DNA from: Geopsychrobacter electrodiphilus DSM 16401
Lineage (GTDB): Bacteria > Desulfobacterota > Desulfuromonadia > Desulfuromonadales > Geopsychrobacteraceae
Length of the DNA stretch: 64,000 bases
Assembly: GCF_000384395.1 (NCBI RefSeq)
Contig: NZ_ARWE01000001.1
Location: 4,066,501 to 4,130,500, forward strand
Reading direction: 5' to 3'
Part shown: piece after piece, positions 1 to 64,000 of the stretch
Numbering within the stretch: position 1 is the first letter of the stretch
Layout of the letters: every line of letters starts with the position of its first letter
The notes under the pieces: generated by a model
Told to the model about the DNA's origin: nothing
What the model saw: only the letters and a program-made list of their open reading frames with translations
Databases searched by the model: none
Translations under genes and position numbers: made by a program

Positions 1-783
<783 letters not shown>

Positions 784-1326
784 TTACCCCTTTGCTAAGG
801 TATCTGCGATCTGCTTAAGCTGGGTTTTCACACTTCCATCAAAAAGTTTGCCACCCATTTCCGCTTTGACCCCGCCGATAAGGCTTTGATCAACGGCAAG
901 ATTGAGAACGACTTTTTTGCCGGTCTGTTTTTCAAGCCCTGCACGGATCGCTTCATTCGTCTGGTCAGAAAGTGAATGAGCGGAGGTCAGCGTTGCGCGA
1001 ACGATTCCCGAGAGCTCGTCTGCGAATCTTCTATAGTTTTCAGAGATTTGTGGAACCTGAGCAATTCGTCCCTTTACGACCAGCAGACCGAGAAAGTCCT
1101 TCATTCCTTCACTCAGTTTCATCAAATCCACGACATCATTCATGATGGCGCTCTTCTTCTCAACCGGAAGGGTTGGGCTATCTAGCAACAGACGCAGCAG
1201 ATCCTGTTTGCTCATGACAGCGGCTACAGACGACAGTTCCTCGGCGTAGGGCTCTACCTGCCCAACTTCTTTGCCGATTGACAGCAGAGCCTTGGCGTAT
1301 CTTATGGCAATCGCACTGTTACTCAA
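784..1326 (-). CDS. atpH: ATP synthase F1 subunit delta
   Basis: A 180-residue delta (OSCP-type) subunit beginning MSNSAIAIRYAKALLSIG and ending in the conserved segment around GGVKAEMGGKLFDGSVKTQL. It links the peripheral stalk (b and b') to the top of the F1 alpha/beta hexamer. Length is normal for the family. Its start overlaps the end of atpF by four bases (ATGA type), which points to translational coupling inside the operon. Confidence 0.95.
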   Translation of the reverse strand: MSNSAIAIRYAKALLSIGKEVGQVEPYAEELSSVAAVMSKQDLLRLLLDSPTLPVEKKSAIMNDVVDLMKLSEGMKDFLGLLVVKGRIAQVPQISENYRRFADELSGIVRATLTSAHSLSDQTNEAIRAGLEKQTGKKVVLNLAVDQSLIGGVKAEMGGKLFDGSVKTQLKQIADTLAKG

Positions 1327-1901
1327 TGTAACTCTCCCACCTTCTGCATATACTCGTCGATCAGACGGGTATCATCTTCGCCGGTAAAGTTCTTTTTCAA
1401 GAGGTCCTCGGCCAGTTCAACGGCCAGATGCACAGCTTCAGCCTGAAGCTGCGTGCGGGCCTTAGCGACCTCGCGAGCAGCTGACTTTTCGGCATCCTGC
1501 TCAATCTTGATCGCCATCTCACGAGCACTGGCAATAATTTTTTCTTTTTCCCGCTCACCTTCGAGCTTGATGCCTGCGCTGATCTGCGCAATTTCTGCAT
1601 TAGCCAAGGTAAGCTTCTGATCATATTCCGCAAATTTGGTTTCGGCATTGAGCTTGATTTGTTCCGCTTCTGCCAACGCCTTTTCGATCTCTTCACGACG
1701 ACCGGAAAGTCCTTTTTTCAAAGGTTTAGCCAGGAAATAAACCAGGATGCCGACTACGATTGCGAAATTGAATACCCGATAGAGAAAATCCTTAAGCAGA
1801 ACTCCACTGTCGACAGCGTGTTCGCTACTCGAGGCATAGACAAGGCCTGTTAGCAGAACCATCAGTGCCAGTGTCAGCAATACTGTTCTTGTTGCGCGCA
1901 T
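1323..1901 (-). CDS. atpF: ATP synthase F0 subunit b
   Basis: 192 residues. The N-terminus (about residues 5-23) looks like a hydrophobic signal peptide ending near YASSS, followed by a second hydrophobic span (about 41-60) and then a long charged coiled coil rich in E, K, A and Q: the peripheral stalk layout. The extra N-terminal hydrophobic segment is longer than in E. coli subunit b and is typical of the b subunit in lineages that also carry a separate b'. It overlaps atpH by four bases and lies 20 bases after atpF'. Confidence 0.92.
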   Translation of the reverse strand: MRATRTVLLTLALMVLLTGLVYASSSEHAVDSGVLLKDFLYRVFNFAIVVGILVYFLAKPLKKGLSGRREEIEKALAEAEQIKLNAETKFAEYDQKLTLANAEIAQISAGIKLEGEREKEKIIASAREMAIKIEQDAEKSAAREVAKARTQLQAEAVHLAVELAEDLLKKNFTGEDDTRLIDEYMQKVGELH

Positions 1902-1921
1902 CGATATCCCTTCTTGTATTA

Positions 1922-2350
1922 TCAGACCAGTGCCCGACCGAGTACCTTAGAGGCAATCTGCCCGGCCATCGCTTTGGCTTCACTCTTGAGAATCTGACCA
2001 GCTTGTGTCGCTTCGTTTTCGACCTGCTCACGAATACTCGTAATGCGCGCAACGGCTTTATTCTGAGCTTCGCCGGTTATTTCCGCTTCCTGGATGTGAG
2101 CTGTTTTACGTAACTCTGCACGTTCAGAAACCGCCGCGGATTTAGCCGCATTCAATTGCTCCTGATATTGCTTCATTTTTTCTTCAATACCGGCCTCAAG
2201 ATCACGGGCACGCGATTTGCTGCCCACAATCTTTTCACGACGCTGAGCCATAATACCGAGCAGCGGACGATAGAGAATTTTATTAAGGATGATGAGGAGA
2301 ATTATAAAATTAAAAAACTGCAGTATCAGAGTCCAGTCGAGACTGATCAC
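1922..2350 (-). CDS. atpF': ATP synthase F0 subunit b' (second stalk subunit)
   Basis: 142 residues: one N-terminal membrane segment (about residues 8-25) and then a charged helix, as in the shorter b' partner of subunit b. Two different b-type genes in tandem imply a heterodimeric peripheral stalk, usual in deltaproteobacteria, cyanobacteria and alphaproteobacteria. The chosen start is a GTG at 2350 preceded by a purine-rich GAGGTGG. It is the first gene of the atp operon; the promoter should lie in the 204-base gap upstream. Confidence 0.88.
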   Translation of the reverse strand: MISLDWTLILQFFNFIILLIILNKILYRPLLGIMAQRREKIVGSKSRARDLEAGIEEKMKQYQEQLNAAKSAAVSERAELRKTAHIQEAEITGEAQNKAVARITSIREQVENEATQAGQILKSEAKAMAGQIASKVLGRALV

Positions 2351-2390
2351 TTGTCCACCTCTGCTAGATTAGTCGAACGATTTAAAGACG

Positions 2391-2403
2391 GTATACTGTA
2401 TAC
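2391..2403. promoter_or_regulatory. 13-bp palindrome upstream of the atp operon
   Basis: GTATACTGTATAC is two identical GTATAC half-sites around a single central base, about 40 bases upstream of the atpF' start. It could be an operator or only an AT-rich leader feature. No family of regulator can be named from it. Confidence 0.3.
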
Positions 2404-2450
2404 AATAGAGTGTAGTAAAAAAAATCAGGCCAGAGCCAAAAACAGGGGGA

Positions 2451-2479
2451 TAGCTAACATGCAGGTCAACTTATGTCAA
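2451..2479 (-). promoter_or_regulatory. candidate sigma-70 promoter of the atp operon
   Basis: On the minus strand a perfect TTGACA (-35) is followed after 17 bases by TAGCTA, or with a shift of one base TTAGCT, a weak -10. It lies in the gap between the bactofilin gene and atpF', about 100 bases before the atpF' start, where an operon promoter is expected. The -35 is strong and the -10 weak, hence moderate confidence. Confidence 0.4.
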
Positions 2480-2554
2480 GAAATTTTGCTACTTTGGGAA
2501 TTTTAGACCTCTCGCTTAATAATGAAAACCAAACAATAGCAACTGCACCGGAAT

Positions 2555-2935
2555 TTAACTGGTTTCGCCATTAGAAGCCTTGACATCACTGGCCATAAGG
2601 ATCTCCCCATTAAACATGACCTTTTCTTCAATTTTAAGCTCGGGTGTTTGAATAGTGCCTTGGACATTCGCCGGGGCTCTAAGCTCCACTCTCTGTCTGG
2701 CAACGATATTACCCTTAAAATTTCCACTTAAGACCAGGCATCCAACATGGATATCCCCTTCAACCTCGGCCGTGTCACCCACCACCAGAGTGTCAGCGGA
2801 GTGAATTTCACCGACAAAGCGTCCATCTAGACGAACCATTTCATCAAAACTCAGCTTCCCCTCAAACTGACTTCCCGGGCCAAGGAAGGCTTTTATATCT
2901 GCTTTGTCGATATTTATCTGACTCTTCTTCATCAT
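2555..2935 (-). CDS. bactofilin (polymer-forming cytoskeletal protein)
   Basis: 126 residues with the short-repeat beta-helix pattern of the DUF583/bactofilin family (KLSFDEMVRLDGRFVGEI, then VEGDIHVG, FKGNIVA, VQGTIQT, roughly residues 25-105). Bactofilins polymerise without nucleotide and act as scaffolds for cell shape or chromosome positioning. It lies 50 bases downstream of parB on the same strand; in several lineages bactofilins are physically linked to ParABS, so a role in origin positioning is a reasonable inference. Confidence 0.85.
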   Translation of the reverse strand: MMKKSQINIDKADIKAFLGPGSQFEGKLSFDEMVRLDGRFVGEIHSADTLVVGDTAEVEGDIHVGCLVLSGNFKGNIVARQRVELRAPANVQGTIQTPELKIEEKVMFNGEILMASDVKASNGETS

Positions 2936-2985
2936 TGGACAATCCCATCAGCGACTGTGGCAACCGGGCCATGTCAGCAAAAAAT

Positions 2986-3840
2986 CTAAAGTGTAACTCC
3001 TAGAAGGTCCAGAAGGCGGTCCAGGTCATCAAGGTTTTGATATCCGATTTCGATCTTACCTCCCTGCCCTTTTGGCAGGACACGCGCCTTAGCTCCCAAC
3101 CGTTGAGTCAACGCTGAGGCAAGTGTTTCAAGGTTGGGATCAACTTCAGTTGCCTTGACCTTAGGTGGCGAAAAACCAAAACTCTTAATCTTCTTGACCA
3201 GCTTTTCTGTGTCGCGAACAGATAGTTTTTTACTGATGACCTGTAGAGCAGCTTCAAGCATATCTTCTTCGTTAGTCAGTGACAGCAGCGCTCTGGCATG
3301 CCCCATACTGATGCGACCACCATTCAGATCAGAACGAAGACTTGCAGGCAACTTCAACAGACGTAAAGCATTAGCAACAGTAGGTCTCTCCTTGCCTACC
3401 CTTTTTGCGACCTCTTCCTGTGACAAATCAAAGGTGTCGATCAAATATTGATAGGCCTCCGCCTCTTCGAGCGGGGTCAGATCTTCGCGTTGCACATTTT
3501 CGATCAAGGCCATCTCCAGAGCCCAGTCTTCACTGACATCCTGGATAACGACAGGGACCTTGTCGAGGCCTGCTTTCTGCGCAGCTCGCCAGCGTCGTTC
3601 ACCGGCGATAATCTGGTAATAATCAGCAACCCGACGTACCACCAGAGGCTGAATTATTCCCTTCTCACGCACCGACGCAGCAAGTTCTACAAGTTTGGCA
3701 TCATCAAAGTTTTTTCGAGGTTGGTTACTGTGGGGACGCAACTCTTCAATGGGACATTGAAAGTACTTCTTGCCACCTTCCTGAGCAGCTGTATTCAGAA
3801 GGGCTCCCATACCCTTCCCCAAAGCTGGACGCTTAGCCAT
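2986..3840 (-). CDS. parB: chromosome partitioning protein ParB (CTPase, parS-binding)
   Basis: 284 residues from the ATG at 3840 (an in-frame TTG six bases earlier is less likely, as GGAGGAAG precedes the ATG). The N-terminal box shows IRPHSNQPRK-type sequence and GERRWRA (CTP-binding ParB/Srx fold), followed by a helix-turn-helix around SQEEVAKRVGKERPTVANALR that reads parS, and a C-terminal dimerisation helix. It overlaps parA by eight bases. A perfect parS lies at 7238-7253, about 3.4 kb away. Confidence 0.95.
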   Translation of the reverse strand: MAKRPALGKGMGALLNTAAQEGGKKYFQCPIEELRPHSNQPRKNFDDAKLVELAASVREKGIIQPLVVRRVADYYQIIAGERRWRAAQKAGLDKVPVVIQDVSEDWALEMALIENVQREDLTPLEEAEAYQYLIDTFDLSQEEVAKRVGKERPTVANALRLLKLPASLRSDLNGGRISMGHARALLSLTNEEDMLEAALQVISKKLSVRDTEKLVKKIKSFGFSPPKVKATEVDPNLETLASALTQRLGAKARVLPKGQGGKIEIGYQNLDDLDRLLDLLGVTL

Positions 3841-4609
3841 GGACAACTTCCTCCTGTTCCATTACCTCTTTCGCCAACTCCAGATATGATCTCGCCCCAG
3901 TCGAAGCAATATCATAAAGCAGAGCCGGTTGACCGAAACTTGGTGCTTCCGACAGGCGCACGTTTCGAGGAATAACAACTGAAAAAACCTTATCGCCAAA
4001 GTGGCTTCTTATCTCATCGCTGACCTGGCGACATAGATTGTTCCGCCCATCATACATGGTCAGCAATATGCCTCCGATGGCAAGTCGCGGATTCAGTTCT
4101 CCCTGAACCAAACGAATAGTTTGCATCAACTGACCCAACCCCTCCATGGCATAAAACTCACACTGCAGAGGCACCAGCACATAATCGGCAGCAGTTAAGG
4201 CATTCAAGGTTAATAAAGACAGGGAGGGTGGGCAATCAATGATAATATAATCGTAATCGGCAACAATGGGGGTCAGGACAGTCTTCAACCGTGTCTCTCT
4301 TCCCGGTTTATCAATCAACTCAATTTCTGCACCTATCAGGTTGGTGTTTGAAGGCAGGATACTTAAAAACTCTAACTCACTCCCAACGATAACCCCGCGG
4401 ATATCTTCATCTTCAATTAAAACATCATAAACCGTTGAAATTACCGTTGTTTTATCTACACCAAGCCCACTACAAGCGTTCGCCTGAGGATCCATATCGA
4501 CCAACAGCGTCCTATTTTCAGCGACTGCTAACGATGCGGCGAGATTCACGGCAGTCGTAGTTTTACCCACCCCGCCCTTCTGATTAGCTACGGCGATAAT
4601 TCGCGCCAT
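3833..4609 (-). CDS. parA: chromosome partitioning ATPase ParA/Soj
   Basis: 258 residues with the deviant Walker A KGGVGKTT at residues 11-18, the A' motif DMDPQAN and the Walker B region YIIIDCPPSL. It binds DNA non-specifically in the ATP state and is released by ParB, which moves origins apart. It is the short chromosomal type, without an N-terminal DNA-binding extension. It is transcribed just ahead of parB with an eight-base overlap. Confidence 0.95.
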   Translation of the reverse strand: MARIIAVANQKGGVGKTTTAVNLAASLAVAENRTLLVDMDPQANACSGLGVDKTTVISTVYDVLIEDEDIRGVIVGSELEFLSILPSNTNLIGAEIELIDKPGRETRLKTVLTPIVADYDYIIIDCPPSLSLLTLNALTAADYVLVPLQCEFYAMEGLGQLMQTIRLVQGELNPRLAIGGILLTMYDGRNNLCRQVSDEIRSHFGDKVFSVVIPRNVRLSEAPSFGQPALLYDIASTGARSYLELAKEVMEQEEVVHG

Positions 4610-4725
4610 AAAAGCTCCTTGTCGCGTAAAAAATGAAGTCGAATCCTATCATACACACCCAGGCAAAAGCATCCCATTTCTGAAACCTCGAACTTGAGCA
4701 CAAAATATGTTTAATTTATAATTTT

Positions 4726-5367
4726 TTAGCTTCTCGATATTTCTAGAATTTGACGATTAGCCTTACAGAACGGGAGTTGATAACTATGCTTTTTGCAGAT
4801 TATAAAATCGAACCGCGACAATGCTTCAGTGCTCTTGTTCAAGTTGACCTCATCCTTCGACCCTCGTAAAAGCAAAAGTCGTCCCCCAGGGGTCAACAAA
4901 GGGTGTACAAGCGCTAGTATTTTATCGAGCGGGGCAAATGCTCGTGCGGTGATTTGTGGATAGCTATTTTCCTTCACCAGCGACTCTACCCGGCAGTTCA
5001 AAGGAGTCAGGTTATTTAAAGATAATTTTCGACGCACATGTTTTTGAAAATTTACCTTCTTCCCGACCGATTCTACGCTGACAATAGCTAATTCTGGTCG
5101 GGCTATGGCTAAAGGAATCGAAGGTATTCCAGCCCCTGTGCCCAGATCAAGCAGCAGTTCATCTCGTAAAAAGAGTAAAAGTACCAGGGAATCAATTAGG
5201 TGCTTTTCAATCCCCTCCTGCTGATTTTTGATCGCGGTGAGATTTATGCGATCACTCCAGCGCAAAAGTTCATCCAGAAATTCAAGTTCACGTAGTAAAA
5301 TTGACTCACTCAGCTTGATTCCGAAATTCCCAAGTCCCGAAATTAAATGTTCTGTTCTTTTTTCCAT
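4726..5367 (-). CDS. rsmG: 16S rRNA (guanine527-N7)-methyltransferase RsmG (GidB)
   Basis: 213 residues, normal family length. The SAM-binding loop DLGTGAGIPSIPLAI (about residues 75-90) and the later motif ITARAFAPLDKIL are characteristic of RsmG. It methylates G527 of 16S rRNA; loss gives low-level streptomycin resistance in other bacteria. Its start overlaps the end of mnmG by 25 bases, the usual gidA-gidB order. Confidence 0.93.
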   Translation of the reverse strand: MEKRTEHLISGLGNFGIKLSESILLRELEFLDELLRWSDRINLTAIKNQQEGIEKHLIDSLVLLLFLRDELLLDLGTGAGIPSIPLAIARPELAIVSVESVGKKVNFQKHVRRKLSLNNLTPLNCRVESLVKENSYPQITARAFAPLDKILALVHPLLTPGGRLLLLRGSKDEVNLNKSTEALSRFDFIICKKHSYQLPFCKANRQILEISRS

Positions 5368-7220
5368 CGCTTTAGATATACACTCAATACGGCAATTGCT
5401 GCCGGGGTTACCCCCTGAATTCGACTGGCCTGCCCGAGGGTTTCGGGCCGAACCTCAGACAACCTCTCTTTTACCTCCTGAGAAAGCCCCCTAATACTGG
5501 AATACTCAAGTTCGGGCGGCAAACCTTCCCCTTCAAGAGAACCCATCCGAGCAACCTGTTCGTATTGCCGAGCAATATATCCTTCATATTTCACAGCAAT
5601 TTCCAACTGCTCAAGCACCTCGGCTTCAAGAATTAAAAGCTCAGTAGAAAGGGAGCATAACTGCTCTATTTGAATCTCTGGGCGCTTCAGCAACTCCTTC
5701 AAACTTAAACTCTGGGTTAGATTCCCGAGGGCAAACCTAGCGACTGTTTCTTTTTGACGGGCGCTGACACGTTGTCTCTCCAACGCCTCTAGCCCTGCCG
5801 CAAATCCTTGCTGCTTCACCTCATATCGCAACCAACGGTCATTGGTGACCAACCCCACCTTTCGTCCTTCAGGAGTCAGTCTCTGATCAGCATTATCCTC
5901 ACGCAACAAAAGCCTATATTCTGAACGTGAAGTAAACATACGGTATGGTTCACGAGTGGGCTGGGTGGTTAGATCATCAATCATCACCCCGATATATGCT
6001 TGATCACGCCCTAGAATTAGAGGTTCTTTCTGTTGCGCTCGACGGGCCGCATTTATTCCAGCCATAACTCCTTGGGCCGCCGCTTCTTCATACCCCGATG
6101 TACCATTGATTTGGCCAGCATGAAAAAGGCCAGCAATCCTTTTTGTTTCAAGAGATTTTGTGATCTGAACCGGTTCAACAAAGTCATACTCAATAGCATA
6201 ACCAGGGCGCATTATCTCTACCTTCTCCAAACCAACCATCGATCGATAAAATCGGAGTTGGACATCCGGTGGTAATGAGGTAGACATACCACTTGGGTAC
6301 ATTTCGGCGCTGAGACGGCCCTCCGGTTCAAGGAAGGTTTGATGCGACTTTCGGTCTGGAAAGCGTACAACCTTATCTTCAATAGAAGGACAATACCGCG
6401 GACCTATCCCCTCAATAACTCCAGAATATAAGGGTGATTGGTGGAGATTTTTTCGAATAATGTCATGGGTTTTTTCATTGGTATTGGCAATATAGCAGGG
6501 AACCTGATCTATCTGGTGACTTTGAGTTAAAAAAGAAAAACCCTTCACCAGATCATCACCTGTCTGTGTTTCTAATTTTGTAAAATCAATAGAACGGCGA
6601 CTTAACCGCGCTGGAGTACCGGTCTTCAATCGCCCAACCCTAAACCCTAAGTCACGCAAACAATCGGATAGACCCTCTGATGCCGGTTCCCCTGCACGAC
6701 CACCGCTGTAATTTCTCAACCCCACATGGATCAAACCACGCATAAAGGTCCCAGTTGTCAAAACGACATTACGCCCTGCATAATAAAGACCCTCACGGGT
6801 CTTCACGCCACAGATGCCATGTTGTCCCACTTCGAGGGCTACTACAGCCCCCTGCTTCAAATCAAGATACGGTTCCGACTCCAATATCCGCTTCATTCGA
6901 GCACTATAAGCCATACGGTCTGCCTGGGCTCGACTGGCCCTGACGGCTGGGCCCTTACGGGTATTTAAGCGCCGGAACTGAATTGCCGTAGCATCTATAT
7001 TCAGTCCCATCTCTCCACCAAGAGCATCAATCTCGTGTACCAGATGTCCCTTTGCTAAACCGCCGATAGCCGGGTTGCATGACATCATCGCCACAACATC
7101 CAACCCCATTGTCAGCAGGAGAGTAGTACAACCCATGCGCGCAGAAGCAAGAGCGGCTTCACAACCTGCGTGGCCTGCCCCAACGACAATTACCTGATAT
7201 TCTTTTCCATACCCCTTCAA
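5343..7220 (-). CDS. mnmG: tRNA uridine-5-carboxymethylaminomethyl modification enzyme MnmG (GidA)
   Basis: 625 residues. The N-terminal FAD-binding motif VVGAGHAGCEAA (about residues 12-23), the conserved CNPAIGGLAKGHLVHEIDALGGEMG block and the C-terminal GVTPAAIAVLSVYLKR helix region identify MnmG. With MnmE it installs the cmnm5 group on wobble U34 of several tRNAs. The start appears to be a TTG at 7220 after AGGCAGG; no ATG or GTG in frame fits. The parS site separates it from mnmE. Confidence 0.95.
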   Translation of the reverse strand: MKGYGKEYQVIVVGAGHAGCEAALASARMGCTTLLLTMGLDVVAMMSCNPAIGGLAKGHLVHEIDALGGEMGLNIDATAIQFRRLNTRKGPAVRASRAQADRMAYSARMKRILESEPYLDLKQGAVVALEVGQHGICGVKTREGLYYAGRNVVLTTGTFMRGLIHVGLRNYSGGRAGEPASEGLSDCLRDLGFRVGRLKTGTPARLSRRSIDFTKLETQTGDDLVKGFSFLTQSHQIDQVPCYIANTNEKTHDIIRKNLHQSPLYSGVIEGIGPRYCPSIEDKVVRFPDRKSHQTFLEPEGRLSAEMYPSGMSTSLPPDVQLRFYRSMVGLEKVEIMRPGYAIEYDFVEPVQITKSLETKRIAGLFHAGQINGTSGYEEAAAQGVMAGINAARRAQQKEPLILGRDQAYIGVMIDDLTTQPTREPYRMFTSRSEYRLLLREDNADQRLTPEGRKVGLVTNDRWLRYEVKQQGFAAGLEALERQRVSARQKETVARFALGNLTQSLSLKELLKRPEIQIEQLCSLSTELLILEAEVLEQLEIAVKYEGYIARQYEQVARMGSLEGEGLPPELEYSSIRGLSQEVKERLSEVRPETLGQASRIQGVTPAAIAVLSVYLKRWKKEQNI

Positions 7221-7237
7221 TATCCACCTGCCTTAAA

Positions 7238-7253
7238 TGTTCCACGTGGAACA
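7238..7253. promoter_or_regulatory. parS: parS partition site
   Basis: TGTTCCACGTGGAACA is a perfect 16-bp palindrome that matches the known bacterial parS consensus (two TGTTYCACG half-sites). It lies in the 37-base gap between mnmE and mnmG, about 4 kb from dnaA, where ParB of this strand is expected to load. I found no second perfect copy in the window. Confidence 0.93.
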
Positions 7254-7257
7254 AAAA

Positions 7258-8622
7258 CTACTTACCTATACAAAAGCGGCTGAAGATCGAATCCAAAACA
7301 TCTTCGGTCGTTGTTTCTCCGGTTATGTCACCCAGGGCAACAAGAGCTTCCCTAAGATCAGAAGCAAGAAATTCTAAAGAAAACCCCAAAGATACAGAAT
7401 CAACAAAGCGCTGAAGGGAAACCATAGCATGGGAAGCAGCAGCATAGTGCCGTTGATTTGTCATGACGACAGAATTATCAATCCGAGATTGATGGCCTAT
7501 TATCGCGTCATGGATCGCCTGTCGCAAAAGAGAAAGCCCCTCTCCACTCTTGATAGAAATAGAAATAGCATCCTTAATGTCTGAGAACTCAACAGAAGGT
7601 TCCAGGGGTAAATCACTCTTCGTAATAACCTTAATGTGCTTTTTATCTAGACAAGCATCCGCAGCGTCCTGGTCCTCTTGATCAAAGGGCCGAGATCCAT
7701 CTATCATTAAAAGTACAAGATCCGCGGTAATAAGTTTACGCCGAGCACGCTCTACCCCTTCCCTTTCAATCGGATCTAGGCCAGCGCGCAATCCGGCGGC
7801 ATCAATTAAGCGAACAGGAATACCATGAATAACCAGCCCTTCTTCCAAAAGATCTCGAGTCGTACCCTCAATCTCAGTAACTATCGACCTCTCCTCTCCG
7901 AGAAGAGCGTTCATCAGAGAGCTTTTACCGACATTCGGTTTACCAAAAAGTAAAAGAGAAACACCCTCGACATAACTTCGACCAGTATTATACCCCCCGC
8001 AGAGAACCCTTAATTCGTTTATAGACTGACTAACCTGCAGTTTTATTTCATTCATATCTTCAGTGGGAAGTTCTTCATCCGGGAAATCAATCCAGGCTTC
8101 AAGTAGCGCAAGTGAGTCCCTCAATTTAGCGGTATATGAGTATAATGTGCGTGAAAGCTGACCTTCCATCTGAGAAAAAGCAAGGGTCTGTGCCGTAGCA
8201 GAGCGGGCATGAATTAAATCGGCAATAGCTTCGGCCTGTGAAAGGTCTATTCTTCCATTAATGAAAGCTCGATAACTAAACTCTCCAGCCTTCGCAAGAC
8301 GAGCGCCTGCCTTTAAAAATAAGGAAAGAATTTTCTCAACCGTTTGGTGACCACCATGACAATGAATTTCAACAACATCTTCGGCGGTAAAACTTCGTGG
8401 AGTTGCCATAAAGACAAACATTACTTCATCAAGCCTATGACCCTGCGAATCAAGCAGAAAGCCATGGTAAAAATAATGTGAATCAGGTCGATTGAAGGTA
8501 CGGCTGGATTGAAAAAAAGGAAGGACAAGGTCAAGGCAATTAGGCCCAGAGAGACGAATTATTGCAACCCCACCCTCGCCGGGTGGGGTCGCTGGTGCGA
8601 CAATTATATCCTGGCGATCCAC
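7258..8622 (-). CDS. mnmE: tRNA modification GTPase MnmE (TrmE)
   Basis: 454 residues from the GTG at 8622, the same length as the E. coli protein; a TTG 45 bases further up would run into yidC and add 15 unneeded residues. It has the N-terminal formyl-folate domain (PATPPGEGGVAIIRLSG), the GTPase motifs GKPNVGKSSLMN, EGTTRD, DAAGLR and TKSD, and ends in the conserved FCIGK whose cysteine is required in the family. It partners MnmG. The usual neighbour jag/khpB is absent, and mnmE starts one base after the yidC stop. Confidence 0.94.
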   Translation of the reverse strand: MDRQDIIVAPATPPGEGGVAIIRLSGPNCLDLVLPFFQSSRTFNRPDSHYFYHGFLLDSQGHRLDEVMFVFMATPRSFTAEDVVEIHCHGGHQTVEKILSLFLKAGARLAKAGEFSYRAFINGRIDLSQAEAIADLIHARSATAQTLAFSQMEGQLSRTLYSYTAKLRDSLALLEAWIDFPDEELPTEDMNEIKLQVSQSINELRVLCGGYNTGRSYVEGVSLLLFGKPNVGKSSLMNALLGEERSIVTEIEGTTRDLLEEGLVIHGIPVRLIDAAGLRAGLDPIEREGVERARRKLITADLVLLMIDGSRPFDQEDQDAADACLDKKHIKVITKSDLPLEPSVEFSDIKDAISISIKSGEGLSLLRQAIHDAIIGHQSRIDNSVVMTNQRHYAAASHAMVSLQRFVDSVSLGFSLEFLASDLREALVALGDITGETTTEDVLDSIFSRFCIGK

Positions 8623-8623
8623 A

Positions 8624-10264
8624 TCAAGATCTGGCTGGTGTGCGGTTGATAAAATACTGCTGCGCAATGGTTAACAGATTGTTAACCAGCCAGTAGATGA
8701 CCAGTCCGGAGGGGAAGCTGAGGAAGATAAAAGTAAAGAAAACAGGCATAAACATCATCACCTTGGCCTGGGTCGGATCCATGGTTGTTGGTGTCATCCG
8801 TTGTTGAAGAAACATCGTGAAACCCATGATCAAAGGCAAAGGACCCAAAGCGAAACCAAGGTGAAATGCATCGCTGATCAGCGTATCAGCCGCAGAGAGG
8901 TCTGTAATCCAGAGCATAAACGGGGCATGGCGTAATTCAATAGACTCAAGCAACACACGATAAAGCGCAAAGAATACCGGGATTTGTATAACCATTGGCA
9001 AACATCCTCCAAAGGGGTTGACCCGATTTTCCTTATAAAGTGCCATCATCTCTTGATTGAGTTTTTGTTTATCTTTGCCATGCTTGGCGCGTAATTTTGC
9101 CATCTGCGGTTGCAGATTTTTCATGGCATTCATGGAGCTGTAACTCTTTTGCGTTAATGGCCAGAAAATGGCTTTAATACAAACTGTTAATAAAATTATT
9201 GCAAAGCCATAATTACCGAGGAATCCATAAAAGAATTTAAGTGCAACCATTAATGGTCTGGCAATAATTCCGAAGAAACCAAGGTCAATGATATTTTCAA
9301 ATGACAGGCCTGTTTGTTTTAAAAGATCATAATCCCTTGGTCCTAAATAATTTTTATACTTAAACTCATGAGAACCACCAGGTTGAATAGAAAAAGGCGG
9401 TGATGTAATAATATTTATTACAGAATCATTATTAAACTCAATCGTTATGTTCTTTAATGAATCTCCAATTGGCTTAACAATATTTGAGAAATATTTAGTT
9501 GTAAAGGAAGTCCATAATATATTGCTTCCATAAGTCTTACTTTCTTCTTTTAATTTTTTTGGTTCATCGTCATATAATTTGTTACCGTCATAAGTTACAG
9601 CTCCGACGAAATTATATCTATCACTTTTTTTCGAATCATCCCAATTACTTACGAGAGAGAAATTAACGTTTCCATTTTTTACTTGATTAGATAGATTATT
9701 AACAATTACATTAACATCAAAATAGTATTTATTAGGATAAAAGGTAAATGTTTTTGTAATTTGAATATTTTCGGCAGTAACTGTTTTGAAAGTAATATAA
9801 GATTTTTCGGTTGATGAAAGTAGAACTTCATTACTATTACCATCAAAAGTATAGTGCGCATTAGGAGGCAGATTAAATCCATCGCCGCCAAAAAAACCAT
9901 AGGTACCCTTCTCTCCTGACTGTTCATCAACTATTTTAACAAAAGGAGAATTTTTAGAATTTGTTTGCTTGAATTTGTTGAGTTGCCCATCAATCAAACG
10001 TGCCCCGTCGGAACTAAAAACTAATTCGAAAAGATCGGATTTAACCTTTATCCTGCGTTCTTTCGCCGGTTGCGCTGACGGATGCATATCAATCAATGGT
10101 ACCCGCTTCTGCACAGCTACGCCTGAGTGGTCAACGGGAACAACCTTTTCAACCACAGACTGCTCTTGAGCCGGTTTTTCATGGGTCGAAGGGTAAAGAA
10201 AATTGTAACCGGTCCACAAAAACAGAACCAGGGCGATAGCTATGAGAGTGCGTTTATTTTCCAT
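8624..10264 (-). CDS. yidC: membrane protein insertase YidC
   Basis: 546 residues: N-terminal membrane anchor (about 5-22), a large periplasmic beta-sandwich domain (about 50-320) and the conserved C-terminal insertase bundle with FGGCLPMVIQIPVFFALYRV and FLSFPSGLVIYWLVNNLL. It inserts F0 subunits and respiratory proteins with or without SecYEG. The periplasmic domain (roughly bases 9150-9990) is markedly AT-rich and full of N, K and I codons, unlike the insertase half. It lies five bases after yidD. Confidence 0.95.
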   Translation of the reverse strand: MENKRTLIAIALVLFLWTGYNFLYPSTHEKPAQEQSVVEKVVPVDHSGVAVQKRVPLIDMHPSAQPAKERRIKVKSDLFELVFSSDGARLIDGQLNKFKQTNSKNSPFVKIVDEQSGEKGTYGFFGGDGFNLPPNAHYTFDGNSNEVLLSSTEKSYITFKTVTAENIQITKTFTFYPNKYYFDVNVIVNNLSNQVKNGNVNFSLVSNWDDSKKSDRYNFVGAVTYDGNKLYDDEPKKLKEESKTYGSNILWTSFTTKYFSNIVKPIGDSLKNITIEFNNDSVINIITSPPFSIQPGGSHEFKYKNYLGPRDYDLLKQTGLSFENIIDLGFFGIIARPLMVALKFFYGFLGNYGFAIILLTVCIKAIFWPLTQKSYSSMNAMKNLQPQMAKLRAKHGKDKQKLNQEMMALYKENRVNPFGGCLPMVIQIPVFFALYRVLLESIELRHAPFMLWITDLSAADTLISDAFHLGFALGPLPLIMGFTMFLQQRMTPTTMDPTQAKVMMFMPVFFTFIFLSFPSGLVIYWLVNNLLTIAQQYFINRTPARS

Positions 10265-10269
10265 TTAAT

Positions 10270-10503
10270 TCAAACCTGGGAATCCCGCGGAGGAACAGGG
10301 TCAAATCCTCCGGGATGAAAAGGGTGACATTTACTGATGCGACGAATGGTCAATATACTACCAGTCAGAAGACCATGTTCAATAAGTGATTGACGTGCAT
10401 AATTTGAACAACTGGGGTAAAAACGGCAGATTGGTGGATAAAGCGGAGATATCACATGTCGATAGATATCAATTAAAAATATAATAAGTCGCTTAAAAAA
10501 CAC
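10270..10503 (-). CDS. yidD: membrane protein insertion efficiency factor YidD
   Basis: 77 residues with the family signature SPLYPPICRFYPSCSNYARQSLIEHG and the C-terminal KCHPFHPGGFDPVP. It helps YidC- and Sec-dependent insertion. A GTG at 10503 is the start. It sits between rnpA and yidC, the standard bacterial order, nine bases after rnpA. Confidence 0.93.
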   Translation of the reverse strand: MFFKRLIIFLIDIYRHVISPLYPPICRFYPSCSNYARQSLIEHGLLTGSILTIRRISKCHPFHPGGFDPVPPRDSQV

Positions 10504-10512
10504 GGCAAAAAC

Positions 10513-10881
10513 CTATCCGAACAGTTCTTCAAGCTCATGCCAAATCGTATCAGTATCGACCTGACCGGCATCACGCTTAGCTATAACAGAAAGATCAACC
10601 GGTTTTTCCAGTCGAAATCGATTACAACGAAAAAATTCGCGAATAATCCTTTTTACCCTATTCCGTACAACCGCATTGCCAACTTTGCGACTAACAGTTA
10701 CTCCTAAACGGCTATGTTCCTGAGAATTTATCAAAACCAAAAGTAAAAAATGGGGTGTATTTCTCTTACACCCCATTCGATAAACGGCATTGAATTCCCA
10801 GCGTTTCCGTAGCCGAGTTTCTCGCGGCAAAATAAAATGCTGCTCGGACAAAACAGTATTATTTTTTTGGAGTTGCTGCAC
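10513..10881 (-). CDS. rnpA: ribonuclease P protein component
   Basis: 122 residues. The basic RNA-binding motif [13 protein letters not shown] (about residues 74-86) and [16 protein letters not shown] are diagnostic. It joins the RNase P RNA to trim tRNA 5' ends. The longest reading starts at a GTG at 10881, inside the end of rpmH; a later TTG at about 10851 just before the conserved [10 protein letters not shown] region is an alternative. Confidence 0.92.
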
Positions 10882-11011
10882 TCAATAAACTACGCCCGCG
10901 AGCACGACGTCGACTAATCACGCGACGACCATTTTTTGTCTGCATCCGCTGACGAAATCCGTGAGTACGCTTACGTTTAATACGACTTGGTTGATATGTA
11001 CGTTTCGACAT
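10859..11011 (-). CDS. rpmH: 50S ribosomal protein L34
   Basis: 50 residues, starting [15 protein letters not shown] and ending ATPKK, the complete L34 sequence with its usual arginine and lysine richness ([23 protein letters not shown]). It is the first gene of the rpmH-rnpA-yidD-yidC operon, divergent from dnaA. Its 3' end overlaps the likely rnpA start by 23 bases, a common arrangement. Confidence 0.97.
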
Positions 11012-11261
11012 TTTTATTTTCCTTTTGATATCAGTTGAGATGAACTGCTTCTTAAAACATATTTAGGGATGAAATGTCAAGTATTCTAGCACGTCAATTT
11101 ATAAAAAAAATTAAACTGTCATTTGAAATAGGCGAATGAGATACGCTTGCAAAAATAAGACTGCTTTGCTAGCCTGACGCGAGTTTTAACCTTGAAAAAA
11201 GGTAACATTTTAGAGATGTCAACAGCTGTTGATAAATTGTTGACTAAAGGGATTGGGCACC
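11012..11261. other. oriC: rpmH-dnaA intergenic region, upstream half of the putative bipartite oriC
   Basis: 250 bases between the divergent rpmH and dnaA genes, with AT-rich stretches. A DnaA-box variant TGTTGATAA (reverse of TTATCAACA) lies at 11227-11235, directly followed by ATTGTTGAC. TTGACG and TTGACA hexamers on the minus strand near 11080-11095 may be the rpmH promoter -35. This layout is that of origins placed around dnaA, but replication start has not been shown here. Confidence 0.55.
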
Positions 11262-12590
11262 ATGGCACCGTCACTGTGGGATAAGGTTGCACTTCAACTG
11301 GAAAAAGAGTTGAACAGCCACAATTACAACACTTGGATATGTCCAATAAAATACGAATCGATAGATGATAACTTTTTAAATATTTCTGTGCCTAATAAAT
11401 TTTTTTCCGATTGGATAAAAGACAATTATAAAAATAAAATTGAATCAATATTAAATAATATATTAAACAATAATATTAAATTAAATATAAACATTTCAAA
11501 TATAATGATGAATCAAGAAAATAAGGAAGAAATAAAAATTGAAGAGAAAAAAGATCATATAAAAATAACAAATAATACGTTAAATAACAAATATACATTT
11601 GATAGTTTTGTTTCAGGAACGTCAAATCAATTTGCTCATGCAGCAGCAATGGCTGTAGCAAATAATCCAGCAACAACATATAATCCTTTATTTATATATG
11701 GTGGAGTTGGTCTAGGTAAAACACATATTATCAATGCTATTGGTAATTATATACATGAAAAAAATAATAACGCAAAAATAGCATATTATAGTTCTGAAAA
11801 ATTTATGAATGAATTAATTAATTCATTAAGATATGCAAAAATGGAAGACTTCAGAAATAAATTTAGATCAATGGATGTTTTGTTGATCGACGACATACAA
11901 TTTATTGCAGGAAAAGAAAGAACTCAGGAAGAATTTTTTCATACATTTAATGCTCTTTATGAATCACATAAACAAATAATTGTAACATCAGATAAATTTC
12001 CAAAGGAGATACCAGGACTTGAAGAGCGTTTAAGATCAAGATTCGAGTGGGGTTTAATTGCTGATATACAAGCTCCAGATGTCGAAACAAAACTAGCAAT
12101 TCTTAAAATGAAAGCTGATCAAAATGGAATAAACATCCCAGAAGACGTTGGTTTTTTCCTGGCTAACTCAATAACAAGCAATGTCCGTGAATTGGAGGGT
12201 TATTTAGTACGAGTCGGTGCATATGCCAGTTTGACATCGACACCGATAAATATGGAAATGGCCAAAAATATTTTAAAGGACATCCTTGTTGAACAAAATA
12301 GAGAAATAACAATTGAAACGATTCAAAAAATAGTAGCAAATCATTTCAATGTAAAAACAATTGAACTCAAATCTTCTAAAAGACTTAAAACCCTGGTTTT
12401 ACCCCGCCAGATAGCCATGTATATTTCTCGAAAAATGACATCCTGTTCGTTCCCCGAAATAGGAAATCGCTTTGGCGGAAAAGACCATTCCACGGTAATC
12501 CATGCTATAAAAAAAATAGATCAAAAAATGGTTGAAGACATTCAACTAAAAACTACTGTGGAAAGACTCATGGACAACATGCGTTCATAA
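11262..12590 (+). CDS. dnaA: chromosomal replication initiator protein DnaA
   Basis: 442 residues from the ATG at 11262 (AAAGGG lies about ten bases upstream; an in-frame TTG nine bases earlier is too close to it). Domain I (about 1-75), a short N- and K-rich linker, the AAA+ domain with [13 protein letters not shown] and LLIDDIQF, and the domain IV DnaA-box reader with [19 protein letters not shown]. It unwinds oriC. The gene is AT-rich from about 11340 to 12000, then closer to the genome background near its conserved 3' end. Confidence 0.97.
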
Positions 12591-12812
12591 AGTTGTTTAT
12601 AAATTAAGGACAAAATGTGGATAAACAATAATTATTCAGCAACCCACAAAATTAAGTTTTTTATAAACAAGAAGATTATTGCTAGTTTTTAAAATAAATG
12701 TCGATATTTTAGTTATTTACAATATTTATCAACAATTAACAGCCCCTACTGTTATTACTAGTTTTAAAAACATAAAGATAATATAAATAGCGCATGTTCA
12801 CAGGAGGAATGA
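12591..12812. other. oriC: dnaA-dnaN intergenic region, downstream half of the putative oriC
   Basis: 222 very AT-rich bases. A perfect DnaA box (TGTGGATAA, reverse of TTATCCACA) lies at 12616-12624, a one-mismatch box TTATCAACA at 12726-12734, and two weaker TTATAAACA sequences in opposite directions at 12595-12603 and 12661-12669. The A/T runs between them could act as the unwinding element. A strong Shine-Dalgarno AGGAGG precedes dnaN. Confidence 0.6.
12616..12624 (-). promoter_or_regulatory. perfect DnaA box
   Basis: TGTGGATAA is the exact reverse complement of the consensus TTATCCACA and lies 26 bases after the dnaA stop codon. Confidence 0.75.
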
Positions 12813-13916
12813 ATGGAGTTTAAAATTGAAAAAGAAATTTTTTTAAAAGCATTAGGCCAGATACAAGGAATAATAGAAAAAAAACACACCATCCCAATAT
12901 TAGCTAATGTACATATTAATGCTAAAAATAATGAACTAACATTAACAGCAACTGATCTTGAAATAGGGGTACGTTCTAAATTTTCAACTCAAATTATAGA
13001 AGATGGTAAAATAACAGTTTCTGCAAAAAAATTGTTTGAAATAATAAGAGAACTTCCTGACAAAGAAATAAATTTTAAATCAAAAGATAATTGTTGGATT
13101 GAAATAAAATGTGATAAATCTATTTTTAACCTTGTCGGCTTATCCTCTGATGAATATCCAAAATTTCCTGAATTTAAATCAGATAATTTATTAAATATAA
13201 GTTCATTTAAAATAAATGAAATGATTGATAAAACTATTTTTTCAATTTCTAATGATGAAACTAAATATAATCTAAATGGAATTTTTTTAAAATATGAAGA
13301 TGAAAAATTATCGATGATATCAACAGATGGACATAGGTTATCTTACAGTTTTACAGATATAGAAGAAAAATTTATATTATTTGATAAGGGTATTATTTTA
13401 CCTAAAAAAGGAATTTTTGAATTAAGAAAAATAATAAATAAAGAAAACAATAATTTAGAAATAAGTATAGTTGATAATAATTTTATAATAATAGATGAAA
13501 ATACTATTCTAATTATGAGACTAGTCGATGGGGATTTTCCAGATTACAAAAGGGTAATACCTGAAAAATGTGAAAATACTTCAATAATAAATAAAAATGA
13601 ATTTTTTCATGCTTTAAAAAGAATATCGGTCCTTTCAAGTGAAAAAACGAAAGGTATTAAAATTAATTTTACTAATAATAAAGCAATTTTAACATCTTCA
13701 AATCCGGATCTGGGTGACGCTAGTGAAGAAATTGATATTTCCTATAAAGGTAAAGATATTTCAATAGGATTTAATTCAAAGTATATTTTAGATATTTTAC
13801 AAGCAATAGATGAAGAGTTTATAGAATTTCATTTAAAGGACAATCTATCACCAGGTATGATAGAACCAGAAAAAAACAAAAACTTCATTTCAGTAATTAT
13901 GCCAATGCGTTTGTAA
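12813..13916 (+). CDS. dnaN: DNA polymerase III sliding clamp (beta subunit)
   Basis: 367 residues, standard length, with the N-terminal KKHTIPILANV and later the conserved LVGLSSDEYPKFPE, STDGHRLS and the C-terminal SVIMPMRL that ends nearly every beta clamp. It forms the ring that tethers polymerase to DNA. Codon use is extremely AT-biased, with many AAA, AAT, ATA and TTA codons, unlike gyrA or the tol genes. Start ATG is preceded by AGGAGGAATGA. It abuts recF with no gap. Confidence 0.96.
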   Translation: MEFKIEKEIFLKALGQIQGIIEKKHTIPILANVHINAKNNELTLTATDLEIGVRSKFSTQIIEDGKITVSAKKLFEIIRELPDKEINFKSKDNCWIEIKCDKSIFNLVGLSSDEYPKFPEFKSDNLLNISSFKINEMIDKTIFSISNDETKYNLNGIFLKYEDEKLSMISTDGHRLSYSFTDIEEKFILFDKGIILPKKGIFELRKIINKENNNLEISIVDNNFIIIDENTILIMRLVDGDFPDYKRVIPEKCENTSIINKNEFFHALKRISVLSSEKTKGIKINFTNNKAILTSSNPDLGDASEEIDISYKGKDISIGFNSKYILDILQAIDEEFIEFHLKDNLSPGMIEPEKNKNFISVIMPMRL

Positions 13917-14975
13917 ATGTATATAAATGATATAAAATTGGATAATTTTAGAAATATAAAAAATAACATTTTTTATCCATCTCCTAATATTAATTTATTA
14001 TTTGGAAATAATGCAGCAGGAAAAACAAGTTTTATAGAAGCTATTTTTTCTTTGTCAAACTTAAAAAGTTTTAGAACATCTTATTTATTCGAAACGATAA
14101 ATAAGACAAAAAATAAATCTTATATAGAGTGTAATTATACAAAAAACAATTGTATTGAAAATATTAAGATAGAAATAAACAAAAAAAACAAAATATTTTT
14201 TAAAAATGACAAGTCTGTAAAAATAGATGAATATTTATGTTCAATTTTTTCTATAGATTTTAAACCAGACGACATAAATATAATATCTGGACCACCTATA
14301 AAAAGAAGAGAATTAATTGATAAAGCAATTTTTTATACAGATAAAGAATATTTTAAAATATTAAAACAATATTTTAAAATAATTGAAAATAAGAATAAAT
14401 TACTTAAAACAGAAAATTTAAAAAATTTAGAAGAGTGGAATATTTTAATATCTAAATATTCTTCAATTATAGATAAAAAAAGGTCAGATTATATTTATAG
14501 GTTAAATAAAATATTAATAAACCTACCATTCAAATTTAGAATTAATTATTTAGATTCAGAAAAAATTGAGAATAAAGAAAATTACTACTTAAAAAAAATA
14601 AATGAAAACATAGATAAAGAAATTAAATATAAATATTCAATAATAGGTTGTCATAAAAATAAAGTAAATTTTTTTTATGAGGATAATGATCTTAATATTT
14701 ATGGTTCTCAAGGACAAAAAAGATCTTTTATTATTTTATTTAGAACAGCTCAAATAATAGATTTTGAATATATAAATAAATTTAAACCAATTTTACTTTT
14801 AGATGATATAGCAAGTGAACTAGATATTAATAATAAAAATATTTTATTTAATCTTATTGAAAATCATTCAGGTCAAACATTTATTACAACTACAGATAAA
14901 AATTTATTTTTATCAAAATCAAGAAAATTATCAAAATTTTATGTAAAAGATGGAACTATTTCTTCATTTTCTTGA
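13917..14975 (+). CDS. recF: DNA replication/repair protein RecF
   Basis: 352 residues with Walker A FGNNAAGKTSFIEAI at about residues 28-42, the ABC signature-like YGSQGQKRS and the Walker B region LLLDDIASELD. It loads RecA at gapped DNA. The start ATG follows the dnaN stop directly, so translation is probably coupled. This is the most AT-rich gene in the window: the 60 bases from 14161 hold only nine G or C. Confidence 0.95.
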   Translation: MYINDIKLDNFRNIKNNIFYPSPNINLLFGNNAAGKTSFIEAIFSLSNLKSFRTSYLFETINKTKNKSYIECNYTKNNCIENIKIEINKKNKIFFKNDKSVKIDEYLCSIFSIDFKPDDINIISGPPIKRRELIDKAIFYTDKEYFKILKQYFKIIENKNKLLKTENLKNLEEWNILISKYSSIIDKKRSDYIYRLNKILINLPFKFRINYLDSEKIENKENYYLKKINENIDKEIKYKYSIIGCHKNKVNFFYEDNDLNIYGSQGQKRSFIILFRTAQIIDFEYINKFKPILLLDDIASELDINNKNILFNLIENHSGQTFITTTDKNLFLSKSRKLSKFYVKDGTISSFS

Positions 14976-14988
14976 ACAAGGAGTTTAA

Positions 14989-17361
<2,373 letters not shown>

Positions 17362-17366
17362 AAAAC

Positions 17367-17430
17367 GGGAAAATTGTCAAAGGAGAGGGGTTGAAGTGTT
17401 TAGCTCTCTTTCTCATTTTGACATTTTTCC
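17367..17430 (+). other. long imperfect hairpin between gyrB and gyrA
   Basis: GGGAAAATTGTCAAA (17367-17381) pairs with TTTTGACATTTTTCC (17416-17430) with a single internal mismatch, and GAGAG/CTCTC inside can extend it. No T-run follows, so it is more likely an mRNA structure or processing signal than a simple terminator. gyrA follows 28 bases later with its own strong ribosome site CGGAGG. Confidence 0.55.
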
Positions 17431-17458
17431 TTTTTCCTTATTTTCCGGAGGAAAATAG

Positions 17459-19957
17459 ATGCTTACCGAACAAAATAAAGTAACCGTAAATATAGAAGAC
17501 GAAATGCGTAAATCGTATATGGATTATGCGATGAGCGTTATTGTCGGGCGCGCTCTGCCCGACATTCGTGACGGGCTCAAACCGGTACACCGGCGCATCC
17601 TTTTCGCGATGCACGATCTGAATAATGATTTCAATAAACCCTATAAAAAATCAGCGCGGGTTGTCGGCGACGTCATCGGTAAGTACCATCCACACGGTGA
17701 CACCGCGGTTTACGACAGCATCGTACGGATGGCCCAAGATTTTTCGATGCGTCATCCGTTGGTGGATGGTCAGGGGAACTTCGGTTCGGTCGATGGTGAT
17801 TCCGCTGCAGCCATGCGTTATACCGAAATTCGGATGGATAAACTTGCGCATGAATTGCTGGCCGACATCGATAAAGAGACCGTAGATTTCGGACCTAACT
17901 ACGATGATTCTCTCGAAGAACCCCTGGTTTTACCGTGTAAGTTTCCCAATCTGCTGGTCAATGGTTCTGAAGGGATTGCGGTCGGCATGGCGACCAAAAT
18001 TCCACCGCACAATCTGGGTGAGGTGATCGATGGTTTGCTCGCAATCATCGAGAATCCACGCATTGAGTTTGAAGAGTTGATAGGTCTTATACCAGGTCCC
18101 GATTTCCCGACGGCAGGCTTCATCAACGGCCGGGAAGGGATTCGTGAGGCTTATAGCACCGGGCGCGGTATTGTGCAGATGCGCGCGCGCGCGCTGGTTG
18201 AAGTCGATCGGCGTACCGGACGCGAAAAAATTATTGTCACCGAGATTCCCTACCAGGTTAATAAAGCGCGGCTGATAGAGAAGATCGCCGAACTGGTTAA
18301 AACTAAAAAAATTGAAGGTATTTCTGATCTGCGGGATGAATCGGACCGTGAAGGGATGCGGATCTGTATTGAACTGAAGAAGGATATGGTGCCAGGCGTC
18401 ATCCTCAATCAGCTCTACAAGATGACAGCCATGCAGTCGTCCTTCGGTATTATCATGTTGGCGATCGTCAAGGGCCAGCCACGGATTCTTGCCCTGCGTG
18501 AAACCCTTGATTTCTTTATTGATCACCGCCGTGAAATTGTTACCCGCCGTTGCATTTATGAACTTAAAAAGGCCGAAGCCAGAGCCCATATCCTCGAAGG
18601 TTTGAAGATTGCGCTCGACAATCTTGATGAGGTTATCCAGCTCATCAAAACCTCGGCCAACCCCGCCGAAGCCAAAGAGAAACTGATCGCACGCTTCACC
18701 TTCAGTGATATTCAGGCGCAGGCGATTCTTGATATGCGTCTGCATCGTTTGACCGGCCTCGAGCGTGACAAGATTCTCAATGAGCTGAATGAAGTTATGG
18801 CTCAAATCACCCGCCTGAAAGAGATTCTTGCCAGCGAGATTGAAATTCTTAAGATCATTCACGATGAGCTGGTGACGATCAGGGCTCAGTTTGCCAATCC
18901 GCGCCGGACCGAAATTCTCGACCGAACCGCCGATCTGACCCTGGAGGATATGATCGTCGATGAGGATATGGTGGTGACGGTATCACACACTGGTTATATC
19001 AAGCGTAATGCTGTTTCGCTCTATCGTTCGCAACGTCGTGGCGGCAAAGGTCAGACCGGGATGCGACCCAAGGAAGAGGATTTTGTCGAGCATCTGTTCA
19101 TCGCTTCGACCCACTCCTATATTCTGTTTTTTACCAGCCTTGGGCGGGCCTATTGGCTCAAGGTGCATGAAATTCCCCAAGGAGGTCGCGCTTCTCGAGG
19201 TAAGGCGATCATTAATCTGCTCCAGCTGGAGCAGAACGAATCGGTCACCAGCATATTGCCGGTCAAGGAGTTTATTGAAGACCGCTACATTGTCATGGCG
19301 ACACGTAATGGCGTGGTCAAAAAGACGGAATTGATGGCCTATTCTCGCCCTCGTGTTGGCGGAATAATCGCCGTGAATATCGACGAAGGGGATTCGCTGA
19401 TCTCGACCCGCCTTACCGACGGCAACATGGATATTCTACTGGCGACTCACTACGGAAAATCGATCCGCTTCCCCGAGACGGATGTCCGTGCTATCGGTCG
19501 CGTCGGTCGCGGTGTGCGTGGCATGACTCTCGTGAAGGGAGACCGGGTGATTGGACTGCAGGTCGTAAGTGATAATACAGCAGCTACCCTGGTGACCGTG
19601 ACTGAAAACGGTTATGGTAAACGTACTGAAATTGATGAATATCGGGTTCAGAGCCGCGGTGGCAAAGGGGTTATTACCATCAAGACGACCGAGCGCAATG
19701 GACAGGTCGTCGACATCAAGATGGTTGATGAAGACTCTGATCTGATGTTTATCACCAACGGTGGCAAGGTTCTGAGAACTCGGGTCGGAAACCTTTCAAT
19801 TATTGGCCGTAATACGCAGGGTGTGCGTCTGATGGTCCTAGAGGCAGGCGAACATATTGTGTCGGTAGCAAAGCTGGCGGAGAAAGAAGTAGAGCATGAT
19901 GAGTCCACAGAAGCTGAAGAGGACTTTACAGAAGGATTTGAGGACGAGCAGGAGTAA
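17459..19957 (+). CDS. gyrA: DNA gyrase subunit A
   Basis: 832 residues. Catalytic Tyr121 lies in [11 protein letters not shown], the quinolone-binding segment reads [11 protein letters not shown] (Thr82, Asp86), and the C-terminal beta-pinwheel carries the GyrA box RRGGKGQTG that wraps DNA. The protein ends in an acidic tail ([15 protein letters not shown]). Thr at position 82, where E. coli has Ser83, is natural in some bacteria. The last 62 bases overlap the next gene in another frame. Confidence 0.97.
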
Positions 19958-20762
19958 AAAAAGTCGATCTATTCTGGTCGGTGGTCTGTTATTGATCGGT
20001 TTTATTGCCATCGGTTCATACCGCCTTTGGATTGAATATCGCCCTGCTGCTTTATTGCGGCAGGGCATTCGTCTTGAACAGCAGAATATTCCTAAAAAAG
20101 CACTGCAGCGTTATACTGAGCTTGTTATCGATTATCCTATGAGTGAATTAACGGCAGAGGCTCTATACCGTAGTGGTCGGATCCAGCAATTCGATTTGCG
20201 GGATGATCAGCGTGCGCTGATCGCTTATCTGCAACTGGAAAAAAATTACCCCAAGAGCCAGTTTCTCTCCCAGGCGCAGCACGCGGCTGCCGAGTTGACA
20301 AAATATCGGTTGGATGACTGTGGTCAGGCGATACCGATATACCAGCGTATGATAGAACAGAGCCATGAGAATGGTGACGCCAATCTTTACGAAATTGCCG
20401 ACTGTTACGTGCAGCAAAAAAACTGGGCGCAGGCAGCTATTGAATTCGAATCACTGCTCACGAGTTACCCGCAGAGTGAATTAAGGGCAATCACCCAGTA
20501 TCGCCTGGCAAATGCCTGGTTGCTCGGCAAGCAGCGGAAGAAGGCTCGGGAAGGCTTTGAGCGGGTCAGCAAAGAATTTGCGGAGCGCCCGATTGGCCAG
20601 GAAGCGAGTTTTCGCCTGGCCGAGATGCTTGAGGAGAAGGAACATCTAAAAGAGGCTTTACAGGCGTTCTCGGAATTAACCCGCTATCCACGGCAGGATC
20701 TTCTGAAGCAAAAAATTCAGCGGCTTAAACAACGCATGGCCCGCAAAAAGAAGGTACTTTGA
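19896..20762 (+). CDS. membrane-anchored tetratricopeptide-repeat protein
   Basis: 288 residues. A basic N-terminus ([19 protein letters not shown]) is followed by one hydrophobic span (about 26-42) and then TPR-type repeats, including [15 protein letters not shown] and [21 protein letters not shown]. The layout suggests an anchor in the inner membrane with a periplasmic scaffold domain, similar in style to YfgM, BamD or CpoB proteins. The start overlaps gyrA; a start after the gyrA stop would remove the basic part of the anchor. The stop overlaps the gpsA ATG (TGATG). Exact partner unknown. Confidence 0.72.
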
Positions 20763-21781
20763 TGAATCAGACCAGAACCTGCAAATGTGCCGTTATCGGC
20801 GCAGGCAGCTGGGGAACAACCCTGGCTCAGCTGTTGGCGGACAAGGGGCATGAAACAACCCTTTGGGCCTATGAATCAGAACTTGTCTCACGAATGACAA
20901 TCAGTCATGAAAATGAACTCTATCTCCCTGGTATCAAATTAGCGTCAGCTTTGAAATTTAGTTCAGACCTTGGTTTGGCTGTTGAGGGTGCTGATATGGT
21001 TCTGCTTGTCTGCCCCTCACAAGTGATGCGATCGGTATTGCTTGGGCTGGTGGATTATCTTAAACCAGGAACGCTCTTGGTTTCGGCAGCAAAAGGGATT
21101 GAAAATGGCAGTTTGAGGCTGATGTCTGAACTGATTAGTGAACTTCTCCCTGAGCGTTTACGAAAAAAGACTGGATTTCTCTCCGGGCCCTCATTTGCGC
21201 GTGAAGTGGCCCTCAAGATCCCGACTGCAGTTGTGGCTGCCGCGACACATATTGCAGTAGCCGAAGAGATTCAGGAGATTTTTTCCACCGATTATTTCCG
21301 GGTATACACCCATGATGATATCATCGGAGTTGAACTCGGCGGCGCGATGAAAAATGTTATTGCCCTTGCTGCCGGAGTTTCAGATGGTCTTGGCTTCGGG
21401 TTCAACTCAAGGGCTGCGCTGATTACGCGAGGACTGGCTGAGATGACCCGTTTGGGCATCGCCTTGGGTGGAGCAGCAGCCACATTTTCCGGTCTCAGTG
21501 GCATGGGGGATCTGGTCCTAACCTGTACAGGTGATCTTTCGCGTAACCGGACGGTGGGGATTGAGCTTGGTCGTGGGAAAAAGCTGAGTGAAATTATGGC
21601 GGGAATGCAGATGGTCGCCGAGGGAGTCAAAACGACGCTTTCGGCTTATCAGCTGGCGCAAAGAATGGGGGTTGATACCCCGATTATTGAACAGATGTAC
21701 CTGATTCTTTATGAGAACAAGGATCCACGACAGGCCGTCACCGACTTGATGTTGCGTGATCTGCGCCCGGAAGCTCTCTGA
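20762..21781 (+). CDS. gpsA: NAD(P)H-dependent glycerol-3-phosphate dehydrogenase
   Basis: 339 residues from the ATG at 20762, which overlaps the previous stop codon. The Rossmann motif VIGAGSWGTTLAQLLA (about 11-26), the SAAKGIE segment, LSGPSFAREV and the substrate loop GGAMKNVIALAAG with its catalytic lysine identify GpsA. It reduces dihydroxyacetone phosphate to sn-glycerol-3-phosphate for phospholipid synthesis. Confidence 0.95.
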   Translation: MNQTRTCKCAVIGAGSWGTTLAQLLADKGHETTLWAYESELVSRMTISHENELYLPGIKLASALKFSSDLGLAVEGADMVLLVCPSQVMRSVLLGLVDYLKPGTLLVSAAKGIENGSLRLMSELISELLPERLRKKTGFLSGPSFAREVALKIPTAVVAAATHIAVAEEIQEIFSTDYFRVYTHDDIIGVELGGAMKNVIALAAGVSDGLGFGFNSRAALITRGLAEMTRLGIALGGAAATFSGLSGMGDLVLTCTGDLSRNRTVGIELGRGKKLSEIMAGMQMVAEGVKTTLSAYQLAQRMGVDTPIIEQMYLILYENKDPRQAVTDLMLRDLRPEAL

Positions 21782-21802
21782 CATGTTTATAAGGAGGTAA
21801 GT

Positions 21803-22369
21803 GTGAAGAAAATAGTTCTGACCCTGATTCTGCTCGGAATTTTTTGTGCTCCCGCTGTCGCTGGCGAGCTGGTTGAAATGAAAACATCTGTTGGAAACAT
21901 CAAGCTTGAGCTTGATCGCGATAAGGCTCCATTGAGTGTTGAAAATTTTCTGCAGTATGTCGACAACGGGTTTTATGATGGCACCGTCTTTCACCGCGTG
22001 ATCGATAAATTTATGATTCAGGGTGGCGGTTTCGACCAGAACCTTAAGCATAAACCGACCGCAGCACCGATCAAGAATGAAGCGACTAATGGCTTAAAAA
22101 ATTCCCGTGGCACAATTGCTATGGCACGGACCTCGGTGGTTGACAGTGGTACAAGCCAATTCTTTATCAATCTGATCGATAATGACTTCCTGAACAATAG
22201 TGGCACCAGCGCGCAAACTTATGGGTATGCTGTTTTTGGTAAGGTGGTTGAAGGGATGGATGTGGTTGATAAGATTGGCCATAGTCGGACCATACGAACG
22301 AATGCTCTGTTTCAAAACCTGCCAGAACCACTGGTTATTATTGAGTCGATCAAACGAATCGGAAAGTAA
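21803..22369 (+). CDS. exported cyclophilin-type peptidyl-prolyl cis-trans isomerase
   Basis: 188 residues. The N-terminus ([20 protein letters not shown]) is a clear Sec signal peptide cut near residue 20; the mature part is a single cyclophilin domain with [13 protein letters not shown] and a GTSQFFINL motif. It should speed proline isomerisation in periplasmic proteins. The start is a GTG at 21803 with AAGGAGG five bases before it. A strong terminator follows. Confidence 0.9.
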
Positions 22370-22393
22370 TCGACAGTTAGTATATGCTCAAAT

Positions 22394-22424
22394 GCAGGGC
22401 CAGCTTTTCGCCCTGCTTTTTTTT
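22394..22424 (+). terminator. rho-independent terminator after the cyclophilin gene
   Basis: A perfect 7-bp stem GCAGGGC/GCCCTGC around a nine-base loop, directly followed by eight T residues. Confidence 0.93.
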
Positions 22425-22488
22425 GTGTCATTGAGATTTCTTGCCGGGCCTTCTATAATCAACAGCCTAGTTTGAAGGTGGAGGAAAG

Positions 22489-23190
22489 ATGTCAATCCTG
22501 CGGGTTATGACTTATGCGCTAAAGGGCACCACAGCACGAGATGTTGCGGTGTTGGCGCAGATGCTCAGGGCACAGCGACCTGAGTTGGTCTATCTGCAGT
22601 ACCTGACAGCCGACCTTCTCCTGGTGCTGGCCAGGGAAACTGGATTACAGGCCTATGGTGACGGCGAAAATTGTGGTTTTCTTAGTCGACATCCCCTCAC
22701 CGCTCTGCAGACCTTAAATCTGGGGGGCAACGGCTGTTGTTCCAGAGCTGACCTGACTCTGGTGGACAAACGGATTCATTTATTTAACATCCAACTCAAT
22801 ACAGATCCGGCACTTCGGAGGCAACAGATTGTCCGACTTTTCAGTGACGATCTGCTCGGGGCTCGTCTCCCCTGTGCCCTCCTGATTGCTGGCGATTTCA
22901 GCCTGCCAATCTGGGGTGGTGGACAGTGGTTATTGAGGCAACGGCTCAAGCCAGTGCCTTATCCTACCTGGGGGGCAAATTATCCCGCGACCTTCCCGCT
23001 TTGGCCACGTGATCGTTTTTATCTGCGTGGCCCGATTCGCGCCTTGGCTGGGCAGGTCGTTTCCGCTCAGGAAATTCGTAGCATTTCAAACCATCTGCCA
23101 GTGATCGCAACCCTGGAATTGACTGATACGCGGGTATATCTGAAGGTGCCCGAGGTTGCCGAGCCGCGGATGAGGCCGGCAACAAGTTGA
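22489..23190 (+). CDS. endonuclease/exonuclease/phosphatase-fold protein with a degenerate active site
   Basis: 233 residues with the outline of the EEP fold: N-terminal LRVMTYAL, then GDFS near residue 140 where active members have GDFN, RDRFYLRG, and a final SNHLPVIATLEL where active members have SDHxP. The usual metal-binding QE is LQY here. The matches in order support the family, but the Asp-to-Asn change in SDH and loss of the Glu suggest reduced or altered catalysis. GGAGG precedes the ATG. No functional partner is evident nearby. Confidence 0.6.
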   Translation: MSILRVMTYALKGTTARDVAVLAQMLRAQRPELVYLQYLTADLLLVLARETGLQAYGDGENCGFLSRHPLTALQTLNLGGNGCCSRADLTLVDKRIHLFNIQLNTDPALRRQQIVRLFSDDLLGARLPCALLIAGDFSLPIWGGGQWLLRQRLKPVPYPTWGANYPATFPLWPRDRFYLRGPIRALAGQVVSAQEIRSISNHLPVIATLELTDTRVYLKVPEVAEPRMRPATS

Positions 23191-23199
23191 ATGGTACCC

Positions 23200-23217
23200 C
23201 CTGTGGATAAACCTGTG
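23200..23217 (+). repeat. 18-bp DnaA-box-containing repeat, copy 1
   Basis: CCTGTGGATAAACCTGTG lies in the gap between the EEP-fold gene and nth and contains a perfect DnaA box in reverse (TGTGGATAA, 23202-23210). The same 18 bases recur at 33678-33695. Confidence 0.7.
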
Positions 23218-23272
23218 AAAAGAGAGAATAACTCTCAATTACAGCACTTTTCTTCTTTGTGGGAAAAATAAC

Positions 23273-23914
23273 ATGCCAACCACCCGCGAAGCCGAATCTC
23301 TGCTCAATAGGCTTGAGCAAATCTATCCTGACGCTAGCTGTGCTCTAGTTTATTCCTCCGCCTGGCAACTGCTGGTCGCAACAATTCTCTCGGCCCAGTG
23401 TACTGATAAGCGTGTCAACCTGGTGACTGAGGACCTTTTCAGGCAGCTGCCTACTCCTGCATCACTCGCGGCAGCAGAGGTAGCTGAAGTTGAAGAATTA
23501 GTTCACTCTGCTGGTTTCTATCACAGTAAAGCCAGGCATCTCCAGGGGTGTGCACAGGCAATACTTGATCGTCATGCTGGCGAGGTTCCGAATCAGCTGT
23601 GTGAACTGGTTAAATTACCGGGTGTTGGACGCAAGACCGCCAATGTGGTGTTGGGCAATATTTTTAACGTTCCGGGTATGGTGGTTGATACTCATGTCAG
23701 GCGTTTAAGCCGAAGGTTTGGCTGGACTGGAAAAAGCGAGCCAGTGCAGATTGAAAAGGATCTGTGTCTGCTGTTGCCAGCGAGCCGTTGGACCCAATGC
23801 GGCCACACCCTGATTGAGCACGGCCGCGTCTGCTGCAAGGCCCCAGTCCCTTATTGTAGCCAGTGTCCGGTTATCGACCTCTGCCCACGGATAGGCGTCG
23901 GTAAAAGTCACTGA
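23273..23914 (+). CDS. nth: endonuclease III (base-excision DNA glycosylase/AP lyase)
   Basis: 213 residues. The helix-hairpin-helix LPGVGRKTANVVLG carries the catalytic lysine, MVVDTHVRR carries the catalytic aspartate, and the C-terminal CKAPVPYCSQCPVIDLC gives the C-X6-C-X2-C-X5-C [4Fe-4S] cluster site. It removes oxidised pyrimidines from DNA. Length is normal. It appears to be a stand-alone gene. Confidence 0.95.
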   Translation: MPTTREAESLLNRLEQIYPDASCALVYSSAWQLLVATILSAQCTDKRVNLVTEDLFRQLPTPASLAAAEVAEVEELVHSAGFYHSKARHLQGCAQAILDRHAGEVPNQLCELVKLPGVGRKTANVVLGNIFNVPGMVVDTHVRRLSRRFGWTGKSEPVQIEKDLCLLLPASRWTQCGHTLIEHGRVCCKAPVPYCSQCPVIDLCPRIGVGKSH

Positions 23915-24097
23915 AGCAAAGTCAACTTTAGTAGATTCTTTCTCCCCCACCTTGATGATGACTCCCGGTACTTTTCTTTTACGTGTTCAGGCGTGAAAGA
24001 AATAAAAAAATATAAAGATATCAGGTCCTCCCCTTTGCGTTGAAGGCGCGAGGCGGTAAACTGGGGGGAAACCAAACTTTATTGCCAAGGGGAAATT

Positions 24098-26731
24098 ATG
24101 CGTCCAAAACCAAATTCATGTCACAAAACATTGAAGGTTAAAAATCAAACCTACAGCTATTGCAGCTTAAGCGCTCTGGCTCAAGAGCAGGGCGTTGATT
24201 TAACGCGTCTGCCGAAAACCATTCGGATTCTGGTTGAGAATCTGCTGCGTAATCTGGATGGCAGTACGAGTGGATACCAGCAGTTAGAGGATGTTCTTAA
24301 CTGGCGGGTCGGCGCTGAGATCGCATACCGCCCTGCGCGGGTGCTGATGCAGGATTTTACCGGCGTACCCGCCATTGTGGATCTGGCAGCAATGCGTGAC
24401 GCGGTTGTGGCTGCGGGTGGTAATCCGGCGCAGATCAATCCGCAGATTCCGGTTGATCTGGTGATCGACCATTCGGTTATGGTTGATCAATATGGCAGTG
24501 GAAATGCTTATCGTGCCAATGTCGAAATCGAGATGGAGCGTAACCGCGAACGCTATGCTTTTTTGCGTTGGGGTCAAAAATCTTTCGATAATTTCAGGGT
24601 TGTACCACCTGGGACCGGTATCTGCCATCAGGTCAATCTTGAATATCTGGCGCAGGCGGTGTGGACACGGCAGCAGGATGGTAAAATTCTTGCCTATCCT
24701 GATACCCTGGTTGGCACCGACAGCCACACCACCATGATCAATGGTCTGGGGGTTCTTGGATGGGGCGTTGGGGGTATTGAAGCCGAGGCGGCGATGCTTG
24801 GGCAGCCGATCTCGATGCTCATCCCTGAAGTGGTTGGTTTCCGCCTCGATGGTAGCCTGCGTGAAGGCATTACCGCCACCGATCTGGTCTTGACGGTTAC
24901 TCAGCAGTTGCGTTCCCACGGCGTGGTCGGAAAATTCGTGGAGTTCTTCGGTCCTGGTCTGGACCAACTGCCCCTGGCCGATCGGGCAACCATTGCCAAC
25001 ATGGCCCCTGAGTACGGTGCGACCTGCGGTTTCTTCCCGATTGATCGCATCACCCTCGACTATCTTCAATTGACGGGTCGCGATGCGCAGCAGATTGCAC
25101 TGGTCGAAAGTTATTGTCGTGAACAGGGACTCTGGCGGGAGTCAGGCGAAGCGGATCCAGAATTTACGACCCTGCTGACACTTGATCTGGGTGCAATTGT
25201 TCCGAGTTTAGCTGGACCCAAGCGGCCCCAGGACAGGGTTGCCTTGCCAGATCTGAAGCGGACGTTCGATAAGTTTGTGCCTGAGGATAAGCTTGATCAG
25301 CAGGTAAAGGTCGGTGAGTTCACCATGAGCAGTGGCGACGTGGTGATTGCCGCGATTACCAGTTGCACCAATACCTCCAACCCGGCAGTCATGATGGCGG
25401 CAGGTCTGGTTGCGCAGAAGGCTCAGGCTCTTGGATTGACGAGTAAGCCCTGGGTCAAGACGTCACTCGCACCGGGCTCGAAAGTGGTGACCGATTATCT
25501 GGCCGCCGCCGGCCTGCAGTCTGCGCTGGATGCACTCGGCTTTCAGGTTGTCGGTTACGGTTGTACCACCTGCATCGGTAATTCGGGACCGCTCAAAGGG
25601 CCGATCGCCGATGCCATCAGTGAAAATGATCTTTGGGTTTCTTCTGTCCTGTCGGGAAACCGTAACTTCGAAGGACGAATTCATCAACAGGTCAAAGCCA
25701 ACTGGCTGGCCTCACCTCCACTGGTCGTCGCCTACGCCCTGGCGGGCACTACCCGGATCGATCTGAGCAGTGAACCACTCGGAATCGGTAGCAACGGAAA
25801 GCCTGTCTTTCTCAAGGATATCTGGCCGAGTAATGCCGAGGTGGCGGAAAAGGTTCAGTTGGTCGCGGCCGAAATGTTTCATCATGAGTATGCGGAAGTC
25901 TTCGAGGGGGATGATCAGTGGCGCGAATTGCCGGTGCCCGAGGGTCAAACCTATGCCTGGGATGAAAAATCAACTTACATCCGCCAGCCCTCCTTTTTCA
26001 GAGTTCCGGATCAGTTGACAGATTTCAGCGGGTTTAAAAATGCTCGCATTCTGGCGTTGTTGGGTGATTCGATCACTACCGATCACATCTCCCCTGCCGG
26101 AGCAATTAAGGGCGACAGTCCTGCTGGGCTCTATCTGCAGGAGCATGGCATTGCTGAGAACGATTTTAATTCATACGGTTCACGACGTGGTAATCATGAG
26201 GTGATGATGCGCGGAACTTTCGCCAACATCCGTCTGCGCAATAAAATGGTCCCTGATCTTGAAGGAGGTTTCACCCATCATCTTCCCGATGGCAAACCGA
26301 TGTCGATTTTTGATGCTGCGATGAAATATGCAGAAGTGGAGCAGCCCCTGGTAGTGATTGCGGGGCGAGAATATGGTACTGGATCGAGTCGTGACTGGGC
26401 CGCCAAGGGGACACTGCTTCTTGGCGTCAAAGCAGTCATAGCCGAAAGTTATGAACGAATCCATCGCTCCAACCTGGTCGGTATGGGAATCCTGCCGCTG
26501 CAGTTTGTTGAAGGCGCCAACGCCGAAACCCTGGGGCTGAACGGTGAAGAGTTGATCAGTCTCCCCTTCAGTGGAGAACTGAAGGCGAAGATGCATCTGC
26601 CGCTGGTGATCCAACGACCGGGGGGAGGGAAAATTCAGATTGAACTTCTCTGCCGTATCGATACCGAGGACGAGGTTGCCTACTATCGAAGCGGCGGTAT
26701 ACTCAATTATGTGCTCGGACGGTTAGTTTGA
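24098..26731 (+). CDS. acnA: aconitate hydratase (AcnA type)
   Basis: 877 residues, standard for AcnA. The [4Fe-4S] ligands are at about Cys423 (ITSCTNTSNP) and Cys489/Cys492 (YGCTTCIGNSG), and the substrate-binding GREYGTGSSRDWAAKG lies in the C-terminal swivel domain. It interconverts citrate and isocitrate in the TCA cycle, which in Desulfuromonadales usually runs as the acetate-oxidising cycle. The ATG follows AAGGGG. The gap before it (23915-24097) shows no gene. Confidence 0.95.
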   Translation: MRPKPNSCHKTLKVKNQTYSYCSLSALAQEQGVDLTRLPKTIRILVENLLRNLDGSTSGYQQLEDVLNWRVGAEIAYRPARVLMQDFTGVPAIVDLAAMRDAVVAAGGNPAQINPQIPVDLVIDHSVMVDQYGSGNAYRANVEIEMERNRERYAFLRWGQKSFDNFRVVPPGTGICHQVNLEYLAQAVWTRQQDGKILAYPDTLVGTDSHTTMINGLGVLGWGVGGIEAEAAMLGQPISMLIPEVVGFRLDGSLREGITATDLVLTVTQQLRSHGVVGKFVEFFGPGLDQLPLADRATIANMAPEYGATCGFFPIDRITLDYLQLTGRDAQQIALVESYCREQGLWRESGEADPEFTTLLTLDLGAIVPSLAGPKRPQDRVALPDLKRTFDKFVPEDKLDQQVKVGEFTMSSGDVVIAAITSCTNTSNPAVMMAAGLVAQKAQALGLTSKPWVKTSLAPGSKVVTDYLAAAGLQSALDALGFQVVGYGCTTCIGNSGPLKGPIADAISENDLWVSSVLSGNRNFEGRIHQQVKANWLASPPLVVAYALAGTTRIDLSSEPLGIGSNGKPVFLKDIWPSNAEVAEKVQLVAAEMFHHEYAEVFEGDDQWRELPVPEGQTYAWDEKSTYIRQPSFFRVPDQLTDFSGFKNARILALLGDSITTDHISPAGAIKGDSPAGLYLQEHGIAENDFNSYGSRRGNHEVMMRGTFANIRLRNKMVPDLEGGFTHHLPDGKPMSIFDAAMKYAEVEQPLVVIAGREYGTGSSRDWAAKGTLLLGVKAVIAESYERIHRSNLVGMGILPLQFVEGANAETLGLNGEELISLPFSGELKAKMHLPLVIQRPGGGKIQIELLCRIDTEDEVAYYRSGGILNYVLGRLV

Positions 26732-26760
26732 CCTGCGTGGAAATCTAAAGGAGTGATTTG

Positions 26761-26940
26761 ATGAAACTTAATGAGATCAAGCAGTTGGCAAAGGATCGTG
26801 GGCTTGTTCCTGGACGGTTGCGCAAGGTTGAATTGATTCATTCTTTACAGAAGCAGGAAGGGAATCCGCAGTGCTACCAAAGCGGATTTGCTGCGGATTG
26901 TGGTCAGTCCCATTGTCTCTGGCGTTCAGACTGCATATAA
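26761..26940 (+). CDS. small SAP/Rho-N-like protein with a cysteine-rich C-terminus
   Basis: 59 residues. The first 30 (MKLNEIKQLAKDRGLVPGRL) match the helix-extension-helix style of SAP or Rho-N domains, which bind nucleic acid; the rest has four cysteines (CYQSG, DCGQS, CLWRSDC). AAAGGAG precedes the ATG at 26761. I recall similar short proteins in Geobacter relatives but cannot name a function. It lies 29 bases after acnA, possibly in the same transcript. Confidence 0.72.
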   Translation: MKLNEIKQLAKDRGLVPGRLRKVELIHSLQKQEGNPQCYQSGFAADCGQSHCLWRSDCI

Positions 26941-26943
26941 ATA

Positions 26944-27645
26944 TCAGATCGGGGAGATGGCACTGACCAGTGCTGTCTCCCCGTCCATTTTCCAGTTCAA
27001 ATTCAAATCATAGATTCTGACCCCGTAACTACGAGTGTCAATCCCCTTGCCGCGATACGCCGGACGTGGATCCTGAGCCAGCATTTCGATTATTGTCTTG
27101 CGGAGTTGAGGGTGGGTTGGTCGTAAACGTTGCAATTCGATTTCAGCTTCAGGGCTGAATTTGACGTTGATCAAAACCGGTTCCGTTTTGGCAAAAGCTC
27201 CTTTTGCGTCAGAGAGTGCATCTGAGTAAGGGAGATAGGGTTTGATATCGATGATCGGGGTACCATCAACCAGATCGGCTCCCCGCAGACGCAGGACCAG
27301 ACCTGAATTTTTATGGAAAATTTCAATTAATTCGACGGCCGAGAGACCGATCGGGTTGGGCCGGAAAGGGGAGCGACTGGCAAAGACACCGACTCGTTTG
27401 TTACCTCCGAGGCGTGGAGGACGCACGGTCGGGTGCCAGTTACGGCCGAGATTCTGATGAAAGAGAAAGATCAGCCAGATATGGCTGAAATCTTCAAGCC
27501 CGTGAAAAAATTCTTCCTGGTTATAAGGGGATAATAGCTCCAACTCAGCTTCAACGCTGGGAGCTAATCCAGCTTGGCGTGGCACGGCAAACTTTTCTTT
27601 GTAGGGGGAGTGAATCACCCCAATCGGCTTGAGATTGATCTCCAT
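26944..27645 (-). CDS. trmO: TrmO-family tRNA (t6A37) N6-methyltransferase (YaeB/TsaA)
   Basis: 233 residues. The N-terminal PIGVIHSPYKEKFAVPRQAGLAP and the RSPFRPNPIGLSAVEL segment are hallmarks of the UPF0066/TrmO family, which uses SAM to methylate t6A37 in threonine tRNA. The C-terminal half (AYRGKGIDTRSYGVRI) is also conserved in the long form. The gene converges on the small protein at 26761; its final codons form the shared hairpin. Confidence 0.85.
   Translation of the reverse strand: MEINLKPIGVIHSPYKEKFAVPRQAGLAPSVEAELELLSPYNQEEFFHGLEDFSHIWLIFLFHQNLGRNWHPTVRPPRLGGNKRVGVFASRSPFRPNPIGLSAVELIEIFHKNSGLVLRLRGADLVDGTPIIDIKPYLPYSDALSDAKGAFAKTEPVLINVKFSPEAEIELQRLRPTHPQLRKTIIEMLAQDPRPAYRGKGIDTRSYGVRIYDLNLNWKMDGETALVSAISPI
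26950..26983 (+). terminator. symmetrical hairpin inside the trmO 3' end, likely end of the acnA transcript
   Basis: CGGGGAGA pairs with TCTCCCCG and, inside a 2x2 internal loop, GCACTG pairs with CAGTGC. It begins ten bases after the small protein stop on the plus strand and encodes the last residues of TrmO on the minus strand. The following T-run is short (ATTTTCC), so efficiency is unsure; it may stop transcripts from both sides. Confidence 0.6.
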
Positions 27646-27658
27646 CGACGTCTCTTTC

Positions 27659-28549
27659 TTAAGTATTTAATCTATGCCCACCCTGGCGGCTGATAAACAC
27701 CCCGATAAAAACCAGCAGCACCGCCAACCATTGACCTTTGGTCAAATGTTCTGACAATACCAAAGAACCGAGCATAACACTGAAGACCGGGATCAGGTTG
27801 ACAAAAGCTGCCGCTTGATTGGCAGGAATGCGGCTAACGCCGAAATTAAACAGGCCATAGGCACCAAAGGTAATAAAGGTCCCAAGGTAGATGATTGCTA
27901 AGCCGGGACCGAACTCCCAATGGGTCGGAAGACCAACATCGGGAGGTAAAAGAAAAAATGCAAAAAAAATGCAGCCAATCATGGCCTGGACTGCCGTCAA
28001 AAACAATGGTGAATAGCGCCCGCTCAGGTGTTTAAGACAAATGGTATAGCCGGCGGCGCAGACCATGGCCGCCAGTTCACACAAGTTGCCGAGCAGTGGC
28101 GCTGGTGAGTGCGTGGTTGCTACAGCGGCGAGGCTGAGAATTATTGCGCCGCAGATTGCGATAAAAAAGCCGACCAGCGTTAAATGGCTGATTTTTTCTT
28201 TAAGCAGTAGCCAGGCAGCCACCGCCACGAGTAGTGGCAACATGGCAGTGATCATCCCGGCTTGCGAGGCGCTGGTATTTTGTAGGGCCTCGGCTTCGAA
28301 AAGGAAATAGAGACAGGGTTCGAAAAGTGCCATCAGCAAGAGGTAGCGCAGATCCCTGAGATGCCATTTGATGCGAAAAAAACTGGGGACAAAGGGCAGA
28401 AAACAGAGACTGGCGACCAGCATGCGACCGAAGATGACCTGCATCGGGTGGTAACTGAGGAAGGCAATTTTTAGGGCCACAAAAGAGCTGGCCCAAAGCA
28501 GCATGGCCAAAATGAGACAAAGGGCTGCTGCGGTCGATTTTTGTTGCAA
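27659..28549 (-). CDS. EamA-family (drug/metabolite) transporter
   Basis: About ten hydrophobic spans arranged as two EamA repeats, with the typical LWASSFVALKIAF start and a second-half ending in LTKGQWLAVLLVFIGVFISRQG. Substrate unknown; such proteins export amino acids or small metabolites. The start is uncertain: a TTG at 28549 has AGGAG nine bases before it, while a TTG at 28591 would add 14 residues. It lies 13 bases upstream of trmO on the same strand and may be co-transcribed with it. Confidence 0.85.
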   Translation of the reverse strand: MQQKSTAAALCLILAMLLWASSFVALKIAFLSYHPMQVIFGRMLVASLCFLPFVPSFFRIKWHLRDLRYLLLMALFEPCLYFLFEAEALQNTSASQAGMITAMLPLLVAVAAWLLLKEKISHLTLVGFFIAICGAIILSLAAVATTHSPAPLLGNLCELAAMVCAAGYTICLKHLSGRYSPLFLTAVQAMIGCIFFAFFLLPPDVGLPTHWEFGPGLAIIYLGTFITFGAYGLFNFGVSRIPANQAAAFVNLIPVFSVMLGSLVLSEHLTKGQWLAVLLVFIGVFISRQGGHRLNT

Positions 28550-28591
28550 GAAATTGATCTCCTGTTTGGCGGGAGCAAACTGAAGGGACAA

Positions 28592-29106
28592 TAGCTGTTT
28601 TTGCCCTCCGGAGCTATAAAAAAGGGATCGTAAACGTCTGTCGGTTCTATGGCGGCAAAGACCGCAGACTCAAAGGGGCTGCTGTTTGCCAGGAACTATA
28701 TTTAGTAGCGACTGACAGCTGAAAAAATTTGGCACTATCGTTGCTGTCAGGCGAATGGCACTCATTGCAGCGGCTGGCATCGGATGTCTGGCAGGTTTTA
28801 AGTAATGGTGTTTTCTTCGTGGATTTTAAGGCTCCGGCGGAGAGAGCTGGAGGCTGGTCGGTTTCGCTGGGTAAGTCTTCGTTAGTGATGGGGATTATTC
28901 GCGCGGTAGGAGATTCAGACTCTCAGGTGGGTGCCAGGAAAGTGAATCTGGAGAGTAAAGACGGTCTGTGCGCTGAGGCCTGGAACAAGAACCATTTTTA
29001 TCCCTTATGCCAGGGTAATTATTAAAAAACAATCACGTTTTATAGCGGAAATCACGGTCAATAAACCAGATACCAGAATGTCCTTCTTAAGAAAAGGCAA
29101 ACGACG
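28592..29106. other. 515-base gap without a convincing gene
   Basis: An open frame of up to 98 codons runs 28729-29025 on the plus strand, but it would have to start inside the sigma-54 promoter described separately and has no ribosome site. A shorter frame from the ATG near 28889 is possible. The stretch may instead yield a small RNA or a long leader for the gene at 29107. Confidence 0.5.
28729..28745 (+). promoter_or_regulatory. sigma-54 (RpoN) promoter
   Basis: TTGGCACTATCGTTGCT fits the -24/-12 consensus TGGCAC-N5-TTGC exactly, with the GG and GC doublets at the required spacing. Transcription would start near 28756 on the plus strand. A second TGGCAC...TTGCA follows at 28756-28768 but its spacing is two bases short. 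Confidence 0.75.
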
Positions 29107-29352
29107 ATGAATGAGCACAGGAAGTACTGCCAGCGTTTTGGCAAGATTGCGGTCGACAGAGGCTATCTGCTCGCAGAGCAGTTGCAGCAGGCTTTGCGCG
29201 AACAGGTCGATGATGATCTGGTGGAGCGCCCTCATCGAGTATTGGGTGCCATCTGTTTCGACCACGGTTGGATGAGCCCACGACAGATCGATGAGGTGTT
29301 GAATCTCATGTTTAAAATGAGCAGAACCGAACCGGAATTGATTACACAATAA
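29107..29352 (+). CDS. small conserved-looking protein of unknown function
   Basis: 81 residues: RFGKIAVDRGYLLAEQLQQAL followed by VLGAICFDHGWMSPRQIDEVL. The repeated pattern of a helix, G-[YW]-[LM] turn and an E-Q or R-Q-I-D-E helix resembles the MshEN/GspE N-terminal-like modules that some signalling and type II secretion ATPases carry, here alone. Start ATG at 29107. It could be the product of the sigma-54 transcript 350 bases upstream. Function not known. Confidence 0.65.
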   Translation: MNEHRKYCQRFGKIAVDRGYLLAEQLQQALREQVDDDLVERPHRVLGAICFDHGWMSPRQIDEVLNLMFKMSRTEPELITQ

Positions 29353-29376
29353 GGAATAAGGGGTTAATTCGGCCGA

Positions 29377-29490
29377 GTGGAATATTTTACGACCGAGACT
29401 ATTCTGTTTGAGAAGAAATTGGCGGTCAATCCCCTGGACACCGCAATCGTCAAGGCGATGATCGCTCTCTCCGGTTATCTGCGCGAGTAG
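29377..29490 (+). CDS. possible 37-residue peptide or gene remnant
   Basis: A GTG-started frame VEYFTTETILFEKKL...MIALSGYLRE with protein-like composition directly follows the small protein at 29107. There is no clear ribosome site and no recognisable family. The remainder up to 29630 contains nothing I can identify. Confidence 0.25.
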   Translation: MEYFTTETILFEKKLAVNPLDTAIVKAMIALSGYLRE

Positions 29491-29630
29491 CTAATTACCG
29501 ACCGGGTGCAAAGTGGGGGCGCCGCTGAACAGTGATTATCAAATTCGGGCGATTTTCGTTTGCTGACCAGTTCACAGGCCATAACGTTCACCATAAAACA
29601 GCAGTAATTAGGTGAGCTTAAAGCACATTA

Positions 29631-32045
29631 TCAGAAGGTATCTTCCTGGTCGAGTCTGAAAAAATCCCGCGCCTTGGGGGCCTCTTCATCACTGGCGCGC
29701 GCCGTCGGAGCTGTTCCGGGGGCAAAGGCTTCGATGCGCGCCTGGGGATCATTGTCGGGCAGGAGTTTGCCCGTCTTCTCATCAATTGGATAGAATTCGA
29801 TGGCGTCCGGGACGCTGAAGTTCCGTGCCGGATACTGCTTAATCGCCTCCTGCATAAATGCTATCCAGGCTGGCGCCGCGGCTCGGGCTCCGGTCTCGCC
29901 ACGGCCAAGGGGTTTCTCTTGGTCATATCCGACCCATGAGACGCAGGCCAGTTGCGGAATAAAACCAATAAACCAGGCGTCTTTCAGATCATTAGTGGTC
30001 CCGGTTTTACCCGCTACCGGGCGGCCTAACACTCTGGCTCGTCTACCCGTTCCTTCTTGAACAACACTCTCCATAAGATTGGTTATCAGATAGGCTGTTT
30101 CTTTACTGATGACACGACGTGGTGGTTTGCGGATCAGACGTTGATCCGGCTCCATACCGGAAGCAAAATCCGCAGGATCGATGGATTCGAGAATGCGACC
30201 ATTGCGATCGACAATTTTATTGATATAGCTGGGGGAAACCCGGATACCGCCGTTGGCAAAAACAGTGTAGGCGTTAAGCATTTCAATCGGAGTGACGGCC
30301 GTTGAGCCGAGGGCCATGGTCAGATCGCGGGTAAGCGGTGTTTTGATCCCAAGTTTTTTGGCATAATTCGCAACATAACCGACTCCGATATCCTCAAGAA
30401 TTTTGATGGTCACGACATTGCGCGAATGGGTCAGCGCTTGACGGAAGGAGGTCGGACCGTAAAATTTCTCTTCATAATTTTTTGGTTTCCAGGCGCTCAT
30501 TTCTCCCTGCTTGTCTAACTCTTCAAAGATGAGCGGGGTATCCAGAATAACCGAGGCCGGGGTATAGCCCTTGTCGAGAGCAGCTGCGTAGATAATCGGT
30601 TTGATCGCAGAACCTGGAAGACGTTTCGCTTGAATGGCGCGGTTGAACTGGCTTTCACCGAAGTCATATCCCCCCACCATCGCCTTGATCTGGCCGGTTT
30701 CAGGAGTGCTCGCTATCAGCGCGCCCTGCGCCAATGGAGCTTGATCAAGGGCCAGGATCAGGGACCCATCCTTGGGCATCCCGGTAACCTCAACGTCAAT
30801 CAGAGAGCCGAGCGGGATGTGGGAAGGTTGACCTGGTTCAGCGTTGCCGCTCGCTTCGACATCACGCGCAACGACTGAGATCGGGCTCGCCCAAGAGGGG
30901 TCTTTGATGTCGATAATTCCGTTATAGTTGCCGATACGGCAGAGGATCTTCTCCGTGTCACCACCTGTAACCAGGGCTTGCGTCAGGCTGCCGACTTTTA
31001 ATGGCTCATCGGCTAGAGTTTTCTCCTGTTCACTTAGAAATGCGTCCTGATCAGCAGCGTCTATTTGGGCTTCGGGTCCGCGATAGCCCTGTCGTTTGTC
31101 GTGATTTCTCAGGTTTTGGCGGACGGCAATTTCGGCAGCCTGCTGCATCGCGATGTTGATGCTGGTATGGACTTGGAGTCCGCCGGTGTAGAGCATGTCG
31201 GTGCCGAAACGTTCTTCGATGTAGCGTCTGACCTGCTCGTTGAAATAGGCAGTTTCTTCCAGGTGGGTATTCAGACGGGGGCGAATCTCGACTTTTTCAT
31301 GACGGGCCTGGTCGGCTTGAGCCGGGGTGATATAACCTTCTTCGGTCATGCGCAGCAGGACGTACTGCTGACGGGCGATGGCGCGTTTATAATGACGATA
31401 GGGGGAATAGCGGCTCGGGGCCTGGGGCAGCCCCGCGAGGATCGCACATTCGGCCAGACTGAGCTGTTCGACGCTTTTGTCAAAGTAGTTTTCTGCGGCG
31501 GCCTCAACTCCGTAGGCACGATGGCCCAGATAGATCTGATTGAGGTAGAGGTAGAGGATTTCCTTTTTGGAGAGTGCTTGCTCCATGCGCCATGCCAGGA
31601 TTGCTTCTTTAAATTTGCGGGAGAAAGAGCGCTCTGATGTTAACAACAGCTGTTTGGCGACCTGCTGGGTGATGGTGCTCCCTCCCTGAGAGATTCCGCC
31701 GGCGGCGACATTTTTCAAGGCTGCACGCAGGATGGAGACCAGATCGATGCCGCTGTGCTTAAAAAAATTGGAATCTTCTGCGGCGACAAAGGCCTGGACC
31801 AGTTGCCAGGGGAGCTTGTCGATAGGAACTAAAATCCGCCGCTCGCGCGAATATTCGGCGATGATGGTGCCATCATCGCTGTAAATCCTGGTAATCAGCG
31901 GGGGACGGTAATCGGAGAGGGTTTCGACCCGGGGCAGGGAACTGGAGACGTAGAAGTAAGCGATCCCCAAACCTAAGATCCCGCTCAGGCCGAAGCCGAG
32001 AGAGGCGAGCAGAAGATATTTAAAAATCCGTTTTCGGCTTAACAT
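29631..32045 (-). CDS. mrcA: penicillin-binding protein 1A (bifunctional glycosyltransferase/transpeptidase)
   Basis: 804 residues. An N-terminal membrane anchor (about 8-30) precedes the GT51 glycosyltransferase domain (EDSNFFKHSGID, GGSTITQQVAKQL), an OB-type insert, and the transpeptidase with the active-site SAIK near residue 474, SRN, and KTGTTND near 678. It polymerises and crosslinks peptidoglycan in the periplasm. It is divergent from queC across a 165-base gap. Confidence 0.94.
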   Translation of the reverse strand: MLSRKRIFKYLLLASLGFGLSGILGLGIAYFYVSSSLPRVETLSDYRPPLITRIYSDDGTIIAEYSRERRILVPIDKLPWQLVQAFVAAEDSNFFKHSGIDLVSILRAALKNVAAGGISQGGSTITQQVAKQLLLTSERSFSRKFKEAILAWRMEQALSKKEILYLYLNQIYLGHRAYGVEAAAENYFDKSVEQLSLAECAILAGLPQAPSRYSPYRHYKRAIARQQYVLLRMTEEGYITPAQADQARHEKVEIRPRLNTHLEETAYFNEQVRRYIEERFGTDMLYTGGLQVHTSINIAMQQAAEIAVRQNLRNHDKRQGYRGPEAQIDAADQDAFLSEQEKTLADEPLKVGSLTQALVTGGDTEKILCRIGNYNGIIDIKDPSWASPISVVARDVEASGNAEPGQPSHIPLGSLIDVEVTGMPKDGSLILALDQAPLAQGALIASTPETGQIKAMVGGYDFGESQFNRAIQAKRLPGSAIKPIIYAAALDKGYTPASVILDTPLIFEELDKQGEMSAWKPKNYEEKFYGPTSFRQALTHSRNVVTIKILEDIGVGYVANYAKKLGIKTPLTRDLTMALGSTAVTPIEMLNAYTVFANGGIRVSPSYINKIVDRNGRILESIDPADFASGMEPDQRLIRKPPRRVISKETAYLITNLMESVVQEGTGRRARVLGRPVAGKTGTTNDLKDAWFIGFIPQLACVSWVGYDQEKPLGRGETGARAAAPAWIAFMQEAIKQYPARNFSVPDAIEFYPIDEKTGKLLPDNDPQARIEAFAPGTAPTARASDEEAPKARDFFRLDQEDTF

Positions 32046-32150
32046 CCTTCGAATCCATCAGAAAACAATCGGGAAAAAGTAATCTTGAAACAGGGACTTA
32101 TAGCATGTGAACCCGAGTGGCGGCAACAGCTGAAGCGAACGGCTTCCCGC

Positions 32151-32179
32151 TTGACCCTGTATCGGTGGTGACCTATGCT
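32151..32179 (+). promoter_or_regulatory. sigma-70 promoter of queC-folE2
   Basis: TTGACC (-35), 17 bases, TATGCT (-10), ending 32 bases before the queC start. Both hexamers match the consensus well. Confidence 0.65.
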
Positions 32180-32210
32180 TCAGCAATCTTCAATCAAGGA
32201 ATGAATAAAC

Positions 32211-32882
32211 ATGAAAAAAGCAGTCATTCTCTACAGCGGAGGTCTCGATTCGACGACCTGTATGGCGATCGCGCGTGATGCAGGTTTTGAACCCTATGCC
32301 CTAAGTTTCGCCTACGGCCAACGACATGCTGTTGAGCTTGAGAAGGCCCGTGAATACGCACCACTGGTCGGCGCCAAAGAGCATATGGTGGTCAATATCG
32401 ATCTGCGTCAGATGGGAGGCAGCGCTCTGACCAGCGCGATTGAGGTGCCGAAAGACGGGGCCGATGCGGCGCAAATTCCCATTACCTATGTGCCGGCGCG
32501 CAACACGATCTTTCTCTCTTTCGCTCTCGGTTGGGCCGAGGTGCTTGGTGCCCAGGATATCTACATCGGGGTCAATGCGGTTGATTATTCCGGTTACCCT
32601 GACTGTCGCCCCGAGTTCATTGCCGCTTTCCAGCAGATGGCCGATCTGGCGACCCGCGCAGGCGTTGAAGGGAATCCGTACCGGATTCACGCGCCGCTGA
32701 TCGATCTGACCAAGGCTCAGATAATAGAGAAAGGTCTCCTTCTCGGGGTCGATTATCGTTATACCCACAGCTGTTACGATCCGGCAGCGGACGGTCGCGC
32801 CTGTGGTCATTGTGATTCCTGTCTGTTGCGGCTAAAAGGTTTTGCCGATGCCGGGACCAGCGACCCGGTCCCTTATCTGTAA
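32211..32882 (+). CDS. queC: 7-cyano-7-deazaguanine synthase
   Basis: 223 residues. The PP-loop YSGGLDSTT (about 8-16) binds ATP, and the C-terminal C-X8-C-X2-C-X2-C zinc site ([17 protein letters not shown]) is conserved. It turns 7-carboxy-7-deazaguanine into preQ0 in queuosine synthesis. Next door is folE2, a GTP cyclohydrolase that can supply the first step of the same route. I saw no preQ1 riboswitch in the upstream gap. Confidence 0.95.
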
Positions 32883-32887
32883 AGAAG

Positions 32888-33688
32888 ATGATCATGAAAA
32901 AGATGCCCGATATGCAGAAGAGCGCTGACCCGCGGCGCATTGCCATTGACAAGGTCGGGGTTAAGGATATCCGCTATCCGATCGTGGTGCTCGACCGAGC
33001 GCGCAAAAAGCAGCACACGGTAGCGCGGGTCAATATGTATGTCGATCTGCCGCATCATTTCAAGGGGACTCACATGAGTCGCTTCATCGAGGTTCTCAAC
33101 CTTTATCATGGCGCGGTGAGTATCGAGAATATCGAGGAGATCCTGACGGCCATGAAAGAAAGGCTGGAAGCCAGTTGTGCCTATCTTGAACTGGAGTTCC
33201 CCTATTTCATCGAAAAGCAGGCCCCGGTCTCCAAGGCGCGCGGGCTGATGGAATATCAGTGTCGCATGACCGGGATTTTAGGCGATGAGTTTGATTTCGT
33301 GTTGGAAGTGAGCGTCCCTGTGACCTCTCTTTGCCCCTGCTCACGCGAGATCAGCGACCGGGGTGCGCACAATCAGCGTAGCCTGGTCAATGTCCAGGTG
33401 CGTTACACCGGGCATATCTGGCTTGAGGAACTGGTCGATCAGGTTGAGGCCTGCGCGAGTGCGCCGGTATATTCCCTGCTCAAGCGTGAAGATGAAAAAG
33501 CGGTGACCGAGCAGGCCTACGACAATCCGATGTTTGTCGAGGACATGGTGCGTGCGGTGACTGAACGACTCACGGCGATGCCGGATGTCACCTGGTTTAA
33601 GATCGAATGCGAGAATTTCGAGTCGATTCACAATCATTCTGCATATGCACAACTGGAGTATTATAAACGACCCAAGGCCTGTGGATAA
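32888..33688 (+). CDS. folE2: GTP cyclohydrolase IB (FolE2)
   Basis: 266 residues, typical for FolE2. The catalytic cysteine lies in SLCPCSREIS near residue 149, with GAHNQRSLVNVQV following. It opens GTP to 7,8-dihydroneopterin triphosphate, precursor of folate and of queuosine; the type IB form does not depend strictly on zinc. It begins six bases after queC, so the two probably form an operon. The last codons contain a DnaA-box sequence. Confidence 0.94.
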   Translation: MIMKKMPDMQKSADPRRIAIDKVGVKDIRYPIVVLDRARKKQHTVARVNMYVDLPHHFKGTHMSRFIEVLNLYHGAVSIENIEEILTAMKERLEASCAYLELEFPYFIEKQAPVSKARGLMEYQCRMTGILGDEFDFVLEVSVPVTSLCPCSREISDRGAHNQRSLVNVQVRYTGHIWLEELVDQVEACASAPVYSLLKREDEKAVTEQAYDNPMFVEDMVRAVTERLTAMPDVTWFKIECENFESIHNHSAYAQLEYYKRPKACG

Positions 33689-33709
33689 ACCTGTGGGAAG
33701 TGTGGATAA
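33678..33709 (+). repeat. 18-bp DnaA-box-containing repeat, copy 2, with a second box
   Basis: CCTGTGGATAAACCTGTG (33678-33695) is identical to 23200-23217. It holds TGTGGATAA at 33680-33688, and another TGTGGATAA follows at 33701-33709, giving two perfect boxes in the same direction 21 bases apart, across the folE2 stop and the start of the next gene. Confidence 0.7.
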
Positions 33710-34409
33710 CCCTGCAAAACCGATAAAAAATTCCGCGGTTGTCGGCATTTTTGCCAAGACGCCAGTGGCCGGGCAGGTGAAAACCCGTCTCTGTCCCCCC
33801 CTCCATCTTGAACAAGCTGCTGAACTTTATCGGGTGGCACTTGATGAGACGATCCGACGATTTGGCGGGCAATCTTTCGATCTGGTGATCTTCCATGCCG
33901 GCGGCGAAGATTACTTTTTGCACAATTATCCTGGTCAGAACCGACAACCCCAGCGGGGGGGCGATCTCGGCGCGCGCATGGCCCAGGCGCTAAACGGGTT
34001 GTTACGACAGGGCTATCAACAGGCGGTACTTATCGGCAGTGACAGCCCGGATCTGCCGCTGGCTTATGTTAAGCAGGCATTCAGCGCCTTGCAGACGGTT
34101 GAGGTGGTGATTGCCCCGGCCGCCGATGGGGGCTACGTTCTGATCGGCGAAAGCAAGCATCATCCCGCTTTATTTGATGCCATGCCCTGGAGCCAACCCG
34201 ATCTTATGACACAGACCCGGCAGGTCCTGACAAAACAGCGGATTAGAGCGAAGTTTCTTCCAGGCTGGGAAGATGTGGATGATCTCGCGTCACTGGAAAG
34301 CTTGCTGCAGCGCTCCCCCCTGAGTCTGACCGCCGCCCACATCAGAGAGCATCTCGCAGTTTTCCTGACACCTCCATCGTCTTCTGAAGCGCCCGAATAT
34401 CATGGTTAG
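33702..34409 (+). CDS. DUF2064/TIGR04282-type glycosyltransferase-like protein
   Basis: About 235 residues if it starts at the GTG at 33702; GTGs at 33681 and 33693 are also in frame. The N-terminal VVGIFAKTPVAGQVKTRL is the nucleotide-sugar (GT-A) binding start of the family, followed by LIGSDSPDLPL and PAADGGYVLIG. Relatives are often annotated as arsenosugar glycosyltransferases, but no arsenic gene is nearby, so the acceptor is unknown. It follows folE2 closely. Confidence 0.8.
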   Translation: MDNPAKPIKNSAVVGIFAKTPVAGQVKTRLCPPLHLEQAAELYRVALDETIRRFGGQSFDLVIFHAGGEDYFLHNYPGQNRQPQRGGDLGARMAQALNGLLRQGYQQAVLIGSDSPDLPLAYVKQAFSALQTVEVVIAPAADGGYVLIGESKHHPALFDAMPWSQPDLMTQTRQVLTKQRIRAKFLPGWEDVDDLASLESLLQRSPLSLTAAHIREHLAVFLTPPSSSEAPEYHG

Positions 34410-34424
34410 AGAATGGTGCGAGGG

Positions 34425-34453
34425 TTGACTTGCCTGAAGGGCTGGTCGATAAT
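34425..34453 (+). promoter_or_regulatory. sigma-70 promoter of the tol operon
   Basis: TTGACT (-35), 17 bases, GATAAT (-10), followed 55 bases later by the tolQ start. Both elements differ from consensus at one position. Confidence 0.7.
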
Positions 34454-34507
34454 TCCACACTGACCTGCCACTGTTTACCTTATTAAAGTCAACCAAAGGA
34501 GTCTAAC

Positions 34508-35176
34508 TTGGAACTGGTACTTCATGCCGGACTGGTCGTTAAGCTGGTTCTGCTGATTCTGCTTTATTTCTCCCTCGTCTCCTGGGGAATCATTTTCTAC
34601 AAATTTAAAACCATTCAGCAGGCGATTCATGAATCGGACCGTTTTCTCGATTTTTTCTGGGAGAAGAAGCGTTTTGATATCATCGGTAATGAGATCAAGG
34701 ATTTTACCGGGACTCCACTGGCGATTCTGTTTCGTGAGGGCTACCATGAGCTGCTGCAGCTGAAAAAACAGGCGCGACCCGATGCGGCGCGCGAGCTTTC
34801 CGCTGACCTTGGAGGGCTTGGCAATGTCTCACGGGCGCTGCGGCGCGCAACCACTCAAGAGACTCAGCGACTCGAAAAATATCTGACATTTCTCGCTACC
34901 ACCGGCTCCACGGCACCCTTTATCGGACTTTTCGGTACAGTATGGGGGATTATGGATGCCTTTCATGGTATCGGCTTAACCGGCAGTGCTTCGCTGGCCG
35001 TTGTTGCGCCAGGGATCTCGGAAGCCCTGGTTGCCACCGCCATCGGGTTGGCGGCAGCGATTCCTGCGGTCATGGGCTATAACCATTTTCTTAACAAGGT
35101 CAATGTTCTGGTCGGTGAGATGGATAACTTCAGTCAGGAATTCCTCAATATCGTCGAGCGGATGGAACGGAGCTAG
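34508..35176 (+). CDS. tolQ: Tol-Pal system proton channel protein TolQ
   Basis: 222 residues, three membrane spans: one near the N-terminus and two after the cytoplasmic loop, the latter containing the conserved TGSTAPFIGLFGTVWGI and ALVATAIGLAAAIPAV. With TolR it forms the proton-driven motor of the Tol-Pal system. The start is a TTG at 34508 with AAGGAG upstream. TolR starts at the next base after its stop. Confidence 0.93.
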   Translation: MELVLHAGLVVKLVLLILLYFSLVSWGIIFYKFKTIQQAIHESDRFLDFFWEKKRFDIIGNEIKDFTGTPLAILFREGYHELLQLKKQARPDAARELSADLGGLGNVSRALRRATTQETQRLEKYLTFLATTGSTAPFIGLFGTVWGIMDAFHGIGLTGSASLAVVAPGISEALVATAIGLAAAIPAVMGYNHFLNKVNVLVGEMDNFSQEFLNIVERMERS

Positions 35177-35602
35177 ATGATGGAGGTGGGACGCCCCGGC
35201 ACCGGCCGACGCAGCAGTATGTCGCAGATCAACGTTACGCCCTTTGTCGATGTGATGCTGGTGCTGCTGATTATCTTCATGGTCACCGCTCCGATGCTCG
35301 ATCAGGGGGTAACGGTCGATCTACCACAAGTCAAAGAGGCGCCCAACCTGCAGAGCAAGGTTGAACCGCTGGTGGTATCGGTCAATAAGGATGGCAGCCT
35401 GCTGATCGGGACGAGCCGGATCACCGAGATCAGCAAGTTGGCGCCAGTCATTTTGCAGGCCCTGAAAGGTAAAGAGGGGCGCGAGGTTTATCTCGAAGCG
35501 GACAAGGCTGTCCCCTATGGACGTGTGGTCGAGGTGATGGCTGCCGTGAAAAAGGCTGGCATCGAGCGTCTGGGGATGGTCACCCGCATGCCTGAGGAGT
35601 AG
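35177..35602 (+). CDS. tolR: Tol-Pal system protein TolR
   Basis: 141 residues. A single membrane helix with the conserved ion-pathway aspartate in INVTPFVDVMLVLLIIFMV (about residues 16-34) is followed by a periplasmic domain ending in VKKAGIERLGMVT. It works with TolQ to harvest the proton gradient. It directly follows tolQ. Confidence 0.93.
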   Translation: MMEVGRPGTGRRSSMSQINVTPFVDVMLVLLIIFMVTAPMLDQGVTVDLPQVKEAPNLQSKVEPLVVSVNKDGSLLIGTSRITEISKLAPVILQALKGKEGREVYLEADKAVPYGRVVEVMAAVKKAGIERLGMVTRMPEE

Positions 35603-35610
35603 GCGCCGGG

Positions 35611-36426
35611 ATGTCTGAACACTATCGTCACCGGCTGCATCAGTTGCAGAGCCTGCTCGAACCGGGCTTGCGGCGGATGTTGCTGATCTCCTTTCTTCTG
35701 CACCTGATTGTCCCGGTGATTCTCTCCGGCGTACTCAAGGTGACTCACAAAACGCCACAGCTGCCGGTTTACCGGGTCAACCTGGTCAATATGCCGGTTA
35801 AGAATCCACGTGCCGGCCGTCCCGATGCTGCGCCGAGTAAGCGGAAAGAAAAACCACGGGTCATAGACAAGGCTGAAGCGGTGAAGATCCCAGCCAGGAC
35901 GGTGAAAAAGGTTCCGGTGAAAAAGGCAACGCCGACGCCAAAAGCTGCTCCGGTGGCCAAAGCCGTCAAGCCCGACACGGCGGCGGCGGATGCACTCCAG
36001 AAACGTCTGGCCGAGATGCAGGCCAAAGCCGAACGGCAGCAAACATTGGATAAACTGAAGGCCGTTCTTGCGGCACAGAAGGCCGCTCTTGAAAAACCGG
36101 ACATTAAGGCTCCGGTCGGAGAGCCCGATGGCACCGGGAATGAAATCGGGGTTAAGGCTACTCGTTACGTCGAAAATTTTATCAAGGAACAATGGCGACT
36201 TTCCAAATATCAACTTCCCAATCTAGATCTGGAGGTTGAAGCTAAACTTTTTTATTCAAAGGCAGGCATGCTGGGCGTTTGGGAAATAGTGACGCCCTCG
36301 GGAAATGCTTTTTTTGATGAATCAGTGAAAAAAGCGATTTTACGCTCAAAAAATTTAGGGAGACCCCTACCCGCAGCCGATACTTTTGACATTGTTTTTA
36401 ACCTTAAGGATCTTCAGACCCAATGA
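35611..36426 (+). CDS. tolA: TolA-like energy transducer with TonB C-terminal domain
   Basis: 271 residues: an N-terminal anchor (about 22-40), a long K-, A- and P-rich stretch and helix (about 65-160) that spans the periplasm, and a TonB/TolA C-terminal domain (about 180-265; ESVKKAILRSKNLGRP). Its place between tolR and tolB identifies it as TolA, although the helical arm is short compared with E. coli (421 residues). The end overlaps tolB by four bases. Confidence 0.87.
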   Translation: MSEHYRHRLHQLQSLLEPGLRRMLLISFLLHLIVPVILSGVLKVTHKTPQLPVYRVNLVNMPVKNPRAGRPDAAPSKRKEKPRVIDKAEAVKIPARTVKKVPVKKATPTPKAAPVAKAVKPDTAAADALQKRLAEMQAKAERQQTLDKLKAVLAAQKAALEKPDIKAPVGEPDGTGNEIGVKATRYVENFIKEQWRLSKYQLPNLDLEVEAKLFYSKAGMLGVWEIVTPSGNAFFDESVKKAILRSKNLGRPLPAADTFDIVFNLKDLQTQ

Positions 36427-37718
36427 AAAAAATATTCAGTTTATTCTTGCTCTGTGTTTTGGTCCTTCCTTTGACTGCTCATGCCGTACGCATAGAAATC
36501 AGCGCGCCGGGCGAGCAGACGATTCCCCTGGCCCTGCCGTTGTTCCTGCCGCTGGCGGGACCTTCGGCGACGATCGCTAATGAAATTAATGAGGTTTTAT
36601 CCGCTGATCTCGACCTTTCAGGTCTGTTTGAAATGGCGAATCGAGCGGCGTTTCTTTCCGATGCCGAAAAACTGGGATTGAACAGCAGTCAGGTTGATTT
36701 TGCCCAATGGCGACTTTTGGGGGTCGATGCGGTCGTCAAGGGGGGCTATCGTCTTGAAGGGGACAAGCTGGTGATCGAGGCGCGCTTGTATGATGTGGCC
36801 AGTCAGCGGCTCCTGACAGGCCGACGTTATGTCGGTGCCAAAGGCGACGCGAGGCGTATTGCCCACAGTTTTGCTGATCAGATCATGGAAGCGTTAACCG
36901 GCAAGAAAGGCCCCTTCTCCAGTCGACTGGCCTATATCTCAACCCGCAGCGGGCATAAGGAACTTTATCTGATGGAGGTTGACGGACATAATCCCGTGCG
37001 TCTGACCGACCATCGTTCCATCGTCCTTGATCCCGACTTTTCGCCGGTGCGTAAAGAGATTGTCTATACCTCCTACCGACAGGGGAACCCTGATCTGTAT
37101 CGTAGGGAGATCTACACCGGCAGCGAGGCACGAATTTCTCACCGGCCCGGTTTGAATACCGGCGGGCGGTATCGGGCCGATGGCGGAGAACTCGCCGTGA
37201 CCCTGTCAATGGGGAATAATTCGGATATTTATTTGCTCGGGACCGACGGCAGTATTCACAAACGTTTGACCACTCATTGGGGGATTGATGTCGCCCCGAG
37301 CTGGAGTCCTGACTCTGACAAGATCGCTTTTGTCTCTGATCGTCGGGGGAACCCGCACATTTTTATTGTTGATATCAACAGCCTCAAGGTTAGTCGGCTG
37401 ACCTTTGAAGGCAAGTATAACGCCACCCCTGACTGGAGCCCGACCGGCGACTGGATCGTATTTTCACGGCGGACCGAGGGGCAGTTCGACCTCTTCATGA
37501 TTCGACCCGATGGCACCGGGGAGCATCGTCTGACCTTTGGTGCAGGGACCAAAGAACATCCGCGTTTCAGTCCGGACGGCCGTTTTCTGGTTTATTCTCT
37601 AGATTTAAAGGGAGAAAAATCGATTCATATCATGCGCATTGACGGGACCGGTGATCGGCGTGTATCGGCTCCTGGAGGCAATGATACGCATCCTGCCTGG
37701 TCTGGCCTTTGGCAGTAG
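36423..37718 (+). CDS. tolB: Tol-Pal system periplasmic protein TolB
   Basis: 431 residues. A signal peptide (about 1-21, ending HAV), an N-terminal mixed domain (about 22-160) and a six-bladed beta-propeller made of repeats such as YISTRSGHKELYLMEVDG and FVSDRRGNPHIF. It shuttles between Pal and TolA during outer-membrane constriction. Codons overlap tolA by four bases. Confidence 0.94.
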   Translation: MKKIFSLFLLCVLVLPLTAHAVRIEISAPGEQTIPLALPLFLPLAGPSATIANEINEVLSADLDLSGLFEMANRAAFLSDAEKLGLNSSQVDFAQWRLLGVDAVVKGGYRLEGDKLVIEARLYDVASQRLLTGRRYVGAKGDARRIAHSFADQIMEALTGKKGPFSSRLAYISTRSGHKELYLMEVDGHNPVRLTDHRSIVLDPDFSPVRKEIVYTSYRQGNPDLYRREIYTGSEARISHRPGLNTGGRYRADGGELAVTLSMGNNSDIYLLGTDGSIHKRLTTHWGIDVAPSWSPDSDKIAFVSDRRGNPHIFIVDINSLKVSRLTFEGKYNATPDWSPTGDWIVFSRRTEGQFDLFMIRPDGTGEHRLTFGAGTKEHPRFSPDGRFLVYSLDLKGEKSIHIMRIDGTGDRRVSAPGGNDTHPAWSGLWQ

Positions 37719-37855
37719 AGTTATTTCCTGAGCTAAAAACCCGATAAAGACCAGCTGGGAGGAGTTCGTGCGGTTTTTTAGTGCTTTTCCTCTTGGTTTT
37801 TGTGTAGGATAGAAGATTATCAGAAAAAATTTGTCGCTAGAGCGGCATTCACAAG

Positions 37856-37874
37856 TTCGCGTTTGCGAAAGGAG
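37856..37874 (+). promoter_or_regulatory. small hairpin touching the pal ribosome site
   Basis: TTCGC-GTTT-GCGAA forms a five-pair stem whose 3' arm merges with the Shine-Dalgarno AAAGGAG at 37868-37874, ten bases before the pal ATG. It might limit translation; the effect is unproven. Confidence 0.3.
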
Positions 37875-37883
37875 TGGTAGATC

Positions 37884-38435
37884 ATGCAACTGAAACCTGT
37901 CATTAAATTAACTGCATTGCTGGCCCTGGTCTTGATGCTGGCTGTTGGCTGTGCAAAAAAACCGAAGATGGATGATTCGGCCCAGGTTGACCAAACTCAA
38001 ATGCAACAAGAGCAGGTTGCCCAGGTCGCTGAGCAACCGGTTACTGAGCAACCGGTGACCGAGCAGAGCAGCAGTATGGCTCAGGATACCACGGCCGATG
38101 CCGCGACCTCTCTTGAGCGGGTCCATTTTGATTTTGATCAGTATGTCTTGACCGCTGACGCTCGCGCCAGCCTCAAGAACAACGCTGCTTACCTCAACGC
38201 CAAGGGCGTCAGTGTCCGTATCGAAGGTCACTGTGATGAACGTGGTTCAGACGAGTATAATCTGGCTCTGGGCGAAAAACGTGCATTGGCGGTTAAGTCC
38301 TATCTGGTCTCCCTCGGTGTCCCCGCAGAGCGGATGAGCATCCTCAGCTACGGTGAGGAAATGCCTTTGGTGATGGGCCATACCGAAGAAGCTTGGGCCC
38401 AGAATCGTCGTGCCGAGTTCAAAGTACTCAACTGA
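37884..38435 (+). CDS. pal: peptidoglycan-associated outer-membrane lipoprotein Pal
   Basis: 183 residues. The lipobox LAVGC places the lipidated cysteine at residue 23; a Q-, E- and V-rich linker with a repeated EQPVT unit follows; the OmpA-like domain (about 70-183) has the peptidoglycan-binding signature IEGHCDERGSDEYNLALGEKRA. It ties the outer membrane to the cell wall and binds TolB. Confidence 0.94.
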   Translation: MQLKPVIKLTALLALVLMLAVGCAKKPKMDDSAQVDQTQMQQEQVAQVAEQPVTEQPVTEQSSSMAQDTTADAATSLERVHFDFDQYVLTADARASLKNNAAYLNAKGVSVRIEGHCDERGSDEYNLALGEKRALAVKSYLVSLGVPAERMSILSYGEEMPLVMGHTEEAWAQNRRAEFKVLN

Positions 38436-38455
38436 TACAGTTGAACGATTCAGTG

Positions 38456-38490
38456 AAAGGCCGTGCCTTGTTGAGGTGCGGCCTTTTTTT
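38456..38490 (+). terminator. rho-independent terminator between pal and cpoB
   Basis: AAGGCCG pairs with CGGCCTT and is followed by a T-run of eight; extra pairs form inside the stem. cpoB begins 18 bases later, so it probably has some read-through or its own start. Confidence 0.8.
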
Positions 38491-38507
38491 ATCAGAAAGG
38501 ATACCAG

Positions 38508-39302
38508 ATGAAGCGACTCCTCGGTCTTGGTTGTCTGTTACTGGTTCTGGCAGGTTGCCTGCCGGCACCCCAGGCACAGCTTAAAATGGAAAATGACTTC
38601 GAAGAGATGAAGCGACATCTTGCGCATCTTGAGCAAGGAAACAGTGATGGTGGCAGCCAGGCCAAGCGGCAAGTCGAAACCCTTGGACGACAGGTCGCCG
38701 AACTTCAGTCTGGACTCGACAGCTTGCGGGTTGAAGTTCAATCGATCAATGGCCGACTTGATGAGGTCAACCGTTCCAATCAGCAGAGTTCTGCCGATCT
38801 GTCGCTGGTGCGTGATGATCTGTCGATGCAGATATCGGTCCTGACCAAGCGCTTGAATGACATGGAAGCGAAGGCACTTCAAGCCCCACCTGTGGCTGAA
38901 GCGGCGACCCCTCCTGGCAAGGCTGAAGAGAACACCAGTCCTGAAATGGTCTATCAGGCGGCGCTGGAAAAGATTTTAAATGGCAGCGACTTTGAGGGGG
39001 GGCGCAAAGCTCTTGAAGCCTTCATTCAGAAATACCCTAAGCATGAATTGCAGGTTAACGCGCTGTATTGGATTGGTGAAGCTCTTTACGGTGAGAAAAA
39101 ATATGAGGCCGCGATCCTCAAATTTCAAGAGGTTATCCAGCAGCACAGTGATCACCCCAAAGCCGCTGCAGCCTTGCTGAAGCAGGGGAAAGCCTTTATG
39201 GCTCTCGGGGATAAACAGAATGCTAAAACGACCTGGAAGACGCTGGTGAAAACCTTCCCCCTGTCGCCCGAAGCGGAAAAAGCGAAACTGTTGCTCAAGT
39301 AG
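38508..39302 (+). CDS. cpoB: Tol-Pal-associated lipoprotein CpoB (YbgF)
   Basis: 264 residues. A lipobox LVLAGC (Cys18) instead of the plain signal of E. coli, a trimerising coiled coil (about 25-120) and a TPR domain (about 145-264; YPKHELQVNALYWIGEALYGEKKYEAAILKFQEVI). It coordinates peptidoglycan synthesis with Tol activity during division. It closes the tol cluster. Confidence 0.92.
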   Translation: MKRLLGLGCLLLVLAGCLPAPQAQLKMENDFEEMKRHLAHLEQGNSDGGSQAKRQVETLGRQVAELQSGLDSLRVEVQSINGRLDEVNRSNQQSSADLSLVRDDLSMQISVLTKRLNDMEAKALQAPPVAEAATPPGKAEENTSPEMVYQAALEKILNGSDFEGGRKALEAFIQKYPKHELQVNALYWIGEALYGEKKYEAAILKFQEVIQQHSDHPKAAAALLKQGKAFMALGDKQNAKTTWKTLVKTFPLSPEAEKAKLLLK

Positions 39303-39330
39303 GGGGGAGACTCAGTCAAGACGAAGAATG

Positions 39331-39365
39331 GCCCCCGTTCTGTAAAGACGGGGGTCTTTCTTTTG
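39331..39365 (+). terminator. rho-independent terminator after cpoB
   Basis: CCCCCGT pairs perfectly with ACGGGGG around a nine-base loop, followed by the T-rich TCTTTCTTTT. Confidence 0.85.
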
Positions 39366-39490
39366 GCGGGCAGGGTCCTGATCCTGCAGGGGGTTGGGAT
39401 AAAGCGCTATACTCGGTGTTGGGTCAGCGCTTGATCAAGCATAAGTTTCATATGCGTTCAGGAAGAAATAGATTTTTTAAGGATGAAGAA

Positions 39491-40333
39491 ATGAATGCCG
39501 TTCAATTCTCAGGGCTGGTTGTTGAATTAAATTACACCCTGGCAAAGATCAGTAAATATCTGAAAAATAATCAGTACGTCTATCTGCGGGCTTTTGACAG
39601 CTGGACGGATAGCTATAATGCGGTGGCCGTGCGGCTCAATGCCGATAAAACCCTGACCGTCCCGACTTTCAGGTTGAGTCCCAGCGATTATTCCCCGTCC
39701 GGCAAATCGATCAAAAAGACCAGCGTGGATAAATTTATCAAGACCATCAATCATCAGATCGTGCGCCTCGAAAACAAGATCGATGAACTGCACAGGGAGG
39801 CTGCCTTGCAGCTTGCGGAACCGCATCCGCTGGCAAGGTTTTTCCCGAGCGACCCCGATGGGAAAACTCTTGATCAGCCATCGGCAGACAAAAGAGTTGT
39901 GGTTGCCGGCCCCGGAACCGATGTCGGTCGGTCTGTTTTCCATCAAGGTATCCAACCGTTACTCGAGGCCCAGGGTTTAGGCTGGTTCAGGGTAGAGGCA
40001 TCGCCTCTGGATGAGAATGGACTCTGCGAACTCTGCCAGCAACTCTACACCTGCCGGCTGGCAATTCTCGATCTAGCCGGTCAGGACGCAAATGTCATGC
40101 TCACTCTGGGCCTGGCCTACGGGATCGGCAAACCGGTTATTCTTCTTCAGCCGCTGAACGAACCGCCGCTCGGGGGGGGCAATAACCCTGATCTCCTGTG
40201 CTATGCCGATACGGCCGAGATCAAGACCTTGCTCGGGAACCACCTGCAGGCGATGACCACTGCTTCGGGTTTGAACCTTTTACGGAGAGCGGAATGTCCA
40301 GCATCAGGGAACAAACAGGAGAACTCACTATGA
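39491..40333 (+). CDS. unrecognised two-domain protein with a nucleoside-deoxyribosyltransferase/TIR-like C-terminal domain
   Basis: 280 residues from the ATG at 39491 (AAGGA upstream). The N-terminal half (about 1-120) is charged, starts VQFSGLVVELNYTLAKISKYL, and matches nothing I know. The second half (about 135-245) shows VVVAGPGTD...LAILDLAGQDANVMLTLGLAYGIGKPVIL, the pattern of nucleoside 2-deoxyribosyltransferase-like and some TIR-like folds. The usual catalytic Glu before LG is Thr here (LTLG), so binding rather than hydrolysis is possible. Its TGA overlaps the ATG of the thioesterase (ATGA). Confidence 0.6.
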   Translation: MNAVQFSGLVVELNYTLAKISKYLKNNQYVYLRAFDSWTDSYNAVAVRLNADKTLTVPTFRLSPSDYSPSGKSIKKTSVDKFIKTINHQIVRLENKIDELHREAALQLAEPHPLARFFPSDPDGKTLDQPSADKRVVVAGPGTDVGRSVFHQGIQPLLEAQGLGWFRVEASPLDENGLCELCQQLYTCRLAILDLAGQDANVMLTLGLAYGIGKPVILLQPLNEPPLGGGNNPDLLCYADTAEIKTLLGNHLQAMTTASGLNLLRRAECPASGNKQENSL

Positions 40334-40845
40334 CCCCTAAACCAGCCAAGTATTGCAAAGAATCGAGAACCATAAAAGCCTCGATGGTTCTTCCTCCCGA
40401 TACCAACAACTACGGCACCATGTTCGGCGGCAAGGTAATGTATCATATTGACGATATTGCCGCCATTGCCGCTACCCGTCATGCGCGAACCTCGGTGGTG
40501 ACAGCATCAACCGACTCGGTCGATTTTCTGCATCCGATCCGCATCGGTCATTCGGTCTGTCTCGAAGCCTTTGTCACCTGGACCAATCGCACCTCGGTTG
40601 AAGTCTTCGTCAAGGTTGTCGCCGAAGAAATGATGAGCGGTGAGCGCACAGTCTGTGCGACCTCTTTTGTGACCTTCGTGTCGATCAACATCAATGGCGA
40701 GAAACAGATGGTTCCCGGTGTCATCCCCGAGACCGAGCTGGAAAAATTTCTGTTTGAGGGGGCTCCAGAAAGGGCCAAAAAACGCCTGGAAAAACGTGAG
40801 ATCTCAAAAGATCTGGCGGCAAGGTTCGGTACCAGGAGTTTCTGA
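40330..40845 (+). CDS. acyl-CoA thioesterase, hotdog fold (YciA/BACH type)
   Basis: 171 residues from the ATG at 40330; an upstream ATG at 40294 is possible. One hotdog domain with NNYGTMFGGKVMYHIDDIAAIAA (substrate helix, catalytic Asp) and VDFLHPIRIGHSV. It hydrolyses acyl-CoAs in the cytoplasm. The four-base overlap with the preceding gene suggests coupled translation, though a joint role is not evident. Confidence 0.87.
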   Translation: MTPKPAKYCKESRTIKASMVLPPDTNNYGTMFGGKVMYHIDDIAAIAATRHARTSVVTASTDSVDFLHPIRIGHSVCLEAFVTWTNRTSVEVFVKVVAEEMMSGERTVCATSFVTFVSININGEKQMVPGVIPETELEKFLFEGAPERAKKRLEKREISKDLAARFGTRSF

Positions 40846-40857
40846 TCGTCTGACGAT

Positions 40858-42045
40858 TCAGAGCTGAGTCTTACTCAGCAGCCGAATGCCTGCATCCAGC
40901 CCTTCGAGGGTCAGCGGGAACATCCGTCCCGCCATCAACTGGTGCACCATGCCGGTCGACTGGGTAAAGTTCCACCAGCCCTGGGGGGTCGGGTTGAGCC
41001 AGATTGCATTCTTGTAGGCATCGAGCAGACGCTGTCCCCAGACATAGCCGGCTTCCTCGTTCATATGCTCGACGCTGCCGCCGACCATCGAAATTTCATA
41101 AGGGCTCATGGCGGCATCGCCGACGAAGATCAGCTTGTAGTCGGGACCAAAAGTGTGAATCAGCTCCCAGAGGTCGATCCGCTCGGCGCGGTAGCGCTGG
41201 TTGTCACGCCAAACGCTTTCGTAAACAAAGTTGTGAAAATAGAAATATTCGAGTTGCTTGAATTCACTGCGGGCGGCGGAGAAGAGTTCTTCGCAAACCT
41301 TGATATGGTCATCCATCGAGCCACCGACATCGAAGAACAGCAGTACCTTGATCTTGTTGTGGAGTTTGGGGATCAGCTTCAGGTCGAGATAGCCAGCGTT
41401 GCTGGCGGTGGCGCGGATGGTGCCGGGCAGATCGAGAACTTCGGGAGCTCCTTCCCGTGCGAAATGCCGCAGACGCCGCAGGGCGAGCTTGATGTTGCGC
41501 GTGCCGAGTTCCACTGAACCATCGAGATTCTTAAACTCGCGCTTATCCCAGACCTTGACCGCACGCCGATGGCGTGACCCCTCCTGGCCGATGCGGATCC
41601 CTTCAGGGTTGTAGCCGTAGGCGCCGAAGGGAGAACGCCCACCGGTACCGATCCATTTGCTCCCCCCCTGGTGACGCTCTTTCTGTTCTGCGAGGCGCTG
41701 CTTCAAGGTCTCCATCAGCTTTTCAAAACCACCAAGCGCTTCGATCTGGGCCTTCTCTTCTTCGGAGAGTACCAACTCGGACAACTTGCGCAACCATTCC
41801 TCGGGAATCTGGGTCTCCAGCTCTTCGCTGAGATCAGTTATCCCCTTAAAATACTGGGCAAAAACCCGGTCGAACTTGTCGAAATGGGTCTCATCCTTGA
41901 TCAGGCAGAGCCGCGCCAAATAATAAAAATCCTCGACGCTTCCCCAGACCACCTGTTTGTCGAGAGCTTCGAGCAACCCCAGATACTCACGAATGCTGAC
42001 CGGGATCTTGGCCTGTTTCAGTTGGAGAAAAAATTCGACCAGCAT
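40858..42045 (-). CDS. CoxE-like von Willebrand factor A-domain protein
   Basis: 395 residues. The C-terminal vWA domain has a MIDAS-type DxGxS (FFDVGGSMDDH) and YFYFHNFVYESVW; the N-terminal half is helical. CoxE-type proteins work with MoxR AAA+ ATPases to load metals or cofactors into target enzymes. The moxR-like partner is ten bases upstream on the same strand. No carbon monoxide dehydrogenase or other obvious client lies in the window. Confidence 0.85.
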   Translation of the reverse strand: MLVEFFLQLKQAKIPVSIREYLGLLEALDKQVVWGSVEDFYYLARLCLIKDETHFDKFDRVFAQYFKGITDLSEELETQIPEEWLRKLSELVLSEEEKAQIEALGGFEKLMETLKQRLAEQKERHQGGSKWIGTGGRSPFGAYGYNPEGIRIGQEGSRHRRAVKVWDKREFKNLDGSVELGTRNIKLALRRLRHFAREGAPEVLDLPGTIRATASNAGYLDLKLIPKLHNKIKVLLFFDVGGSMDDHIKVCEELFSAARSEFKQLEYFYFHNFVYESVWRDNQRYRAERIDLWELIHTFGPDYKLIFVGDAAMSPYEISMVGGSVEHMNEEAGYVWGQRLLDAYKNAIWLNPTPQGWWNFTQSTGMVHQLMAGRMFPLTLEGLDAGIRLLSKTQL

Positions 42046-42054
42046 CAGCGTTGC

Positions 42055-42897
42055 TTACCTACCACGACGAGACAGACCGACTAACCGCTCAAACAGTCCC
42101 AGATCCTGTTCATTTTTCAACAGCGCACCATGCAAGGGCGGGATCGATTTACCCGGCTGCGAGCTGTGCAGAGCTTCGGCCGGAATCTCCTCGGCGACCA
42201 GCAGCTTGAGCCAGTCGAGCAGTTCGGAGGTCGAGGGTTTTTTCTTCAAGCCCGGCACCTCGCGCATGCCGAAAAATGTTTCGAGGGCGCTCTTGAGCAG
42301 GTTCTGCTTGATCCCCGGATAGTGTACCCCAACGATCTGCGCCATGGTCTCCGCTTCGGGGAAGCGGATGTAGTGGAAGAAACAGCGGCGTAGAAAGGCG
42401 TCGGGCAATTCCTTTTCGTTGTTGCTGGTGATGATGATCACCGGGCGGTGTTTCGCCTTGATCAGCTGGCGGGTCTCGTAGACGTAAAACTCCATGCGGT
42501 CGAGTTCCTGCAGCAGGTCGTTGGGGAACTCGATGTCGGCTTTGTCGATCTCGTCGATCAGCAACACTGCACGCTGATCTGACTCGAAGGCCTCCCACAT
42601 CTTCCCCTTGATGATGTAGTTACCGATCTCGTGCACCCGTTCGTCGCCGAGCTGTGAATCGCGCAGCCGTGAGACGGCATCATACTCGTAGAGGCCCTGA
42701 TGGGCCTTGGTCGTTGATTTGACATGCCACTGGTAGAGTGGCATGCCGAGGCTTTTGGCGACCTCTTCGGCGAGCATCGTTTTGCCGGTGCCCGGCTCCC
42801 CCTTGATCAGCAGAGGTCTGCCCAGGGTGATGGCGGCATTGACTGCAAGGTTCAGGTCAGGGGTGGCTATATAAGAATCGGTGCCGGTAAATTTCAT
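42055..42897 (-). CDS. MoxR-family AAA+ ATPase
   Basis: 280 residues. Walker A GEPGTGKTMLAEEVA (about 34-48), Walker B VLLIDEIDKADIEFPNDLL and the arginine-finger region ALEFRxCFFHYIRFPE-type segment (FLRRCFFHYIRFPE). It is the energy-providing half of the MoxR/CoxE chaperone pair and is transcribed first. The client enzyme is unknown. Confidence 0.9.
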   Translation of the reverse strand: MKFTGTDSYIATPDLNLAVNAAITLGRPLLIKGEPGTGKTMLAEEVAKSLGMPLYQWHVKSTTKAHQGLYEYDAVSRLRDSQLGDERVHEIGNYIIKGKMWEAFESDQRAVLLIDEIDKADIEFPNDLLQELDRMEFYVYETRQLIKAKHRPVIIITSNNEKELPDAFLRRCFFHYIRFPEAETMAQIVGVHYPGIKQNLLKSALETFFGMREVPGLKKKPSTSELLDWLKLLVAEEIPAEALHSSQPGKSIPPLHGALLKNEQDLGLFERLVGLSRRGR

Positions 42898-42924
42898 GGT
42901 TATTTCATCCTGTTCGTCTGTTTA

Positions 42925-42947
42925 TAAAAATCAGCCCGACATCGGGC
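42925..42947 (-). terminator. terminator at the end of the carboxylase operon
   Basis: On the minus strand GCCCG-ATGT-CGGGC forms a five-pair stem followed by TGATTTTTA. It lies after the methyltransferase gene and just before the moxR start, so it should separate the two transcription units. The rest of the 222-base gap (42898-43119) shows no gene. Confidence 0.55.
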
Positions 42948-43119
42948 GGTGTCATAAGCGATCTTTGTACGTTGATCTTACTACAAGCAGTCCTTTCTGA
43001 AGCTGTTCTGAGAGAAATTTTTTCCTCACAGGGGCTGCGCACCGGGCACAGCCCAGGCGAAGCGTTGCCGGAACGGCTCCCAGAAACTTGGTAACTGATC
43101 CAGGCCATTGGGGCTCCTT

Positions 43120-43965
43120 TTATACTGGCCGTTGAACGCTGGCTTCGATGAGTGCGATCCGGTCCTCTTCAAGGTTGCGCACCTGATTTTGCGCCATGAG
43201 CCGAAAATCGTTTCCTAGCAGCAGATGTATCCCGAGGCCTGGCATGCTCTGTTGCTTGATTTTATCCCCCATGCGGCGAAACCAGACGCGCCCCTTTTCG
43301 GTACTGTCCTGCCAGCTCAAAATCTCGAAACCCAGACACTCGAGTTGTTCGCGCAACTGCTGCGCACTGATCAGGTGGCTGATCGACGGGTCACGTGCCC
43401 AGGGGACCGGAAAAAGAACCGGTCCGCCCGCTCCGGCGAGTACATCATAGATAGCCAGCCTGCCGCCGGGTTTCAGAACGCGCCACATCTCGGCAAAAAG
43501 CCTGGCTTTGTCGGCGATATTCATCGACGTATGCTGGGTCCAGAGGAGATCGAAGCTGTTATCGGCAAAGGGGAGAGAGAGGGCGTTCCCCTGCTGGTAG
43601 GAGACCCGCGAGTCAAGCCCGAGCCGTGTCGCCAGCATGTTGGCGACGCGACAATATTCCGCGCTGAGATCGATGCCGGTAACCCGGCAACCGAATTCGG
43701 TCGCCAGACAGCGTGAGGCACCGCCAAGGCCGCTCCCGATATCCAGCACTGCCAGGCCTGCGGAGAGGTCGAGTTGGCGTGCGAATTCGAGGGTGGCCCT
43801 GCGCCCGCCGATGTGAAATTCATCAATCGGGGCCAGATCTTTGGCTGTCAGCTGATTCAAATCCAGCCCGGCCTTGGACAGTGCCGACAGCAGCGCGGTT
43901 TCAAGGCCCTGATGGGCGTAGTGCGCCTCAACGGAGCCGCAACCTGAAGCGGAAGAGGACACCAT
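43120..43965 (-). CDS. class I SAM-dependent methyltransferase
   Basis: 281 residues from the ATG at 43965, immediately after the stop of the upstream gene. Motif I VLDIGSGLGGASRCLA (about 66-81), GIDLSAEYC and LPFADNSFDLLW are typical of the UbiE/sterol-glycine methyltransferase fold. Substrate unknown. It is the last gene of the glutaconyl-CoA decarboxylase-like operon and is tightly linked to the oadA-like gene; its role there is unclear. Confidence 0.83.
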   Translation of the reverse strand: MVSSSASGCGSVEAHYAHQGLETALLSALSKAGLDLNQLTAKDLAPIDEFHIGGRRATLEFARQLDLSAGLAVLDIGSGLGGASRCLATEFGCRVTGIDLSAEYCRVANMLATRLGLDSRVSYQQGNALSLPFADNSFDLLWTQHTSMNIADKARLFAEMWRVLKPGGRLAIYDVLAGAGGPVLFPVPWARDPSISHLISAQQLREQLECLGFEILSWQDSTEKGRVWFRRMGDKIKQQSMPGLGIHLLLGNDFRLMAQNQVRNLEEDRIALIEASVQRPV

Positions 43966-43966
43966 C

Positions 43967-46027
43967 TCAGGCCAGAACCAGCAAGGTTTGCCCGATATCG
44001 ACCGCGTCACCCTCTTTGATGAGCAGTTGGCTGATGGTCCCATCGCGCTCGGCAATGATCTCGTTCTCCATCTTCATCGCTTCGAGAACCAGCAGCAGAT
44101 CGCCTTCCTGAACCTGCTGTCCTGCCGTCACCTCCAGCTTCCAGATGTTGCCCGCCAGCGGAGCGACCACTCCGTTGACAACTGCAGTGTCGTCAGGTGC
44201 AGGCGCTGCGGCAACCGGATCCGCGGGACTACGCTTCTCGCCGGAAAAGGCGAGAAGCGCAGCGCCGATCTCAACCGCATCCCCCTCCTTGACCAGGACC
44301 TCAGCCACCAGGCCGGCTTTCTCGGCGACGACTTCATGTTCCATCTTCATCGCTTCGAGGACAAAGAGCAGATCCCCTTCTTCAACGGTCTGTCCCGGGG
44401 TCACTTCAACCTTCCAGATATTTCCGGCCAGGTGAGCAGTCAGGGTGTCTGCGACAACCGGTGTCGCCGCGGTCGCTTGAGTTTCCGCGCTCGCCGCAAC
44501 CGCCGCGGCCGCTGCGGCTGCACCTGCAGCTTCGACCACCTGCACAACAAAAGTTTTGCCACCGCCGGTTACCGTGTAGATTTCAGCGCCGGCGATCGCC
44601 GCAGCCTGAGGCGCGGCGACCGCGGGCTCTGCGGAGGGGACGGGTTCAAAGGCCGCCGGGTTGTGGCGATTTTCGATGAATTTTAATCCGACCTGCTGGA
44701 ATAAGGCGTAGGTCAGGACGTCCTCGATCTCGTTTTCGGCCAGACTGAGCGCTTTATCGGCCGCGATGCCGCGCAGTTCGGCGGTGAGCCGCTCCACCTC
44801 GGGCTCGAGCAGATCCGCCGGGCGACAGGTGATCGGGGTCGCCCCTTTCAGAATCTTTACCTGCAGCTCTTTGTTGACCGGCGCCGGGGTCGCGCCGTAT
44901 TCCCCTTTGAGGACGGCGGTGGTCTCCTTGGTGACGGCCTTGTAGCGCTCACCGGCGAGGATATTCAGCACCGCCTGGCTGCCGACGATCTGCGAGGTCG
45001 GTGTGACCAGCGGCAGAAAGCCGAGGTCTTCGCGCACGAAGGGGATTTCCTGCAAGACCTGATCGATCTTGTCACTGGCCCCCTGCTCGCGCAGTTGGCT
45101 CTCCATGTTGGTCAGCATGCCGCCGGGGACCTGAGCCAGGATAATCCGCGCGTCGATCCCTTTGAGGGATCCTTCAAACTTGGCGTATTTTTTCCGTACT
45201 TCGTGAAAATAGGCGGCGATCTCCTGCAACAGCGGAAGATCCAGGCCGGTGGCCCGTTCGGTCTCGGCGGTGATGGCGACCAGCGCCTCAGTGGGGGAAT
45301 GAGCGTAGGTCATGCTCATGGAGGAGATCCCGGTGTCGACCCCGTCGATCCCGGCTTCGATCGCTTTTAAATAAGCCGCGGTCGACATGCCGGTGGTGGC
45401 GTGGCAGTGCATATGGATCGGAATCGTCAGGTTTTTCTTGAGTTTTTTGACCAATTCGTAGGCGGCGTAGGGGGTTATCAGACCGGCCATATCCTTGATA
45501 CAGAGCGAGTGAGCGCCCATATCCTCAATGAATTTGGCCAGGTCGACCCATTTGGCCAGGGTATGCACCGGACTGACGGTGTAGGAGATGCACCCCTGAG
45601 CGTGCTTGTCCTGTTTGATGACCGCTTTGATCGCGGTTTCGAGATTGCGCGGATCGTTCATGGCATCGAACACCCGGAACACATCGATGCCGCCAGCCGC
45701 TGCGCGCTCGACGAATTTTTCGACTACGTCATCGGCATAGTGGCGATAGCCGAGGATATTCTGGCCGCGAAACAGCATCTGTTGGGGCGTGTTGGGCATG
45801 GCCTTTTTCAAAGCGCGCAGCCGCTCCCAGGGGTCCTCGCCCAGATACCGGATACAGGAGTCGAAGGTCGCGCCGCCCCAGGTTTCCAGAGACCAGTAAC
45901 CGACCTGGTCGAGCTTTTCGGCGATCGGCAGCATGTCGTCCAGGCGCATGCGAGTGGCAAACAGGGACTGGTGTGCATCGCGCAGGACAAGTTCGGTGAT
46001 TCTCAGGGGGGTTTTTGATTTGCTCAT
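43967..46027 (-). CDS. oadA: oxaloacetate decarboxylase alpha / transcarboxylase 5S-like protein with two biotin domains
   Basis: 686 residues from the ATG at 46027 (GAGGCGGA upstream). The N-terminal HMGL-like carboxyltransferase ([18 protein letters not shown]; metal ligands in [12 protein letters not shown]) and the conserved carboxylase domain match OadA and the 5S subunit of transcarboxylase. After an Ala-rich linker come two complete biotinyl domains with AMKM lysines at 561 and 652, the second 35 residues from the end as usual. Two carriers in tandem are unusual. Possible partners are pyruvate/oxaloacetate and the neighbouring gcdA. Confidence 0.88.
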
Positions 46028-46083
46028 ATATCCGCCTCGCAATCTTGATCCGTCTGGGGATTAAAATCTATAAAAACCGGGTG

Positions 46084-46119
46084 GGAACCTTCCCCGGAGA
46101 GAGGGTCGGGGAAGGTTCC
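46084..46119 (-). other. strong hairpin with T-run between gcdA and oadA (attenuator-like)
   Basis: GGAACCTTCCCCG pairs perfectly over 13 bases with CGGGGAAGGTTCC around a ten-base loop. On the minus (transcribed) strand it is followed after seven bases by GGTTTTTA. It looks like a terminator inside the operon and probably lowers oadA expression relative to gcdA, or protects the upstream mRNA. Confidence 0.75.
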
Positions 46120-46129
46120 GCCGCCGGGC

Positions 46130-47887
46130 CTAACCTTTTATGATGCGCGGCAACAGCATCTGATGTACCGGAGTGATCGATCTGGGGTTCTGGTAGTTGG
46201 CCCCGGTGAAGGCCTTGATGTAGTTGCGCAGCTCGGTCAGCGCGACGATCTCGTCGACAAATCCGGTCTTGGCGCAGTAGGCCGGACGCGACTTGTCCTG
46301 ATAATCCTGGATCATCTGGTTCATCTTATCCAGGGTCGGTGTGAGGTCATTGCCGGCGTCATCCTCTTTGACCAGCCGCCGCGCGTAAGACGCGGCTGCG
46401 GCGGTTTCACCGTGCATGACATAAATTTCGGTGATCGGAGTGCCGAGGGTGAAGGCGTTGTTATTGTTGGCCTGTGGGCCACACATGATGTAATGGGCCG
46501 CGGCGGTCCCTTTGCGCAACACGACGCACATCATCGAGAGTTCGGTCTGTTCGATGGAATAGACCAGTGACTGTCCCAGCGCCAGCAGTTCCGCCTCTTC
46601 GGCGAGATCGCCGACATCGATACCGGTGGTATCCTGCAGCCAGACGATCGGCAGGTTGTCGCGGCCGCAGAGGGTGACAAACTCACCCTGCTTGATCAGT
46701 CCCTCGCGGTAGTGCTTGCCGCCGACCCCAGGATAGGCTCCTTCGGCATAAGCCGGGTAGCCGGGGAAGACCCCCTGCTGGTTACCGATAAAGGCGACCG
46801 GAAAACCATCGATCTTGGCGATGCCGGTGAAGACCTCGCGCCCGTAGTCGGGACGGTATTCCATGAACTCACTGTTGTCCGTGAGTCGCGCCAGAATCTG
46901 GATGGCATCGTAGGGGCGCTTCTGGTTGGCCGGTAAAAGCAGATTAAGCTCCTCGGTCGGAAGTCTGGGTTCGGCAGGTAGAGCGACCCGGAACATGGTC
47001 GGATCGTAGGCCGGCATCATGCGCATGTAGTCTTTGATGCCGTCCAATACCCCCTGCTCGGTATCATGGACTTCACGGAAGTAGGCGGTCTGGTCGAAGT
47101 GGGTTTCAACCCGCCCCGGCGCCTTGCCCTGGAAATTTTTGGTCCCCTCAATAAGTGCCTGAGCGGCCTCTTCATCAATATAACCTTTGGGATTCATGCC
47201 ACCGACAATACCGGCGCCGCCGACGGCGATGTTTGCATCTTTGTGCGCCAGCAGGATGGTCGGGCTGATCCCCTGATAGCCGCCACCGGCCGGATTGGTG
47301 CCGTAGATGCCGTTGAGGATCGGGATCCCCAGATGGTTAAGATCGGCGTGACGGTAGAAGGGTGCACCGCTTGAGCGCCGCCCGGCGTAGACCGTCTCTT
47401 GCTCCATCAGCTTTACGCCGCTGCAGTTGGTCAACCAGACCAGCGGCACGTTGAGACGCTTGGCCATTTCAGTGACCATCAAAATATTTTCGGATTGTCC
47501 AGCGATCCAGGCTCCGGCCATGACCTTGTTGTCAAAGCCGATAATCACCGCCCACTTGCCTTCGATCTTACCGATGCCGTTGACCACACCGGTGCAGCCT
47601 TCTTCGTTATCCGTCGGGTTGTAAAGGCTGTGCAGCGGGCACCAGGTGCCGGCGTCGACCAGGTAGTCGAGGCGGTCGTAGATGGTCATGCCGCCGCGTG
47701 AATGAACTTTTTCCGCCGGAATTCCGGCGTTCTTGACGCGCAGAATTTCTTCGGCGAGGATCGCTTCCTGCTGCTTGATCAGTTCGGCGTTCTCCTGGGA
47801 ACGGCGAATTTCTCCGTCCCTGAGTTCCTTGCCGATGGCGGGCATGGTCTCGAAATATTGGCGCAATGGCGTTTGTTTGCGTGTCAT
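46130..47887 (-). CDS. gcdA: glutaconyl-CoA decarboxylase alpha subunit-like carboxyltransferase
   Basis: 585 residues, close to the roughly 587 of GcdA from Acidaminococcus. From memory the sequence follows GcdA closely: LVWLTNCSGVKLMEQE, GIYGTNPAGGGYQGISPT, VGGAGIVGGMNPKG, IVWLQDTTGIDVGD and RKGTAAAHYIMCGPQ. It consists of two crotonase-like halves and transfers the carboxyl group from glutaconyl-CoA to biotin. Methylmalonyl-CoA carboxyltransferases are the main alternative but are usually shorter (about 510). It follows the free biotin carrier gene. Confidence 0.85.
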   Translation of the reverse strand: MTRKQTPLRQYFETMPAIGKELRDGEIRRSQENAELIKQQEAILAEEILRVKNAGIPAEKVHSRGGMTIYDRLDYLVDAGTWCPLHSLYNPTDNEEGCTGVVNGIGKIEGKWAVIIGFDNKVMAGAWIAGQSENILMVTEMAKRLNVPLVWLTNCSGVKLMEQETVYAGRRSSGAPFYRHADLNHLGIPILNGIYGTNPAGGGYQGISPTILLAHKDANIAVGGAGIVGGMNPKGYIDEEAAQALIEGTKNFQGKAPGRVETHFDQTAYFREVHDTEQGVLDGIKDYMRMMPAYDPTMFRVALPAEPRLPTEELNLLLPANQKRPYDAIQILARLTDNSEFMEYRPDYGREVFTGIAKIDGFPVAFIGNQQGVFPGYPAYAEGAYPGVGGKHYREGLIKQGEFVTLCGRDNLPIVWLQDTTGIDVGDLAEEAELLALGQSLVYSIEQTELSMMCVVLRKGTAAAHYIMCGPQANNNNAFTLGTPITEIYVMHGETAAAASYARRLVKEDDAGNDLTPTLDKMNQMIQDYQDKSRPAYCAKTGFVDEIVALTELRNYIKAFTGANYQNPRSITPVHQMLLPRIIKG

Positions 47888-47916
47888 GGCTGTCCCTTTC
47901 TCGATGACGACAAGCG

Positions 47917-47948
47917 GCAGCCGGATGTCTGAAGATTAGCCCGGCTGC
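47917..47948 (-). other. intercistronic hairpin between the biotin carrier gene and gcdA
   Basis: GCAGCCGG and CCGGCTGC form a perfect eight-pair stem around a 16-base loop. No T-run follows on the minus strand, so mRNA processing or stability is more likely than termination. Confidence 0.5.
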
Positions 47949-47998
47949 TCGATGTCGAACAATTTATAAAAATGAGTTGATGAGCGATAACCTCAAGC

Positions 47999-48211
47999 TC
48001 ATTCAATCACGATCAGTACGTCATCCTCATTGACCGCGTCCCCTTCTTTAACCTTGATGGTTTTGACAGTCCCGGCATCGTCGCAGTAGATGGGCGTCTC
48101 CATTTTCAAGGCCTCGAGAATGACCAATTCATCGTCCAGCTCAACTTTATCGCCCACGGCCACGAGGATTTTCCAGACATTACCGGCGATGGGTGCAATC
48201 AGTTCAGGCAT
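47999..48211 (-). CDS. free biotin carboxyl carrier protein
   Basis: 70 residues that are nothing but a biotinyl domain: APIAGNVWKILVAVGDKV, the biotin site EALKMETP with Lys36, and a symmetrical second half. The usual AMKM is ALKM here, a tolerated variant. It should carry carboxybiotin between GcdA and the membrane beta subunit, like the 1.3S or gamma subunits of related complexes, but without a proline/alanine-rich linker. Confidence 0.88.
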   Translation of the reverse strand: MPELIAPIAGNVWKILVAVGDKVELDDELVILEALKMETPIYCDDAGTVKTIKVKEGDAVNEDDVLIVIE

Positions 48212-48259
48212 CGTAATTCTCCTTTGTCAGGTGTATTAAGCTGTAGCAGCTAAAACAAA

Positions 48260-49378
48260 TTATCCAAGATTCTTCAAAAGGATGGCCGCAGCCACCACGG
48301 TGCCGATCACGCCAGCCACGTTGGGGCCCATGGCGTGCATCAGTAGATAGTTGCGCCGATTGGCTTCGGAGCCGACCTTATGCACACAGCGGGCGGCCAT
48401 GGGCACGGCGGAGACGCCGGCCGCGCCGATAAGCGGATTGATCTTGTTTTTGAGAAACAGGTTCATGAATTTGGCCATCAAGAGTCCCGAGGCGGTGCTG
48501 ATAACGAAGGCGAAAAGGCCGAGGAAGAAGATAAACAGGACCTTGGGGTTCAAAAACACTTCGGCGGTCATAGTCGCCCCGACTGACAGTCCGAGGAAGA
48601 TGGTGACAATATTCATCAGCTCGTTGGAAGCCGCCTTGCTCAGCCGTTCAACAACGCCCGACTCTTTGAAGAGGTTGCCGAGCATCAGCATTGAGATCAA
48701 GGGCGCCGAGGCTGGCACCACCAGCATGATGATCATGGCGGTAATGATCGGAAAACAGATCTTCTGCAAGCGGCTGACCGGTGCGAGTTTGGGCATGACA
48801 ATCTTGCGTTCGGCATCGCTGGTCAACAGTTTCATGATCGGCGGTTGAATGATCGGGACTAGGGCCATGTAGGCGTAGGCCGAGACCGCGGTGGCGCCGA
48901 GCAGATGGGGCGCCAGCTTGGAGCCGAGGTAGATGGTGGTCGGCCCGTCGGCGCCACCGATAATGGCGATGGCGGCCGATTCTTTCAGATCGAAGCCGAA
49001 CAGTACAGCGGCAAAGAAGGTGACGTAAAGACCGACCTGGGCTCCGGCGCCGAGCATCAGCGTTTTCGGGTTCGAGATCAGCGGTCCGAAATCGATCATC
49101 GCGCCCAGGCCGAGGAAGATCAATGGCGGGATAATATCCAGGTCGATGCCGTATTTATAGAAGAACCAGATCAGTCCATGTTCCGGTTCCATCAGATAAG
49201 TCAGCGGCAGGTTGACGACCAGAATGCCGAAGGCGATCGGCAGTAGCAACAGCGGCTCGTACTGTTTCTTGATGGCGAGATAAAAGAGCACAAAGGCGAT
49301 CAGCCACATAACCAGATTGCCTAAACTCAAATTCATCAGACCGCTTGAAAAGATGATGTCCTGTAAGATTTTAATCAT
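48260..49378 (-). CDS. gcdB: sodium-translocating decarboxylase beta subunit (GcdB/OadB/MmdB family)
   Basis: 372 residues from the ATG at 49378. Many hydrophobic spans and the conserved GGADGPTTIYLGSKLAP segment with the sodium-site aspartate, and the C-terminal ISVA-type GAAGVSAVPMAARCVHKVG, PNVAGVIGTVVAAAILL. The family decarboxylates carboxybiotin in the membrane and expels Na+. Position between gcdA and a gamma-like peptide supports assignment to the glutaconyl-CoA enzyme; sequence alone does not separate Gcd, Oad and Mmd. Confidence 0.9.
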   Translation of the reverse strand: MIKILQDIIFSSGLMNLSLGNLVMWLIAFVLFYLAIKKQYEPLLLLPIAFGILVVNLPLTYLMEPEHGLIWFFYKYGIDLDIIPPLIFLGLGAMIDFGPLISNPKTLMLGAGAQVGLYVTFFAAVLFGFDLKESAAIAIIGGADGPTTIYLGSKLAPHLLGATAVSAYAYMALVPIIQPPIMKLLTSDAERKIVMPKLAPVSRLQKICFPIITAMIIMLVVPASAPLISMLMLGNLFKESGVVERLSKAASNELMNIVTIFLGLSVGATMTAEVFLNPKVLFIFFLGLFAFVISTASGLLMAKFMNLFLKNKINPLIGAAGVSAVPMAARCVHKVGSEANRRNYLLMHAMGPNVAGVIGTVVAAAILLKNLG

Positions 49379-49405
49379 GACTTTGCACTCCAAAAATCAA
49401 GCGGT

Positions 49406-49564
49406 TTAGGCCTGCTCTGTTTCCTCTTTTTTCTGGCTCTGCTCAAACCGTTTGATGATTCCGTTACTGAGCTTGGTCAGAATCATCAACAGGAACATGA
49501 CCAGATAGACGCCGAAAATTCCGCTACCGAAGACCTCGAACACTTTTCCCCAATCGATTTCCAT
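49406..49564 (-). CDS. small gamma-like (OadG-type) membrane subunit of the sodium pump
   Basis: 52 residues: MEIDWGKVFEVFGSGIFGVY, one membrane helix (about 13-32), then a charged tail rich in K, E and Q. Size, topology and place next to the beta subunit match the OadG/GcdD anchor that holds the complex together. It is shorter than most annotated OadG proteins. It lies 27 bases before gcdB. Confidence 0.75.
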   Translation of the reverse strand: MEIDWGKVFEVFGSGIFGVYLVMFLLMILTKLSNGIIKRFEQSQKKEETEQA

Positions 49565-49621
49565 GACTCACTCCCAGGCAGTGATTGCCTTTGAATGCAG
49601 ATTGCCTTTATCGGCAAACGA

Positions 49622-50779
49622 CTAGCGGTTGGCGACATCGCCCATCGAGATCCCGGCGATAATCATCTTCTGGATATTGCTGGTCCCTTCGACTACTCGC
49701 AGCGAGTGGGAATCCCGCAGGAAACGCTCTGCTGGGTACTCGGTAGAATAACCATAGCTGCCGAAGATCTTCATCGTCTCGCTGGCCGCATGGACGGCGG
49801 CTTCGGAGGCGAAGAGTTTGGCCATGGAGGTCTGATGTTGGTTGGGCAGGCCCTGATCCTTGAGCCAGGCGGCGCGATAGACGAGGAGCTGGGCGGCTTC
49901 ATGCTCAGCGACCATCTCGGCAATCGAGGCCTGGATCATCTGGTAGGAGCCGATCTTTTTGCCGAACTGGGTGCGCTCGTTGGCGTATTCGATGGCCGCC
50001 TTGATCGCGCCTCCGGCGATGCCGAGTGCACCGGCCGAACAGCTGATGCGGGTGTTGTTGAGCTGCCACATGCAGATCTCGAAGCCCTGGCCGACTTCAC
50101 CTAAGACTGAATCCTTGGGAATCTGTGCTTTGTCGAAGGCGATCTCGCCGGTCGGTGCGCAATGCAGGCCGAGCTTGGTCTCGATCGGTGCGGTAACGAT
50201 CCCCTCGTTGCCTTTGAGATTGACGATAAAGCAGGTCATCCCCTTGTATTTCTTGCTCTTGTCGGTCATGGCGTAGACCAGGCCGTAATCGCCGAGATGG
50301 GCGTTGGAGATCCACATCTTCTGACCATTAAGCTCCCAGTGAGTGCCGCGATCGGTGGCAGTGGTCCCCATGCTGACGACGTCAGAGCCGGAGTTGGGCT
50401 CGGTGATGGCGAAAAAGCCTATATGCTCGGCACTGACCCACTTGGAAATGAAGCGTTCTTTTTGATCCTGCGTGCCATACTTGTTGACGGTACAGGCGGG
50501 ACCGACGTTTTGCATATTAAGCGGCAAACGCGAGGATCCGCTGACAATGGCAAGCTGTTCGGCGATGATGACCGATTCGAGAAAACCGCAGCCGTTGCCG
50601 CCGTACTCTTCAGGCAGGGCGCAACCGAAGAAGCCGAGATCAGCCATCTGCTTGACGAGTTCGGGGCGGAAGCGGTGATTCGCTTCGTCGTCCTTAAGGG
50701 TGGGCAGGATCTCCTTCTGGGCAAAATCCCTGGCCATCTCCTGCATCATCCGTTGTTCGTCCGTCAGTCCAAAATGCAT
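49622..50779 (-). CDS. acyl-CoA dehydrogenase, probable non-decarboxylating glutaryl-CoA dehydrogenase
   Basis: 385 residues, normal for the family, with ITEPNSGSDV, TQFGKKIGSYQMIQ and a catalytic glutamate Glu364 in VVEGTSNIQ. Decarboxylating glutaryl-CoA dehydrogenases have Tyr before this Glu; here it is Val363, as I recall for the non-decarboxylating type of Desulfococcus. Together with the decarboxylase genes downstream the best reading is glutaryl-CoA to glutaconyl-CoA. GGAGG precedes the ATG. Substrate is inferred, not shown. Confidence 0.78.
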   Translation of the reverse strand: MHFGLTDEQRMMQEMARDFAQKEILPTLKDDEANHRFRPELVKQMADLGFFGCALPEEYGGNGCGFLESVIIAEQLAIVSGSSRLPLNMQNVGPACTVNKYGTQDQKERFISKWVSAEHIGFFAITEPNSGSDVVSMGTTATDRGTHWELNGQKMWISNAHLGDYGLVYAMTDKSKKYKGMTCFIVNLKGNEGIVTAPIETKLGLHCAPTGEIAFDKAQIPKDSVLGEVGQGFEICMWQLNNTRISCSAGALGIAGGAIKAAIEYANERTQFGKKIGSYQMIQASIAEMVAEHEAAQLLVYRAAWLKDQGLPNQHQTSMAKLFASEAAVHAASETMKIFGSYGYSTEYPAERFLRDSHSLRVVEGTSNIQKMIIAGISMGDVANR

Positions 50780-50834
50780 CTTGACCTCCTGTAAATTATT
50801 GGGTTTCCAGCGTCTGGTTTAAATGTCCGCAGGG

Positions 50835-51620
50835 TTATAGATTTTCGAGGCGCCGACCGATTTCAACCAGTTTCGGCCCGATTTCATGTTCAAGTTTTTC
50901 AGCGCTGAGCTGCCAGGCCGGGCCTCCGCAGTTGATCGCCAGGACCGACCTGTCGGCCTGGATCAGAGGGACGGCGATAGAGTTGACATTTTCGCGCCAG
51001 TCCCCAAGCGAGAAGCAGAAGCCCTTGGTCTGATAGTCGCTGGCACCCTGATCGATCCCGGCCTTGATCTTCGGCCAATCGGCTTTAGGGGTGGCCTGCT
51101 TGATCTGCGCGACCAGGCTGATCCGTTCTTCAGGCGCTAAACCGCAGAGCAGAGCTCGTCCCATAGCGGTATTGGCGATCCGGGTGCGGGCGCCAATCTC
51201 AATGCGCAGGGCGATCATGTTGGCACTGGCGACGCAGTTTTCCAGATAGACCATGTGCAGGCCATCAGGGGCCGCCAGCGAGACGGAGGCTTCGGCATTG
51301 TCGGCCAATTCCTGCATCAACGGCCGGGCGGATTTAAGGATGTCCATATTGCCGCGCATCGAATAGCCCAGGGTGAGCACCGCCGCCCCCAGACTGTACT
51401 GGTTGAAGCGTTTGGAGTGATTCAAATAGCCCAGAGTCGTCAGGGTCTGGGTGAGCCGGGAGACTGTCGCTTTAGGTAGTCCGGTGCGCGCGGCGATTTC
51501 CTGGTTCCCCAGAAAGTGGTCTCCCTGATGAAAACAGCGCAGCACGCTCAGGCCTCGGGCCAGAGCGGTGATGACCTGGGGCGCCTGCTCTGCGCCGCTC
51601 TTTTCATCCTTACTGTTCAT
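50835..51620 (-). CDS. IclR-family transcription regulator
   Basis: 261 residues: winged helix (about 15-85; FLGNQEIAARTGLPKATVSRLTQTL) and the IclR effector domain (about 95-255). Such regulators often govern aromatic-acid and dicarboxylate catabolism in response to a pathway intermediate. It is the first gene before the glutaryl-CoA dehydrogenase, same strand, 55 bases apart, and its promoter region carries an IclR-like palindrome, so it may control the whole operon including itself. Confidence 0.88.
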   Translation of the reverse strand: MNSKDEKSGAEQAPQVITALARGLSVLRCFHQGDHFLGNQEIAARTGLPKATVSRLTQTLTTLGYLNHSKRFNQYSLGAAVLTLGYSMRGNMDILKSARPLMQELADNAEASVSLAAPDGLHMVYLENCVASANMIALRIEIGARTRIANTAMGRALLCGLAPEERISLVAQIKQATPKADWPKIKAGIDQGASDYQTKGFCFSLGDWRENVNSIAVPLIQADRSVLAINCGGPAWQLSAEKLEHEIGPKLVEIGRRLENL

Positions 51621-51682
51621 GGTCTGTCGATCCTCAACGAAAGTTAGGCTTTCGAGCCTGTTCGGATTAACTGTTGATTCTA

Positions 51683-51711
51683 TCTATACGTTGTGAAACG
51701 TCTTCGGTCAA
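51683..51711 (-). promoter_or_regulatory. sigma-70 promoter of iclR and the decarboxylase operon
   Basis: On the minus strand TTGACC (-35), 17 bases, TATAGA (-10), about 65 bases before the iclR start. Confidence 0.7.
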
Positions 51712-51720
51712 TAGTTTTTT

Positions 51721-51747
51721 TGGAATCGAATTCCACTCTACGGAATT
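51721..51747. promoter_or_regulatory. IclR-type operator candidate
   Basis: TGGAATCGAATTCCA (51721-51735) has six-base inverted arms around CGA, and a further ATTCC-N7-GGAAT dyad overlaps it (51730-51746). The shape matches IclR-family operators such as TGGAAAT-n-TTCCA. It lies directly upstream of the -35. The rest of the 327-base gap up to 51947 shows no gene. Confidence 0.55.
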
Positions 51748-51947
51748 AAGAAACGACAGGTGTAGATCAAATTTCTGAAAATTCTGGATCTATAATGGCT
51801 TGCAGATGAGGCTAAAGCGGGGTTGAAAGCAGCGAAAGAAAGGGCGGCGCTGGAAAGTTTTTGTGGAAAGAGAGCCCGTGCACAAGCGGGTAACGAGTGA
51901 TAATACGAAAGGCCGCATCTCACCAGCGCCTGCAGGACCAGCCTCAA

Positions 51948-53789
51948 TTAGAGCACAATCACACCTGAAGCTGGGGGCTCAGCATAGAGTTGTTCGACGA
52001 GATCCTGGCGCCGTTGTAGAGACGCACGCTGATTGATGTAGCCTTTGTCGGTAATCTCGTTGGCGTCACTGTCTGGCGGGGTGGTCATTAACAGGATCCG
52101 GCCGATTCGGGTGGATGACCCCTGTTGTTCGGCGTTGTATTGGGACAGGGCGCGACGCAGGTGGGTTTTGACCTCGGGATGCTGCAATAGAACTGCGGGT
52201 GAAACATCCCCTTCAGTCTCACCGCAAAGCTTCTTGCAGGCCGAAAGGTTCGGCCAGCCAAGAATTCCAACCTCCTCCCGGTCATGGCCGGTGACCAGGG
52301 CGAACTGCAGCACCGGCGCGGCGACCGCCAGCACCGCCACCCGCAGCAGTCCGACCCGTACCCAGGTGCCGCTGGCCAGTTTAAAATCTTCTGCTACCCG
52401 GCCATCGAAGGAGATCCCCTTGCCCGGGTCGCTGGGATCGACGAACCGACCGGCGTCGCCGATCCGGTAATAGCCGTCGCTATCGAAGGCGTCGGCGGTC
52501 AGATCGGGTCGCCGGAAATATCCGGGGGTCACATTTGGCCCCTTGACCCGCAATTCGTAGCTGTCACCGTTCGGCAGCATTTTCAGCGAGACGCCGGGAC
52601 AGGGGATGCCGATGACTCCGGCTTTCTTCAGCGTAAAATGGGCGGCGGTGGCAAGCGGCGAAGTTTCGGTCGAACCCCAGGAGGAGGTCATCATGACTTT
52701 CTTGCCGGTCGCCTGGATGGCCACCTGTTCGAGGCGCTCCCACAGATCCTGGGGCAGGGCCGCGCCGGCGTAGAAGATCAGCTGCAGATTTTTGAAGAAG
52801 TTGTCGCGCAGGGCGGCATCCTGCTCCAGATGAGGGAGTAGCATGGCATAGCCGACCGGAACATTAAAATAGATGGTCGGCGAGATCTCTGCCAGGTTTT
52901 TCACGGTCTGTGACACCAGCCCCGGCGCCGGTTTACCGCCGTCGATATACAGGGTGCCGCCCTGATTGAGCACCAGGTTGAAATTGTGGTTGCCGCCGAA
53001 GGTGTGGTTCCAGGGGAGCCAGTCGACAAGAACCGGCGGGGTCTGCAGGGTAAAGGGCCAGACCTGGGCGAGCATCTGCTGGTTAGCGCAGAGCATGCCG
53101 TGGGTGTTGATGACCCCCTTGGGCTGACCGGTCGAGCCGGAGGTATAGAGAATTTTGGCCACGGATTTTGCGCCCACCTGCGCCAGGGACTGATCAACGT
53201 CGGCGGTCACCGGGGTCTTGAGCAGTGTGGCAAAGAGGGTGGTTGCCTGCCCGGGAAGCTCGCCCTGACCGACTACAATTTCGACCCCGGCCAGGTTCAG
53301 GCTGGAGAGGGGCCTGGCAAACAGCGCGCCGTCGGCGACATAGATCAGTCCGGGACAGATCTCCTCGAAGATAAAGCGCAGCTTGAGAAAATCCTGGCTG
53401 AGCAGTGAATAGGGAACCGAGACCGGCACCACCGGCACGCCGGCGATGAAGCCGCCGAGCATCAGCAGGGCGTGATCGATGGAATTACCGGAGAGGATCA
53501 TCAGCGGGCGGTAAGGGCCCAGCTTGCGGTTGAGTAACGCCTGGGCAATGGCGTTCGCCTGCTGGCTGACCTCCGCATAGCTGAGACGGCGCCAGTCGTC
53601 CGCCTGGCGTTCGGCGAGAAAGATCCGCTCTGGAGCCTGCTCGGCCCAGTGTCGTAACCTGAGGCTCAGATTCTCCGGGTAGGGTTGCAGGGGGATGGCA
53701 GAGGAGAAGAGGAAGCCGGTCTCGGGGGTGCCCTCGATGGCGACACGCACCGGGGCAAAATCAACAGCGGCGAATTCGGTGGAATGCAT
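51948..53789 (-). CDS. fcs: feruloyl-CoA synthase-like acyl-CoA ligase
   Basis: 613 residues, typical for the feruloyl-CoA synthase branch of the ANL superfamily. AMP-binding motif [13 protein letters not shown] (about 213-225), [12 protein letters not shown] and the branch-specific [17 protein letters not shown]. It activates an acid with ATP and CoA; true substrate may be ferulate or another aromatic acid. It is third in an operon with a stress protein and an acyl-CoA dehydrogenase. GGAGG precedes the ATG. Confidence 0.85.
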
Positions 53790-53830
53790 GGCAAACCTCC
53801 TGGAGCGATTGAATAAAAGTGCTGATCAGT

Positions 53831-55594
53831 TCAGAACGGGTAGCCTCCGGCGTCGCTGGCCGCCGCGGCAAGAGTGCGCTTGGCCTCCAGCAGGTCGGTG
53901 GGGAGATAAGCGGTCAACTCGGTGATGGTTTGACGCAGGTCCCCGCTCTGCGGTTCCGGTACACCGTAGGCGGCACAGCGCAGGGCGGCAGACAGGATCT
54001 GGCCGCTCAAGGAGAAGGCAGCTGTTTGCACCAGGGCCCGCAGCGGGGCGCTTTTCGGTCCGCCGGTCTGCAACATCTGGCTGGCACGCAAGAGCGTACT
54101 CTCTAGCGCGAAGGTGTCGATCGCCAGGTCCCCGAGGGCCAGCAGGATCTCCTGCTCTTCGCGTTTGGTTTCAACGGCGCCGAGCAGGAGCAGGAAGAGT
54201 CTCTTCAGCTTGGCCAGCAACTCGGCCTCGACGGCAAAAGCCGCGGGGTGGTTACGGTCAACACGCGCCGGGGTCGCATGCCCTTGCTGCGCAACCCGCA
54301 CCTGGGACCAAAGGTCGAGCTGACCCGAGTCGGCGCGGCGCAACAGCAGGGTCGGGATCAACATCCGGTTGATCTCGTTGGTCCCCTCGAAAATTCGGTT
54401 GATCCGCGCGTCGCGATAGAAACGTTCGACCGGGTAGTCCTGTATATAGCCGTAGCCGCCGTGAATCTGCAGCGCCTCGTCGGCCACCATTGCCAGAGTA
54501 TTGGTGCAGAAGACCTTGGCCATGGCGCACTCGCCGGCGTATTCTTCAATCGCCTTCTGGTAGCGCGCGTAATAATCGTCGCCGCTGCGTTCGAGGGTCG
54601 CGATCCGCTCATCCAGCAGCCCGGCGGTTCGGTAGAGGAGTGACTCGGCAGTAAACAGGGCGCAGCTCATATCAGCCAGTTTTTCCTGAATGGCACCGAA
54701 CTGCTGGAGCTGCTGGCCGAACTGTTTGCGCTCACCGGCATAGGTAGCTGCTTCGCTGAAGGCGGCCTTCGCGGCGCCGACGACGGTTGCGGCCAGTTTC
54801 AGACGGCCGATATTAAGTACATTGAAAGCGATTTTGTGCCCCTTCCCCGCTTCTCCCAGCAGGTTCGCGAGCGGCACCCGCACATTCTCCAGGACCACCT
54901 GGGCGGTTGAACTCCCCTTGAGCCCCATCTTCTGCTCTTCTTTGCCGATGGAGAGCCCTGCCGTTTCACGCTCTACCAGAAAAGCCGAGAACTGTCGGCC
55001 GTCGATCTTGGCGAAGACCGTGAACAGGTCGGCAAAGGCCGCGTTGGTGATGAATTGTTTGACGCCGTTGAGCAAATAGCAGGACCCATCGGTGGAGAGG
55101 GTCGCGGTGGTGCGGGCGCTCAGGGGATCACTGCCGCAATCGGGTTCGGTCAGACAGTAGGCCCCGATCCATTCGGCGCTGGTGAGTTTTTCGAGGTAAG
55201 CCTGTTTTTGGGAGGGGGTGCCAAAATAGACCAGCGGCAGGGTCGCGATGCCACTCTGGCCGCTGGAGGTGATGGCGAATGAGCCGCTGGGGCCGAGCTT
55301 TTCAGCGACCAGCATACTGGTCACCTTATCGAGTTCCAGACCGCCGTATTCCTCGGGGATATCGACCAGGAACAGCCCGAGTTCGGCTGCGCGGCGCAGT
55401 TTTGCGACCACCAGCGCGAAGTCCTGTTTTTCCATCACCGCCAGCTCCGGCAGGATCTCGTCGCGCATGAAGCTCTCGGTCGTCGCCGCGATCTGACGCT
55501 GCTCCGAACTGAAATCCTCCGGCGTGAAGCTTTTTCTGTCGTGGTTATGTGCCAGCAGAAACTCGCCGCCTTGCAGGGGCCGGGTCAGGTCCAT
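53831..55594 (-). CDS. acyl-CoA dehydrogenase with C-terminal extension
   Basis: 587 residues: the standard three-part dehydrogenase (about 30-420; CLTEPDCGSDPLSA, RKQFGQQLQQFGAIQ, NRIFEGTNEINRML with catalytic Glu) plus an extra helical domain of about 160 residues, as in the long FadE/VLCAD group. It oxidises an acyl-CoA to enoyl-CoA with an electron-transfer flavoprotein. It sits between the usp and fcs genes, spaced 41-43 bases. Confidence 0.88.
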   Translation of the reverse strand: MDLTRPLQGGEFLLAHNHDRKSFTPEDFSSEQRQIAATTESFMRDEILPELAVMEKQDFALVVAKLRRAAELGLFLVDIPEEYGGLELDKVTSMLVAEKLGPSGSFAITSSGQSGIATLPLVYFGTPSQKQAYLEKLTSAEWIGAYCLTEPDCGSDPLSARTTATLSTDGSCYLLNGVKQFITNAAFADLFTVFAKIDGRQFSAFLVERETAGLSIGKEEQKMGLKGSSTAQVVLENVRVPLANLLGEAGKGHKIAFNVLNIGRLKLAATVVGAAKAAFSEAATYAGERKQFGQQLQQFGAIQEKLADMSCALFTAESLLYRTAGLLDERIATLERSGDDYYARYQKAIEEYAGECAMAKVFCTNTLAMVADEALQIHGGYGYIQDYPVERFYRDARINRIFEGTNEINRMLIPTLLLRRADSGQLDLWSQVRVAQQGHATPARVDRNHPAAFAVEAELLAKLKRLFLLLLGAVETKREEQEILLALGDLAIDTFALESTLLRASQMLQTGGPKSAPLRALVQTAAFSLSGQILSAALRCAAYGVPEPQSGDLRQTITELTAYLPTDLLEAKRTLAAAASDAGGYPF

Positions 55595-55637
55595 GGATCA
55601 GATCCTTTTTAAAAAGAGCGGCAGCAACCGTTGCGGC

Positions 55638-56066
55638 TCAGATAATCAACACCGGGCATTTTGTCTGATGGACAACGAAATTGGAGACCTGACCAAACAA
55701 CAGGTCGCGTAATCCGCTGACAGGATTGCGGCCGATGACCAGCAGATCGTACTCGCCACTGTCGGCCAGCGCACAGATGGTTTCGCGTGCGTGACCTTCT
55801 TTGACCAAGGTCTCCACGGTGATCCCCGCAGCGCTGAACAGGTCTTTTTGGGCGGCGATAAATTGCGCCGCTTCCTGTCGGACACGCAGTTCGAATTCAT
55901 CGCGGGTCTTTTCGGGGAATCCGAGAATCGCGAGCATGCTTAGATCCAGAACATGAAGCAGGGTCAAGGGCGGGCTGAGGCGCTTCTTGAAAGCGATCAG
56001 ACCTTTAACTGTCCGGGCCGAGATCGCTGAGCTATCAAGGGGAACCAGTACTTTTTGAGCTTTCAT
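55638..56066 (-). CDS. universal stress protein (UspA family)
   Basis: 142 residues, one Usp domain: KVLVPLDSSAIS at the start and the ATP-loop VIGRNPVSGLRDLLFGQVSNFVVHQTKCPVLII at the end (G-2x-G-9x-G type). It is the first gene of the usp-acyl-CoA dehydrogenase-fcs operon. AAGGAGATCAC precedes the ATG. Confidence 0.9.
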   Translation of the reverse strand: MKAQKVLVPLDSSAISARTVKGLIAFKKRLSPPLTLLHVLDLSMLAILGFPEKTRDEFELRVRQEAAQFIAAQKDLFSAAGITVETLVKEGHARETICALADSGEYDLLVIGRNPVSGLRDLLFGQVSNFVVHQTKCPVLII

Positions 56067-57158
56067 GTGATCTCCTTATCGAGTGCATAGCAGGGGGTTA
56101 TTCGTCCATTAATGGATATTACCGTCCCTCTAGCTCTTTGGTTCAAAGAATATCAGGTGGAAGGTCTTGTCGCATTGAGCGGGATTCAACTTATGTTTAA
56201 AATATAGCAAAGACGTACCTCAATACCAAATTCTGAGTCAACTAAAATTGTGCAAATTCTGGGGATACATGCAAAGGCGTTTCGCGTGAACTGTCAAATT
56301 ACCGGATGAAGGGACTTTTTTTAAGAGTAACGCGGGACGTTCTTGACAAAACGACCAACTGGCGGGTCGTTACAGCACTGGCGTTGTCAATGAGTTAATC
56401 CTTTTGTCAGGAACGTCCCCGATCTGCACGATCAGGAACAATCTAGGAGATCTTACATTGATCGGTTTTTGCTGAAACCCTGGTCAGACCTGAGTCCGTC
56501 CCGCATCCTCCAAAAGGACTCATGGTTCAAGCCTGCGACTGTCAATAGATTAGACATCACTATTATTTTTGGTATCATAAGACAGGCCATGGCGGGGCCT
56601 TGATCGAGATTTTTTCTAAGTGAGGAATGGAGAAAATTTATGCCAACCTTTGTTCTCGGGTGGCAGACTTTAAACCTGGCTTTGATAAAGTAACTGAGCT
56701 TACACAGTGCATAGTGGCGTACTTTAGTGGTCTGAGAACATTTTAGGGAATAAGAGAATGCCTGGCAGCAAAGGGTGAGGGAAAGGTTGTGAGGGTCATA
56801 AGATAAGACCGACTTTTGTTTGATCAGATATCCAGAGTCATTGACAAGGCGAGTAACTATCATCCTCTGCCGGTGAATTCAATAGCAGAAGTCGAGGATG
56901 AATCAGCACTGATTGAGCATACTGAAAACAGGATTCCCTCTCCCTGAAAAATCCTCAAATTCAGTCCTCGTTTCAGAAAGTGGGCCACCCTGACTCAATG
57001 CGAGTTCACTTTGTGGGGATCAAATCAAAATCTCAAATATATGGGGATCATCAATCCGCAGCGCACCCCTCGGGGAAGTGCAAGTTAATACACTGATTTA
57101 GCAGGGCCATACGTTCTGAGAAAAAATCTGCAATTCCAATTTCCTGGAGGCTTCGAAG
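56067..57158. other. 1.1-kb gap, no convincing gene, contains a long inverted repeat
   Basis: No frame reads like a real protein: the longest minus-strand one (56453-56863) is low-complexity in K, S and C and lacks a ribosome site. Short protein-like pieces on the plus strand (for example near 56628-56740 and 56870-56950) are broken by stops, as in a decayed mobile element or old gene. The promoter of the usp operon should lie near 56070-56250. Confidence 0.5.
56334..56419. repeat. 18-bp inverted repeat with nested hairpin (REP/MITE-like)
   Basis: GGGACGTTCTTGACAAAA (56334-56351) is mirrored by TTTTGTCAGGAACGTCCC (56402-56419) with one mismatch. Between them ACGACC (56351-56356) pairs with GGTCGT (56365-56370). 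The structure resembles a short transposon-derived or REP-type element. Confidence 0.6.
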
Positions 57159-59894
57159 ATGGAGAAAAACGAGCACCTTCCCCACCCGTCAGAGAAACAG
57201 ACTCTCGAGGATAAGAACAGATTCGAACGAATGGTCAATACCATTCCGGTCATGCTTTACGATTCCGTCCTCGATCCAGCCGGTACCAGCCGTTTTCTCT
57301 ATGTGGCACCTGGCCCTTGTCGTGAAATTCTTGAATTAGACCCAGGAGAGCTTCTGAATGATATGGGGTTGGTGTGGAATCTGATCCATCCAGAGGATCT
57401 TGAGCGCCTTTACCAGGAGGATCTGGCCGCCAACCTTGAGGGAAAAGTATTTAACTCCGAAGTTCGCATCATTACGCCCTCGGGGCGCTTAAAATGGCTT
57501 CGGATCAATTCTAAGCCTAACCCGGCGTCACCTGGGGAGCCTGTGATTTGGAGTGGATTCCTTCAGGACATCACAGAGAGTCGGAAGGCCGAAGAGGAAA
57601 GAAACCGCCTGGCCAATCTGGTTGATGTTGCTCCTGCGGCCATTACCATCCATGACCCCGATGGGAATTTCCTGTATGCAAACCAGAAATGCCTGGATAT
57701 GCACGGATATACCCGTGAGGAATTCTTGGCACTCAACCTTCATGAGCTTGATGTTCCTGAGACTGTAGTTTTATTTGAAGAGAGGAAACGTCAAATTGAG
57801 CAGCATGGGTCAGCCTCTTTTGAGGTTAGTCATTTCCGGAAGGACGGCTCAATATTTTCTTTACATGTATCGATCAGAGCGACGCAATGGGAAAACAAAC
57901 CAGCCGTTGAAAGTATCGCTGTAGATATCTCCGAGCAGAAACGGGTAGAGGATGCCCTTCACGAGTCACGAAATTTACTCCACAGTGTTGTGGAGAACAT
58001 TCCCATCCGCATTTTTTGGAAGGACTCTGAATTAAACTATCTCGGTTGTAATACGGCGTTTGCTGAGGCGGCCGGTTTTTCCTGCCCTGAAGATTTGCTA
58101 GGCAAAGATGACTTCCAGATGGGCTGGCAAGAGCAGGCGGAGATGTACCGGGCAGATGACCAGCTGGTTATAGAGTCAGGCGTTCCCAAACTGGGGATCA
58201 TTGAACCCCAAACGACACCCGCGGGAGAGAGAATCACGGTCTGTACCTCCAAGGTTCCGCTGTTTGATGACGACAATAAGGTTATCGGGTTGCTGGGGAT
58301 TTATGAAGACATTACCGAACGCCTGAAGGCGGAAGAAGAGTTGAAAGAGAGTGAGTATTTTTTTAAGGAGTCACAACGTTCCGCTTCCATTGGCTCCTAT
58401 AAGGCAGATTTGGTGGGAGGCTATTGGGAATCCTCTGAGGTTTTGGATTCTATTTTTGGTATTGATGAAAGCTACAACCGAAGTATTCAAGGCTGGATGG
58501 ACCTGGTTCACCTGGATGATCGAGAGAGGCTAGAGACATATTTGAGCGAAGAGATTATCGGCCAGAAAAAAGCGTTTGCCAAAGAATACCGGATCATTCG
58601 TCACAACGATGGCGAAACACGCTGGGTCTATGGATTGGGTGCCCTGACCTTCAATCGCGATGGGCACAAGCTGTCTTTGCTTGGAACAATTCAGGATATT
58701 ACTGACCAGAAAAATAAAGAAGAGGAGCGCAAGACCCTCGAAAATCAGCTTCAACAAACCCAGAGAATTGAAGCGCTGGGTCGACTCGCCGGCGGGGTGG
58801 CCCATGATTTTAATAATATGCTGAGCATCATTCTCGGGCATGTAGAAATCGCGAAAAGAAAAGAGGCAGTATCACCTGCACTACATCAGCACCTGGATCA
58901 GATTCACAATGCGGCCAAACGTTCTGCCGATATCGTGCGCCAGCTTCTGGCTTTTGCGCGGAGACAAACAGTTACCCCTAAGATCCTTGACCTGAACGAT
59001 ACGATTCGGGGCATGTTTACCATGCTCAAGCGCCTGATCGGCGAAGAAGTTGAACTGGCCTGGTCATGCGAAAACATGCTGTGGCCGGTTAAGGTGGATC
59101 CTGGCCAGATTGACCAAATTCTGGCCAACCTTTGCGTCAACGCGCGGGATGCCATCGAAGGGTTCGGTGAGATCAATATCGAGGTAATAAATAAACATTG
59201 TGATGGCATTTTTTGCGCCGAACACAAGGGACTCTCCCGGGGGGATTATGTTCTCCTGTCCGTGACTGATAATGGTAGCGGAATAGAGGAGAAAAACCTC
59301 GAAAAGATTTTCGAGCCTTTTTTTACGACCAAAGGAGTAGGTCAAGGAACTGGCCTTGGACTTGCGACGGTTTATGGAATCGTAAAGCAGAATGACGGCT
59401 ACATCGATGTTCAAAGCAAGCCAGGTGAAGGCACCACATTCCTGATATATTTCCCTCGATTTACGGGGGAAAATGTAGGTTCTCAGGTAGAGCCTGGAGC
59501 AAGCCTGGTTGAACGAGGAAAGGAAACGGTTTTGCTGGTGGAGGATGAGCCGGCGATACTTGATATTGGCAGACAACTTCTGGAACTACAGGGGTACCGA
59601 GTGTTGACGGCCGAAACACCAGGGGAAGCGATTCGCCTGGCCGAAGAATACACGGGGGATATTCATCTTTTGATGACTGATGTCGTCATGCCAGAAATGA
59701 ACGGTAGACAACTGGCCAAAAAAATCCTGACCCTTTATCCAGATATCAAGCGTCTTTTTATGTCAGGGTATACAGCTGACGTCATTGCTCATCATGGTGT
59801 GCTTGACGACGGAATACATTTCATCCATAAGCCATTTTCTCTTGATGACCTTACGACAAAGTTAAGGGAGGTATTGGATTCGTCTGGGTATTGA
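57159..59894 (+). CDS. multi-PAS hybrid sensor histidine kinase
   Basis: 911 residues without clear membrane spans, so a cytoplasmic sensor. Four PAS domains (about 25-145, 150-265, 270-395, 400-520), a HisKA domain with His near 549 (GGVAHDFNNM), a GHKL ATPase domain (about 650-770; GTGLGLATVYGIVKQ) and a C-terminal receiver (about 790-911; VLLVEDEPAIL, phospho-acceptor Asp near 840 in MTDVVMPEMNG). GGAGG precedes the ATG. No dedicated response regulator lies beside it; signal unknown. Confidence 0.93.
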   Translation: MEKNEHLPHPSEKQTLEDKNRFERMVNTIPVMLYDSVLDPAGTSRFLYVAPGPCREILELDPGELLNDMGLVWNLIHPEDLERLYQEDLAANLEGKVFNSEVRIITPSGRLKWLRINSKPNPASPGEPVIWSGFLQDITESRKAEEERNRLANLVDVAPAAITIHDPDGNFLYANQKCLDMHGYTREEFLALNLHELDVPETVVLFEERKRQIEQHGSASFEVSHFRKDGSIFSLHVSIRATQWENKPAVESIAVDISEQKRVEDALHESRNLLHSVVENIPIRIFWKDSELNYLGCNTAFAEAAGFSCPEDLLGKDDFQMGWQEQAEMYRADDQLVIESGVPKLGIIEPQTTPAGERITVCTSKVPLFDDDNKVIGLLGIYEDITERLKAEEELKESEYFFKESQRSASIGSYKADLVGGYWESSEVLDSIFGIDESYNRSIQGWMDLVHLDDRERLETYLSEEIIGQKKAFAKEYRIIRHNDGETRWVYGLGALTFNRDGHKLSLLGTIQDITDQKNKEEERKTLENQLQQTQRIEALGRLAGGVAHDFNNMLSIILGHVEIAKRKEAVSPALHQHLDQIHNAAKRSADIVRQLLAFARRQTVTPKILDLNDTIRGMFTMLKRLIGEEVELAWSCENMLWPVKVDPGQIDQILANLCVNARDAIEGFGEINIEVINKHCDGIFCAEHKGLSRGDYVLLSVTDNGSGIEEKNLEKIFEPFFTTKGVGQGTGLGLATVYGIVKQNDGYIDVQSKPGEGTTFLIYFPRFTGENVGSQVEPGASLVERGKETVLLVEDEPAILDIGRQLLELQGYRVLTAETPGEAIRLAEEYTGDIHLLMTDVVMPEMNGRQLAKKILTLYPDIKRLFMSGYTADVIAHHGVLDDGIHFIHKPFSLDDLTTKLREVLDSSGY

Positions 59895-60038
59895 ATTTAC
59901 CGGGAAAGGTAGTTGTTTTTATTGGCCATCATTATATGCATTGATTAACGGTGTTCATATTGGACGAAAGGCAAGTTCCCTTAAATCCACGGCAATACGG
60001 AGAAATACCACCCAGATCGCCAGAAGAATATTTGCTGA

Positions 60039-60078
60039 CTGAATAGCCGTGGAGAACGGGGGCCTCACGGCTATTCAG
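60039..60078. repeat. perfect 13-bp inverted repeat between convergent genes
   Basis: CTGAATAGCCGTG (60039-60051) and CACGGCTATTCAG (60066-60078) enclose a 14-base loop. There is no T-run on either side; a partial third copy CGCTATTCAGG follows near 60107. It may still end transcripts from the kinase and GFA genes. The rest of the 207-base gap is featureless. Confidence 0.6.
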
Positions 60079-60101
60079 GCGTCTGCATAACACCATCAAC
60101 G

Positions 60102-60560
60102 CTATTCAGGTAACACCTCACCCGAACCACCGGCTTCGGCCGGAAGATCCTTGAATTTTGGCAAGCCGTCCTTCATGGGATGCACGGTCTCCTGATAGTG
60201 CACATGCAAACCGGGAGCGAAGGTGAAGCTCTTAATAATAACGGCAGGGACATCAACGAGATTCAATGTTGGGTGCTCGATGACGACATGGCTGCCACAG
60301 GTCTTGCACCACATACGTTGACTTGGACCCTGTTCATTCTTAGTCGCCGCGGTTTTATCAAAACCGGCCAGGTTTCCTGAGCCCTTGGTGATCTTGAAAC
60401 TCTCCGGATTCCACAGGGTAAAAGCATTGATCTGCCCTGCGGACCAATGCCGACATGAGTCGCAATGGCAATACCCCATGAGTTCCGGTTGACCATTCAA
60501 ACTGAACTCAACTGCGCCACAAAAACAGCTACCTGTGTACTTTTGCGTGTTGTCCATCAT
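60102..60560 (-). CDS. GFA-family (Gfa/CENP-V) zinc protein
   Basis: 152 residues with the cysteine set of the family: CFCGAVEF, CHCDSCRHW and MWCKTCGSHV, which bind two zinc ions. The family is named after a glutathione-dependent formaldehyde-activating enzyme, but most members have unknown substrates. It is the last gene of a three-gene LysR-linked cluster, 34 bases after the nitrilase gene. Confidence 0.87.
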   Translation of the reverse strand: MMDNTQKYTGSCFCGAVEFSLNGQPELMGYCHCDSCRHWSAGQINAFTLWNPESFKITKGSGNLAGFDKTAATKNEQGPSQRMWCKTCGSHVVIEHPTLNLVDVPAVIIKSFTFAPGLHVHYQETVHPMKDGLPKFKDLPAEAGGSGEVLPE

Positions 60561-60594
60561 TGGTACTCCTTATCTCTGACGAAAGGTTCATCTC

Positions 60595-61542
60595 TCATCG
60601 GTCCTGATTTTTGAATTCCACGGACGTCTGAGCTCGGGTATCCACCTGCAGTGTGAAAATATCTGGCCGTGAGTAATGTCCAGCCACGTCGAACACCCTG
60701 CGTGCAGCGGCTACTTTTCCCAAGTCGATGTCAGCATACAGAATACCAGATTCCTTGCGCATCGGGCCGGCGACAATTTCACCACCGGGGGCAATGACCA
60801 CGGAGTCACCTGGGTTCACCCACTCCTCGGGATCAGGGTACAATCGCGATTTGTCGGGGAAATCATCCGGAAAATCACTGCCCCGCATCAGGTTGCCAGA
60901 GCCCACAACCCAGCAGCGGCCTTCGCGGGCGATGTGTTGCAGACTGCCGAGCCAGCCTTCGCCACTGTCGTAGGTCGGCGCGATATAGATCTCCACCCCC
61001 TGTGCATAGAGGGCATACCTTGCCAGCGGCATATAGTTTTCCCAGCAGACCAGGGCACCGATGCGACCTGCCGGGGTATCAACGACCCTCAGCCCGGAAG
61101 CATCTCCGAAGCCCCAGACCATCCGTTCTGGGTTGGTCGGCATCAATTTGCGATGTCTGTTCAACAGGCTCCCGTCCGGGCCGATGATGATCAGAGTATT
61201 GTAGAGGGTCGTGCGGCTGAGTCGGCTGTCGCACTCTTCAATACCACATACGATGGTGACCTCATGTTCCCGGGCCGCAGCGTAGAGCGGGAGCAGGTCA
61301 TCCGATTCCATGCAGACGCTGTTGTCGAACAGGCGCTGGTACAGCTGTTCAGACAGATTCCAGTCGCCTCCCGGTCTAAGGCGCCAGACCCAGGTCGGAT
61401 AGCCCGGGATAAAGGCCTCGGTGAAGATTACGACTGTGGCTTTTTGTGCGGCGGCCTCTTTCACCGAAGTCACCGCCAACTCAATCGATTTTTCCTTATC
61501 CAGAAAGACCGAAGCTTTTTGTACGATCGCTAATTTCGGCAT
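60595..61542 (-). CDS. nitrilase (carbon-nitrogen hydrolase)
   Basis: 315 residues from the ATG at 61542 (GGGAGG upstream). The Glu-Lys-Cys triad is visible in FTEAFIPGYP, RHRKLMPT and VCWENYMPLAR, the signature of aliphatic/aromatic nitrilases of branch 1. It turns an organic nitrile into the acid and ammonia. It starts ten bases after the methyltransferase stop, so both are probably one transcript. Confidence 0.9.
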   Translation of the reverse strand: MPKLAIVQKASVFLDKEKSIELAVTSVKEAAAQKATVVIFTEAFIPGYPTWVWRLRPGGDWNLSEQLYQRLFDNSVCMESDDLLPLYAAAREHEVTIVCGIEECDSRLSRTTLYNTLIIIGPDGSLLNRHRKLMPTNPERMVWGFGDASGLRVVDTPAGRIGALVCWENYMPLARYALYAQGVEIYIAPTYDSGEGWLGSLQHIAREGRCWVVGSGNLMRGSDFPDDFPDKSRLYPDPEEWVNPGDSVVIAPGGEIVAGPMRKESGILYADIDLGKVAAARRVFDVAGHYSRPDIFTLQVDTRAQTSVEFKNQDR

Positions 61543-61552
61543 CTTCTCCCTC

Positions 61553-62419
61553 CTATTTTGTACCCACGGCGACCAGCAGCTCGCAGGGCCCTTCAAACTG
61601 ACCATTGGTCTCAAATGCTGTTAAGGCCTCTTCAACCTCACTCCAGGCATCATCCTGTTCCATATCGGATAGGCCCGATAACATTTGATGCAGGGCGCCA
61701 AAAGATTCCTGCTCAAACTGTAAACATTCCGCCGCTGATGAGACACGCACTGGGGCGCTTATGGTTTTAAGCTCTATGTTTTTAAATCCTGCTCGAGCAA
61801 AAATATCAACCAGTTTGCCTTCGCCCCCCAGACTGAAAGGACCTGGCTGGCCAGGTAATGGTGGCGGGAGTTTGGCTCGACGTCGGATGATGGAAACCGG
61901 AATCGAGAAAAATTGATTTGTCTCAGCGGTGGAATAAACCATGGCCGCGACCTTGCAGCCTGTTTTTACCTGCTGCTTCATCCCCGCCAGGGCCTTTTGC
62001 TGATCCGGAAAATAAATTAAAGCCACACGAGAAATGACGGCATCGAATGGTTCTGCATTGAGATCCGCCAGGTTTTCACCATCAATGGACAGGGTTTGCA
62101 CATTTTTCAGGCCCGCCAACTTTGCGGATGCGGCGGCATATTGCAGAATCTTCGCGGAGAGGTCCGTGGCCAGAACCTGCCCCTGGGGACCAATCCGTTT
62201 GGCCACTCTCAGGGTTTGCTCCCCGGCGCCGGCAGCCACATCCAGCACTCGGCAGCCATTTTTAATCCCACACATATCCAGCATGGTTTCGGTGGCCGGG
62301 CCTAACCATCTGGACAATAAGGGTCCCCAGCGGTGCCAGGCTTCTGCGGCAGAATCCCATTGTTGCAGGGTCGTTTGCTTGTACTTTACAGCATCAAATT
62401 TGGGTGGGTTTTCAGTCAT
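61553..62419 (-). CDS. class I SAM-dependent methyltransferase
   Basis: 288 residues from the ATG at 62419, with AGGAG upstream. Motif I VLDVAAGAGEQTLRVA (about 57-72), ATDLSAKIL and DAVISRVALIYFPD are clear. The fold resembles UbiE-type small-molecule methyltransferases; substrate unknown. It is first in the cluster with nitrilase and GFA genes, divergent from a LysR regulator. Confidence 0.85.
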   Translation of the reverse strand: MTENPPKFDAVKYKQTTLQQWDSAAEAWHRWGPLLSRWLGPATETMLDMCGIKNGCRVLDVAAGAGEQTLRVAKRIGPQGQVLATDLSAKILQYAAASAKLAGLKNVQTLSIDGENLADLNAEPFDAVISRVALIYFPDQQKALAGMKQQVKTGCKVAAMVYSTAETNQFFSIPVSIIRRRAKLPPPLPGQPGPFSLGGEGKLVDIFARAGFKNIELKTISAPVRVSSAAECLQFEQESFGALHQMLSGLSDMEQDDAWSEVEEALTAFETNGQFEGPCELLVAVGTK

Positions 62420-62474
62420 GGCGCTCTCCTTTCTGTTAGGTGTCAGACTATGACTCAATCATAGGACCTGTTTA

Positions 62475-62525
62475 TTGCGGCTTACAATTCGCAAAAAGAT
62501 GAAACATAATGTGCAAAAATGCACA
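62475..62525. promoter_or_regulatory. LysR-type operator region in the divergent gap
   Basis: Two dyads occur in the gap between the methyltransferase and lysR: TTGCG-N10-CGCAA (62475-62494) and the perfect TGTGCA-AAAA-TGCACA (62510-62525). This arrangement of two sites between a LysR gene and its divergent target is typical. Confidence 0.55.
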
Positions 62526-62540
62526 GACTTGGAGGATGCG

Positions 62541-63443
62541 ATGAACTGGGACGATATGCGGTTTTTTCTGGCAGTTGCGCGCACCGGCTCCATCAGTGGG
62601 GGGGCCAAACAGTTGGAAGTGCAGCATTCGACGGTTTCCCGGCGCTTGCGGGCGCTGGAGGAAACCCTGGGGACGCGTCTGATTGAGCGTAAAAAGACCG
62701 GCTATGAACTGACCCCGGCCGGCGAACATATCAAGCAGTCGGCCATCCGGGTTGAAAGGGAGATGCTCGGTGTCGATGAAGCACTCCTGGGCAAAGATGC
62801 CGCTCTCGCCGGCCCCCTGCATGTGAGTGCTCTAAACAACATGGCCTCATCGATACTTATGCCGATGTTCGCCCGTTTTAGTGAAAAACACCCGCAAGTG
62901 GAAGTGCACATCAACGTCTCCAATGTGGATGCCAGCCTGGCACAACGCGAGGCGGATGTTGCGATTCGCCTCACCAATGCACCGATAGATACCCTGATCG
63001 GAAAACGGATGCTGACGGTTGCCTCCACCATTTACGGCAACCGTGACTATCTGAATAACATCAAACAACAGGCAGGTGAACCCAAGTGGATCGGGGTCAA
63101 CTGCTGTCTGTTTCACAAAACCTGGACCAAGCAAACGTGCAGTCATCAGTCGCATAACTTTTATAGCAATGACACCTTGCTGACCCTGGGGGCGATCAGA
63201 GAGGGTTTGGGGGTTTCCTATTTACCCTGTTTTATGGGAGACAGCGACCCCTTGTTGCAACGTTACTCTGAGCCAGACCCGCAACATGATCTGGGATTAT
63301 GGATATTGCTGCATTCGGATTTGAAGCGAACTGCCCGCGTCCTGTCATTTCGCGACCATATGATCAGGAGTATTCAGGAAAAACGGGATTTGTTTGAAGG
63401 GAAATTAGCGGATGAAGAGTCCGGCCGCGTCCTAGAGGCCTAG
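62541..63443 (+). CDS. LysR-family transcription regulator
   Basis: 300 residues from the ATG at 62541 (TTGGAGG upstream). N-terminal helix-turn-helix ([35 protein letters not shown], about 5-40 in two pieces) and a substrate-binding C-terminal domain (about 90-290). It is divergent from the methyltransferase-nitrilase-GFA cluster and probably controls it. Its 3' end overlaps the kbl end by 12 bases. Confidence 0.9.
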
Positions 63444-64000
63444 CTGTTTCTTCACCCGGCCGAAGGCCTCAATCGCGAATTCTAGATCCTCTGCCGTTAA
63501 GGCGGCCGACATCTGGGTGCGGATGCGGGCCTTACCCTTTGGTACTACCGGGTAGGAAAACGCCACCACGAAGATCCCCTGGGCCAGCATCGCTTCGGCA
63601 AATTTCCCCGCGATTGCGGCATCGTGCAGCATCACTGGCACGATCGGGTGTTCACCTGGCAGAAGGTCAAATCCGTGCCGGGTCAGGCCTGCGCGAAAGA
63701 TTGCTGTATTTTCGCGCAGTTGATCGCGCAGTGCACTCGATTCGCAGATCAGATCGATCGCCTTCAGGGCGCCGGCCACTGCGGGCGGGGCCACTGAATT
63801 GGAGAAGAGATAGGGGCGCGAGCGCTGGCGCAGCAGATCGACAACCGCCTGGCGTGCACTGGTAAAGCCACCGCTGGCGCCGCCCAGGGCCTTGCCTAGG
63901 GTGCCGGTGATAATATCCACCCGCTCCAGGCAGTTACGATACTCGGCGGAGCCGCGGCCGCCGGCGCCGATAAAACCGGTGGCATGGGAATCATCGACAT
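63432..64000 (-). CDS. kbl: glycine C-acetyltransferase (2-amino-3-ketobutyrate CoA ligase), 3' part
   Basis: The last 189 residues of the protein; the 5' part lies beyond base 64000. [15 protein letters not shown] and [16 protein letters not shown] (PLP lysine in TLGKAL) and the ending [21 protein letters not shown] match Kbl closely. It splits 2-amino-3-ketobutyrate into glycine and acetyl-CoA in threonine breakdown. The threonine dehydrogenase partner, if present, is outside the window. Confidence 0.92.

Follow-up and report, generated by a model that had tools for sequence, protein, structure and literature searches.

TIR-like and deoxyribosyltransferase-like domains are familiar enzymatic modules, with roles in immunity and in nucleotide metabolism. 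In the 5'-nucleotide N-glycosidase DNPH1 (Rcl), E104 is the nucleophile and D80 the acid, and dimerisation takes place via the third helix (PMC10603095). For MilB, another enzyme of this kind, the E103A variant is reported to be inactive, yet still to bind hmCMP (PMC4081090); loss of the Glu thus need not abolish binding. The NADase site of the TIR-STING protein SfSTING, whose catalytic Glu is E84, is completed by D110 of the other chain (PMC9402430), so that contributions in trans exist in this fold. Among the acyl-CoA hydrolases, ACOT12 is described as raised in activity by ATP, inhibited by ADP and lowered in activity by its START domain (PMC7689297). A related idea is found in PMC13142454, which is on a TIR immune protein of bacteria that was domesticated in eukaryotes. 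A deoxyribosyltransferase- or TIR-like partner of an acyl-CoA thioesterase did not occur among the literature matches listed, and the titles and abstract beginnings retrieved on pseudoenzyme or Glu-less TIR domains contained nothing on the protein family described here.

This family is represented by a gene of Geopsychrobacter electrodiphilus DSM 16401, located in a stretch of 64,000 nucleotides that was analysed as a whole and is referred to as the window. The gene codes for a protein of two predicted domains, in the following termed the accessory protein, and lies directly upstream of an acyl-CoA thioesterase gene. The features of the locus are, in window coordinates:

39330..39356, plus strand: terminator-like stem-loop with a T-rich tail, 3' of tol-pal-type genes (stem-loop scan compared with shuffled sequence)
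39491..40333, plus strand: gene of the two-domain accessory protein, without a curated family (280 amino acids plus stop; P0001)
39491..39820, plus strand: codons of the N-terminal three-helix domain predicted by AlphaFold2, residues 1–110, with most invariant residues at 23–49 and 60–79
39884..40267, plus strand: coding part of the C-terminal alpha/beta domain, residues 132–259, with a predicted DNPH1/NDT/TIR-like fold
40028..40030, plus strand: Glu180, acidic residue found in all 15 copies at a distance of 25 residues from the later position 205; putative equivalent of MilB Asp78
40103..40105, plus strand: Thr205, where the nucleophilic Glu of the active enzymes would stand (Ala 13, Thr 1, Ile 1 in 15 of 15 copies)
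40330..40845, plus strand: hotdog-fold acyl-CoA thioesterase (4HBT), joined by an ATGA overlap; closest solved relatives are acyl-CoA hydrolases

In the window sequence, the reading frame extends from ATG 39491 to TGA 40331–40333 (280 amino acids), with AAGGA located 7 bases 5' of the start codon. A longer start at GTG 39416 is possible; the homologues begin at the Met of 39491. The ATG of the thioesterase gene (40330–40332) overlaps the TGA of the accessory gene in the ATGA at 40330–40333, and residues 194–218 of the protein read DLAGQDANVMLTLGLAYGIGKPVIL. The sequence bears out the first-pass annotation in the reading frame and its position, in this residue pattern, in the Thr at the place of the Glu and in the ATGA overlap. 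A stem-loop scan detected six sites, as compared to a mean of 2.3 in the shuffled stretch, and the site at 39330–39356 has the longest stem (10 pairs). As it parts the accessory gene from the upstream genes, which we take to be tolB, pal and cpoB (Pfam shows just OmpA and TPR for the latter two products), the accessory and thioesterase genes look like a unit of their own. A promoter scan of positions 38900–41000 gave two sites, both on the opposite strand and about the number expected by chance.

Of the 136 genomes of the order, 15 contain a full or nearly full copy of the gene: eight of genus g1 (the window genome included), four of family f12 and three of family f5. The ninth genome of g1 (G003) is without the gene. 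In a 16th genome (G112) a match covered the C-terminal domain only, and this protein (L034, with AbiJ_NTD5) was counted as a distant relative and not as a family member. Given these 15 carriers, the absence of homologues that would have marked the gene as spurious does not apply. The 12 other proteins in the alignment (A1; one of them a partial piece) share 41–63% identity with the window protein. In five pairs, dN/dS was 0.10–0.18 for the N-terminal and 0.13–0.36 for the C-terminal domain; these values of 0.10–0.36 over both domains show that both halves are kept by purifying selection. Comparison of the copies L048 (G102) and L049 (G103) yielded a dS of 0.95 in the N-terminal but 0.12 in the C-terminal domain, a contrast that suggests recent recombination inside the gene. 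The copies of G001 (L043) and G007 (L039; L104 is a fragment of the latter) are interrupted by either real decay or assembly error, and the neighbouring thioesterase is matched over all or almost all of its length.

In 277 genomes of the class outside the order, all matches began past the N-terminal domain and no full-length copy was detected. A single-protein query of contigs from 84,980 species retrieved seven loci, whose titles name Desulfuromonadales, Geobacteraceae, Geopsychrobacter or Deltaproteobacteria. The profile of the N-terminal domain matched four of 395 phylum-drawn genomes and the whole profile (E up to 1e-15) two of 297 genomes in another phylum draw, in each case known carriers only. 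Five matches at E up to 1 among 72,556 plasmid records (query coverage 25–37%, identity 23–30%) were rejected as relatives, and none of 60 pattern stretches in viral contigs was confirmed as one. With E up to 1, PHROGs gave three matches; that with the lowest value (2.6e-4, residues 148–220) belongs to a function-unknown family. A candidate second copy in the own genome, the only match found (E 0.16), contains internal stops and was dismissed.

The AlphaFold2 model of the whole protein (mean pLDDT 82.7, pTM 0.52) contains an alpha/beta domain at approximately residues 132–259. Its best solved match in Foldseek was a nucleoside deoxyribosyltransferase (E 3.3e-5, predicted model), and VIA aligned the predicted model with DNPH1 (Z 14.6, rmsd 2.1, 121 residues), MilB (Z 13.2, rmsd 2.7, 126 residues), several NDTs (Z 11.5–12.2, rmsd 2.5–3.0, 113–121 residues; one at Z 12.2 with rmsd 2.5 over 113 residues, CtNDT at Z 12.0 with rmsd 2.9 over 119) and SfSTING (Z 12.0, rmsd 2.6, 114 residues). 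As predicted, residues 132–259 have the fold of DNPH1, MilB, nucleoside deoxyribosyltransferases and TIR domains. The earlier guess of a deoxyribosyltransferase- or TIR-related fold thus holds for the predicted model in both searches, which did not return the contrary outcome of a fold unrelated to Rossmann-like nucleotide binders. On the sequence level, the window protein scores 13.7 bits with PF05014 and does not reach the curated cut-off of 28.8, and nine of 13 family members match this model with E values no higher than 0.5, the lowest being 0.00033. PF05014 found nothing in the own genome at E up to 0.1, a weak result since the same search misses the window protein too, and the two PDB matches of a single-sequence query (E 0.76 and 2) were taken as chance. 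No model of Pfam, NCBIfam or PADLOC takes the accessory protein at a firm score.

When the PDB was searched with the family profile, the top match was MilB E103A (4ohb; weak, E 0.15), with residue 103 falling on column 205. Ala occupies this column in 13 of the 15 copies, Ile in one and Thr in the window copy, and the Glu is retained in all 11 distant relatives from the class search (nine by profile alignment, L100 and L101 by the motif in their sequence). The loss therefore marks the family and not the window copy. The first-pass annotation had correctly noted the lack of the catalytic Glu, which is absent family-wide, and had correctly read Thr in its place, but this Thr is peculiar to the window copy. 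Since none of the 15 copies retains the nucleophile, catalysis by the usual N-glycosidase/NADase mechanism is very unlikely. The invariant Glu180 precedes column 205 by the same 25 residues that separate D78 and E103 in MilB, and may be the equivalent of the general acid Asp (DNPH1 D80, MilB D78). The columns that a weak alignment equates with MilB Ser97 and Gly99 contain Ala (n = 8), Ser (n = 4) and Asp (n = 3) at 199, and Asn (n = 9), Gly (n = 2), Glu (n = 2), Lys and His (n = 1 each) at 201; column 142 is non-aromatic in all 15 copies, so that no aromatic residue follows the Pro of the first strand. The variation of these ligand-contact columns speaks against a conserved classical nucleotide pocket. 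In and just after helix 200–211, residues M203, L206, G207, A209, G213 and K214 are invariant in 15 of 15 copies; in and around helix 175–187, E180 is invariant and D174, L181, C182, L185, C188 and R189 are nearly so.

The N-terminal domain, predicted alone by AlphaFold2 as residues 1–121 (pLDDT 91.6, pTM 0.79), forms helices at 3–26, 32–52 and 76–109. Among residues 1–125, 25 do not vary in any copy that extends over them, 22 of these at 23–49 and 60–79, and the mean pairwise identity of 12 sequences is 58.5% for residues 1–110 compared to 53% for residues 132–245. Neither Pfam (window protein and family members) nor NCBIfam (window protein) gave a match over the cut-off in this region, and Foldseek found nothing better than E 1.3. 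The best VIA match was a chain of 9had, a dust mite allergen with a designed binder (Z 10.6; next 7.9 and below); according to the tool's note, such Z values for helical bundles can reflect a common arrangement, and the fold is not claimed to be new. The model confidently predicts a three-helix domain; it has a conserved cap and, within the genomes searched, is specific to this family. Its description as a novel region in the first reading agrees with these results, as it was seen in this family alone wherever it was sought.

A profile search yielded 13 proteins, of which 11 were kept as distant relatives (an earlier regular-expression pass had given two). The other two, L102 and L103 (E 0.007 and 0.009), were set aside because their sequences resemble, in our reading, those of an acyltransferase and a sensor kinase. 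Pfam and PADLOC scans covered ten of the 11, all but L099. Nine of these ten match the PADLOC TIR effector PDLC00733 (E 1.6e-6 to 4.3e-15; L101 is without a match), one contains AbiJ_NTD5 and one TPR-S. These matches and fused domains point to a descent of the C-terminal domain from TIR-like domains common in defence proteins; its nearest sequence relatives have NPNVxYELG-like motifs. The window protein itself matches PDLC00733 at E 0.0059, and seven of 13 family members do so weakly at E up to 0.01 (best 6.6e-5). The protein at 1141–1890 of L034, in which AbiJ_NTD5 is fused to a TIR/deoxyribosyltransferase-like domain with intact Glu, is likely an abortive-infection protein. At 1192–2361 of L095, a TIR-like domain protein is encoded whose C-terminal part matches PADLOC PD-T4-6 (E 1.4e-23).

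Seven neighbours in the window carry the Pfam domains OmpA, TPR, VWA, AAA, methyltransferase, carboxyltransferase and oxaloacetate-decarboxylase-type beta subunit, none of them a defence domain. Three of nine window genes match PADLOC models at E up to 1e-5 (the OmpA-domain, AAA and methyltransferase proteins), which are read as generic-domain matches. Neighbours in the other genomes were compared by clustering only. To nucleotide signalling and immunity, given in the first reading as uses of such folds, only the distant relatives of the C-terminal domain point, and not the neighbours in the window.

The partner gene codes for an acyl-CoA hydrolase of the hotdog fold. Its product reaches 61.5 bits with 4HBT (cut-off 20.6, E 9.7e-17) and matches PDB entry 7cz3 over residues 6–163 (E 1.8e-45); the acyl-CoA hydrolases 1y7u and 1vpm are also close, and ACOT12 is among the PDB matches (E 6e-29). 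It does not reach the cut-off of the YciA equivalog model (NF007970, 57.7 bits compared to 162). In 14 of the 15 carriers (window included), which come from three families, the accessory gene is followed at once by a thioesterase gene of the same strand. The upstream genes differ: they are of the tol-pal type in the window, G004 and G005, of another cluster in G002, G006 and G007, of a third in G044, G045 and G056, and others elsewhere. This neighbour analysis of the homologues reveals the thioesterase as the conserved element. As the downstream neighbours are partly common to the families, some of the linkage may be inherited gene order. In the 13 other adjacent pairs, a one-base overlap occurs in two and gaps of 33–187 bases in 11, two of which were counted from the early stop of an interrupted copy; AGGAG precedes the thioesterase start in 11 of the 13. 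Of the two possibilities first considered for the ATGA coupling, chance or a functional unit, the adjacency kept in 14 of 15 carriers favours the latter, but the overlap is rarely kept.

In the thioesterase tree, the proteins of the carriers and that of G003 form one side of a branch with a support of 96/97. Within f12, carriers have thioesterases 77–86% identical to that of the window as compared to 67–70% in non-carriers, whereas the TolB-type protein has 60–62% in both. The window genome contains 13 matches to the 4HBT family, which indicates that the choice of partner is specific. In G003, the TolB-type and thioesterase genes are located on one contig, and the surrounding 7.7 kb contained no match to the accessory protein up to E 10; the gene that precedes the thioesterase resembles, in our reading, the window's cpoB-type gene. 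The thioesterase here directly follows the tol-pal-type genes (L081, 5160–5320), a natural empty site. In G008 the accessory gene and the thioesterase gene are on different contigs. The thioesterase therefore does not need the accessory protein: the link is more than chance, but it is not obligatory.

Against a tight partnership, the pairwise distances of the two proteins correlate only weakly, with a Pearson coefficient of 0.28, reached by 88 of 2000 label permutations, and a Spearman coefficient of 0.16 (p 0.10); the mean distance is 0.47 for the accessory protein compared to 0.20 for the thioesterase. One f12 and one f1 copy are joined in the thioesterase tree at 98/95, with a long-branch warning and a midpoint root. 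The accessory-protein tree is largely unresolved and places this f12 copy next to two further copies of its own family (85/90). A transfer of the pair between families is possible. The minus strand of the window at 43120–49393 contains methyltransferase, carboxyltransferase and oxaloacetate-decarboxylase-type beta subunit genes; in three f12 genomes this carboxyltransferase has 90% identity, as against 60–61% for their TolB-type protein.

We tentatively favour, at a probability of about 0.4, a reading in which the dead TIR/deoxyribosyltransferase-like domain assists the acyl-CoA thioesterase without being an enzyme itself, as a regulatory or scaffold partner. The gene product would be a small two-domain protein accessory to the adjoining enzyme, with a C-terminal domain derived from TIR-like or deoxyribosyltransferase-like domains of defence and nucleotide metabolism that has lost its nucleophilic Glu and, as a consequence, is not expected to cleave N-glycosidic bonds by double displacement in the usual way. 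Selection would keep this domain for a role other than catalysis, probably that of a dimerising scaffold which possibly still binds a nucleotide-like ligand such as NAD, an NMP or the adenosine end of CoA. Together with its N-terminal helical domain, the protein may hold the thioesterase or adjust its activity; nucleotide control of ACOT12, a relative of the partner, is a precedent. Points against this reading are the empty site of G003, the separate genes of G008, the interrupted copies, the weak distance correlation, the varying contact positions and the partly common downstream neighbourhood. If true, the family would show in a clear-cut way how a fold of immune enzymes can be put to regulatory use, in a simple two-gene test system. 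A bolder version, which we regard as unlikely, sees the domesticated immune-type domain as a nucleotide/CoA-sensing thioesterase subunit whose genes travel as a pair among families of the Desulfuromonadales; it would link nucleotide status to CoA-thioester turnover.

A more restricted reading, which shares ground with the favoured one and which we consider doubtful, is a pure scaffold without a small-molecule ligand, which would dimerise via helix 200–211 and bind a protein, perhaps the thioesterase, with its N-terminal cap. It would account for the concentration of much of the C-terminal conservation in helices 200–211 and 175–187 while several ligand-contact positions vary, and helix 200–211 would, by the order of elements in the model, be the third of the domain, as is the dimer helix of DNPH1. 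The invariant E180, however, occupies the place of the ligand-contacting Asp78 of MilB, if the spacing is a guide. The same residue could be invoked for a protein that is still an enzyme, with Glu180 or a residue of another chain taking over the role of the missing Glu and the substrate being perhaps an unusual one. Purifying selection on the C-terminal domain and the precedent of SfSTING would agree with this, but every copy has Ala, Thr or Ile at position 205, other contact positions have drifted, and a Glu-to-Ala change at the equivalent place inactivates MilB (PMC4081090); we consider continued catalysis highly improbable.

That the two products never meet and merely share a pathway or promoter, the accessory protein having an unrelated cytoplasmic role, would explain why the gene is absent in G003 and the pair separate in G008, and why 11 of the 13 other pairs have gaps of 33–187 bases and 11 of 13 an AGGAG before the thioesterase. 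This is rather unlikely, as 14 of the 15 carriers have the gene paired with a thioesterase of one and the same group, despite 13 4HBT matches in the window genome. A diverged abortive-infection-type defence protein, in which the dead TIR-like domain acts as sensor or decoy and the thioesterase is passive or a lipid effector, is suggested by the PDLC00733 matches of nine of ten scanned distant relatives (AbiJ_NTD5 and TPR-S in one each) and the weak ones of seven of 13 family members (best 6.6e-5). Patchy presence, faster evolution than that of the thioesterase (0.47 versus 0.20), one absence with the thioesterase retained and two interrupted copies would also suit such a protein. Against it stand the seven window neighbours, which are not defence genes by Pfam, the generic nature ascribed to the PADLOC matches, the lack of a confirmed relative among the viral contigs and a partner that resembles acyl-CoA hydrolases, and we judge it quite improbable.

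The non-enzymatic partner of a thioesterase that we favour thus resembles the described systems in parts. With DNPH1 and MilB it shares the alpha/beta fold (Z 14.6 and 13.2, predicted model) and, by a weak alignment, the position of MilB residue 103 on column 205, but its family is without the nucleophilic Glu, has an extra N-terminal helical domain and seems not to keep the MilB positions Ser97 and Gly99 (columns 199 and 201, weak alignment). NDTs of PF05014 have the predicted fold and a weak profile similarity in common with it, whereas it remains under their cut-off and has no nucleophile. Unlike the TIR-like effectors (PDLC00733, TIR-STING), which it resembles in fold and which most of the nearest relatives of its C-terminal domain match, the family lacks the catalytic Glu and the aromatic residue after the Pro of the first strand, and the neighbours of the window protein are not sensor or defence genes. 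The partner gene, in turn, is like those of the hotdog acyl-CoA hydrolases (7cz3, 1y7u, 1vpm and ACOT12).
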